The notes under the pieces are model-generated. The model was not told the DNA's origin. It made no database searches and worked only from the letters and a program-made list of their open reading frames with translations. A program made the translations under genes and the position numbers. From a virus: a stretch of 31,006 nucleotides of DNA. The stretch spans positions 1 to 31,006 of the IMG/VR virus record IMGVR_UViG_3300045926_000355; one strand, 5' to 3'. Positions 1 to 31,006 of the stretch are shown here, one piece after another (the first letter of the stretch is position 1; each line of letters starts with the position of its first letter).

Positions 1-996
1 GGTGGCACTCATGTCGGGGTTGCTGGTCTTGTAGGCGCGCCAGGTCGGCCAGTCGCTCTCCTCCAGGTGCCAGATGCCCCGCCGCTTGTGCGCGCGGCTG
101 GCGCGCTTGGTCTGCCCCTCGGCGTCGGTCCACTCGTAGGCCGGGAGCCAGTCCTCCTGCGCCAGCGGCGGGTTGCCCGGCCGCGCGTAGCCGTAGCACA
201 GCGAGCTGACCTGCCGCTTCATGTCCTCGGGGTTGTAGCGGTCCTTCTTCCGCGAGCCCTTGCTCAGGCCGACGATGTACAGCTCGGTGACTTCCGCCCC
301 GTACAGCTGCGGGGTGTCGAGCGTCCCGAGCCCCAGCTGCATGTCGGTTTCCCACTGCTCGGCCCACGCGTCTGAATCCCAGCCGGTGGTCTTGCACTCG
401 AAGTAGGCGAGCGCGCTGCCGCCGCGGCGCTGCGCCAGCAGGTCGGTCCTGAGCATCAGCGCCTTGCCCGTGCAGCCACGGCGCGCGTGTTCGGCGGCGT
501 CGTGCGGCGGCGCGCCGCAGGCGCAGTCGAGGAAGTGCAGCCGCTCCTGTTCGACCAGCACGATGCGGTAGGTGCTGAGCAGCCACGGCAGGAACTTGAG
601 ATACAGCACCCACAGCAGCCCGGCGATGAGCGAGCGCTGCTCGACGATCGTCTCTTCGGTGGTGTCGCTGCCGAGGATGCCGCGGAAGCCGCGCGCCTCC
701 ACCCGAGATACATATGCAATGCAGACGTCGTCGATGATGCCGCGGGTTTCCTCCAGCGTCGGCAAGCGGTCCTGCTGGAGGATGGTGGCGAAGGCCTCCA
801 GCCCCTGATGCACGCTCAGCCCGGTCGCCAGCGGCAGCGACTCGCGCTTCGCAGTGAGGCCGTAGCCGGTGGGGCCCGCGTGATACCCCAGGTAGCGCTG
901 ACGCGCGCAGCGGCTGGTGCCGGTCTTGAAGCGGGAGCGGTCGGTGTACCACAGGAGATCCGTGGCTGGTGTCGTCGTCGTCGTGGGTGTCGTCAT
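1..996 (-). CDS. PD-(D/E)XK nuclease, RecB/Cas4-like (partial, C-terminus outside window)
   Basis: Probable phage exonuclease of the PD-(D/E)XK fold, for recombination, replication or host DNA degradation. The open frame runs 332 codons from ATG at 996 off the window edge. Seen in the translation: an N-terminal SRCARQRYLGYH segment (about residues 28-39), like the 'CPRRY' entry motif of RecB-type nucleases; a conserved-type GLSVHQGLEAF with His63; Asp185 in RTDLLA; Glu200-x-Lys202 in FECKTTG; and Gln220. This H...D...ExK...Q order is the family's active-site order. Cysteines 158, 160 and 175 lie just before the active site and could bind metal. It starts 17 nt after the stop of the XRE gene and is likely co-transcribed. 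Family call fairly sure; exact role inferred. Confidence 0.7.
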   Translation of the reverse strand, partial: MTTPTTTTTPATDLLWYTDRSRFKTGTSRCARQRYLGYHAGPTGYGLTAKRESLPLATGLSVHQGLEAFATILQQDRLPTLEETRGIIDDVCIAYVSRVEARGFRGILGSDTTEETIVEQRSLIAGLLWVLYLKFLPWLLSTYRIVLVEQERLHFLDCACGAPPHDAAEHARRGCTGKALMLRTDLLAQRRGGSALAYFECKTTGWDSDAWAEQWETDMQLGLGTLDTPQLYGAEVTELYIVGLSKGSRKKDRYNPEDMKRQVSSLCYGYARPGNPPLAQEDWLPAYEWTDAEGQTKRASRAHKRRGIWHLEESDWPTWRAYKTSNPDMSAT

Positions 997-1012
997 CGTC
1001 GCCTCGTCGTCA

Positions 1013-1330
1013 TCACGCCTGTTGCATATGCATCTCCGCCGTCACGCCCTCAGCGGGCGGCGGCGCACGGCGACGACGGCGCTTCTTCGGCTTGAGCAGC
1101 GCCGCCAGCGGCACGCCGGTGATCGCGTGCAGCGTCAGCGCGAGCTTGGCGCTCGGCGTCCGCGTGCCGTTGGCGATCATCGAGATGTGCGATTGGTTGC
1201 AGCGGGCGCGCTTGGCGAGCTGGCGCTGGCTGACGCGTGGGGGACCGGCCAGATAGGCCCGGAGGGAGACGAACGGGCCGGGCCGCGAACTGCCGTATTC
1301 ATCGGAGGTGCGGCGGGGATGGTTCAACAC
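1013..1330 (-). CDS. XRE-family helix-turn-helix regulator
   Basis: Small DNA-binding regulator of 105 aa if started at GTG 1330. The HTH_3 domain covers about residues 23-79, with the recognition region QRQLAKRARCNQSHISMIAN, followed by a run of basic residues (KPKKRRRRR) and a short tail. The open frame extends upstream to a TTG at 1387, but that TTG is itself the first half of a TTGACA promoter box, and the -10 element at 1358-1363 lies inside that extension. A start downstream of it is therefore preferred; GTG 1330 is the first candidate, with a weak ribosome site. The gene is first in the operon with the nuclease and diverges from the second XRE gene. Likely Cro- or repressor-type; which one is not shown. 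Confidence 0.7.
   Translation of the reverse strand: MLNHPRRTSDEYGSSRPGPFVSLRAYLAGPPRVSQRQLAKRARCNQSHISMIANGTRTPSAKLALTLHAITGVPLAALLKPKKRRRRRAPPPAEGVTAEMHMQQA
1025..1034 (-). repeat. GATGCATATG dispersed element, copy 1
   Basis: On the minus strand this reads GATGCATATGCAA. It overlaps the last codons of the XRE gene, about 30 nt before the nuclease start codon. It shares 13 nt with copies 4 and 5. Confidence 0.75.
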
Positions 1331-1357
1331 GGCCGACACCGACGGGGGCGAGCGGCG

Positions 1358-1387
1358 ATTTAACGAAATGTGAAGAGCCGCTGTCAA
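1358..1387 (-). promoter_or_regulatory. Sigma70-like promoter for XRE/nuclease operon
   Basis: On the minus strand, TTGACA (1382-1387) is a perfect -35 box. It is followed after 18 nt by TTAAAT (1358-1363), matching the -10 consensus at four of six positions. Predicted transcription start is near 1350, which sets an upper limit for the XRE start codon. Confidence 0.55.
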
Positions 1388-1611
1388 GCACTTCGTGATT
1401 GCGGCCAGAAATCGCGTACTTCACGCGGAGCCATCGCTCGGCCGAGTCGCCTGCTCACAGACGGGCCCGGCAGATACGGCTCAGGTTTTGCTCAGGAAAT
1501 ACGGGGAATTCTACGAATAAACACGGAGAGGAGATTCCCCGAGGCCGTGGCGGCGCGTGGCGGCGACTTGCGGTGAGGCGCGAGCGGTGGCGACGCGGCG
1601 GCGTCTGCTAA

Positions 1612-1660
1612 AGTATCACAATCTGTCATCACAGTGCAGGTGATGACACTTAGTGATACT
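1612..1660. promoter_or_regulatory. Four-half-site symmetric operator-like dyad
   Basis: Two nested perfect 8-bp inverted repeats share one centre at 1636. The outer pair is AGTATCAC (1612-1619) with GTGATACT (1653-1660). The inner pair is GTCATCAC (1625-1632) with GTGATGAC (1640-1647). All four carry ATCAC/GTGAT, and each half pair is offset by 13 bp. This fits two HTH dimers binding cooperatively. ATGACA at 1643-1648, a five-of-six -35 match, lies inside it, so bound protein could block transcription toward the gene at 1716. It could also fold as a hairpin. Confidence 0.65.
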
Positions 1661-1715
1661 CTAACTCTTACTTAGTGCGGCGCGAACACTGGGCCGCGTA
1701 GCAGAAGGTCCCTTA

Positions 1716-2189
1716 ATGGCTAGTGCGTCCGTCCCTCCGACCCCCACCCTCACGTTGTCACAGGCCTTCAACCAGAAGATCAAGGAACTCCTCGAAGAGC
1801 ACGGCGTCTCCCAGGCCGAACTCTCCAAGCGGTTGGGGGTGAGTCAGCCCACAGTGAGCTATCTGCTGAAGCCCCACGGGCGGCGCACGCAACGGCCGCA
1901 CCCCTTCGACTTCTACCAACAGCTGGTGCAATCGTTTGGGCTCGAACTAAGTGACGTGCTGCGGGAGATCGAGGCGCGCGTGCGTGCGGCGCAGGGCCCA
2001 CGGCGCACGCGCATGGAGCCGCGACGGCGCGCCTCGGCGATCAGCCGCAGCGGCGCCCAGCCGTCCTTGCTGGTCTCCCACACGGCGCTGGATTCGGAGC
2101 TGCGGCAGCACCTGCAGCGGCAGCTGGAGTTGCTGCATGAACTGCATCTGCAACGCCAGCTGACCGCGCGCGGGCGCTCACGACGCTGA
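1716..2189 (+). CDS. XRE-family repressor-like protein with coiled-coil tail
   Basis: DNA-binding protein of 157 aa. The HTH_3 domain spans about residues 18-82, with a clear helix-turn-helix at QAELSKRLGVSQPTVSYLL. A basic linker follows (about 90-125), then a Leu/Gln-rich segment (LRQHLQRQLELLHELHLQRQ) likely to form a coiled coil for oligomerisation. There is no LexA/CI-type peptidase domain, so any induction would not be by self-cleavage. ATG 1716 has AGAAGG 8 nt upstream. The 49-bp dyad lies 56-104 nt upstream, so autoregulation is likely. The last 12 nt overlap the end of the convergent gene at 2178. Repressor role is inference. Confidence 0.75.
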   Translation: MASASVPPTPTLTLSQAFNQKIKELLEEHGVSQAELSKRLGVSQPTVSYLLKPHGRRTQRPHPFDFYQQLVQSFGLELSDVLREIEARVRAAQGPRRTRMEPRRRASAISRSGAQPSLLVSHTALDSELRQHLQRQLELLHELHLQRQLTARGRSRR

Positions 2190-2873
2190 GGAGGAGGAGG
2201 GCGCAGGCGGGGCCGGAGGCATCGCGACGAACGCGTAGGCGCGGTGGCCGTTCTTCTTCGCCTTCCGCAAGTAGCCCTGCGTGACGTAGTTGTACATCCC
2301 CGTGAGGGATGCCACGCCCGCCGCGCGAGCCAGCGGCACCAGCTCCTTGATCGTGACAGGCCCCTTGGCATCGCGCACCAGGCCGACGATGATGGCGGTC
2401 TTGTGTCCGTCGGCGCTCGCGCGCGGGTGGGTGTGCGGCGGCTTGCTCGGGGGCTTTTTCTTGGTGTGCGGCTTCATTTGGTACTGCGTGTAGTGCCGCT
2501 CGCCCCGTCGCGCTAACTCGCCGCGGGCCGCGAGCCGCTGCACCAGCTTCTGCGCGCGGCTGTAGGGCATCACCTCCCCCTGCCGCTGCAACTCCTCCCA
2601 GAGTGGGCGACTGCCGACCCACGTCGCCTGCCGTGCGAGGTAGGCGCGGATGATCCCGTGGTGGCGCTCCATGTCCTCGGCGGTCGCGCGCTCCTGCGTG
2701 GCAGGGCGCTGACGCTCGCGGAGCGCGACGGCAGCGGTGAGCATGCCGTTGATCTTCGGTGCCTTGGTCGTGGTCGCGTGGCCGGTTAGTTCCGCAATCG
2801 CGAGGCGAAGCGCGGCGGCCTTCTGCTCATGAGCCTGAGCGAGCGCTTCGAGTTTCTCCGTCGTCGTCGTCAT
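2178..2873 (-). CDS. Tandem winged-helix-like DNA-binding protein, unknown role
   Basis: 231 aa. The N-terminal 30 residues form a likely helix (EKLEALAQAHEQKAAALRLA). Two segments have the helix-helix-helix-wing look of winged helices: about 73-131 (GIIRAYLARQ to RHYTQYQ) and about 158-216 (KTAIIVGLVRDAKGPVT to RAYAF). They are joined by a Lys/Pro-rich linker at 133-150. The Ser/Pro/Ala tail is probably disordered. It is last in the three-gene operon read from the promoter at 3737-3764, 5 nt after its neighbour, with AAGGAG ahead of the ATG. I do not recognise a named family. A regulator or replication accessory is possible. Confidence 0.6.
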   Translation of the reverse strand: MTTTTEKLEALAQAHEQKAAALRLAIAELTGHATTTKAPKINGMLTAAVALRERQRPATQERATAEDMERHHGIIRAYLARQATWVGSRPLWEELQRQGEVMPYSRAQKLVQRLAARGELARRGERHYTQYQMKPHTKKKPPSKPPHTHPRASADGHKTAIIVGLVRDAKGPVTIKELVPLARAAGVASLTGMYNYVTQGYLRKAKKNGHRAYAFVAMPPAPPAPSSSSAS

Positions 2874-2878
2874 CGTCG

Positions 2879-3382
2879 CTACTCCTTCCAGCCTTGCTGG
2901 TCACGCTTGGTGAAACGCTCGACGCGAATCTTGTGCGCCTGATCGCGGCGCTGGGCCTTCCGCCGCTTCGTGGCCTTCCGCTCCTGCGCCTGCTGCACCT
3001 GGTCGCGATGCTTCAGGGTCTCGAAGGTCACTACCTTGTCGCCGTTCCTGTGCTTCTGCACGTAGCTGGCGAGCGGGTAGCTCCCGCCGATGCCCTTGGC
3101 CTCGAAGGCGGCGCCGAGGACGGCGAGGCTGACGACGCCCATGCGGGGCACCGCCAGCGCCGCAGGCGGGAGCTTGTCGTAGACCCACTGGAGGTTGGGG
3201 ACCTTCAGCGCGTCGTGCAGGATGTGGGTGAGCAGGCGAGCGGCGTGGAAGTTGTAGCACTCCACGGCCGCGAGCTGGCTGCGTGTGAGGCGGTCGGTCC
3301 CGACTTGCAGCACCGGGGAGGCGGCGCTCTCTTGCAGGTGTTTGACCGCCGTCGATCCGAGGATCGAGGCTTCGAGGTTCAT
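2879..3382 (-). CDS. Hypothetical protein with basic C-terminal helix
   Basis: 167 aa, not recognised. The N-terminal two thirds looks globular and largely helical (LTRSQLAAVECYNFHAARLL, then MGVVSLAVLGAAFEAKGI). The last 50 residues are a highly charged helix rich in Lys, Arg and Gln (VQQAQERKATKRRKAQRRDQ) that may bind nucleic acid. The ATG overlaps the stop of the upstream gene (ATGA), so the two are translationally coupled. The position beside the replication helicase suggests DNA metabolism, but nothing in the sequence proves it. Confidence 0.6.
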   Translation of the reverse strand: MNLEASILGSTAVKHLQESAASPVLQVGTDRLTRSQLAAVECYNFHAARLLTHILHDALKVPNLQWVYDKLPPAALAVPRMGVVSLAVLGAAFEAKGIGGSYPLASYVQKHRNGDKVVTFETLKHRDQVQQAQERKATKRRKAQRRDQAHKIRVERFTKRDQQGWKE

Positions 3383-3684
3383 GCGGTGCGCTCCTTTCGC
3401 GGCGCCAGCTCGCGCAAGCTGGCCGCGACGGCATCGGGACCCGCCGCGTTCAGCGTGACGAAGAACACGCGCAGCGCCTCAGCGAAGGCATTGGCCTCCG
3501 CCATGTCAGCGACCTCCAGCGTCCACGACACGTCGCGCCATGCCTTGTACTGGTGGCGGGTGCCGGTGGTGCGGAGGATCATGGGTTGCACCCGCAGGCG
3601 CAACGGTTTCCCCGGCCGTTCCTCAATCGCCTCCAGCAGGGAGCGATTCTGATCGGCGAGGTCGCGGGCATACTCGGTCTGCAT
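3379..3684 (-). CDS. Hypothetical protein, first gene of minus-strand operon
   Basis: 101 aa, not recognised. Predicted alpha/beta protein without Cys motifs. The open frame extends four codons further to TTG 3696, but that stretch is the Shine-Dalgarno itself (GAGGAGG), so ATG 3684 is chosen. It is the first gene behind the promoter at 3737-3764 and overlaps the next gene by 4 nt. Confidence 0.6.
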   Translation of the reverse strand: MQTEYARDLADQNRSLLEAIEERPGKPLRLRVQPMILRTTGTRHQYKAWRDVSWTLEVADMAEANAFAEALRVFFVTLNAAGPDAVAASLRELAPRKERTA

Positions 3685-3736
3685 AGGCCTCCTCAACTGT
3701 CCCGGTTGTGGTTAGGGCTCGCGCCCCCCGCGAGAC

Positions 3737-3764
3737 AATACAAGCATAGATCGAAAGCTGTCAA
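3737..3764 (-). promoter_or_regulatory. Sigma70-like promoter for the 3684-2178 operon
   Basis: On the minus strand, a perfect -35 TTGACA (3759-3764), a 16-nt spacer, then TGTATT (3737-3742), four of six against the -10 consensus. It lies about 50 nt before the ATG at 3684. Confidence 0.6.
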
Positions 3765-3793
3765 CTCTAACAACTGTCGCGCAGGTCGTTGGG

Positions 3794-3805
3794 CTACGTA
3801 CGTAG
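3794..3805. promoter_or_regulatory. Palindrome CTACGTACGTAG between divergent promoters
   Basis: A perfect 12-bp palindrome. It lies 30 nt from the minus promoter -35 box and 26 nt from the plus promoter -35 box, a fitting place for an operator controlling both. Its GTACGTA core recurs in tandem at 5810-5827. Confidence 0.45.
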
Positions 3806-3830
3806 GTCGGGCCCTAGATGCGGGGGAACC

Positions 3831-3860
3831 TTGATTAGGGCGTGGGAGGTGGGGTAGAAC
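3831..3860 (+). promoter_or_regulatory. Possible promoter for helicase gene
   Basis: TTGATT (3831-3836), 18 nt, TAGAAC (3855-3860), each four of six matches. Predicted start near 3867 gives a leader of about 97 nt that holds the hairpin at 3896-3917. Weaker than the minus promoter. Confidence 0.35.
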
Positions 3861-3895
3861 GGCGCCTTCGATTTTACGCGGTGTTTGCTTCGGGA

Positions 3896-3917
3896 GACGG
3901 GCCCGGCTAGGCCCGTC
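3896..3917 (+). promoter_or_regulatory. Strong GC hairpin in helicase leader
   Basis: GACGGGCC pairs perfectly with GGCCCGTC around a 6-nt loop. With a one-base bulge the stem extends to 3894-3920. It has no following T-run, so it is not a classical terminator. It could stabilise the leader or attenuate. Confidence 0.45.
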
Positions 3918-3963
3918 CCCACAGCCCCATCAACCCAGACGGACGGACGGCAAGGAGGTCCAA

Positions 3964-4953
3964 ATGTCTGCCACAGACGATCCCAGAAGTCAAGAGAGTC
4001 CTGTGATCCTCCCGTTCCCCTCGCGCGTCGCGCTGACCGATCCCCTCCCCGACATCATCCCCGCTGGCGGCATCTCGCTGCTGGCAGGCGCGCCCGGCGT
4101 GGGCAAGACGGCGCTGCTCGCCAGCCTGGCGCGCGACCTGAAGCGCGGGCGTCCGGTCTTCGGGCACCAGCCCTCGCCGATCCCTGAGGTCGGTATCGTC
4201 ATCGCCGATCGCGGCTGGGATCGGGGCGCCGAGTTCTGGTTCTCCCGCGTCGGCTACGCCGAGATCCCGCACTATGCAATGGCGGACGACACGCTGTTCG
4301 ACCCCCGCAGCCTGCGGCGGAAGTTCGAGCGCACCCAGCGCCTGTTCGAGTTCATCGACCGGCTGAAGCTGCCGCCGGGCAGCGTGGTGATCGTCGATCC
4401 CCTGTCGCTGTTTTTGGGCGGCAACTTGATGGATTACGACGGCTGTGCCGTGGCGTGCCACGAGATCCGGGCCCTGCTCCGCCAGCGGGGACTGACGATG
4501 CTGGCCTCGGCCCACTCCGCCAAGCTGAAGGCCGACAAGAAGGACCGCTACCTGCGCCCGCAGGACCAGATCCTCGGCACGACCGCCCTGATCGGGTTCT
4601 GTGACACCTCGGCGTACCTCGCCAGCCCGGAAGAGATCGGCAAAACCTTCTATATGTTTCTCTGGCAACCGCACGCGGTCCCGCTAGAGACGTTCCAGCT
4701 GGAACGGGACGACCAGGGCCTGTTCGTGCCCTACGGCGGGACCGACTTCGGTACGGTCCGGCGTGTGCTGGACCTGTTCCCGGCTGACGGGAGCCTCGTC
4801 AAGCTGGAGACGCTGCGCCAGCTGGCGGAGGCCATCCCGCTGTCGCTGACGACCATCAAGCGGGCACTCGACAAGCTGATCGAGGAGGGCAAGATCACCC
4901 GCGCGCGGTTCGGCGCGTATCGGCGCCTGCTCTCCCCCTTCGACGCGACCTGA
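3964..4953 (+). CDS. RepA/RecA-like replicative helicase or initiator ATPase (AAA_25 type)
   Basis: P-loop ATPase of 329 aa, similar in layout to the RSF1010 RepA hexameric helicase family, expected to unwind DNA at the phage origin. Walker A GAPGVGKT is at residues 42-49. Walker B hydrophobic strand plus Asp (SVVIVDPLS) is at about 140-148. A later LASAHSAK segment resembles the sensor/Q-motif strand, and DQILGTTALIGFCD follows as in RepA-like ATPases. The last 70 residues read as a winged helix (LTTIKRALDKLIEEGKITR). ATG 3964 has AAGGAGGT at ideal spacing. It is a lone plus-strand gene between two minus-strand blocks, followed by the AT-rich/inverted-repeat region. A loader-type ATPase is the alternative. 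Confidence 0.8.
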   Translation: MSATDDPRSQESPVILPFPSRVALTDPLPDIIPAGGISLLAGAPGVGKTALLASLARDLKRGRPVFGHQPSPIPEVGIVIADRGWDRGAEFWFSRVGYAEIPHYAMADDTLFDPRSLRRKFERTQRLFEFIDRLKLPPGSVVIVDPLSLFLGGNLMDYDGCAVACHEIRALLRQRGLTMLASAHSAKLKADKKDRYLRPQDQILGTTALIGFCDTSAYLASPEEIGKTFYMFLWQPHAVPLETFQLERDDQGLFVPYGGTDFGTVRRVLDLFPADGSLVKLETLRQLAEAIPLSLTTIKRALDKLIEEGKITRARFGAYRRLLSPFDAT

Positions 4954-4969
4954 CTTTCGCCCTCTGCCG

Positions 4970-5000
4970 GATCGCCGACTCAGGCGAAGAGACGGCGATC
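4970..5000 (+). terminator. Possible hairpin after helicase gene
   Basis: GATCGCC (4970-4976) pairs with GGCGATC (4994-5000) across 17 nt. An overlapping alternative is TTCGCC with GGCGAA. No T-run follows, so intrinsic termination is doubtful. Confidence 0.3.
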
Positions 5001-5022
5001 TCGGCCCAGACCCCCCCTGTGT

Positions 5023-5136
5023 GGGCCACTCGGGGTTAAGTCCTTCTGTATATAGAAAATATAAATAGCTCACGTTTTCCTGCTGAGTGGGCTTTTGCGG
5101 GTAATTGTGACAAGTGGCTCACCAAAAGCCCACTCA
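5023..5136. other. AT-rich patch plus 14-bp inverted repeat: candidate replication origin
   Basis: Behind the helicase gene, a 22-nt AT-rich stretch (5047-5068, TATATAGAAAATATAAAT) stands out in GC-rich DNA. It is followed by a perfect 14-bp inverted repeat, TGAGTGGGCTTTTG (5084-5097) and CAAAAGCCCACTCA (5123-5136), 25 nt apart. Related short words, GGGCCACTC at 5023-5031 and GTGGCTCACC in the loop, look iteron-like. The arm order places T-runs inside the stem, which is wrong for an intrinsic terminator. Initiator gene plus AT-rich DNA plus repeats is a common origin layout; function is inference. Confidence 0.45.
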
Positions 5137-5198
5137 ACTATGGGCCGACCTATCTTGTACATAACTCTGGTCTTCGGGGTAAGAAGTCCATGTGTAGG

Positions 5199-5217
5199 GG
5201 GGTCCTCCGGGGACCCC
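5199..5217 (-). terminator. GC hairpin after the minus-strand operon
   Basis: GGGGTCC pairs with GGACCCC around a 5-nt loop, 11 nt beyond the stop of the gene ending at 5228. It probably ends or protects the transcript. No T-run. Confidence 0.4.
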
Positions 5218-5227
5218 GCCGCCTCAG

Positions 5228-5758
5228 CTATTCGGCGGCGTCATTCGTGCGGGCTGCGGGCGGGGCTTTCGCCTCTTGCCAGCCGTGGATCGGACAGGTG
5301 CGGGAGGTGCCCCGGTCGGGGCAGCTGCACTCGGCGGTGATCGACACGTTCACCTCGTGCTGCTTGGAGTGCGGCTCAATCGCCCACCAGCCCCGGCCCT
5401 GCGCGCGAATCTCCTGCCGCTGTCGGGCGTTGGGCAGACAGTCGGGGGGCGCCGTGGTGATCCAGGCGCCCTTCTTCACCGGGTACAGCAGCAGCCCGGC
5501 GTGGAAGCTCATATCGCAGAACGGGCAGTGCAGTCGCTGGCTGTACGGGTTCCAGACCAGATCACGCACGCTCGCATTCCTGGGCGTGCTCCGGGCTGCG
5601 GCCCGGCGGTTGCCCAGATTGGCGAGACGAGCCGGGCCGCGCCCGTCGGTGGCGGTCGGCGTGATCACATGGCCGCAGTTGGGACACTCGGCCTCGAAGC
5701 GGTCGAGGCGGGCGTAGAAGCGGGTCGCACCGGGTGGCATCGCAGGGACGTGGGGCAT
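5228..5758 (-). CDS. Zinc-ribbon protein, unknown function
   Basis: 176 aa. Two CxxC knuckles, CPNC (25-28) and CPFC (78-81), are likely to bind one zinc. A second Cys/His group follows near the C-terminus (CSCP...CPIH). ATG 5758 has GGGAGGT just upstream; an in-frame TTG at 5770 lies inside that ribosome site and is rejected. It is the last gene of the long minus-strand operon, but a 58-nt gap carrying tandem GTACGTACG repeats before it suggests its own control. Such ribbons often serve in nucleic-acid or protein binding; substrate unknown. Confidence 0.6.
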   Translation of the reverse strand: MPHVPAMPPGATRFYARLDRFEAECPNCGHVITPTATDGRGPARLANLGNRRAAARSTPRNASVRDLVWNPYSQRLHCPFCDMSFHAGLLLYPVKKGAWITTAPPDCLPNARQRQEIRAQGRGWWAIEPHSKQHEVNVSITAECSCPDRGTSRTCPIHGWQEAKAPPAARTNDAAE

Positions 5759-5800
5759 ACAACCTCCCAAGCTGACAACTTGCGTGCAGCTCGCCGCAGT

Positions 5801-5827
5801 GTACGGGAGGTACGTACGGTACGTACG
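5801..5827. promoter_or_regulatory. Tandem 9-mer repeat GTACGTACG
   Basis: GTACGTACG occurs twice head to tail (5810-5818, 5819-5827), preceded by a degenerate third unit GTACGGGAG (5801-5809). It lies 43-69 nt before the ATG at 5758 and has no TTGACA-type box nearby. A protein-binding array is plausible. Confidence 0.45.
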
Positions 5828-5828
5828 A

Positions 5829-6113
5829 TCACCCGCGGGTGGGACGGCTCGCCGCTCGCCGCTGCAGCTCCTCGCTGAGGGTGTGATGGAGCGCCCGCAG
5901 CTCCTGGTCGCTGAGCGCGGCAGGCAGAGACGCGAGCAGCTCGGCGCGGGTCGGCCAGTGCGGGAGATCGAGGACGAGGTCGGCGAGGAAGAGGCCGCGC
6001 TTGCCCCGGCGGCGAGCCTCGTGCACGACCTCGAACGCCATGCCGAGATCGGTGGCGCCCTTGTACAGCTCCACGGCGGGGCGCTTCCCGCGCAGGTGGT
6101 AGACGCCGATCAC
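5829..6113 (-). CDS. Hypothetical protein
   Basis: 94 aa, not recognised. Helical, basic, no Cys. A possible helix-rich tail (ALSDQELRALHHTLSEELQR). GTG start overlaps the stop of the upstream gene (GTGA), so translation is coupled to the DUF3846-like gene. Confidence 0.55.
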   Translation of the reverse strand: MIGVYHLRGKRPAVELYKGATDLGMAFEVVHEARRRGKRGLFLADLVLDLPHWPTRAELLASLPAALSDQELRALHHTLSEELQRRAASRPTRG

Positions 6114-6508
6114 TCGGCGTCCGCAGGCACGTCGGGGTCGTCGGCCGGGAAGCGCACGAGGACGACGTCACCGACGATCTGGTGCGTCACGCCGGGCACG
6201 CACACTGAGTGATAGAGCGTAGTGGCTTCGGCGTTGACCGGCTTCTTGGCGCGGGTGGGGCGGCGTTCGAGGACGAAGGACGGCTGCGAGCCATCCACCG
6301 CCAGCGTGAAGCCGGAGGGGTCGTGCTCGACCAGCTCCACGTCGTAGCCGTCCTCGTCGATGATCATGGTGCGCCCGTCGCGCAGGGTGACGAACTCCAG
6401 GGTGCGGGCGCCGATGAGATCCTGCAGCGTCGGCCACAGGTGGGCGCTGTCGGCGGGGACGTCGTGCGTCTCACGCAGCCCGCTGGTGCGGATCACTTCC
6501 ACAAGCAT
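6110..6508 (-). CDS. DUF3846-like protein
   Basis: 132 aa from ATG 6508. The segment LWPTLQDLIGARTLEFVTLRDGRTMIIDEDGYDVE (quoted here in parts: LQDLIGARTLEF, RTMIIDEDGY) and the later HQIVGDVVLVRF match the usual layout of DUF3846 proteins: 'LQ..VGG.I', an Asp-Glu-x-Gly turn, then 'I.GDvvl'. That family is common in phage and plasmid accessory regions and has no known function. Two ATGs lie six bases apart; the second is better spaced from GGAG and is chosen. The ATGCATATG start region is a copy of the dispersed element. Confidence 0.55.
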   Translation of the reverse strand: MLVEVIRTSGLRETHDVPADSAHLWPTLQDLIGARTLEFVTLRDGRTMIIDEDGYDVELVEHDPSGFTLAVDGSQPSFVLERRPTRAKKPVNAEATTLYHSVCVPGVTHQIVGDVVLVRFPADDPDVPADAE

Positions 6509-6515
6509 ATGCATC
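6506..6515 (-). repeat. GATGCATATG dispersed element, copy 2
   Basis: Minus strand GATGCATATGCTT, coincident with the start codon of the gene at 6508. It shares 13 nt with copy 6 at 22576. Confidence 0.75.
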
Positions 6516-6519
6516 TCTC

Positions 6520-7077
6520 CTAATGACCGTACGTGCTGACGGCGATGCGCACGGCGCCGCCTGTGTAGTGCTGCCAGAAGCGCCGGTGCAGCTCCTGCTT
6601 CGTGCGCTTGATCTGCACGCGCAGCTCGCGCATGAGGGGCACGCCGCCGGTATGAGCCGACCACTCCGCGCCTTGGGCTCGCGCCAGCAGCGCCTCCCGC
6701 CGGTTCGCGGCGATGTCGCTGCCGCAGGGATCACATGCCGCCCAGTCGCCCTCACTGAAGCTGGGCGGGCCTTCGCGCCCAGCCACGCGGAGCGTCGGGA
6801 AGCGGAAGGACTCACACGGGATGTTCCACGCCACCGGCCGGGCGGAGCAGAAGTCGCACGCCGCCATCCACGCCGCGCTCTCGCGGCGCAGGTCGAAGCC
6901 GTGCCAGCGCAGGCGCCAGATGTGATCGGCGTCCTGGTAGAGCACGCCGCGCGAGATCAGGTTGTCGCGGATGGAGCTGATGAAGCCGTGCACCTGTCCG
7001 TCGAGATCGACGGCGAAGCAGCCGTGGCCGCGCTCGTCGCGGGCCATGCCGAGATCGGAGTCGGGGCGGTCGGTCAT
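6520..7077 (-). CDS. Hypothetical protein with two CxxC knuckles
   Basis: 185 aa, not recognised. CDFC and CDPC, about 40 residues apart in the middle (near 75 and 115), could bind zinc. The C-terminal 50 residues are basic and helical (MRELRVQIKRTKQELHRRFW). The ATG at 7077 overlaps the upstream stop (ATGA). It sits after the small membrane protein group. Confidence 0.6.
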   Translation of the reverse strand: MTDRPDSDLGMARDERGHGCFAVDLDGQVHGFISSIRDNLISRGVLYQDADHIWRLRWHGFDLRRESAAWMAACDFCSARPVAWNIPCESFRFPTLRVAGREGPPSFSEGDWAACDPCGSDIAANRREALLARAQGAEWSAHTGGVPLMRELRVQIKRTKQELHRRFWQHYTGGAVRIAVSTYGH

Positions 7078-7265
7078 GGGTGCCTCCGGCGCCAGAGGGA
7101 GCGCAGCAGGTCGCGTGCGGTGATGCAGGCCAGCGCGATGAGCGCACAGGCGCCGACGAGGGCGCCGATGGCGACCCCGATCAGCGCGAGCGTGAGCACG
7201 AACGGCCACGCGCCCAGCAGCGTGATCAGGAGCGCGGCGAGGAGGAGGACGAGGATCGCGATCAT
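7074..7265 (-). CDS. Small membrane protein, two helices
   Basis: 63 aa. Two hydrophobic stretches fill most of the protein (MIAILVLLLAALLITLLGAW and VLTLALIGVAIGALVGACAL), and a short basic tail (RDLLRSLWRRRHP) should face the cytoplasm. Size and topology fit a holin or another phage membrane microprotein, but holins cannot be called from topology alone. It overlaps both neighbours by 4 nt and follows two other membrane proteins. Confidence 0.6.
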   Translation of the reverse strand: MIAILVLLLAALLITLLGAWPFVLTLALIGVAIGALVGACALIALACITARDLLRSLWRRRHP

Positions 7266-7429
7266 GTCTGCCCTCCCGTCTCGCGGATGGCCTGCGCGAG
7301 ATCGCGCAGTGAGGGTTCGAGCGGATGCGCCGCGGGTGGGCGTCTCCCGCGCTCCGCCCGCCACAGGGCGACGGCGAGGTTGATCGCCGTCAGGGCGAGG
7401 TTGAGCAGCAGCCAGCGGACGGGCGTCAT
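7262..7429 (-). CDS. Small single-helix membrane protein
   Basis: 55 aa. One N-terminal hydrophobic segment (WLLLNLALTAINLAVALW) after a short MTPVR, then a charged cytosolic-type tail. It overlaps both neighbours by 4 nt. Possible partner of the adjacent XhlA-like protein; function unknown. Confidence 0.55.
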   Translation of the reverse strand: MTPVRWLLLNLALTAINLAVALWRAERGRRPPAAHPLEPSLRDLAQAIRETGGQT

Positions 7430-7629
7430 GCTACGAACAGGCGCACGAGGACGCCCCCCGTCAGGACGACGTTGGTCCCGACCATCCACTTGAGCACCTT
7501 CACGTCGGCCTCGATGGTCGCCAGCCGCGAGTCGTAGGCCGCGACCTCCTCCGCCGCCTGTCGGGCCGTCTCCTCATCGACGTGCCCGGCGATGAGCGCC
7601 CGGTAGAGCGCCCCCAGCATCATTGCCAT
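7426..7629 (-). CDS. XhlA-like membrane-associated protein
   Basis: 67 aa. An amphipathic helix (EETARQAAEEVAAYDSRLAT) leads into DSRLATIEADVKVLKWM and a single C-terminal hydrophobic helix (VGTNVVLTGGVLVRLFV). Coiled coil plus terminal membrane anchor is the plan of the XhlA/haemolysin-type proteins found in phage lysis cassettes. AAGGAG lies 9 nt before ATG 7629. The three-gene membrane group suggests a lysis or envelope role, but no endolysin is adjacent. Confidence 0.45.
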   Translation of the reverse strand: MAMMLGALYRALIAGHVDEETARQAAEEVAAYDSRLATIEADVKVLKWMVGTNVVLTGGVLVRLFVA

Positions 7630-7635
7630 ACTCCA

Positions 7636-7824
7636 TTACTCCTTGTCATCACCAGTATACGGGTCCGCCGTGGCCGGTGTCGCCGCGGCGTGTTTCGCCC
7701 GTTTCTTGGCCTTCGCCGTCTTGCGTGCGAGCCACTCGGCTCGCGTGCTCGCGTTGCGGCCTTTCAGTTCGGCCCGCCCGTGCGTCTTGTAGGCGGACCG
7801 GGTGCGGTGGTCACGAATGCTCAC
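7636..7824 (-). CDS. Small basic hypothetical protein
   Basis: 62 aa, rich in Lys, Arg and Ala (ARKTAKAKKRAKHAA), perhaps nucleic-acid binding. GTG start overlaps the stop of the CxxCxxCC gene (GTGA). Not recognised. Confidence 0.5.
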   Translation of the reverse strand: MSIRDHRTRSAYKTHGRAELKGRNASTRAEWLARKTAKAKKRAKHAAATPATADPYTGDDKE

Positions 7825-8339
7825 CTCTCCTCCTCCGTTCTCCGCGTCTCCACCGCCATCGTGCGCTCGCCGTCGTCGGTCGAGAACACACCCAAGTCGT
7901 GCGTCCCTGGCGGCAGGTTGAAGCCCCCCAGCAGCGCCGGGTCGCCGATGAACACGCGCCGGTTGCCGGTCGCGACAATCACGTAGTGTCGGCCGTCGGC
8001 AATGAAGACGTCGATCAGCTCACGCAGCGCCGCGCGGGCGACGCCGGGGTAGCCGGGGTCCTCGTGAATCACCATGTTCGCGTTGTCCTTCGTCGTCGTC
8101 ACGACGCCGTGGATCTTCGCCGGGCTGAGGGACTCCGGCACCAGCCCCTGCAGCCAGAGGCACGCGAACTCACCACACACCGCAGGCCGCGTCTGGTGAT
8201 AGATGGCGCAGCCGGTCCCCTTGCGGGCGTGGACGCACCACTGGCCGCGCGGCTTGGACAGTTCGGGGACCTCCAGCACCTTGCAGCAGAGCGTGCAGCG
8301 GCCGCAGGTGCGGGTGACCGGGGTCAGCGCGATCCTCAT
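7821..8339 (-). CDS. YkgJ/FliB-like CxxCxxCC metal-cluster protein (copy A)
   Basis: 172 aa. The start CGRCTLCC (Cys12, 15, 18, 19) followed by WCVH, GCAIYHQTRPAVCGEFAC (Cys35, 44, 55, 60) is the signature of the PF03692 zinc/iron-chelating family: CxxCxxCC, then 'C.iYe.RP..Cr.F.C'. Members include YkgJ and the flagellin lysine methylase FliB; the phage role is unknown. The C-terminal half (PGYPGVARAALRELID...) may be a separate domain. ATG 8339 overlaps the previous stop. A second member lies at 9427. Confidence 0.75.
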   Translation of the reverse strand: MRIALTPVTRTCGRCTLCCKVLEVPELSKPRGQWCVHARKGTGCAIYHQTRPAVCGEFACLWLQGLVPESLSPAKIHGVVTTTKDNANMVIHEDPGYPGVARAALRELIDVFIADGRHYVIVATGNRRVFIGDPALLGGFNLPPGTHDLGVFSTDDGERTMAVETRRTEEER

Positions 8340-8638
8340 ACCACCTTCCGTTCGCCGTACCGGTGCGGCCCGGTGTGGTGCGCGGGACGGTTGCAGCGCC
8401 GGAAATGCCCCCGGGTGTAGCGGCCCATGCCGCACTGGATCGTGGAGTCTGGCTGGGCGGGCGGCAGGGCGTCGATCGCCGCCATGCCGCGCAGCGCCAT
8501 GCTGTGCGTGCAGGTGCCGTCGCAGCGGTCTTCGGGTGCCGTGCCGCTGGTGTAGCTGCAGTTGCACGAGAGGAGATCAGCGGCGTCCTCACACACCTGC
8601 CGCAGCAGGGTGATCGCCTCGGGGGTCAGTCCGTTCAT
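8336..8638 (-). CDS. Cys-rich hypothetical protein
   Basis: 100 aa. Six Cys with several His (CNCSYTSG, CDGTCTHSMALRG, then CGMGRYTRGHFRRCNRPAHH), suggesting a metal-binding fold. Not recognised. It overlaps its neighbours by 4 nt each. The AGGACAACGA leader lies 2 nt before its ATG, inside the end of the preceding gene. Confidence 0.55.
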   Translation of the reverse strand: MNGLTPEAITLLRQVCEDAADLLSCNCSYTSGTAPEDRCDGTCTHSMALRGMAAIDALPPAQPDSTIQCGMGRYTRGHFRRCNRPAHHTGPHRYGERKVV

Positions 8639-8880
8639 GGTCGTTGTCCTTTCGTGGCGCCCAGTCGGCGCCGGTCCTCGTTCGTTTGCTCCTCGGCGCG
8701 TGCGAAGGCCCGCGCCACCAGCCCGCGGCGCTGGACCTCGATGGTCAGGCGCCGCGCCTCGTCCTCGTGCTGCAGCTTCAACGCGACGAGTAGCTGCTCG
8801 ATCAGCTGGTCGTCGTCCATCGTGGCGGGTGGGCATAGCTCGCCAGGTACATGTACCCACCCGCAGTAGGGACAGGTCAC
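8635..8880 (-). CDS. Small protein with N-terminal zinc knuckle
   Basis: 81 aa. CPYC-GWVHVPGELC at the N-terminus gives three close Cys and a His, followed by a charged helix (DDDQLIEQLLVALKLQHEDEARRL) likely to form a coiled coil. GTG start. Its last codons encode the AGGACAACGA leader of the next gene. Confidence 0.55.
   Translation of the reverse strand: MTCPYCGWVHVPGELCPPATMDDDQLIEQLLVALKLQHEDEARRLTIEVQRRGLVARAFARAEEQTNEDRRRLGATKGQRP
8641..8650 (-). promoter_or_regulatory. AGGACAACGA start-associated leader, copy 1
   Basis: Ends 2 nt before ATG 8638; preceded by AA, giving AAAGGA as the Shine-Dalgarno. Confidence 0.6.
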
Positions 8881-8886
8881 GGCTCT

Positions 8887-9161
8887 TTACTCCGGGCGCT
8901 CGATCAGCCCGATGTACTCGACGTCTTCAATCGCGACCGCCGCCGCCTCCCAGCCGGTGGTGACACAGGTGGGATCGTCCTCTCGTTCAGCAGGGCGGCG
9001 TCCCAGCTCACGGCGATGGTGCGTGGCTTGTCGCGCAGTCTGTCCTCGGGGCTGTTGACGCTCAACGCCGTGCCCTCGGTCCCTGCGAAGACGACGGTGG
9101 ACGTCTGCCCGTCGCACACAGCAATATCTTTGCGGAGTCGTACGCGAATCTCTCGGCTCAT
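8887..9161 (-). pseudogene. Frameshifted small gene, unknown function
   Basis: ATG 9161 opens a protein (MSREIRVRLRKDIAVC ... TIAVSWDAALLNE) that loses sense near 8978-8985. From there another frame continues plausibly to the stop at 8887 (DDPTCVTTGWEAAAVAIEDV...). Restoring one base in the GAGAGGAC stretch would join them into about 91 aa. ATG 9161 has the full AGGACAACGA leader, so the gene was expressed. A lost G in a short run fits a sequencing error or a recent mutation; a programmed shift is less likely. Function not recognised. Confidence 0.55.
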
Positions 9162-9164
9162 GGC

Positions 9165-9174
9165 TCGTTGTCCT
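9165..9174 (-). promoter_or_regulatory. AGGACAACGA start-associated leader, copy 2
   Basis: Ends 3 nt before ATG 9161 and is preceded by GAG (GAGAGGACAACGAGCC-ATG). Confidence 0.6.
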
Positions 9175-9187
9175 CTCTGCGCCCGGC

Positions 9188-9430
9188 TCAGGGCGCGATG
9201 ATCATCCCGGTGTAGGTACGAATGCAGCGACGGCACACCCGCCGCCGCTGGGGGCTGTCAGGGAAGGCGATGGTGGTCACCTCCCGTTCACGCGTGCAGT
9301 CCTCGCAGACGCCGCGCCAGTAGCGGCGCCGCCGGGTGCGCGGCCGCGCCTGACAATCGGTGCAGACCGTCTGCCCGTGCAGCTGCGCCAAGGCGTCGAG
9401 CACATGATCGCCCTTGGCACACCGCGTCAT
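9188..9430 (-). CDS. Small multi-CxxC zinc-ribbon protein
   Basis: 80 aa with four Cys centres: Cys4, CTDC, CEDC and CRRC, separated by basic stretches (RPRTRRRRYW). CxxC pairs around a strongly basic loop suggest a zinc-ribbon nucleic-acid-binding protein. ATG 9430 overlaps the stop of the upstream CxxCxxCC gene. Not assigned to a family. Confidence 0.6.
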   Translation of the reverse strand: MTRCAKGDHVLDALAQLHGQTVCTDCQARPRTRRRRYWRGVCEDCTREREVTTIAFPDSPQRRRVCRRCIRTYTGMIIAP

Positions 9431-9891
9431 CGCTCGCCCCCGTCGTGGTCGTACGCCAGCGGGCGGTGACTGGTCGCCGGGGCCAGCGTGCGGCGCAGCG
9501 ACTGGTACGCCTCGTCGCTCGCTTGCAGGCGCATCATCCACAGGCCACGGCGCTGCCCCTCCTCGCCGCTCATATGCGTATCGAAGTGACTGCACCCGAA
9601 CGGCGCGACCGGGTGAATGCGGCAGGCCCCCTGCCGGTCGAGGAAGACACACCGGCCGTCTTTCATCCGCGGGGTGATCGTGCCCACCCGCAGCTGGGCC
9701 CCGGTCGCGCGGTTGCCCATGACGCCGCCGGGGCTGGCGACAAACAGGCTGCTCGCCTCACGGACGGTCTTGCCCAGGTACGCGGCAATCGCCTCCAGCT
9801 GGCCGGGGATGAGCGGCCCCGGCTGGCGGGTGCAGCAGGCCTGACACTCCGGGCAGGCGCAAGTCGTACGCTCGAAGGGAGGCGCGGTCAC
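9427..9891 (-). CDS. YkgJ/FliB-like CxxCxxCC metal-cluster protein (copy B)
   Basis: 154 aa from GTG 9891. The N-terminal CACPECQACC (Cys11, 13, 16, 19, 20) and the later CVFLDRQGACRIHPVAPFGC (Cys81, 90, 100) form the PF03692-type cluster 'CxxCxxCC ... C.fL...g.C.ih...P..C'. Compared with copy A at 7821 it has a longer insert, with LEAIAAYLGKTVREA resembling the family's helix between Cys groups. GTGA overlap on one side and ATGA on the other tie it into the operon. Metal binding likely; reaction unknown. Confidence 0.75.
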   Translation of the reverse strand: MTAPPFERTTCACPECQACCTRQPGPLIPGQLEAIAAYLGKTVREASSLFVASPGGVMGNRATGAQLRVGTITPRMKDGRCVFLDRQGACRIHPVAPFGCSHFDTHMSGEEGQRRGLWMMRLQASDEAYQSLRRTLAPATSHRPLAYDHDGGER

Positions 9892-10481
9892 GACGCCGCC
9901 TCCTGCCCCTTCTCCTTCGCCTCCTGCTGCCAGCGCCAGATCGCGTTGTTGATCGCGTTGATCCCGTCCCCGATGTTGGCGTGCCAGCGGAACTTGTCGC
10001 CCACGTTCACGCGTCCCTTCTCGCCGCGGGTTTCGACCATGCCCACGCAGCCCAGCGCCTCGGCCACCCGCCCGCAGTAGTCGCCGAAGTTCCCCGCGTA
10101 GCCGCGGCGGTCGGCCAGCTGGCGCAGCTTGCGCTCGATCAGCGCCAGCGTCTTGGACATGCGCGTGGCCTTCCGCGCGTCCACGGTGTAGACGTCGTGG
10201 TACAGCACGTCCCAGCCGTACACCGCGCCGTTGTGGCCGATGTGCTCCCGCAGGCGGCTCTTCTCGTCGCCCTGACAGCTGATGCGGAGGTTGCTGTAGA
10301 GGATCCCGTTGTCGTAGTCGTCGTCCACGCCGTAGACCACGTACTGGCCGTTCTCGTACTTCTGCGTGCAGACGCGCAGGCGGATGTGGAAGTAGGGCCC
10401 GTCGCCCCAGCCGGGGCTGCGCTCTTCCATGATGTGCAGGTACAGGGCCTGCGTCGGCTTGTTCGTGCGCTTGGTCGCCAT
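9888..10481 (-). CDS. Hypothetical protein
   Basis: 197 aa, not recognised. A beta-rich N-terminal half (DGPYFHIRLRVC...QYVVYGVDDDYDNGILYSN) and a helical C-terminal half (SKTLALIERKLRQLADRRGY). No catalytic motif seen. The start MATKRTNKP at ATG 10481 carries the AGGACAACGA leader. Upstream lie a GC hairpin and an AT-rich element dyad, so a new transcript may begin or be regulated here. Confidence 0.6.
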   Translation of the reverse strand: MATKRTNKPTQALYLHIMEERSPGWGDGPYFHIRLRVCTQKYENGQYVVYGVDDDYDNGILYSNLRISCQGDEKSRLREHIGHNGAVYGWDVLYHDVYTVDARKATRMSKTLALIERKLRQLADRRGYAGNFGDYCGRVAEALGCVGMVETRGEKGRVNVGDKFRWHANIGDGINAINNAIWRWQQEAKEKGQEAAS

Positions 10482-10484
10482 TGC

Positions 10485-10494
10485 TCGTTGTCCT
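10485..10494 (-). promoter_or_regulatory. AGGACAACGA start-associated leader, copy 3
   Basis: Ends 3 nt before ATG 10481; flanks AA and GCA match copies 1 and 5. Confidence 0.6.
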
Positions 10495-10499
10495 TTCGT

Positions 10500-10538
10500 C
10501 CGGGCGCGTCGTCGGGGCCTCCGTCCGCTCGCGCCCGG
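10500..10538 (-). promoter_or_regulatory. 9-bp GC hairpin in leader
   Basis: CCGGGCGCG pairs perfectly with CGCGCCCGG around 21 nt, directly upstream of the leader of the gene at 10481. It may slow read-through or shield the ribosome site. No T-run. Confidence 0.4.
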
Positions 10539-10557
10539 CTTGAGAGATGAGATGAAA

Positions 10558-10567
10558 CATATGCATC
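10558..10567 (-). repeat. GATGCATATG dispersed element, copy 3
   Basis: Forms the left arm of an 11-bp perfect inverted repeat with copy 4; lies in the gap between two minus-strand genes. Confidence 0.75.
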
Positions 10568-10575
10568 CTAGCATG

Positions 10576-10585
10576 GATGCATATG
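10576..10585 (+). repeat. GATGCATATG dispersed element, copy 4
   Basis: Right arm of the inverted repeat with copy 3 (6-nt spacer). Shares the 15-mer GATGCATATGCAAGT with copy 5 at 15776. Confidence 0.75.
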
Positions 10586-10590
10586 CAAGT

Positions 10591-10859
10591 CTACTGACGG
10601 CGCTTCGCCTCCGCCGCCGCCTCGCGGCGCTCGATCTCGGTCCAGTCCTCGCGCGCGTGCCGCGCCTCGTTGCAGCGGGCGCACAGCTGCGCCCCGTCCG
10701 GCCACGGCCACAGGGTCCAGTCCGGCGTCAGGGACACCGGCAGCTGACACTGCGTACAGCGTACGGGGCGAAGTAGCGCCGCTGCAGCGTCTCCGCCAGC
10801 CACGCCGGGTCGCCCGGCGCGTACTGGCTCGCGACCTCCACGTTGTGCTGGTGTCTCAT
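10591..10859 (-). pseudogene. Frameshifted zinc-knuckle protein gene
   Basis: ATG 10859 opens MRHQHNVEVASQYAPGD...LQRRYFAP and would stop after 43 aa. One base earlier, another frame continues VRCTQCQLPVSL...WPDGAQLCARCNEARH to the stop at 10591, giving a CxxC...CxxC knuckle. The switch point is a GCCCC run (near 10764-10770); one extra C would restore about 89 aa. The full protein looks like a small HNH-like or zinc-ribbon phage protein, without a certain HNH motif. ATGA overlap with the upstream gene supports the start. Confidence 0.6.
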
Positions 10860-11014
10860 GCTCGTGTCCTCCCTTCACGCCACAGGGCCAGCCCCACCGC
10901 CAGCCACAGCCCCGCGGCCTCTGCCGCGGCCTCTGCCAGCATCCCCCACGCCACCGGCTCGCTGACAGGCAGCGGGCCGGTGTAGAGCGTCAGCACCCAC
11001 GCCAGCGTCAGCAT
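10856..11014 (-). CDS. Small membrane protein
   Basis: 52 aa. A hydrophobic N-terminus (LTLAWVLTLYTG) and a second segment (AEAAGLWLAVGLALW) before a basic end (REGRTRA). One or two helices. ATG lies 1 nt after the previous stop; its own stop overlaps the broken zinc-knuckle gene. Not recognised. Confidence 0.5.
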   Translation of the reverse strand: MLTLAWVLTLYTGPLPVSEPVAWGMLAEAAAEAAGLWLAVGLALWREGRTRA

Positions 11015-11015
11015 G

Positions 11016-11333
11016 TCACTGGCACCCGTTGTCGAAACAGCTGCACTCCCCCCGCTCCGCGCGGTACTCGGTGCCGCAGGCCTCGCACCGGCGATACAGC
11101 CCCGCGGGCAGCTCGCCGCGGTCCATCCACGCCTTGGACGCGTCCACGTACCGCTGCCGCTCGACGGTGCCCAGACAGCCGTCCATCGGGCCGCGGGCGC
11201 CCACCGGGAACGGCAGGCGCCCCTCGATGCGCTCCGGGCCGTAGACGCCCGGCACCTGCCAGTAGAACAGCAGCGCCCAGTTGCCCCACTCCACCCGCCG
11301 CTCCGCCGCCGCGTTGATCGTCGTGTCACGCAT
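11016..11333 (-). CDS. Hypothetical protein with C-terminal Cys cluster
   Basis: 105 aa. An N-terminal Trp/Phe-rich part (WGNWALLFYWQVPGVYG) and a C-terminal CEACGTEYRAERGECSC plus C, five Cys in 22 residues, probably a zinc ribbon. Start MRDTTINAA at 11333 has the AGGACAACGA leader. Not recognised. Confidence 0.6.
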   Translation of the reverse strand: MRDTTINAAAERRVEWGNWALLFYWQVPGVYGPERIEGRLPFPVGARGPMDGCLGTVERQRYVDASKAWMDRGELPAGLYRRCEACGTEYRAERGECSCFDNGCQ

Positions 11334-11335
11334 GA

Positions 11336-11345
11336 TCGTTGTCCT
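11336..11345 (-). promoter_or_regulatory. AGGACAACGA start-associated leader, copy 4
   Basis: Ends 2 nt before ATG 11333, with GAG upstream. Confidence 0.6.
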
Positions 11346-11379
11346 CTCCGATGCTGGCCTGTGGCCGTGTCTCCGCTCC

Positions 11380-11405
11380 GCCCTGCGAGCCGGGGCCCGC
11401 AGGGC
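11380..11405 (-). terminator. Hairpin after the Ala/Pro-rich gene
   Basis: Perfect 8-bp stem, GCCCTGCG with CGCAGGGC, around 10 nt, 17 nt beyond the stop at 11422. A similar GCCCTGCGGG core recurs in the hairpin at 11857-11872. No T-run. Confidence 0.4.
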
Positions 11406-11421
11406 GACGTGGAACCACGAC

Positions 11422-11781
11422 CTAGAACGGGTCGAACTCCGGCGCCACCGGCTTGGCGGGCGCCACCGCAGGCGCCGCCGTGGGCTGGGCAGGCGCCGCG
11501 TCCCTGATGCCCGCCGCGTTGATCCGGAACCGTCCCGCCCGCGCCGCTGCCGCTGCCTTGGGCGTCCGGCCCGCCAGCGGTCGCTGGACAGGCGCCGCGG
11601 CCACAGGCTCCTGAGGCACACTCACCGGCCGAACGTCGCCCACCGGGCCCGCCACGGGCTCCTGTGCGGCCTCTGGCGCCACCGGCCGGACGTCCCTGAT
11701 CTCGATGTCGCCCGGCCGGAACGGCCGCGACAGCAGCTCCTGAAACGTCGCTTTCAGCTCGACCACAAATTCGTATGTCAT
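11422..11781 (-). CDS. Ala/Pro-rich protein with acidic-aromatic C-terminal tip
   Basis: 119 aa. A short structured start (MTYEFVVELKATFQELLSRP) is followed by a long Ala/Pro/Val-rich, probably disordered region with a repeated DVRPV motif. The protein ends PEFDPF. That ending resembles the acidic 'D-x-P-F' tip by which bacterial SSB proteins recruit partners, but no OB fold is visible. It sits one gene after DUF932 in the early operon and carries the AGGACAACGA leader. Function not known. Confidence 0.55.
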   Translation of the reverse strand: MTYEFVVELKATFQELLSRPFRPGDIEIRDVRPVAPEAAQEPVAGPVGDVRPVSVPQEPVAAAPVQRPLAGRTPKAAAAARAGRFRINAAGIRDAAPAQPTAAPAVAPAKPVAPEFDPF

Positions 11782-11784
11782 TGC

Positions 11785-11794
11785 TCGTTGTCCT
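11785..11794 (-). promoter_or_regulatory. AGGACAACGA start-associated leader, copy 5
   Basis: Ends 3 nt before ATG 11781 (GAGAGGACAACGAGCA-ATG). Confidence 0.6.
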
Positions 11795-11856
11795 CTCCGT
11801 TGCATCCGGTCCCGGTATGGGCCCGCCTCAGGCCCGCAGGCCTCAGGGGAGCCCAC

Positions 11857-11872
11857 CCGCCCCGCAGGGCGG
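11857..11872 (-). terminator. Hairpin after DUF932 gene
   Basis: CCGCCC pairs with GGGCGG around CGCA, 19 nt beyond the stop at 11891. A weaker stem with the same loop lies at 11830-11843. Together they could reduce read-through; no T-run. Confidence 0.35.
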
Positions 11873-11890
11873 ATGGGGCCTTGCCCGCGC

Positions 11891-12862
11891 CTAGTTCGCG
11901 CCCAGCAGCCGCTGCGCCTCGGCCAGCGCCAGCTGCTTGACGAGCGCATTGCCGCCGAACAGGGCGCTCTCGTTCGCCTTCAGCCGGGTGGCCTCAGACT
12001 TCGCCTCAGCCGGGCGGACGTGGTCGAAGTACTCGCTCACGCCGTTGATCGCGCCCCACAGGCTGACGCCACCGTCCACGGTGCTCACCAGCTGGTTCGC
12101 CATGTCGGCGCCGCGCCCGCCGCTCGCCAGCGCCACGATGCTCTCGCGCCGCTCGCGGATGACGGTGGACACCTCCTCCGCCTCGCTGGGGATGATGCGC
12201 TCGACAAACGCCTGCAGGTCGCTGCGCGTCATCCGGGCCCGGGCCAGCGCCGCGAAGCTCTCGCCCGCCGCGATCATCGCCGCCACGATCTGCTCGACCA
12301 CCTTGGCCGCTTCGTCGATCCGCTGCGCCGCCCCCGCGCGGTGCTGGACCATCGCCCACGCTTCACACTGCGCCGCCGCCGCCGCCAGCGTGTTGGCGCA
12401 AATGGGCCGGATGGTGGTGGGATTGTTGCGGACGCCGCCTTGCCCGTCGTGGTTCCACGAGAGCAGGTTGAAGCCCTTCAGGCTGTCGCCCGGGACCACG
12501 TCGATCTTGACGCCCGGGAACTTGAGCAGCAGGAAGCACCGACGGCCACCGTTGAACGTCCCGCCGCTCTCCACCGTGCAGCCGAACCGCGACAGCAGCG
12601 GCTCGATCATCTCCACGTTCTGCCGGTTGGTGGTCGGGTGGTACTTGGCGCCGACCGCGCCCAGCTGCGACTTGATCGAGCCGTCGCCGTTCAGCCGGAC
12701 CATGCCGAAGTGCCCCTTGAACTCGGTGCCGTCCGCCAGGTACAGCTTGCGCTTGTCGATCTGCCAGTCCAGCCCCGTCTTCTGCAGGGCCTCGTCAAGG
12801 TTGGTGAGGGACGCGGTCCGGGTGCCGACAACGTGGAACGGGGTCTGTGCCTGATATGCCAT
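11891..12862 (-). CDS. DUF932 / phage-plasmid-like protein (TIGR03299 type)
   Basis: 323 aa, close to the usual length of the family. Typical features: WQIDKRKLYLADG near 33-45, then LGAVGAKYHPTTNRQNVEMIEPLL (in part: AVGAKYHPTTNRQ), GGTFNGGRRCFLLLKFPG, the FNLLSWNHDGQGG segment, and PTTIRPICANTL. This matches the DUF932 order of a starting beta domain, the 'Y.pvqN.e' motif, then 'R.vCaNt'. The family is widespread on phages and plasmids and of unknown function. It is the first gene of the long left operon, about 57 nt behind a good promoter, with AGGAG before ATG 12862. Confidence 0.85.
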   Translation of the reverse strand: MAYQAQTPFHVVGTRTASLTNLDEALQKTGLDWQIDKRKLYLADGTEFKGHFGMVRLNGDGSIKSQLGAVGAKYHPTTNRQNVEMIEPLLSRFGCTVESGGTFNGGRRCFLLLKFPGVKIDVVPGDSLKGFNLLSWNHDGQGGVRNNPTTIRPICANTLAAAAAQCEAWAMVQHRAGAAQRIDEAAKVVEQIVAAMIAAGESFAALARARMTRSDLQAFVERIIPSEAEEVSTVIRERRESIVALASGGRGADMANQLVSTVDGGVSLWGAINGVSEYFDHVRPAEAKSEATRLKANESALFGGNALVKQLALAEAQRLLGAN

Positions 12863-12925
12863 GTTCGTTACTCCTGCGGGTCTGTGCCCGACTGTGCGCG
12901 GCCCGGAATGGGCCCGGCTGTCAAG

Positions 12926-12953
12926 CTTACAGCCTGTCAGCTTTCAGTGTCAA
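12926..12953 (-). promoter_or_regulatory. Sigma70-like promoter for the long left operon
   Basis: On the minus strand, a perfect TTGACA (12948-12953), 16 nt, TGTAAG (12926-12931), four of six. A second TTGACA lies at 12919-12924 without a matching -10. Leader length is about 57 nt to the DUF932 start. Confidence 0.6.
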
Positions 12954-13454
12954 GCCCCCCGGCCTGCAGGCACATTCCGCCCCGCGCAGCTTCGAGCTGT
13001 CAGGCTGTCAGCGATCCCGTATTGATCTATCCCTCCTACAGCACCGCTTTCGACCCCGAACAGCCCAGTCTGCCTAGATCCGGATTTTGCGCTGGGGCGA
13101 CGAACGCGCCTCCGGTAAGGGGGTACCCGCCAAAATCGATCGCTCTCGCCACAGGGCACGCTAGAGGCCTTCCGGGGCCCTTCCTGAGCCTCGAAAATAC
13201 CTGAAGAAAGATCGCCAAAGTGTGCAGCGTGTCTCACCTATGAACACAGACCTGTGATATGCCTCCACGACATGCGCTTTCGCTCAGCATTCCAGCGTGT
13301 TTTCCGTGTGCTATCCCAGCACAGCTGAGGCTGTGTCCGATTCTGAGAATTACCGGCCAGACGACCTAAAAGGGAGCTGTCTCGCGACCCCGATCAGCCG
13401 CCCGCCGAGCCGCCCGGCCCGGCAGGTGATCCCCGCTAGGCCCCGGCTGTGGGT

Positions 13455-13472
13455 TGACGAAAGCTTTCGTCA
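13455..13472. promoter_or_regulatory. Perfect 18-bp palindrome TGACGAAAGCTTTCGTCA
   Basis: First of two dyads built from the half-site TGACGAA. No spacer at the centre. Confidence 0.6.
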
Positions 13473-13474
13473 GT

Positions 13475-13498
13475 GAATGACGAAGGGCTTCGTCATTC
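13475..13498. promoter_or_regulatory. Second TGACGAA dyad, 11-bp arms
   Basis: GAATGACGAAG pairs perfectly with CTTCGTCATTC around GG. Its half-sites are offset exactly 23 bp from those of the first dyad, i.e. about two helical turns. This fits cooperative protein binding. Confidence 0.6.
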
Positions 13499-13965
13499 CC
13501 AGGTACCGCCCGCCCGCTGCCCGCTTGCCGGGTGTACCCGGCCCCGGCTCACGTCGCCCCCGCAGCTGCAGGCGTCTCGCAGGCCGTCTCACCAGCCTGT
13601 GTACGCCCCTGCAGCTTGTGCCCGAGGCCTCGACCTACTGCCGGGCTGGTTAACATAACCATTCCTATACGACCCTGAGCGCATAAGTCCTTTGCTGTCA
13701 ACAATTAACTCGCCTCGCGATCGCCCCGCCAGCTGCCGCGCCGCCTCTCAGCCATCCGCCGCGCCGCCGCGCCGCCCGCCTTGCGCCCCTGCAGCTGTGG
13801 GCGATGCACGGATCTGCACGCAGCTGCGCGCCAGTGCCCAGAACTGCACGCGGCTGCATTGTCCGCGAGGCCCCCTGCGGCCAGGGCGGGAGCGCCCGCG
13901 CTCGACTCCAGATATTTTTTCGTCGTGATTTTTTCTGTTCACTCCCTGTGATAGCCTCGCGGCCG

Positions 13966-14235
13966 ATGTCGCACGACGACGGCACCCCCTTCGCCGCGAT
14001 CACCGAGGTCGATCACGCCCGCCTGCAGCGCCACACGACGCTGCTGGCGATCTGGCGCGACCTGCCCGTCGATGAACTGCTCGGCGATCTCAGCGTCCTG
14101 GCGCAGCTCTGCGCCTTTCGCGCGCACCAGCACCTCGGGGTCGATGGCGCGGTGGCGCTGGCGCGCAAGCTGGCGGACGAGGGCGGGACGCACGACTGCA
14201 CCGAGTGGTGCCAGGTCTGCGGGAAGCGGGGATGA
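13966..14235 (+). CDS. Hypothetical protein, first of the right operon
   Basis: 89 aa, helical, with a Cys/His tail (HDCTEWCQVCGKRG). The chosen start ATG 13966 has no visible Shine-Dalgarno. A possible extended -10 (TGTGATAGC, 13947-13955) would place transcription at or just before the ATG, so leaderless translation is possible. An upstream extension to 13804 is rejected as its sequence looks non-coding. ATGA overlap with the next gene. Confidence 0.55.
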   Translation: MSHDDGTPFAAITEVDHARLQRHTTLLAIWRDLPVDELLGDLSVLAQLCAFRAHQHLGVDGAVALARKLADEGGTHDCTEWCQVCGKRG

Positions 14236-14453
14236 CGACCTGCCCCTGCGCCCTCGCGGTCCGTCTGGACTACACCGGCTTCGATCCGGCGCAGGTGCGG
14301 GCGTGCAGGACGCTCATTCAGGAGCTGGGCGAGTGGACTACCGTCGTCGTGAGCGGGCGGCGCTATCGCGTGTCGCGGCACTGCATCGCGCTGCACGGCA
14401 TCAAGGCCGACGAAATCGACAGGTACGGCTTCGAGGAGGAGCTGCCGCGGTGA
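14232..14453 (+). CDS. Small hypothetical protein
   Basis: 73 aa. Starts MTTCPCALAVRL; three further Cys/His follow (RACRTL, SRHCIALHGI). Coupled by 4-nt overlaps on both sides. Not recognised. Confidence 0.5.
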   Translation: MTTCPCALAVRLDYTGFDPAQVRACRTLIQELGEWTTVVVSGRRYRVSRHCIALHGIKADEIDRYGFEEELPR

Positions 14454-14695
14454 GCGAGACCTCGCCGCGCGTCATCGTCGCCGAGGTCAGCAAAAACTGG
14501 CGCGAGGGGCGGGAGGTCACCCCCGGCAGCGGCCTCATCGCCGAGCAGTTCGAGCGCGTCATCGACGTCAACGCGCAGCGCGGCTACCGCTTGGTCACCT
14601 TCTCGCTGCATCGGCTGATGGTGCGGGAGGACGAGTTGAACGAGACGATCATCGCGGTGTTCGAGCGACACCAGCCGTCGGCGGATTGGGCATGA
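14450..14695 (+). CDS. DUF4177-like small protein
   Basis: 81 aa from GTG 14450 (GTGA overlap). The pattern FERVIDVNAQRGYRLVTFSLHR followed by NETIIAVFERH resembles the DUF4177 fold, a small alpha/beta unit with 'N..g..G..l' and a final 'iiavFeR' strand. Function of that family is unknown. An alternative start cannot be excluded, but the coupling pattern of this operon favours GTG. Confidence 0.45.
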   Translation: MSETSPRVIVAEVSKNWREGREVTPGSGLIAEQFERVIDVNAQRGYRLVTFSLHRLMVREDELNETIIAVFERHQPSADWA

Positions 14696-14919
14696 GCCCG
14701 ACCTTCACGCCGATGGCGCTGAAGTGCTGCATCTGCGGCGTCGACTACGCGGCCAGCGTCGCCGCCACCTGGCACCGCTTCGACCACGGGGTCTGCGGGT
14801 CGGCGTGCTTCTACGAGAAGGAGTGGCGGCGGACGCTCTCGACGCTCGGCAAGCCGTACCGGCCCGACCCGCGCGCCTACGATGCCGCCGGGTATCCCTG
14901 CAAGGTCGCGACGCCATGA
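14692..14919 (+). CDS. Small zinc-finger protein
   Basis: 75 aa. CCIC near residue 14 and CGSAC about 20 residues later give a C-x2-C...C-x3-C treble-clef-like knuckle, with EKEWRRTL after it. ATG overlaps the previous stop. Not assigned to a named family. Confidence 0.55.
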   Translation: MSPTFTPMALKCCICGVDYAASVAATWHRFDHGVCGSACFYEKEWRRTLSTLGKPYRPDPRAYDAAGYPCKVATP

Positions 14920-15272
14920 GCACCTTCGAGCCCGATCACAACGGCGAGTGCCGTCACTGCGACGAGTGGTGGAACGCCCACAGCGAGCCCGACGGCGCCT
15001 GCCCGACCGACCCGGCACAGGCCAGTGAGAACGTGCGGCTGCACGCGGAGGAACGCGCGCGTCAGGACCCAGCCTCGTGGAGCCCCGACGCGATCCGCCG
15101 GTTCGGCGAGTTCATCGCGCTCGTGGAGGCAGCGGAGGCGCGGCAGAAGGACCCCGGCACACGCCCGCACTATCGCTGTCCGCGGTGCGGCGTGGTGAGC
15201 TTCAACCCCAACGACATCGCCAATCGCTACTGTGTGCGGTGTCACCAGTTCGAGGAGCCGGAGCGGCCGTGA
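14916..15272 (+). CDS. Zinc-ribbon protein with two Cys groups
   Basis: 118 aa. N-terminal ECRHCDEWWNAH...GACP and C-terminal CPRCGVVSFNPNDIANRYCVRC, the latter resembling the short 'C..C.....hP.D...YC..C' ribbons common in phage accessory genes. The helical middle has a charged stretch (RRFGEFIALVEAAEARQK). ATGA overlap at the start. Confidence 0.6.
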   Translation: MSTFEPDHNGECRHCDEWWNAHSEPDGACPTDPAQASENVRLHAEERARQDPASWSPDAIRRFGEFIALVEAAEARQKDPGTRPHYRCPRCGVVSFNPNDIANRYCVRCHQFEEPERP

Positions 15273-15601
15273 TGCAGTGGTTCGGCCCCGCCCCCTTCTC
15301 CGCCGCCTGCGACGACTGCACGCGCGCCGCCACGCCGACCACCCCCTGCGCCTGGTGCGGCGAGGGCTTCACCGACGAGGACGAGGGCTACACCCTCCCG
15401 CACTGCGGCGACACCATCAGCCAGCTGCCGTACCACATCGAGTGCCACCTGCGGCAGCTGTTCGGCAGCGTGGCGCACATCGAGCACCGCTGCAGCTGCT
15501 ATGGGGGTGGCGAGGAGACCGACCCGCCGGGGCTGACGCGGCGTCAGGCGGCGCTCGCGGCGACCGATCTGTTCTTCCGGCTGCGGAGAGAAGCGCGATG
15601 A
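15272..15601 (+). CDS. Cys/His-rich conserved phage-type protein
   Basis: 109 aa. CDDC, CAWCGEGF, HIECHLRQLFGSVAHIEHRC (in part) and CSC. The 'hieC.lR...GsvaHi...CsCygG..eDPpg.t.R.Aa.aa' order is typical of a family of small phage proteins of unknown function; this member has YGGGEETDPPGLTRRQAALAA. Starts at TGATG overlap. Confidence 0.6.
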   Translation: MQWFGPAPFSAACDDCTRAATPTTPCAWCGEGFTDEDEGYTLPHCGDTISQLPYHIECHLRQLFGSVAHIEHRCSCYGGGEETDPPGLTRRQAALAATDLFFRLRREAR

Positions 15602-15777
15602 AGGTCCGCCTCGACCTCACGCCGCACGAGCGGCAGGCGCTGCTCACCGTGCTGATGGACTACGTCGCGTCCTCGACCGCGCTGGAGGTGTCGATCGATG
15701 CGGTGACCGGCGAGGAGATCGAGATTGGGGACCTGCTCAAGCGGGTGATCGAGGCGCCGCTGGTGCCTGAGGAGTGA
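15598..15777 (+). CDS. Small hypothetical protein
   Basis: 59 aa, acidic, helix-rich (HERQALLTVLMDYVASS). ATGA overlap at the start; ends just before the excisionase-like gene. Not recognised. Confidence 0.5.
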   Translation: MKVRLDLTPHERQALLTVLMDYVASSTALEVSIDAVTGEEIEIGDLLKRVIEAPLVPEE

Positions 15778-15785
15778 TGCATATG
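15776..15785 (+). repeat. GATGCATATG dispersed element, copy 5
   Basis: Spans the two alternative start codons of the excisionase-like gene. Confidence 0.75.
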
Positions 15786-15977
15786 CAAGTGCAGGGGGCC
15801 GACTACGTCGACATCCGCGAGGCGATGCGGATGACGGGCTTGAAGGACCAGACGATCTATCGGCTCGCGCGGCAGGGGCGCGTGCGCAAGGTCAAGATCC
15901 TCGGGAGCCGCGTGCGCTTCTCCCGGGCGGATCTGGCCGCGCTGGTCGAGGAAGTGCCCCGGCGGGAGGAGGCGTGA
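15783..15977 (+). CDS. Excisionase/MerR-like HTH protein (HTH_17 type)
   Basis: 64 aa. The fold YVDIREAMRMTGLKDQTIYR, then LARQGRVRKVKILGSRVRFSRADL, is the winged-helix excisionase pattern: 'EaA..lgvs..tvyrl...G.l...k.G...rf...dl'. Such proteins act as excisionases or small transcription regulators. Two ATGs lie six bases apart; the second has the better distance from GAGGAG, so it is chosen. Buried in a cassette of tiny genes without a neighbouring integrase, a regulator of late genes is as likely as an excisionase. Confidence 0.7.
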   Translation: MQVQGADYVDIREAMRMTGLKDQTIYRLARQGRVRKVKILGSRVRFSRADLAALVEEVPRREEA

Positions 15978-16210
15978 TGGAAGCGGCACGCTGTGCGTGG
16001 GAAGTGACCGCGGGGCTCATCCCCGGCCAGGTGATGCCGGAGCACACGCGGCGCTGGGGCCTGACGTCCAGCGAGTGGGAGAATGGCCTCGGGTACCAGC
16101 TGTTCCTCGAACGGCAGGCGCTGGCCGACGCCTACGCGCGCTACCTGCAGGAGCTGTGTTGCATGGGCAAGGAAGTCAACTGGACCGAGACAACCTTCGT
16201 GTGGTTCTGA
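15977..16210 (+). CDS. Small hypothetical protein
   Basis: 77 aa. Helical with several aromatic residues (SEWENGLGYQLFLERQALADA). GGAGGAGG precedes ATG 15977 (TGATG overlap); GTG 15974 is an alternative. Not recognised. Confidence 0.5.
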   Translation: MEAARCAWEVTAGLIPGQVMPEHTRRWGLTSSEWENGLGYQLFLERQALADAYARYLQELCCMGKEVNWTETTFVWF

Positions 16211-16470
16211 TGAACGAGCAGGGCACCCGCCTCGATCAGTGGGTCGCCACCGCCACCGAGATCGTCGACCTCGGCTGGGGCTGGGCGTCCTTCCACGAGC
16301 AGGGCGACGCCATCACCGTGACGCGCACCTGCAAGGGCTGCGGGGTCAGTGTCACCAGCCCGGGGCACCGGGAGGGCGAGGTGCTGCGCGTGGAGCCGCG
16401 CCCCTTCGAGCACGGCGACCACTGCCCGATGCTGCGGCGGATCGCCCGCGGCGAAGGGCAGGCGGACTGA
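16210..16470 (+). CDS. Small Cys/His protein
   Basis: 86 aa. TCKGCGVSV in the middle and HGDHCPMLRR near the end could make one zinc site. TGATG overlaps at both ends. Not recognised. Confidence 0.5.
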   Translation: MNEQGTRLDQWVATATEIVDLGWGWASFHEQGDAITVTRTCKGCGVSVTSPGHREGEVLRVEPRPFEHGDHCPMLRRIARGEGQAD

Positions 16471-16601
16471 TGCGCCTGCCGCGGAAGACGAAGAAGGTGC
16501 TCACGCGCGTCACGACGCAGTACCGCTGGCCGCGACCCGGCTCGCGCCAGCATCGCCGGTTCCGGCGCTTCTGCCGGTTAGCGGCGCGTGCCCTGGAGTG
16601 A
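16470..16601 (+). CDS. Very small basic protein
   Basis: 43 aa, about one third Arg/Lys (RLPRKTKKVLTRVTTQYRW, then HRRFRRFCRLAARALE). Possibly RNA or DNA binding. Supported mainly by exact TGATG coupling to the gene before and GGAG to the gene after. Confidence 0.45.
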   Translation: MRLPRKTKKVLTRVTTQYRWPRPGSRQHRRFRRFCRLAARALE

Positions 16602-16606
16602 AGCAT

Positions 16607-16807
16607 ATGGATCTCAAGCACGCCCTCGCCACCACCACCGTCACCTGCTTTCTGCGCGACGGCCGCACGGTCGATCTCACCGGCCTGACCCCCGAGGACG
16701 CCGTCGCCACGCTGCGGGCCGAAGGCGTCACGCCCGGCGACGTCCGGCACACGGTCTTCTTCGTGCACGGGCCGCTGCCGCGTCCCTTCGTGGGGGCGCC
16801 GCGATGA
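16607..16807 (+). CDS. Small hypothetical protein
   Basis: 66 aa, alpha/beta (TCFLRDGRTVDLTGLTPEDA). GGAG at ideal distance before ATG 16607, which lies within a CATATG site (16604-16609), a weaker variant of the dispersed element. Its stop overlaps the next start (ATGA). Confidence 0.5.
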   Translation: MDLKHALATTTVTCFLRDGRTVDLTGLTPEDAVATLRAEGVTPGDVRHTVFFVHGPLPRPFVGAPR

Positions 16808-17226
16808 CGAACGCGCTCCTGCCCACCTTCACCTGCTTCGACGACGCGATCGAGTTCATCGAGTCGCGCGTGCGCGAGGAAGGCCCCCGCTACGCCGCCG
16901 ACCATCTCCGCCTGGTCCACGCCCTGTGCGAGGCCGAGGACGGCACGATCTACGCGCACGGCTGGGCGGAGGACAAGGGCCTGTGCTGGAACGCGGCGCT
17001 CGTCGAGGGGCAGAAGGTCTACTACTCGATCAAGCGCGTGGACTTCTACCGCTGGAAGAAAGTGCGCGAGCCCCGCCGCTACACGATGGAGGAGATCCTC
17101 GACCAGAACCGCCAGCACGGCACCTACGGCCCGTGGGAGCCGCAGTTCATCGCCGCCTGCGGCAAGACCGGCGAGGGGCGCATCCTCGGCGCGGTGCAGG
17201 TGCGCGGACCGAAGCGGAGGCGGTGA
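16804..17226 (+). CDS. Hypothetical phage protein
   Basis: 140 aa. Conserved-looking features: TCFDDAIEFIESRVREEG, LVHALCEAEDGTIYAHGWAE, CWNAALVEGQKVYY, and near the C-terminus YGPWEPQFIAAC. The 'lvHg.c....g.i.HaW.E' arrangement occurs in small phage proteins of unknown function. ATGA overlap before, TGATG after. Confidence 0.55.
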   Translation: MTNALLPTFTCFDDAIEFIESRVREEGPRYAADHLRLVHALCEAEDGTIYAHGWAEDKGLCWNAALVEGQKVYYSIKRVDFYRWKKVREPRRYTMEEILDQNRQHGTYGPWEPQFIAACGKTGEGRILGAVQVRGPKRRR

Positions 17227-17483
17227 TGCCCTACTACGAGACCCTCGCCGAGGACGTCGCCCGCGCCAAGCAGATCCTCGCCGAGGGGCGCTGGTCAGCG
17301 GATGACCCGTTTTATCAGATCCTGCAGCGCCACATCACCAGCGGCACCATCTTCGGCAAGGACATCTACGCCGCCTACAAGCTGCTCGAATCGTTCGTCG
17401 CCGCTATTGAGGCGGTCGGCCCCAAGGTGTGCGAGCTGGCGCTCCGCCACCAGCAGCTGACACGGGAGGAGCCCGAGCCATGA
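17226..17483 (+). CDS. Small hypothetical protein
   Basis: 85 aa, helical (ETLAEDVARAKQILAEGRW; YAAYKLLESFVAAIEAVG). No motif recognised. Coupled to both neighbours. Confidence 0.5.
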   Translation: MPYYETLAEDVARAKQILAEGRWSADDPFYQILQRHITSGTIFGKDIYAAYKLLESFVAAIEAVGPKVCELALRHQQLTREEPEP

Positions 17484-17698
17484 TTACCTTCCGTCTCGAT
17501 GAGCACGCGCTGCTGCGCGGCCAGCCGGTCTGCGAGGTCTGGCAGGACGGCGAGTTCATCGCCGCCCTCTACGCCACCGGCGACGGCGTCAAGCTCGTCT
17601 CGAAGTACGTCCTCAGCGCCGATCTGCAGCGCGTCGCTGGGCGCGAGGCCCCGACGGTCACCGAGCTGCGCGTCTCCATCACGGTGACCGATGGCTGA
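17480..17698 (+). CDS. Small hypothetical protein
   Basis: 72 aa, beta-rich (MITFRLDEHALLRGQPVCEV, then EFIAALYATGDGVKLVSKY). Likely a small beta-sheet protein. Stop overlaps the next gene by 8 nt. Confidence 0.5.
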   Translation: MITFRLDEHALLRGQPVCEVWQDGEFIAALYATGDGVKLVSKYVLSADLQRVAGREAPTVTELRVSITVTDG

Positions 17699-17912
17699 CT
17701 TCTGCCTGCAGTGCTCGGATGAACTCTTCGGCAAGGACTTCGAGGAACTCGCTGGGCTGACCACCCCCGAAGCGTGGGCCGAGGGCAAAGCCGCCGTGGT
17801 CCTCTGTGAAGGCTGCGGCCCGATCCAGGTCGACCCCGGGGGCCGCTGCGTCAGCGTCGACTGCCCCAAGCACGGCGCCAAGGGGGATCTGGACACGCCG
17901 CCCGCCCGCTAG
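17691..17912 (+). CDS. Phage zinc-ribbon protein (CxxCS...CEGCG type)
   Basis: 73 aa. ADFCLQCSDELFGKDFEEL, then LCEGCGPIQVDPGGRCVSVD and CPKHG. This arrangement, two CxxC knuckles with a terminal DC-x-KH, is a recurring small phage protein of unknown function. Its end contains the first GGGGGATCT(A/G)GACA repeat. An 8-nt overlap ties it to the previous gene. Confidence 0.65.
   Translation: MADFCLQCSDELFGKDFEELAGLTTPEAWAEGKAAVVLCEGCGPIQVDPGGRCVSVDCPKHGAKGDLDTPPAR
17882..17895 (+). repeat. GGGGGATCTGGACA repeat, copy 1
   Basis: Differs at one base from the copies at 18210 and 27267. Lies in the last codons of the zinc-ribbon gene. Confidence 0.4.
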
Positions 17913-17926
17913 GCATCCTCCCGGGC

Positions 17927-18220
17927 GTGGCTCGCGTCGCCCGACTCGCCCCACCCACCCGCGCCGACCTCACCCGCTGGGCGGAGGATCACGACGTCGA
18001 GCTGATCTTCTTCGACCCGCCCGAGCACTTCGACCACGCCATCCTCGGCCTCGTGGAAGGCTCCGGCCAGGCGCCCGCCGTCCTCTACGACCGGGACGCC
18101 GTCCTCAGCGCGATGGCGCGGGACATGGGCGAGGACGCCGCGCTCGAATGGTTCGAGGGCAACACCATCGACGCCTTCCTCGGCCCGGCCACGCCCCGCT
18201 TCCTGACCAGGGGGATCTAG
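17927..18220 (+). CDS. Conserved hypothetical protein (EWFEGNT-type)
   Basis: 97 aa from GTG 17927. The central VELIFFDPPEHFDHAILGLV, then APAVLYDRDAVLSAMARDMG and DAALEWFEGNTIDAFLGPAT-PRFL, resembles a family of small phage and bacterial proteins with 'aiiGv......vvYd...' and 'A.eWfe.N..ga..Ge.TP.Fl'. Function unknown. No clear Shine-Dalgarno. Confidence 0.6.
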   Translation: MARVARLAPPTRADLTRWAEDHDVELIFFDPPEHFDHAILGLVEGSGQAPAVLYDRDAVLSAMARDMGEDAALEWFEGNTIDAFLGPATPRFLTRGI

Positions 18221-18223
18221 ACA
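18210..18223 (+). repeat. GGGGGATCTAGACA repeat, copy 2
   Basis: Includes the TAG stop of the preceding gene. Followed by CCCCC, giving a possible G5/C5 hairpin. Confidence 0.4.
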
Positions 18224-18253
18224 GCCCCCGGGCTCTGGCCCATATCCTGCTCC

Positions 18254-18613
18254 ATGCTCAAGCGTCTCGCCGGGCTGCTCTATCTCCGGCGTGTCGCCCG
18301 CTCGCTCGACGCGATCACCGCCTCGCTCGACCGGCAGGGCGACCTCCTCCTCCGCCTCGTGGACCACCTGGCGCCACCGCCCCCGCCTGCCGATCGCGCC
18401 GCCGTCCGCGAGGACACCGGCGTCAGCTTCCTCGACCCGCAGGAGGCGTATCTCGCCGCCACCTACATCGCGCGCACGCAGAACGACACCGGGCACATCC
18501 CCACCGACGAGGAGGTCATGATCTACCTCGCCGACGAAAAGACGCGCGACCTCGCCGCCCGCCTCACCGCGCGCGACGTCGAACTCACGCGGCTGGCGGA
18601 GTCACGGCTGTGA
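18254..18613 (+). CDS. Hypothetical protein with amphipathic N-terminus
   Basis: 119 aa. Starts MLKRLAGLLYLRRVARSLDA, then a coiled-coil-like stretch (ITASLDRQGDLLLRLVDHL), a Pro linker and an acidic helical C-terminus. No Shine-Dalgarno is visible before ATG 18254. Its stop overlaps the next GTG. Not recognised. Confidence 0.5.
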   Translation: MLKRLAGLLYLRRVARSLDAITASLDRQGDLLLRLVDHLAPPPPPADRAAVREDTGVSFLDPQEAYLAATYIARTQNDTGHIPTDEEVMIYLADEKTRDLAARLTARDVELTRLAESRL

Positions 18614-18807
18614 AGCCCGATCGCCACCCGCCCCGCCTGCCCGGCGCGCCCCCTGCGGTCGGAGCGCCGACCTCTCGGGATCCGCGGGAGGTGGAGCGGT
18701 TCCTGCGCCCCCAGCCCGCGCCGGAGATCCCGCGCCGCCAGCTGGACCCGCCGCGCCCCGGCCTCCTGGCGCACAGCCTGCTCGGCCACCGCATCATCCG
18801 GACCTGA
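18610..18807 (+). CDS. Small Pro/Arg-rich protein
   Basis: 65 aa from GTG 18610 (GTGA overlap). Pro and Arg rich, probably disordered, ending in LLAHSLLGHRIIRT. Placed 3 nt before the small terminase candidate. Coding status is moderate; no homologue recognised. Confidence 0.4.
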   Translation: MKPDRHPPRLPGAPPAVGAPTSRDPREVERFLRPQPAPEIPRRQLDPPRPGLLAHSLLGHRIIRT

Positions 18808-18810
18808 CCG

Positions 18811-19611
18811 ATGGCCCGCCGCACCCCTGCCAGCGCGCTCGTCCCGGCGGCGGTGCGCGCCCCCGAGATCGTGCTCACGCGCGCCGAGGAAGAGATCCAG
18901 AACGGCGAGGCGGTCGAGCTGTTTGCCACCGCGGTGGGCGGGCGCGCCAAGCTCGCCGATGTCCTGGCGGTCGCCGAGACGGCGCCCGAAGTCGAGAAGG
19001 TGATCAACCTGCTGCTCGACCCGCGCTACCGCACCTACAGCCTGCGGCGCCTGTGCACGCTGACCGGCATCAGCGTCGCGGAACTCTTCGCCGCCTACCG
19101 CAAGGCACTCATCACCCGCGCACACATCGAGGCCAGTCACATCATCGCCAGCCGCCTGGTACCCATCGTCGAGGACGTGATGACGCGCGCGATGCCCGTG
19201 CCGATCGCCTGCTCGGCCTGTCAGGCGGAGGAGGCTCGGCGCCCGACCTGTCCGGTCTGCCGGGGCACGGGCACCACCCTGAGCGAGCCGGACTTCGACC
19301 GGCAGAAGCTGGCGCTCGAACTCGGCCAGCTGCTGGAGAAGAAGGGCGGGCTCACCATCACGCAGAACCAGGGCGTGGTGGCCGCAGGCGCCCTGGCGGC
19401 GAACGGCGGCGGCTCCCTCGAACAGCTGCACCAGGCGGTCGGCGATCTGCTCTTCACGCCCGGCCGCACGCGCAGCGCCAGTCCCTATGCGCCGGTGAGT
19501 GAGCCGCCGGTCGAATATCCCCCCGCCCCCATCGAGGAGCCCCCCGATCTCCCGCTGGGCACCCACGACGACGACGCCGACGACGACGCTGAGGAGGAGG
19601 ACCGCAGCTAG
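18811..19611 (+). CDS. terS: Small terminase subunit candidate with zinc finger
   Basis: 266 aa, located before the large terminase as small terminases are. A predicted helix-turn-helix (YSLRRLCTLTGISVAELFAA, residues 76-95) would recognise the packaging site. A DnaJ-like zinc motif follows (CSAC 134-137, CPVCRGTGT 147-154). Next comes a helical segment (DFDRQKLALELGQLLEKKGG), likely for oligomerisation, then a Pro-rich linker and a strongly acidic tail (245-264), which may mimic DNA or contact the large subunit. The zinc motif is unusual for textbook small terminases. Role assigned from order and domain plan, not from a sequence match. Confidence 0.6.
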   Translation: MARRTPASALVPAAVRAPEIVLTRAEEEIQNGEAVELFATAVGGRAKLADVLAVAETAPEVEKVINLLLDPRYRTYSLRRLCTLTGISVAELFAAYRKALITRAHIEASHIIASRLVPIVEDVMTRAMPVPIACSACQAEEARRPTCPVCRGTGTTLSEPDFDRQKLALELGQLLEKKGGLTITQNQGVVAAGALAANGGGSLEQLHQAVGDLLFTPGRTRSASPYAPVSEPPVEYPPAPIEEPPDLPLGTHDDDADDDAEEEDRS

Positions 19612-19628
19612 AGAAAGGCAGGTTCGTC

Positions 19629-19841
19629 ATGTCGCCGATGTATCTGGGCCAGGCCGTCAGTGACGACTACATGCAGGGGTTGATCGAGGGCTACCGCGAC
19701 GGGCAGCGCCTCGCCGAGGCGCCGGTCGAAGACGGCGATCAGCTGATCATCAATCGCCTCACCGAGGAGAAGGTCCTGACCGAGCGCGGCGCGGTGGTGC
19801 TCGGCTTCCGCGACGGGCACGGCAAGGGCGTCGAGGAGTAG
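19629..19841 (+). CDS. Small hypothetical protein
   Basis: 70 aa. MSPMYLGQAVSDDYMQGLIE followed by a charged region. Likely soluble. Lies between the terminase genes with a loose AAAGGC ribosome site. Not recognised. Confidence 0.5.
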   Translation: MSPMYLGQAVSDDYMQGLIEGYRDGQRLAEAPVEDGDQLIINRLTEEKVLTERGAVVLGFRDGHGKGVEE

Positions 19842-19851
19842 GCGCGCCGCC

Positions 19852-19950
19852 ATGCCGGACCTCACCCTCCCGCAAGCGATCGTCGTCGTCGGCCTGGTCT
19901 TCGCCTGGCTGATCTTCGTGATCGCTCGCGCGTACTTCGAGCGGGGGTGA
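19852..19950 (+). CDS. Single-helix membrane microprotein (copy 1)
   Basis: 32 aa: a short MPDLTLPQ lead, one hydrophobic helix (AIVVVGLVFAWLIFVIARAY) and a charged FERG end. Its near twin lies at 22583 on the other side of the large terminase. Twenty of 24 C-terminal residues are shared or conservative, including VFAWLIFVIARAYFE. The stop overlaps the terminase region (GTGA). The repetition is strong evidence that it is translated. Function unknown. Confidence 0.6.
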   Translation: MPDLTLPQAIVVVGLVFAWLIFVIARAYFERG

Positions 19951-19955
19951 CGGCC

Positions 19956-22235
19956 ATGTACCACCCGGATCTCATCGCGGAGGACGAAGCGGTCATTGCG
20001 CAGAAGTTCCGCGCCGTCTTCCCTGATGGGATCCCGCGCTACTCGGTCGCGGACAGCGCCACCCTCACCAGCAGCGCCATGCAGGCGATGGACGAGTCCG
20101 GACAGCCGCGCCGTCCCCTCACCGAGGACGAGCAGCGCTTCGTCGGCAGCTCGCGCCTGCGCTGCCCCTACGACTTCCCCTACTTCGCCGAGCGCTTCGT
20201 CTGGATCGACCAGGAAGGCCACGGGCTGCGCCGCCTCTCGCCGCTGTGGGAGTCGCAGGCGATGGTGCTCGACCAGCTCGCGCGGATGGAGATGGCGAAT
20301 GTCACGAGCGGCTCGCCCGACGGCCTGTTGCTCAATGTGCTCAAGGCCCGGCAGCTGGGGGTCTCGACCCTTGCCGAGTCGCTCGTGGCGCACCGCATCG
20401 TCACCCGCACGCACATCCGCGCCCTCTCCGCGGCCGACGTCGAGGACCAGGCCGGGTATCTGTTCCGCATGGTCGTGCGCATCTACGACCAGCTGCCGTG
20501 GTTCCTCAAGCCCGAGCGGGTGTACTTCAACAAGAACCGCGAACTCAGTCTCGTCAACCAGTGCTTTCTGAAAACCGCCTGGGGCAAGTCCACCCGCGGC
20601 GCCCTGCAATCCGTGACCGGCACCGAAGGGACGAAGGGGTCGATCGGGCGCGGCCAGACCTACTCGGTCGTGCACATCAGCGAGCTGCCCACCTGGGACA
20701 ACCCCGAGCAGCTCGACACCGCGCTCCTCCCCGCCATCCCCTACGCCGCCGACACCCTCGTCATCTACGAGGCGACCGCCGAGTACGCCGGGGACTGGTG
20801 GCACAAGCACTGGCTCGCCAGCGGGCAGGGCGAGGGGCGCTTCCGCAACATCTTCATCCCGTGGAGTGCCGAGCCGAAGAAGTACTCGCTCCCCGCCCCG
20901 GCGGGCTGGGACCCCTCGCCCTCGACCCTCGCGCACGCCGCCAAGTGCGAACGCGACAGCCCGAAGTGGTATGCCGGGCGCACCGTCACGCTCTCGCGCG
21001 ACCAGCTGTACTGGTACGAGAAGACGCGCCGCTTCTACGAATCGAAAGGGCAGCTGTACAAGTTCCTGAAGGAGTACCCCGCTGATGATCAGGAGTGCTT
21101 CCAGTATGCGGGCCGCTCGGTCTTCACCCTCGAACAGCTCGAAGCGATCGACCGCGCAGGCTCGCTCCGCCCCCTGCGGGACGTCTGGAGCGTGGAACCC
21201 GCGCTGGCGGTGGCCGAACTGCGCGGCCAGCCCGAGACCGCTGACGTCCAGCGGCAGCGTGTGGTCCCGCCGCTGGCGCCCGCGATCGCGCGTTTCTCGA
21301 CCCCACTGAGCCACGAGACGACGCCGGTGCCGCCCGGCTACGGCTTCCGCCGCCTCTCGGCCGAGCAGCTGGCGCAGCTCCCCTCCCTCCGCCACAGCGT
21401 CATGGCGATCTGGGAGTACCCGCGCCTGCGCGGCACGCGCCGCTACATCCTCGGCGTCGACGTCAGCGACGGCCTGGGCCAGGACTACTCGGTCGTCGAC
21501 GTCATCCGCCTCCCCTCGATGGAGGAGCCCGCCGAGCAGGTCGCGCAGTACATCACCAATCAGCTCGACCCCAAGGCGCTCGCCTTCGTCTGCGACGCCA
21601 TCGGCCGCTACTACGCCGACCCCGACGGCATCGAGGCGATGGCGGCGATCGAGACCAACAACCACGGGCTGGCGACGCAGGACGCCCTGCAGCTGCATCT
21701 GGGCTACGCGCACTTCTACGTCTGGGAGTATGCCGACGCCGCCAGTCAGGAGCGTCGCTACTCCACCCGCATCGGCTGGCAGACCAACCCGCGCACGCGC
21801 CCGCTGCTGCTCGCCAGCTACTACGGCGCCGTCACCACCTTCGATCCGATCAGCCGCCTCCCCGACCTGATCCTCAACTCGCCCATCACGCGCGGGGAGC
21901 TGCGGCACTTCATCACCGAAACCTCGATCGGCGAGGCCGAGGCCGCGCGCGGGCAGCACGACGACACCGTGATGTCGTCCGCCATCGGCTACTACGTCGC
22001 CTGGCGCATGGCGGGCGGCGAAGTCGAACCGATCGCCGAGCGGCGGCGCCGCAAGTCGGCGATCGAGCAGCAGGCGCGCGAGGCGCGCACCGAGAAACCC
22101 GACTACCGCAACTCGGCGATGACCGCTGAGGAAGCCGACGACCTGGAGACCGATCATGAGTCCGTCCAAGACGACACCTACGCCCTCACCGACGAGACCG
22201 GCGGGCTCTACTTCGACGATCGCCAGCGCGCCTGA
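19956..22235 (+). CDS. terL: Large terminase subunit
   Basis: 759 aa packaging motor with ATPase and nuclease domains. ATPase: deviant Walker A KARQLGVST (about 130-138) and Walker B VVHISEL (about 238-244) with the catalytic Glu. RNase H-like nuclease: first Asp in GVDVSDGLGQDYS (about 500-512), Glu of AAIETNNHG (about 564-571), last Asp pair in GQHDDTVMSS (about 666-675). TRIGWQTNPRTRPLLL is the common terminase loop. ATG 19956 has GGGGGTGA ahead; GTG 19947, overlapping the microprotein stop, is an alternative. Assembles with small terminase and portal. The extended C-terminus (last 70 residues) is acidic and overlaps the next gene by 80 nt. Confidence 0.92.
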   Translation: MYHPDLIAEDEAVIAQKFRAVFPDGIPRYSVADSATLTSSAMQAMDESGQPRRPLTEDEQRFVGSSRLRCPYDFPYFAERFVWIDQEGHGLRRLSPLWESQAMVLDQLARMEMANVTSGSPDGLLLNVLKARQLGVSTLAESLVAHRIVTRTHIRALSAADVEDQAGYLFRMVVRIYDQLPWFLKPERVYFNKNRELSLVNQCFLKTAWGKSTRGALQSVTGTEGTKGSIGRGQTYSVVHISELPTWDNPEQLDTALLPAIPYAADTLVIYEATAEYAGDWWHKHWLASGQGEGRFRNIFIPWSAEPKKYSLPAPAGWDPSPSTLAHAAKCERDSPKWYAGRTVTLSRDQLYWYEKTRRFYESKGQLYKFLKEYPADDQECFQYAGRSVFTLEQLEAIDRAGSLRPLRDVWSVEPALAVAELRGQPETADVQRQRVVPPLAPAIARFSTPLSHETTPVPPGYGFRRLSAEQLAQLPSLRHSVMAIWEYPRLRGTRRYILGVDVSDGLGQDYSVVDVIRLPSMEEPAEQVAQYITNQLDPKALAFVCDAIGRYYADPDGIEAMAAIETNNHGLATQDALQLHLGYAHFYVWEYADAASQERRYSTRIGWQTNPRTRPLLLASYYGAVTTFDPISRLPDLILNSPITRGELRHFITETSIGEAEAARGQHDDTVMSSAIGYYVAWRMAGGEVEPIAERRRRKSAIEQQAREARTEKPDYRNSAMTAEEADDLETDHESVQDDTYALTDETGGLYFDDRQRA

Positions 22236-22575
22236 CCCGCGCATCCGCTCGCTCACCGCGGAGATCGAAGGGGTGGTGACGCGAGCACTGGAGGGCTGGC
22301 GCGCCGCGCCCCCGCCGGGCCTGCAGCTCACGCCCGCCGACTGCGCCCGCCTGGAGGAGATCTGCGGGCTGGGCTCGACCCGCACGCCCGAGGCGCTCGT
22401 CCTCGCCATCGACCGCCTCGCCTCGCTGCGCATCGGCGACATCCGCCTCCCGTTCACCCCCGGGCAGCTCAGTGAGCTGCAGCACCGGGCGGCCAAGCGC
22501 GGGCGCACGGTCGAAGCGGAGATGAAGGCGGCGGTCGACCGGATCCAGGACGAGATCTTCTACCGGGCGGGCTGA
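22156..22575 (+). CDS. Conserved phage protein, start within terL
   Basis: 139 aa. A Ser/Thr/Pro-rich start, then a helical body ending PGQLSELQHRAAKRGRTVEA, EMKAAVDRIQDEIFYRAG. That end is seen in small proteins behind phage terminases. ATG 22156 has GGAG at 7 nt, so the 80-nt overlap with the large terminase appears real. No other good start lies downstream in frame. Function unknown. Confidence 0.6.
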   Translation: MSPSKTTPTPSPTRPAGSTSTIASAPDPRIRSLTAEIEGVVTRALEGWRAAPPPGLQLTPADCARLEEICGLGSTRTPEALVLAIDRLASLRIGDIRLPFTPGQLSELQHRAAKRGRTVEAEMKAAVDRIQDEIFYRAG

Positions 22576-22585
22576 GATGCATATG
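22576..22585 (+). repeat. GATGCATATG dispersed element, copy 6
   Basis: Starts 1 nt after the previous stop codon and spans both possible start codons of the membrane microprotein. Confidence 0.75.
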
Positions 22586-22687
22586 CTTCCTGATCTCACC
22601 CTGCCGCAGACGCTGCTCGTGCTCGGGCTGGTGTTCGCCTGGCTGATCTTCGTGATCGCCCGGGCCTACTTCGAGAGCGGCAGATGA
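22583..22687 (+). CDS. Single-helix membrane microprotein (copy 2)
   Basis: 34 aa: MLPDLTLPQ lead, hydrophobic helix (LLVLGLVFAWLIFVIARAY), end FESGR. Paralogue of the gene at 19852. The upstream ATG at 22577 would add Met-His. Its stop overlaps the next microprotein (ATGA), so it opens a three-gene run of membrane microproteins. Confidence 0.6.
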   Translation: MLPDLTLPQTLLVLGLVFAWLIFVIARAYFESGR

Positions 22688-22758
22688 AGGTCACGCTCGC
22701 GATCGCGGTCGTGTTCGTCCTGCTGGTCTACGTCCTCCTCGTGTGGGTGACGCAGTGA
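22684..22758 (+). CDS. Membrane microprotein
   Basis: 24 aa, MKVTLAIAVVFVLLVYVLLV then WVTQ: almost entirely one hydrophobic helix. ATGA overlap with the preceding gene is the main support. Unknown function. Confidence 0.45.
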   Translation: MKVTLAIAVVFVLLVYVLLVWVTQ

Positions 22759-22765
22759 GGGTGAT

Positions 22766-22858
22766 GTGGACCAGATCGACTGGCGTCAGGGGTGGATCAT
22801 CCTCGCCGTGCTGGTGGGGCTCTGGCTGCTCACGCTGCTCGTGGGGAAGCGACGCTGA
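22766..22858 (+). CDS. Membrane microprotein
   Basis: 30 aa from GTG 22766: DQIDWRQGW, then one hydrophobic helix (IILAVLVGLWLLTLLV) and GKRR. GAGGGTGA precedes the start. Its stop overlaps the next ATG by one base. Third of the run. Confidence 0.45.
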   Translation: MDQIDWRQGWIILAVLVGLWLLTLLVGKRR

Positions 22859-23016
22859 TGCGTAAGCACCTGCAGTACTGGCGGCACCGCCTGGCGCACT
22901 GGTTCCACCTGGAACCCTGCCAGCTGCTGGAGGTGCGCGACGAGGGGCGCCTCGTCGTCCTGCTGTGTACCGACTGCGGGGAGATCCTGCACCTGCGCCC
23001 GCGGGGGCCGCGATGA
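22858..23016 (+). CDS. Small protein with CxxC knuckle
   Basis: 52 aa, basic N-terminus (MRKHLQYWRHRLAHWFHLEP), one CTDC plus an earlier Cys. Overlaps its neighbours at both ends. Not recognised. Confidence 0.5.
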   Translation: MRKHLQYWRHRLAHWFHLEPCQLLEVRDEGRLVVLLCTDCGEILHLRPRGPR

Positions 23017-23231
23017 ATCAGCGCTGCGAGGGCCGGGTGCCGTGCGCCGTGCGTGTCGAGCGCCGCCAGTCGCCTGGGATGCGGCGCGAGCGCGACGTGC
23101 CGATCGGGAAGTGCCCGATCTGCGGCGCCTGGATCTTCGTGATGTCGAACGGCCTGCTCCACCCGCACGTCAACCAGCTGCATCGCCGTCCGCCGCGACA
23201 GCCCGAGGGAAAGCTCTATGGCTCTGCATGA
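23013..23231 (+). CDS. C2H2-like small zinc-finger protein
   Basis: 72 aa. KCPICGAWIFVMSNGLLHPH, then VNQLHRR, gives C-x2-C...H-x3-5-H spacing of a single zinc finger. ATGA overlap at its start; its end overlaps the next gene by 14 nt. Probably nucleic-acid or protein binding. Confidence 0.55.
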   Translation: MNQRCEGRVPCAVRVERRQSPGMRRERDVPIGKCPICGAWIFVMSNGLLHPHVNQLHRRPPRQPEGKLYGSA

Positions 23232-23700
23232 CTTCTGGTGCCAGACCTGCGGCCAGGTCCTGCTCGATGTGAATATCCCGATCGCCGTGGGCGCCACCGC
23301 CGGTGCGCCCGAGCACTGCGGACGCACAGCGGCGTGGATCCCGCAGGTCGGGCGGATGGATGCGTATGAGCCCTTTCAGGAGTTCGAGGCACGCGATGGG
23401 CAAAACCACCTCGTCACGATCGACAGCCTCCGCAAGCTCCGCCAGGTCGAAGCGGACAGCGAGCGGCAGTACCGCAACGGCGAAGGCCAGCCGATCGTCT
23501 GGCGGCGCTGGTCGCAAGACGCGAGCAACCGCGACGTCCACGCGCTCGCGCCCCGTTGGCAGGGCGGCGAACAGCCCGACCCCGCCTTCGTCAAAAAGCA
23601 CGCCGCCGACATCCGCCGGAACGCCGATGTCGCCGACACCGACTACGGCCCCGGGGTCAGCGATGCCACCCCGTCGGCGCTCGACCGACTGGAGAAGTGA
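23218..23700 (+). CDS. FmdB-like zinc-ribbon phage protein
   Basis: 160 aa. The N-terminus DFWCQTCGQVLLDVNIPIAV, then EHCGRTAAWIPQV, resembles the FmdB zinc-ribbon start (C..CG...., C..C/W.P), although the second knuckle has only one clear Cys. The region DSLRKLRQVEADSERQYRNG, then GQPIVWRRWSQDASNRDVH, is a repeated theme in phage head-module proteins of unknown function. No ATPase or protease motif. Lies four genes after terL. Confidence 0.6.
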   Translation: MALHDFWCQTCGQVLLDVNIPIAVGATAGAPEHCGRTAAWIPQVGRMDAYEPFQEFEARDGQNHLVTIDSLRKLRQVEADSERQYRNGEGQPIVWRRWSQDASNRDVHALAPRWQGGEQPDPAFVKKHAADIRRNADVADTDYGPGVSDATPSALDRLEK

Positions 23701-23701
23701 C

Positions 23702-23914
23702 ATGGCGAAACGTCCCGCGCCTGCCCCGCCTGCCCCACCCGCGTCCTGGTCCCCGATCGCCACCGCCCCGACCGACGGGCAGGACGTGCTGATCCTCGTG
23801 GGCGGGACCCGGCAACTCATCGCGCACTGGAACGGCACGGCGTGGGTCGCCGACGCGCCGCCCGTGCTGCACCCGACGCAGTGGCACCCCCTCATCGAGG
23901 GGCCGAAGGAGTAG
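23702..23914 (+). CDS. DUF551-like small protein
   Basis: 70 aa. SWSPIATAPTDGQDVLILVG, then IAHWNGTAWVADA and HPTQWHPLIEGP, follows the DUF551 plan: 'W..I.tAP.Dg..vLi....... W.g..W.......PT.WmpLp..P'. Function of the family is unknown; it is common in phages. It ends 2 nt before the portal start and carries that gene's AAGGAG. Confidence 0.6.
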   Translation: MAKRPAPAPPAPPASWSPIATAPTDGQDVLILVGGTRQLIAHWNGTAWVADAPPVLHPTQWHPLIEGPKE

Positions 23915-23916
23915 CC

Positions 23917-26070
23917 GTGGCCGACTTCTCTCCCTCTGGTGTGATCGATCTCCCCCGCGTCACCGCCGACGGCCTCATCGCGGGCGACCCGCGCGTCCTC
24001 AACTGGCTGCGCGAGTGGGTGCAGGAAGGCGACCTGATCAACCGCACCGACCCCTCCTACGATCTGATCGGCAAGGCGCAGGACTACATCACCGGCAACC
24101 AGCTCTCCGCTGAGCACTGCCGCATGAAGTACCTCCCGCAGGTCACCATCAACGAGACGCGCAAGGCGATGCAGGCGCACGTCTCCGCCATCACCGACCT
24201 CAAGCCGATCGCGGGCTGGCGATCGAACCCCGAGTACCAGGTCCAGGCCAACCTCCTGAACATGTACCTGATGTACGAGTGGGTCACCACGATGATGGAC
24301 CTCGACCTGGGCGACTGCGTGAAGTACTCGCTCGCCGGAGGCACGGGCGATCTCGTCATCGACTGGGACCCGCACGCGCCGCTCGGCGGCGCGCACCAGC
24401 TCACCGCGCGCGACCCGCGCGACACCCTGCCGCTCCGCCCCTCCTTCGGCCGCTCGTGTCAGCTCTGGGAAGGCGTCTGCTTCCGCGAGGAGCACACCGT
24501 CAACGTGCTCAAGGGGATGTATCCGACCAAGGCGCATCTGTTCCGCGCCTCACCCGACACGCTCCTCGGGCAGGTGATGGGCCGCTTCCGCACCGGCCTC
24601 TCGCGCCTCATCTCGCCCGCCGATCCGCTCGACACGATCGCCTGGCCCGGCAGCGCGGGCACGGTGAAGAAGGCGCGCAGCGGGGCGCTCGTCCTCTACC
24701 GCGCCTACTTCCGCGATCGCACGCGCAACCTGACGAACAAGCCGATCCCGATGGGCACGCCCGGCACCAACTGGGCCTACCTCGCCGAGCCCGGCCAGCC
24801 GCTCTACCCGCGCGGGCGTCTGCTCGTCGCCACTGACGACGTCCTCATCTACGACGGCCCCAACACCTACTGGCACGGCATGTATCCGTTCTGCCGCCTG
24901 AAGCTCTGGAGCGTCCCCTGGCAGTTCCTCGGCATCCCGCTCTTCAACGATCTGCTCCCGCTCCAAGACGCCATCAACGACACCGTGCACGACGTGCGCC
25001 TCGGGATGCGCCAGTGGACCAACCCCGACATCACCTACAACCGCAACGCCGTCAGCGAAGCCACCATGAAGCTGATGGACCCGCGCCGCCCGGGCAAGCG
25101 CGTCAAGGTGATGCCGGGGTTCGGCGACCCGTGGAAGAAGGAAGAAGGCCCCAACCCGCAGATCATCGCGATGGGGATCGATATGTGGGAGCGGCTCACC
25201 CAGAAGTTTGCCGACCTCAGTGGCACCGCCAACCTCTCGGCGCTCCTGCAACTCCGCCAGATGCCCTCGGCCGACACGATCCAGAAGTACTACGAAGCGC
25301 TCACGCCCGAGATCCGGCAGGAGGCGCGCCAGGTGGAACTCTTCCTGCGCGACTTCAGCGAGATGGTGAAGATCAACTACTTCCAGTTCCTCTCCACGTC
25401 CAAGCGCGTGCAGATCCTCGGCACCGGCGGGCAGATGCTGAACGAGTTCGACTTCGACCCCGACATGATGGTCCCGGCGCTCCTGCCCGGTCAGCCCGGC
25501 TACACCCCGGAGCTGGACGTCAACACCACCAGCCGCGACCAGCGTGCGCAGTACTTCCACAAGCAGTTCGTCTTCATCGTCGCGCCCAACAGCGTCCTGG
25601 CGATGGACGCGACCGAGCGCAAGATGATGCGGGTGCAGCTCGCCCGCATGGGCTACTACGACTTCTGGTCGCTGCACGAGACGCTGGAGACCCCCAACGT
25701 CGGCGCCCCGCCCGCGATCCCGCTGCCGGTGATCGAGAAGCCGCCCGACACGGTCCTGCCCGCGATGATGCAGCAGGCGATGCAAACGCTCTCGATGGGC
25801 CCGATGCTGGCCGCGGGCGGCGCCGCGCCGCCGCAGTACACCGACCCGCAGACCGGCCGCACGTTCCTGCTGGACATCATGTCGGGGCAGCTGCTGGAGC
25901 TGCGCGTCCCGGTGACGGTGACCGAGCGGCTGCAGGCGCAGGCGATGCTCGGGATCGGGCAGACGGTCAGTCCCGCGGGGCGGAAGGCGAGCGGCGGGGC
26001 GCCGCCGAAGCAGGAGACGAAGAACGACGAGCCGGGCGGGCGGGAGACGATCACGGAGAGCGAGAAGTAA
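23917..26070 (+). CDS. Portal protein
   Basis: 717 aa, from GTG 23917 with AAGGAG 5 nt upstream. Portal is called from position (after terL, before scaffold/capsid), length, and portal-like segments: YLPQVTINETRKAMQAHVSA near the N-terminus, the middle QFLGIPLFNDLLPLQDAIND with TVHDVRLGMRQWTNPDITYN, and a long helix (QKYYEALTPEIRQEARQVEL). It should form the dodecameric DNA gate of the head. The Gly/Ala/Pro-rich C-terminal tail is likely flexible. Size suits podovirus-type portals, but morphology is not settled. Confidence 0.8.
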   Translation: MADFSPSGVIDLPRVTADGLIAGDPRVLNWLREWVQEGDLINRTDPSYDLIGKAQDYITGNQLSAEHCRMKYLPQVTINETRKAMQAHVSAITDLKPIAGWRSNPEYQVQANLLNMYLMYEWVTTMMDLDLGDCVKYSLAGGTGDLVIDWDPHAPLGGAHQLTARDPRDTLPLRPSFGRSCQLWEGVCFREEHTVNVLKGMYPTKAHLFRASPDTLLGQVMGRFRTGLSRLISPADPLDTIAWPGSAGTVKKARSGALVLYRAYFRDRTRNLTNKPIPMGTPGTNWAYLAEPGQPLYPRGRLLVATDDVLIYDGPNTYWHGMYPFCRLKLWSVPWQFLGIPLFNDLLPLQDAINDTVHDVRLGMRQWTNPDITYNRNAVSEATMKLMDPRRPGKRVKVMPGFGDPWKKEEGPNPQIIAMGIDMWERLTQKFADLSGTANLSALLQLRQMPSADTIQKYYEALTPEIRQEARQVELFLRDFSEMVKINYFQFLSTSKRVQILGTGGQMLNEFDFDPDMMVPALLPGQPGYTPELDVNTTSRDQRAQYFHKQFVFIVAPNSVLAMDATERKMMRVQLARMGYYDFWSLHETLETPNVGAPPAIPLPVIEKPPDTVLPAMMQQAMQTLSMGPMLAAGGAAPPQYTDPQTGRTFLLDIMSGQLLELRVPVTVTERLQAQAMLGIGQTVSPAGRKASGGAPPKQETKNDEPGGRETITESEK

Positions 26071-26071
26071 G

Positions 26072-27265
26072 ATGCCGGGGCCACTTCTCAAGGATCCATA
26101 TGCATCGTCGACTGTGCCGACGTGGGTGCGCGACCTGCGCGACTGGTCGGCGCAACCGCAGGCGCCCGACTTCTGGTCGACGAAGGTGGAGCAGCCGGGG
26201 AAGACACTGGCGACCGAGGCGATCCGGCAGCTGCTCGGATTCGGGATGGATCCGCGCAATCAGCTGAACATGCTGGCGACCACGAACGTCGGCAAGCCGC
26301 CCGCTCCGCCCGCCACCGGCATCCGCGCCTATCACGGCTCCCCGCACGACTTTGATCGCTTCGACCTCTCGAAGCTGGGTACGGGCGAAGGCGCGCAGAG
26401 CTACGGGCACGGTCTGTACTTCGCCGAGGCGGAGCCGGTCGCTCGCAGTTATGCCTTGTCGCAGACGCGCACGCTGGTCGGAGGGCGCTCGGCGATGGAG
26501 GTCGCCGACGAGCTACCCTCGTCGTCGATGGAGGCGGCTCGCCGCTGGGGAGTGACCGTCTCGGAGGCGGCGCGGCGCATGGACATTCCACGGATCAACG
26601 TGATCAACACGCTGGCGAGCTACGGGAAGAACGCCGAGACGATGTTGCTCAACAAGCCTCAGGAGCTGATGCTGCTTCGCCGGATGCTCAAGTCGGGGGA
26701 GGTACAGTTCCCAGAGGGGCATATGTATGAGGTCGATCTCCGTGTCGATCCCTCGCAGCTGCTCGACTACGACGTCCCGCTCGGCAGTCAATCGCCCGCC
26801 GTGCAGCAGGCGGTTCGGGACGTGATCGGGCGCCTGCCACCGGGATACCCCGGGCGGGACCTCTATGAGCGGGCGCAGGCGCAGTACGGGCGCGCGGCAG
26901 CGAGCGACGCGTTCCGCATCTCCGGCGTGCCTGGGCAGCGCTATCGCGATCAGGTCTCCCGCGCGCGTGTCGACCTGCAGCCGCCCACCTTCAACAACAG
27001 CGCGAAGCAGTGGGAGGTCCTGAACTTCAACGGGCAACTCATCGCGAAGGAGGCCACGCCGGGGCTGGCGTGGCAGCGAGCACAGGAAGCCGCCCGCACC
27101 CTCGGCACGCGCAACTACGTGATCTGGGACGACTCGCTCATCGACATCCTCCGCAAGTACGGCCTCCCCGCCCTGATCACCGGCGCCGCCTACGGCGCGC
27201 AGCAGCAGGGCGCCACCCCGCCGCCCGTCCGCCCGGTCGCCTCCCACACCCGCGGGCCGTCCTGA
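26072..27265 (+). CDS. ADP-ribosyltransferase-like protein (ART-PolyVal type)
   Basis: 397 aa. Residues 87-119 contain YHGSPHDFDRFDLSKLGTG, then GAQSYGHGLYFAE, the characteristic start of the ART domain found in phage polyvalent proteins (PF18760 type); His88 and Tyr116 fall where the family's active-site residues lie. An insert of about 80 residues (135-212) follows. MYEVDLRVDPSQLLDYDVPL, GVPGQRYRDQ and NYVIWDDSLIDILRKYG complete the domain. Elsewhere this domain is usually fused into very large proteins or MuF; here it stands alone behind the portal and is probably packaged and injected to modify host targets. Confidence 0.75.
   Translation: MPGPLLKDPYASSTVPTWVRDLRDWSAQPQAPDFWSTKVEQPGKTLATEAIRQLLGFGMDPRNQLNMLATTNVGKPPAPPATGIRAYHGSPHDFDRFDLSKLGTGEGAQSYGHGLYFAEAEPVARSYALSQTRTLVGGRSAMEVADELPSSSMEAARRWGVTVSEAARRMDIPRINVINTLASYGKNAETMLLNKPQELMLLRRMLKSGEVQFPEGHMYEVDLRVDPSQLLDYDVPLGSQSPAVQQAVRDVIGRLPPGYPGRDLYERAQAQYGRAAASDAFRISGVPGQRYRDQVSRARVDLQPPTFNNSAKQWEVLNFNGQLIAKEATPGLAWQRAQEAARTLGTRNYVIWDDSLIDILRKYGLPALITGAAYGAQQQGATPPPVRPVASHTRGPS
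26097..26106 (-). repeat. GATGCATATG dispersed element, copy 7
   Basis: Inverted relative to its gene, inside the first codons of the ART-like gene (25 nt after ATG). The only copy well inside a reading frame. Confidence 0.7.
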
Positions 27266-27266
27266 G

Positions 27267-27280
27267 GGGGGATCTAGACA
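27267..27280 (+). repeat. GGGGGATCTAGACA repeat, copy 3
   Basis: Immediately downstream of the ART-like stop codon. Identical to copy 2. Confidence 0.4.
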
Positions 27281-27310
27281 AGCCTGATTTTTCCCCTGAC
27301 GCTACCAGGC

Positions 27311-27478
27311 GTGCCGCTCACGCCCTCCGGCTCCAAGGTCCTCTCCTCCATGAAGGACTCGTACGGTTCCGAAAAGGGCGAGCGGGTGTTCTACGCCTCC
27401 ATCAACAAAGGCAAGCCGGGCTCGTCGAAGTGGCACGGCAAGCGCACCAGTCCCAGCCGGTCGCTGAGCAAGAGGTAG
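27311..27478 (+). CDS. Small conserved head-module protein
   Basis: 55 aa from GTG 27311. PLTPSGSKVLSSMKDSYGSE, then KGERVFYASINKGKPGSSKW and a basic end. 'PLTp.G.KilssM...YG..KGe.vFYAs.NKG' is a recurrent small protein of phage head modules; function unknown. No clear Shine-Dalgarno. It ends 2 nt before the next ATG. Confidence 0.65.
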   Translation: MPLTPSGSKVLSSMKDSYGSEKGERVFYASINKGKPGSSKWHGKRTSPSRSLSKR

Positions 27479-27480
27479 CG

Positions 27481-27630
27481 ATGGCGTTTCCCCCGCCCAA
27501 GGACAAGTCTGGCGCCCCGCCCGCCTTCAGCAAACAGAAAGGCAAGGGCAAGCGGCCCTTCGGCAAGGGCAAGCAGACCCCCGCCACCAAGTCGCTCCGG
27601 CAGGGCCGCAGCTTCGGAGGGTCGCGCTGA
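27481..27630 (+). CDS. Small Lys/Gly-rich basic protein
   Basis: 49 aa: FSKQKGKGKRPFGKGKQTPA and a Ser/Arg end. Very basic and probably disordered; may bind DNA in the capsid. TGATG overlap with the next gene. Confidence 0.55.
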   Translation: MAFPPPKDKSGAPPAFSKQKGKGKRPFGKGKQTPATKSLRQGRSFGGSR

Positions 27631-28031
27631 TGGCGACGCCGCCGCTCTTCCCCGGCACCGGCCCGACCCCCGGCAGTACCGCGCTCGACATGCCGCCGCC
27701 CTCGCCCACCGTGATGGGCGGCGCTGACCCCTCGCAGCCGTTCTCGATGCGCGGGATCGCCGGACCAGGCTCGATCCCCGGCGCACAAATGCCGCCTGAG
27801 GTCCTCACGGGGATCACGCAGTCGGCAGGCTCGATGGCCGACCTCCTCGACGCGTGGGCCCAAGTCACGCCCAACCGCGCCGCGCAGCTCGCGCTCATCA
27901 AGGACATGCTCCAGCAGTACCTCGCCGACGTCATGTCGGATGGCGCTGGACCGACCTCTCCGACCGCCACGGGTCCGGCGTTCCCGGGCGGCGGCATCGA
28001 TCGCGGACTAGCGGGAGCCGGATCGATCTAA
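27630..28031 (+). CDS. Pro/Gly-rich hypothetical protein
   Basis: 133 aa. A disordered Pro/Gly/Thr N-terminus, then a helical stretch (VTPNRAAQLALIKDMLQQYL) and a Gly tail. Located between the ART-like gene and the scaffold candidate. Not recognised; possibly a head completion or assembly protein. Confidence 0.5.
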   Translation: MATPPLFPGTGPTPGSTALDMPPPSPTVMGGADPSQPFSMRGIAGPGSIPGAQMPPEVLTGITQSAGSMADLLDAWAQVTPNRAAQLALIKDMLQQYLADVMSDGAGPTSPTATGPAFPGGGIDRGLAGAGSI

Positions 28032-28155
28032 GCGGAACGCCGCTCGCCGACGACGACGACAGCCACGACAGGCAGAGGAGTTCCAGAGCGGTCTTGCCCG
28101 CGCCCGCGGAGGCCCGCCTCGGCTCTTGCCTGGCCTGCGTGAAGGAGACAGACCG

Positions 28156-28980
28156 ATGGGTGCATTTGAGAGTGGACAGGCCTTCATGGCTGGCGTGCTC
28201 GCCAAGCTCCCCCCGGAGCAGCGCGCACAGGCCGAGGCCATCTTCAATGCGGCAGAAGCGAAGGAGGCCGTCACGCTCCTCGGAGATGGCGCGCTGGCCC
28301 GGAGCGACTACAGCCGCTCGATGGATACCTTGCGAGAAAAGGAAGGCGAGTTGACGGCGTACTACGAGCGTCTGAACGGCTGGTTCGCCGACAACAAGAG
28401 TGCGCTCGATCGCGCACGCGAGCTGGAGGCCAACGGCGGACGGAACGGCAACGGCAACCCCAATCCCAATCCCAACCCGAACCCGAACCCGAATCCGACC
28501 CCACCGCTGCAGACGCCCGCGCAGCTCACCGCCGAGGAGATCGCGCGCATCGCCGATGCGCGCATCAACGAAGCGGGGCGCGACTACATCGCCGTCAGTG
28601 CCTTCCTCGCCACGCAGGGTGCCCGGCACATGCACCTGTTTCAGGAACCGCTCGACATGACCGAGCTGATCGCCAACCCGAAGCTGGGGAAGCCGGTGAT
28701 GGGTCAGCCCGGTCGTGTCTTCTCGCTCCAAGACGCCTACACCGAACGGTATGGCGAGCGGATCCAGGCCAAGGCGAAGGAAGCCGAGGACAAGCGGATC
28801 AACGACCTCGTGGAACAGCGGCTCGGCGAGCGCCTCAAGGCGAACAGCTCGCATCCGTTCCCGCTGCGCCAGGAGTCGTCCCCGCTCGATGTCCTCTCGA
28901 CCAAAGAGGGGTCGCAGGCGCACACGCTGGATACCGCCGTCGCCGAGTACGAGCGGCTGCAGCAAGCCCGCGGCATGTGA
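28156..28980 (+). CDS. Capsid scaffold candidate
   Basis: 274 aa, directly before the capsid gene, as scaffolds are. Helical, charged N-terminus (PEQRAQAEAIFNAAEAKEAV; SMDTLREKEGELTAYYERLN), an Asn-Pro repeat linker (about 98-112), a helical middle and a basic coiled C-terminal part (AKAKEAEDKRINDLVEQRLG). Low aromatic content and high Glu/Ala/Lys fit internal scaffolds. ATG 28156 has AAGGAG at 8 nt; an in-frame ATG at 28126 is rejected for lack of one. No protease domain seen. Confidence 0.6.
   Translation: MGAFESGQAFMAGVLAKLPPEQRAQAEAIFNAAEAKEAVTLLGDGALARSDYSRSMDTLREKEGELTAYYERLNGWFADNKSALDRARELEANGGRNGNGNPNPNPNPNPNPNPTPPLQTPAQLTAEEIARIADARINEAGRDYIAVSAFLATQGARHMHLFQEPLDMTELIANPKLGKPVMGQPGRVFSLQDAYTERYGERIQAKAKEAEDKRINDLVEQRLGERLKANSSHPFPLRQESSPLDVLSTKEGSQAHTLDTAVAEYERLQQARGM
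28457..28502 (+). repeat. Asn-Pro hexanucleotide repeat
   Basis: About seven to eight units of AAYCCN encode alternating Asn-Pro in the scaffold candidate. The DNA repeat could change length by slippage while keeping frame. Confidence 0.7.
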
Positions 28981-29012
28981 TCACTGCTCCCGCCTCACTC
29001 TAGGAGGCTGCT

Positions 29013-30065
29013 GTGCCCATTCAGCTCGACGACGTCAATACGACTGTCACCAAGGAAATCGAACCGGGTGTGGTCGACGGCTACTTCAAGGCCGGTCCCT
29101 TCATCGCGATGGCGAAATCGCGCTTCAACCGGAAGTGGATCGGTCCGCAGATACAAGAGAACTTCATGTACAAGCCGATGAAGGGCGGCGCGTACAAGAA
29201 GGGCGCCAGCTTCGACATCCTCAAGCGGCAGACCCGCACGGGCCTGCTGTTCGGGCCGCGCTACTACCAGGTCGGCGTGACCGAGTTCCTCGAAGATCTC
29301 GAAGTCGAAATGGCCGGACCGCGGGCGGCGTTCAGCGTCATCCGCACCGACATGGCGCAGGCCTCGCTCACCATGTCCGCCATCCTCGAAATCGCCGCGT
29401 TCCACCACGGGCAACCGATCGTGGGCGACGATCGCTCCGCCGAGATCAACGGCCTGGAAGAGGCCTTCGGCTCCGCCGCCACCGCCTCGTGGACGGGCAC
29501 GCTCTTCCCGAGCTACGGCGGGCAGACACGCGTCGACGTCACGCCTGCGCTCGATGCGCCCACCGGGCTCATCCCGGCGAACCTGAACGGCCAGCCGATC
29601 TCCTACCGCGTGCTGCGTCACAGCTACTTCAGCTGCATCATCGGCAACGAAGCGCCCACCATCGGCATCACGACCAACCGCTGCATGGGCTTCATCGCCG
29701 AGAACTTCCTCCCGCACCAGATCATCGACACGACCCAACCGGAGATCAACTGGCCGGGCATGAAGTTCGACAAGGCGACGATCACGATGTCGCAGTACTG
29801 CCCGGGCGCCGACGGCGTGAACGACGAGGATCTGGGCAACTACTACGCCCCGAACGAGACGTTCTGGTGGCTCAACTTCGGGCCGCAGGGCGACGACGCC
29901 TACATCCGCCTCTACATCGCGCAGTCGCGCAAGTTCGCGTTCGGGTTCACCGGCTTCAAGGGCGCGCGGCAGGACAACCAGGTCGCGGGCCAGATTCTCT
30001 TCGGCGGCAACCTCACCGTGAAGGCCCTGCGGCTGTCGCGGGTCATCTACGGGATCGGCAGCTAG
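29013..30065 (+). CDS. Major capsid protein candidate
   Basis: 350 aa from GTG 29013, with AGGAGG 5 nt upstream. Called from place (after scaffold, before decoration-type protein), length and a mixed alpha/beta composition with few Cys. Segments such as YKPMKGGAYKKGASFDILKR, TRTGLLFGPRYYQVGVTEFL and LSRVIYGIGS fit a capsid shell protein, probably of the HK97 fold. No maturation protease or N-terminal delta domain is visible, consistent with a separate scaffold. The alternative is another abundant head protein. Confidence 0.75.
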   Translation: MPIQLDDVNTTVTKEIEPGVVDGYFKAGPFIAMAKSRFNRKWIGPQIQENFMYKPMKGGAYKKGASFDILKRQTRTGLLFGPRYYQVGVTEFLEDLEVEMAGPRAAFSVIRTDMAQASLTMSAILEIAAFHHGQPIVGDDRSAEINGLEEAFGSAATASWTGTLFPSYGGQTRVDVTPALDAPTGLIPANLNGQPISYRVLRHSYFSCIIGNEAPTIGITTNRCMGFIAENFLPHQIIDTTQPEINWPGMKFDKATITMSQYCPGADGVNDEDLGNYYAPNETFWWLNFGPQGDDAYIRLYIAQSRKFAFGFTGFKGARQDNQVAGQILFGGNLTVKALRLSRVIYGIGS

Positions 30066-30076
30066 CCCTGGGCTAG
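30062..30076 (+). terminator. Hairpin at the capsid gene stop codon
   Basis: CTAGCCC-T-GGGCTAG, perfect 7-bp arms (at least six pairs with a CTG loop). It includes the TAG stop and directly abuts a dispersed-element copy. No T-run. Confidence 0.45.
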
Positions 30077-30089
30077 ATGCATATGCATC
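30076..30089. repeat. GATGCATATGCATC, complete 14-bp palindrome (copy 8)
   Basis: The fully symmetric form of the dispersed element, between the capsid and decoration-type genes. It lies about 16 nt before the decoration gene's start. Confidence 0.8.
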
Positions 30090-30104
30090 AGAAAGGAGTG
30101 CGTC

Positions 30105-30674
30105 ATGCCCAGCGTCTATGAACAGAATGCCGTCTACCTCGCCTCGGGGAACCCGCTCGCGGAGGACTCGCCGACCCTGCACGCCCCGGGGCTGCTCGGG
30201 GCGCGTTTCTCGGTGCAGCATCCGGTCAGCCGCGGCACACCCGCGACCGCGCCCCGCACGAAGCGCTTTCAGCTCGTGCGCGTGGACCCCGCCGCCGCCG
30301 CGGCGCCCAAGGTCGGGCAACCGGTCTACTGGTCCGATCGCGCCAACTACGTCGTCACCACCGCGGGCGGCACCACGCTCAACCAGCTGGCGGGCATCGT
30401 CAACAACGCGCCGACCCGCGGCAACTACACCTGCATCCAGGTGGGGGGCCCGGGGCTGGTGCGCGCCAGTGACGCCAACGTCGCCGCGGCGGTCGCCGGA
30501 GCGGACATGCTCGTCGGTGGTGCCGCCGATCTCGCCGTGCTGGTCGCCGCGGGCACCGCGCCTGCGACGGTGCCGCTCGGCACGATCGCCGCACCGAAGG
30601 TGACCGACACGACCGGCGGCACCGGCAACCACCGGATCCTCTGCGACATCGACGTGCCTGCGGAGAACTTCTAG
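30105..30674 (+). CDS. Head decoration-type protein
   Basis: 189 aa, with AAAGGAG 6 nt before ATG 30105. Beta-rich, with RFQLVRVDPAAAAAPKVGQP, then NQLAGIVNNAPTRGNYTCIQ and VGGPG: the 'G.v.nap..Gny..vqvgG' turn is common in phage capsid decoration or stabilisation proteins. It follows the capsid gene, where such proteins normally lie. Role is from order and the motif. Confidence 0.55.
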   Translation: MPSVYEQNAVYLASGNPLAEDSPTLHAPGLLGARFSVQHPVSRGTPATAPRTKRFQLVRVDPAAAAAPKVGQPVYWSDRANYVVTTAGGTTLNQLAGIVNNAPTRGNYTCIQVGGPGLVRASDANVAAAVAGADMLVGGAADLAVLVAAGTAPATVPLGTIAAPKVTDTTGGTGNHRILCDIDVPAENF

Positions 30675-30682
30675 GAGGCGCC

Positions 30683-31006
30683 ATGCCGACGATCGACAAA
30701 ACCATCGGCGCCTTCCACGACAGCTCGGCCGCGCGCATCCGCAAGATCGGGGGCTACACCGGTCCCGCCGTCTACAACACCGGCGGCGATCCGATCACGC
30801 CCGGCGACCTCGGGATGTCGCGCATCGAGCTGGTCCTGTTCAGCAACGCGCTCAGCGGGACCACGCCGCTCTACCCGGCGTGGAACCCGGACCCGGCGAC
30901 CGCCGGAGGCAAGGTCAAGTGGATCGTCGCCTCCACGGGCGTCGAGGTCGCGCAGGGCGTGAACCTCTCGACCTACTACTGTCGCTTCGAGGCGATCGGG
31001 AAGTAG
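30683..31006 (+). CDS. Head/structural protein, unknown
   Basis: 107 aa, complete; its stop is the last codon of the window. Beta-rich, with YPAWNPDPATAGGKVKWIVA, then STGVEVAQGVNLSTYYCRFE near the C-terminus. 'K.k.~~.stG.Ev..gtdls.y.~rf.a.G' is a pattern of small structural proteins found after phage capsid genes. AGGAGG lies 5 nt before ATG 30683. Likely co-assembled with the head. Confidence 0.55.
   Translation: MPTIDKTIGAFHDSSAARIRKIGGYTGPAVYNTGGDPITPGDLGMSRIELVLFSNALSGTTPLYPAWNPDPATAGGKVKWIVASTGVEVAQGVNLSTYYCRFEAIGK

Follow-up and report, generated by a model that had tools for sequence, protein, structure and literature searches.

The question raised by this locus is what kind of element the symmetric 49-bp sequence at 1612-1660 is. 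It lies in front of a gene for an XRE regulator (1716), and the first-pass annotation had read it as one concentric operator of four half-sites. The whole stretch analyzed (the window) is a complete IMG/VR virus entry of 31,006 bases with 68.6% G+C; it carries terminase-like and portal-like phage genes and is probably a 31-kb piece of a ~70-kb genome, the genomes of its phage group extending up to ~70 kb. Besides, the ORF at 26072-27265, after the portal-like gene, gave a below-cut-off match to ART-PolyVal (2.8e-5), and the minus-strand ORF at 9427-10566 matched a CxxCxxCC putative zinc- or iron-chelating domain (3.7e-7).

We found that the outer arms of the element, AGTATCAC (1612-1619) and GTGATACT (1653-1660), are exact inverted repeats over 8 bp, and that the inner arms, TGTCATCAC (1624-1632) and GTGATGACA (1640-1648), are exact over 9 bp and share the center of the outer arms at 1636. 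ATCAC is repeated at a 13-bp offset within each arm, and the start of gene 1716 lies 55 bp downstream. In these respects the description by the first-pass annotation (two 8-bp inverted repeats with one center, a 13-bp offset and a position before the XRE gene) was accurate, the inner arms being one base pair longer than claimed. Pairing was observed at 20 of 24 arm positions (4-27 around 1636), the highest value of all centers in the window (runner-up 18). A score of 20 was attained in 1 of 300 first-order Markov simulations of the 31-kb window (maximum 21) and in none of 20,000 simulated 81-bp stretches of local composition. The symmetry thus exceeds chance, yet not astronomically by itself, and the 17-mer conserved in relatives is stronger evidence than the symmetry score. 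The arm mismatches (positions 13, 14 and 16) map to the non-conserved 5-bp spacer of this 17-bp unit.

The DNA of positions 1-4990 had no match among the 50,697 annotated phage records searched, the 1716 protein as a single query had no close relative in viral contigs or annotated phages, and the exact four-half-site pattern was absent from viral contigs. Bacterial and archaeal genome contigs, scanned twice, yielded no relative. Syntenic relatives were reached via two neighbor proteins, the AAA ATPase at 3964 and an unnamed 332-aa protein at 1-996. Eighteen records were counted. Loci in already counted records were left out, for example L007, L025 and L042 (record of L015), L008 and L044 (L014), and L011 and L052 (L021), as were records that matched counted ones in coordinates and identity, such as L004, L009, L010, L013 and L016, and L012/L053, with the contig ending at the region; L055 and L056, which are alike, were both retained. 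A record was taken to lack a 1716 homologue if tblastn, run with several homologues as queries, gave nothing at 1e-3. The homologue in L003, which in its HTH part is 28% identical to 1716, was missed by tblastn and recognized by ORF reading. L026 was rejected as a carrier of a 1716 homologue: its match was a 32-residue, HTH-only one without syntenic genes, and it had no strict site.

The unit that recurs in these relatives is the palindrome ATSAC-N5-GTSAT (hereafter strict site), commonly extended to GATGAC-N5-GTGATA or TATCAC-N5-GTGATA. All seven records with a 1716 homologue (the window, L003, L005, L006, L015, L018 and L037) had a strict site in the 1716 promoter, at the position of O1 (Table 1). 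It was found in 1 of 11 records without the homologue, namely L014, which has three, and in none of L021, L020, L017, L019, L022, L041, L047, L050, L055 and L056 (Fisher p = 2.5e-4 against 7/7, an optimistic value because kinship among the records makes the counts not independent). The strict pattern was defined after the loci had been viewed, except for L037, which was found later and is the cleaner test: its 1716 homologue is preceded by TATCACTCTCTGTGATA, with a PWM score of 24.1, the top of its 11 kb. A spacer of 5 gave 15 matches in 12 non-redundant sequences (168,886 bp), against 0-4 for the other spacers from 0 to 12. Scanning of whole records gave 21 strict sites, spread over 8 records, in a set of 13 and 2 sites, both in one record, in a further set of 6; the reversed-pattern control gave none in all 19 whole records scanned. 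The first-pass annotation had proposed a search for further GTGAT-type sites in the rest of the genome; additional operator copies were present elsewhere in related phage genomes. One site from the relatives, ATGACTAGGAGTCAT, did not occur in the literature searched.

Two other readings of the half-sites were weighed against this unit. The first-pass annotation had stressed GTGAT-type words repeated every 13 bp, but as a direct-repeat unit this accounted for 4 of 8 aligned promoters, compared with 8 of 8 for the ATSAC-N5-GTSAT palindrome. Half-sites in direct order peaked at 8 matches at spacing 8, mostly the GTGATGAC-N5-GTGAT sites themselves. The GTGA and TCAC words might also suggest a site for a host global regulator of the CRP/FNR type; CRP half-sites, however, run in the opposite order to the ATSAC-first order here, and the everted arrangement GTSAT-N-ATSAC showed no peak (3 or fewer matches at any spacing from 0 to 12), which makes such a site, in our estimate, scarcely credible.

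Within the window, scored by a PWM built without it, the best positions were 1643, 1615, 7635 and 13938, in that order, and the fifth scored 9.4. The first two lie inside the 49-bp element, which is most likely two adjacent 17-bp operators of the lambda type in mirror orientation (15-bp cores at 1643-1657 and 1615-1629) rather than a set of concentric dyads. The outer halves are exactly TATCAC and GTGATA, and the inner halves are GATGAC (4 of 6 positions lambda-like). The O1-O2 distance is 28 bp from center to center, which is not a whole number of helical turns.

Table 1. Predicted regulatory features of the window and candidate operators elsewhere in it
Feature	Position	Strand	Basis
O2, distal operator, TATCAC-AATCT-GTCATC	1614-1630	-	Exact ATSAC-N5-GTSAT; held-out PWM 23.0, second in window
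O1, proximal operator, GATGAC-ACTTA-GTGATA	1642-1658	+	Exact match; held-out PWM 24.2, best in window
Candidate operator ATTACTCCTTGTCAT (minus strand ATGACAAGGAGTAAT)	7635-7649	-	PWM 19.6; upstream of leftward ORF start at 7629
Candidate operator TTCACTCCCTGTGAT	13938-13952	+	PWM 15.8; 13 bp before ATG at 13966
XRE (Cro/CI-type HTH) regulator 1716, 157 aa	1716-2189	+	Pfam HTH_3, 3.1e-7; HTH about residues 14-92
Second XRE regulator 1013	1013-1339	-	Pfam HTH_3, 1e-7; listed ORF 1013-1387, likely GTG start about 1339
Predicted sigma70-type promoter of 1716	1634-1662	+	-35-like GTGCAG (1634-1639), 17 bp, extended -10 TGATACTCT (TACTCT, 1657-1662)
Predicted promoter of 1013, TTGACA-18 bp-TTAAAT	1358-1387	-	Similar promoters in relatives (see text)

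Whether the shared center has a meaning of its own can be judged from the second sites of the relatives, which the first-pass annotation had suggested examining for symmetry. The number of strict sites per region ranged from 1 to 3. The second site was in direct orientation in L006 (28 bp away), L015 (40 bp away) and L018 (a weak site, 26 bp away) and in mirrored order in L014 (22 bp away). L003 and L037 had a single strict site in the 1716 promoter, and L005 had additional half-sites only. Since orientation and distance of the second site differ among relatives, the mirror orientation in the window is a variant, and two inverted copies of any site share a center automatically. The alternative is that the outer and inner dyads are held by one tetramer whose geometry follows from the 49-bp symmetry. 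The exact common center in the window agrees with it, and there are known XRE-fold controllers that occupy two dimer sites as a tetramer; one of them, C.Esp1396I (tetramer, 3clc), was among the PDB XRE folds that the 1716 domain resembled (best Z 10.8). However, apart from the varying second sites and the triviality of the center, the inner pairing it calls for, ATSAC-N7-GTSAT, had 4 matches in the 12 sequences versus 15 for N5, and we hold this arrangement to be improbable. A higher-order (tetramer) complex could form but is not required by the data. Of the earlier reading, an operator-like DNA element before the XRE gene is retained, and concentric symmetry as a conserved, meaningful feature is not. 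Exact concentric symmetry can arise as a by-product of two ordinary operators facing in opposite directions, which calls for caution wherever it is met.

The position of O1 relative to the predicted 1716 promoter suggests how a pair of ordinary operators could act. O1 fills the spacer of this promoter and runs two bases into the -10 hexamer, a register that was constant across the aligned promoters (in all 8, the final TA of GTGATA was set as the first TA of the -10). Seven of the 8 promoters ended the -10 with T (background 0.17), and 6 of the 8 had TTG at 17-18 bp upstream of it (background 0.017); in the window this place is taken by GTGCAG, a poor -35, and L014 has nothing similar. TGA preceded the -10 in 8 of 8 promoters, and this TGA belongs to the operator motif. 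A generic consensus promoter scanner found no promoter at 1716. A composite -35/operator/-10 pattern was also tried and rejected: it returned only the L005 and L006 contigs and missed L015, where the gap is one base too long. Because O1 overlaps the spacer and the -10, a bound repressor should block RNA polymerase. The overlap also bears on the idea that the repeats work at the RNA level, by folding into an attenuator or terminator hairpin. The fold of the window sequence is strong (-24.5 kcal/mol, z -4.4), but the equivalent stretches of L005 (-10.1), L006 (-13.8) and L015 (-16.1), which have direct repeats or half-sites, are without it; moreover, no T-run follows the stem, the scanner does not list it, and an element overlapping the predicted promoter would lie upstream of the transcript. 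A hairpin function is accordingly very unlikely in our view.

Which regulator reads these sites is a separate matter. Both 1013 and 1716 carry HTH domains only, no CI-type C-terminal peptidase being found by Pfam in either. About 380 bp separate the two genes, each of which has its own predicted promoter. 1013 homologues were present in all 6 relatives with a 1716 homologue. In the AlphaFold2 model of 1716 (mean pLDDT 70), an HTH domain of five helices is followed by a C-terminal helix (115-153); this tail is one long helix of moderate confidence, and its sequence is not conserved among the homologues. Gln33 and Gln44 were invariant in 1716 homologues, and we take them to correspond to contact residues of lambda CI. 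The recognition helices of 1013 and 1716 are similar, and those of the 1013 type have Gln-Ser, presumably as in lambda CI.

The co-occurrence of strict sites with 1716 homologues slightly favors 1716 as the binder. L014, in contrast, favors the gene in the 1013 position, for it lacks a 1716 homologue and yet combines three operators with an XRE gene there. One could suppose that only 1013, in the CI position, reads the operators and that 1716 is a mere target. Besides L014, the integrase distribution described below, which tracks 1013, and the presumed CI likeness of the Gln-Ser helices agree with this. On the other hand, L020 and L021 carry a 1013 homologue and an integrase and no strict operator in the region, and the strict operator was always at the 1716 promoter and mostly absent at that of 1013. 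The chance that 1013 alone is the reader is appreciable, though we lean against it. Weaker PWM hits were present in the regions of L020 (11.8 and 4.5, 28 bp apart) and L021 (16.0 and 13.3), and the operators of these two records may have diverged rather than vanished. Of the 7 records that have both regulators, 5, among them the window, carried a promoter of the form TTGACN-17/18-TWNNNT at a place comparable to the predicted 1013 promoter; in most records the 1013 promoter was without a strict operator, and an operator-like site was present there in L015 and L037. By analogy with CI and Cro, we favor joint use of the operators by 1013 and 1716, a view we hold with less confidence than the paired-operator reading itself.

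We consider it quite likely, from the comparison of relatives, that the 49-bp element is a pair of 17-bp lambda-type operators, each read by one XRE repressor dimer. In the mechanism that we infer, with respect to repressor binding, repression, the identity of the binder and cooperativity alike, a dimer on O1 would exclude RNA polymerase from the rightward 1716 promoter, and O2, 28 bp upstream, would add occupancy and possibly cooperativity. Gene 1716 would then be autorepressed, repressed by the divergent 1013, or both, with operators shared as by Cro and CI in lambda. A bolder version is that, in this phage alone, the upstream operator was inverted into a mirror promoter-operator module, with divergent extended -10s (TGATACTCT rightward and TGATACTTT leftward) that share a palindromic TGCA -35 region, and with one XRE tetramer on the four half-sites of the 49-bp dyad. 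We judge it unlikely; if true, it would be a symmetric two-way switch replacing the ordered OR1-OR3 of lambda.

Candidate sites were also observed away from this locus. The operator candidates at 7635 and 13938 (Table 1) lie upstream of small ORFs (7426-7629, minus; 13966-14235, plus) to which no function was assigned; TATACT is found at 7659-7654 beside the former, and the latter has a -10-like TAGCCT, placed relative to the operator as the -10 is at O1. A second class of sites, ATGAC(T/A)AGGAGTSAT or its reverse, was present at L028 987-1001, L030 1005-1019, L031 1004-1018 and L006 10762-10776. Their spacer holds a Shine-Dalgarno-like AGGAG, a start codon lies a few to a few tens of bases away, and a TAnnnT hexamer often stands immediately before the site, which gives the impression that operator, ribosome site and transcription start have merged. 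Similarly, ATGAC-N5-GTCAA was found at L005 5724, L006 5717 and L018 5661, in the interval that separates the leftward gene block from the AAA gene, and its GTCAA half is also a leftward TTGAC -35.

Integrase genes place the locus in a wider setting. An integrase (PF00589) over the cut-off was present in 8 of 18 records, comprising all 8 relatives with a 1013 homologue (L003, L005, L006, L015, L018, L037, L021 and L020) and none of the 9 without, among which L014 was placed although a different XRE gene sits in its 1013 position; L019 had a sub-threshold match. The window, a 31-kb fragment, gave no integrase match; several relatives carry theirs about 11 kb past the 1-996 side, a position that would fall outside the window record. 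From this distribution we infer that regulators, operators and integrase form a temperate module of the phage group. The locus looks like the immunity (lysis-lysogeny) region of the temperate members of this group, where 1013 and 1716 occupy CI/Cro-like positions, and the window's own phage is presumably temperate. In L014, three strict operators (3529-3602) are present without a 1716 homologue or an integrase, which gives the picture of a switch whose rightward gene was lost. A strict operator directly precedes the integrase ORF in G004 (40654-40668; L030 1005-1019); general control of integrase by the operator was rejected, as a strict site was found before only 1 of 8 integrase genes examined. 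The code separates members that have regulators, operators and integrase together from members with none, and ATSAC-N5-GTSAT offers a concrete, testable operator code for a phage group without a DNA match at this locus among the annotated records.

Several known systems resemble this arrangement. The published lambda operator consensus is TAtCACCGCcaGTGaTA (PMC10742460). The OR/OL sites of CI and Cro share with the present ones a length of 17 bp, the TATCAC-N5-GTGATA geometry, the presence of more than one copy and, here by sequence only, a location on an early promoter between divergent XRE genes. They differ in that the fourth half-site base here is C or G, the spacer is not CGCCA, and the window has two copies versus three tandem operators; the regulators here are also small, with the peptidase domain absent by Pfam, and their genes lie about 380 bp apart. 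In Staphylococcus phage Phi11 (PMC3991615), 15-bp operators likewise lie between the divergent cI and cro repressor genes and are thought to overlap promoters; there are three operators there, of which CI uses two. Controllers of restriction-modification systems form a further parallel. For C.Csp231I, a U-bend tetramer has been proposed, and its two 15-bp sites, CTAAG-N5-CTTAG, are separated by 18 bp (PMC4321490). Like C.EcoO109I, it has two palindromes ahead of the start of its own XRE gene; the sites of C.Csp231I have a 5-5-5 layout, and it has a C-terminal helical extension, as with the predicted helix of 1716. The gaps between sites are 18 and 25 bp in C.Csp231I and C.EcoO109I, compared with 13 bp between the 15-bp cores here. 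These controllers are linked to restriction-modification genes and are needed for transcription of their own genes, and their sites are C-boxes of the GACT/AGTC type or CTAAG-N5-CTTAG, as opposed to ATSAC-N5-GTSAT here; in the subset of neighboring ORFs scanned, no Pfam restriction or methylase domains were found. By analogy with C.Csp231I, a higher-order complex is possible without concentric symmetry. Seen against these systems, the operators at the locus appear real and of an ordinary kind, and comparative sequence supports them well.
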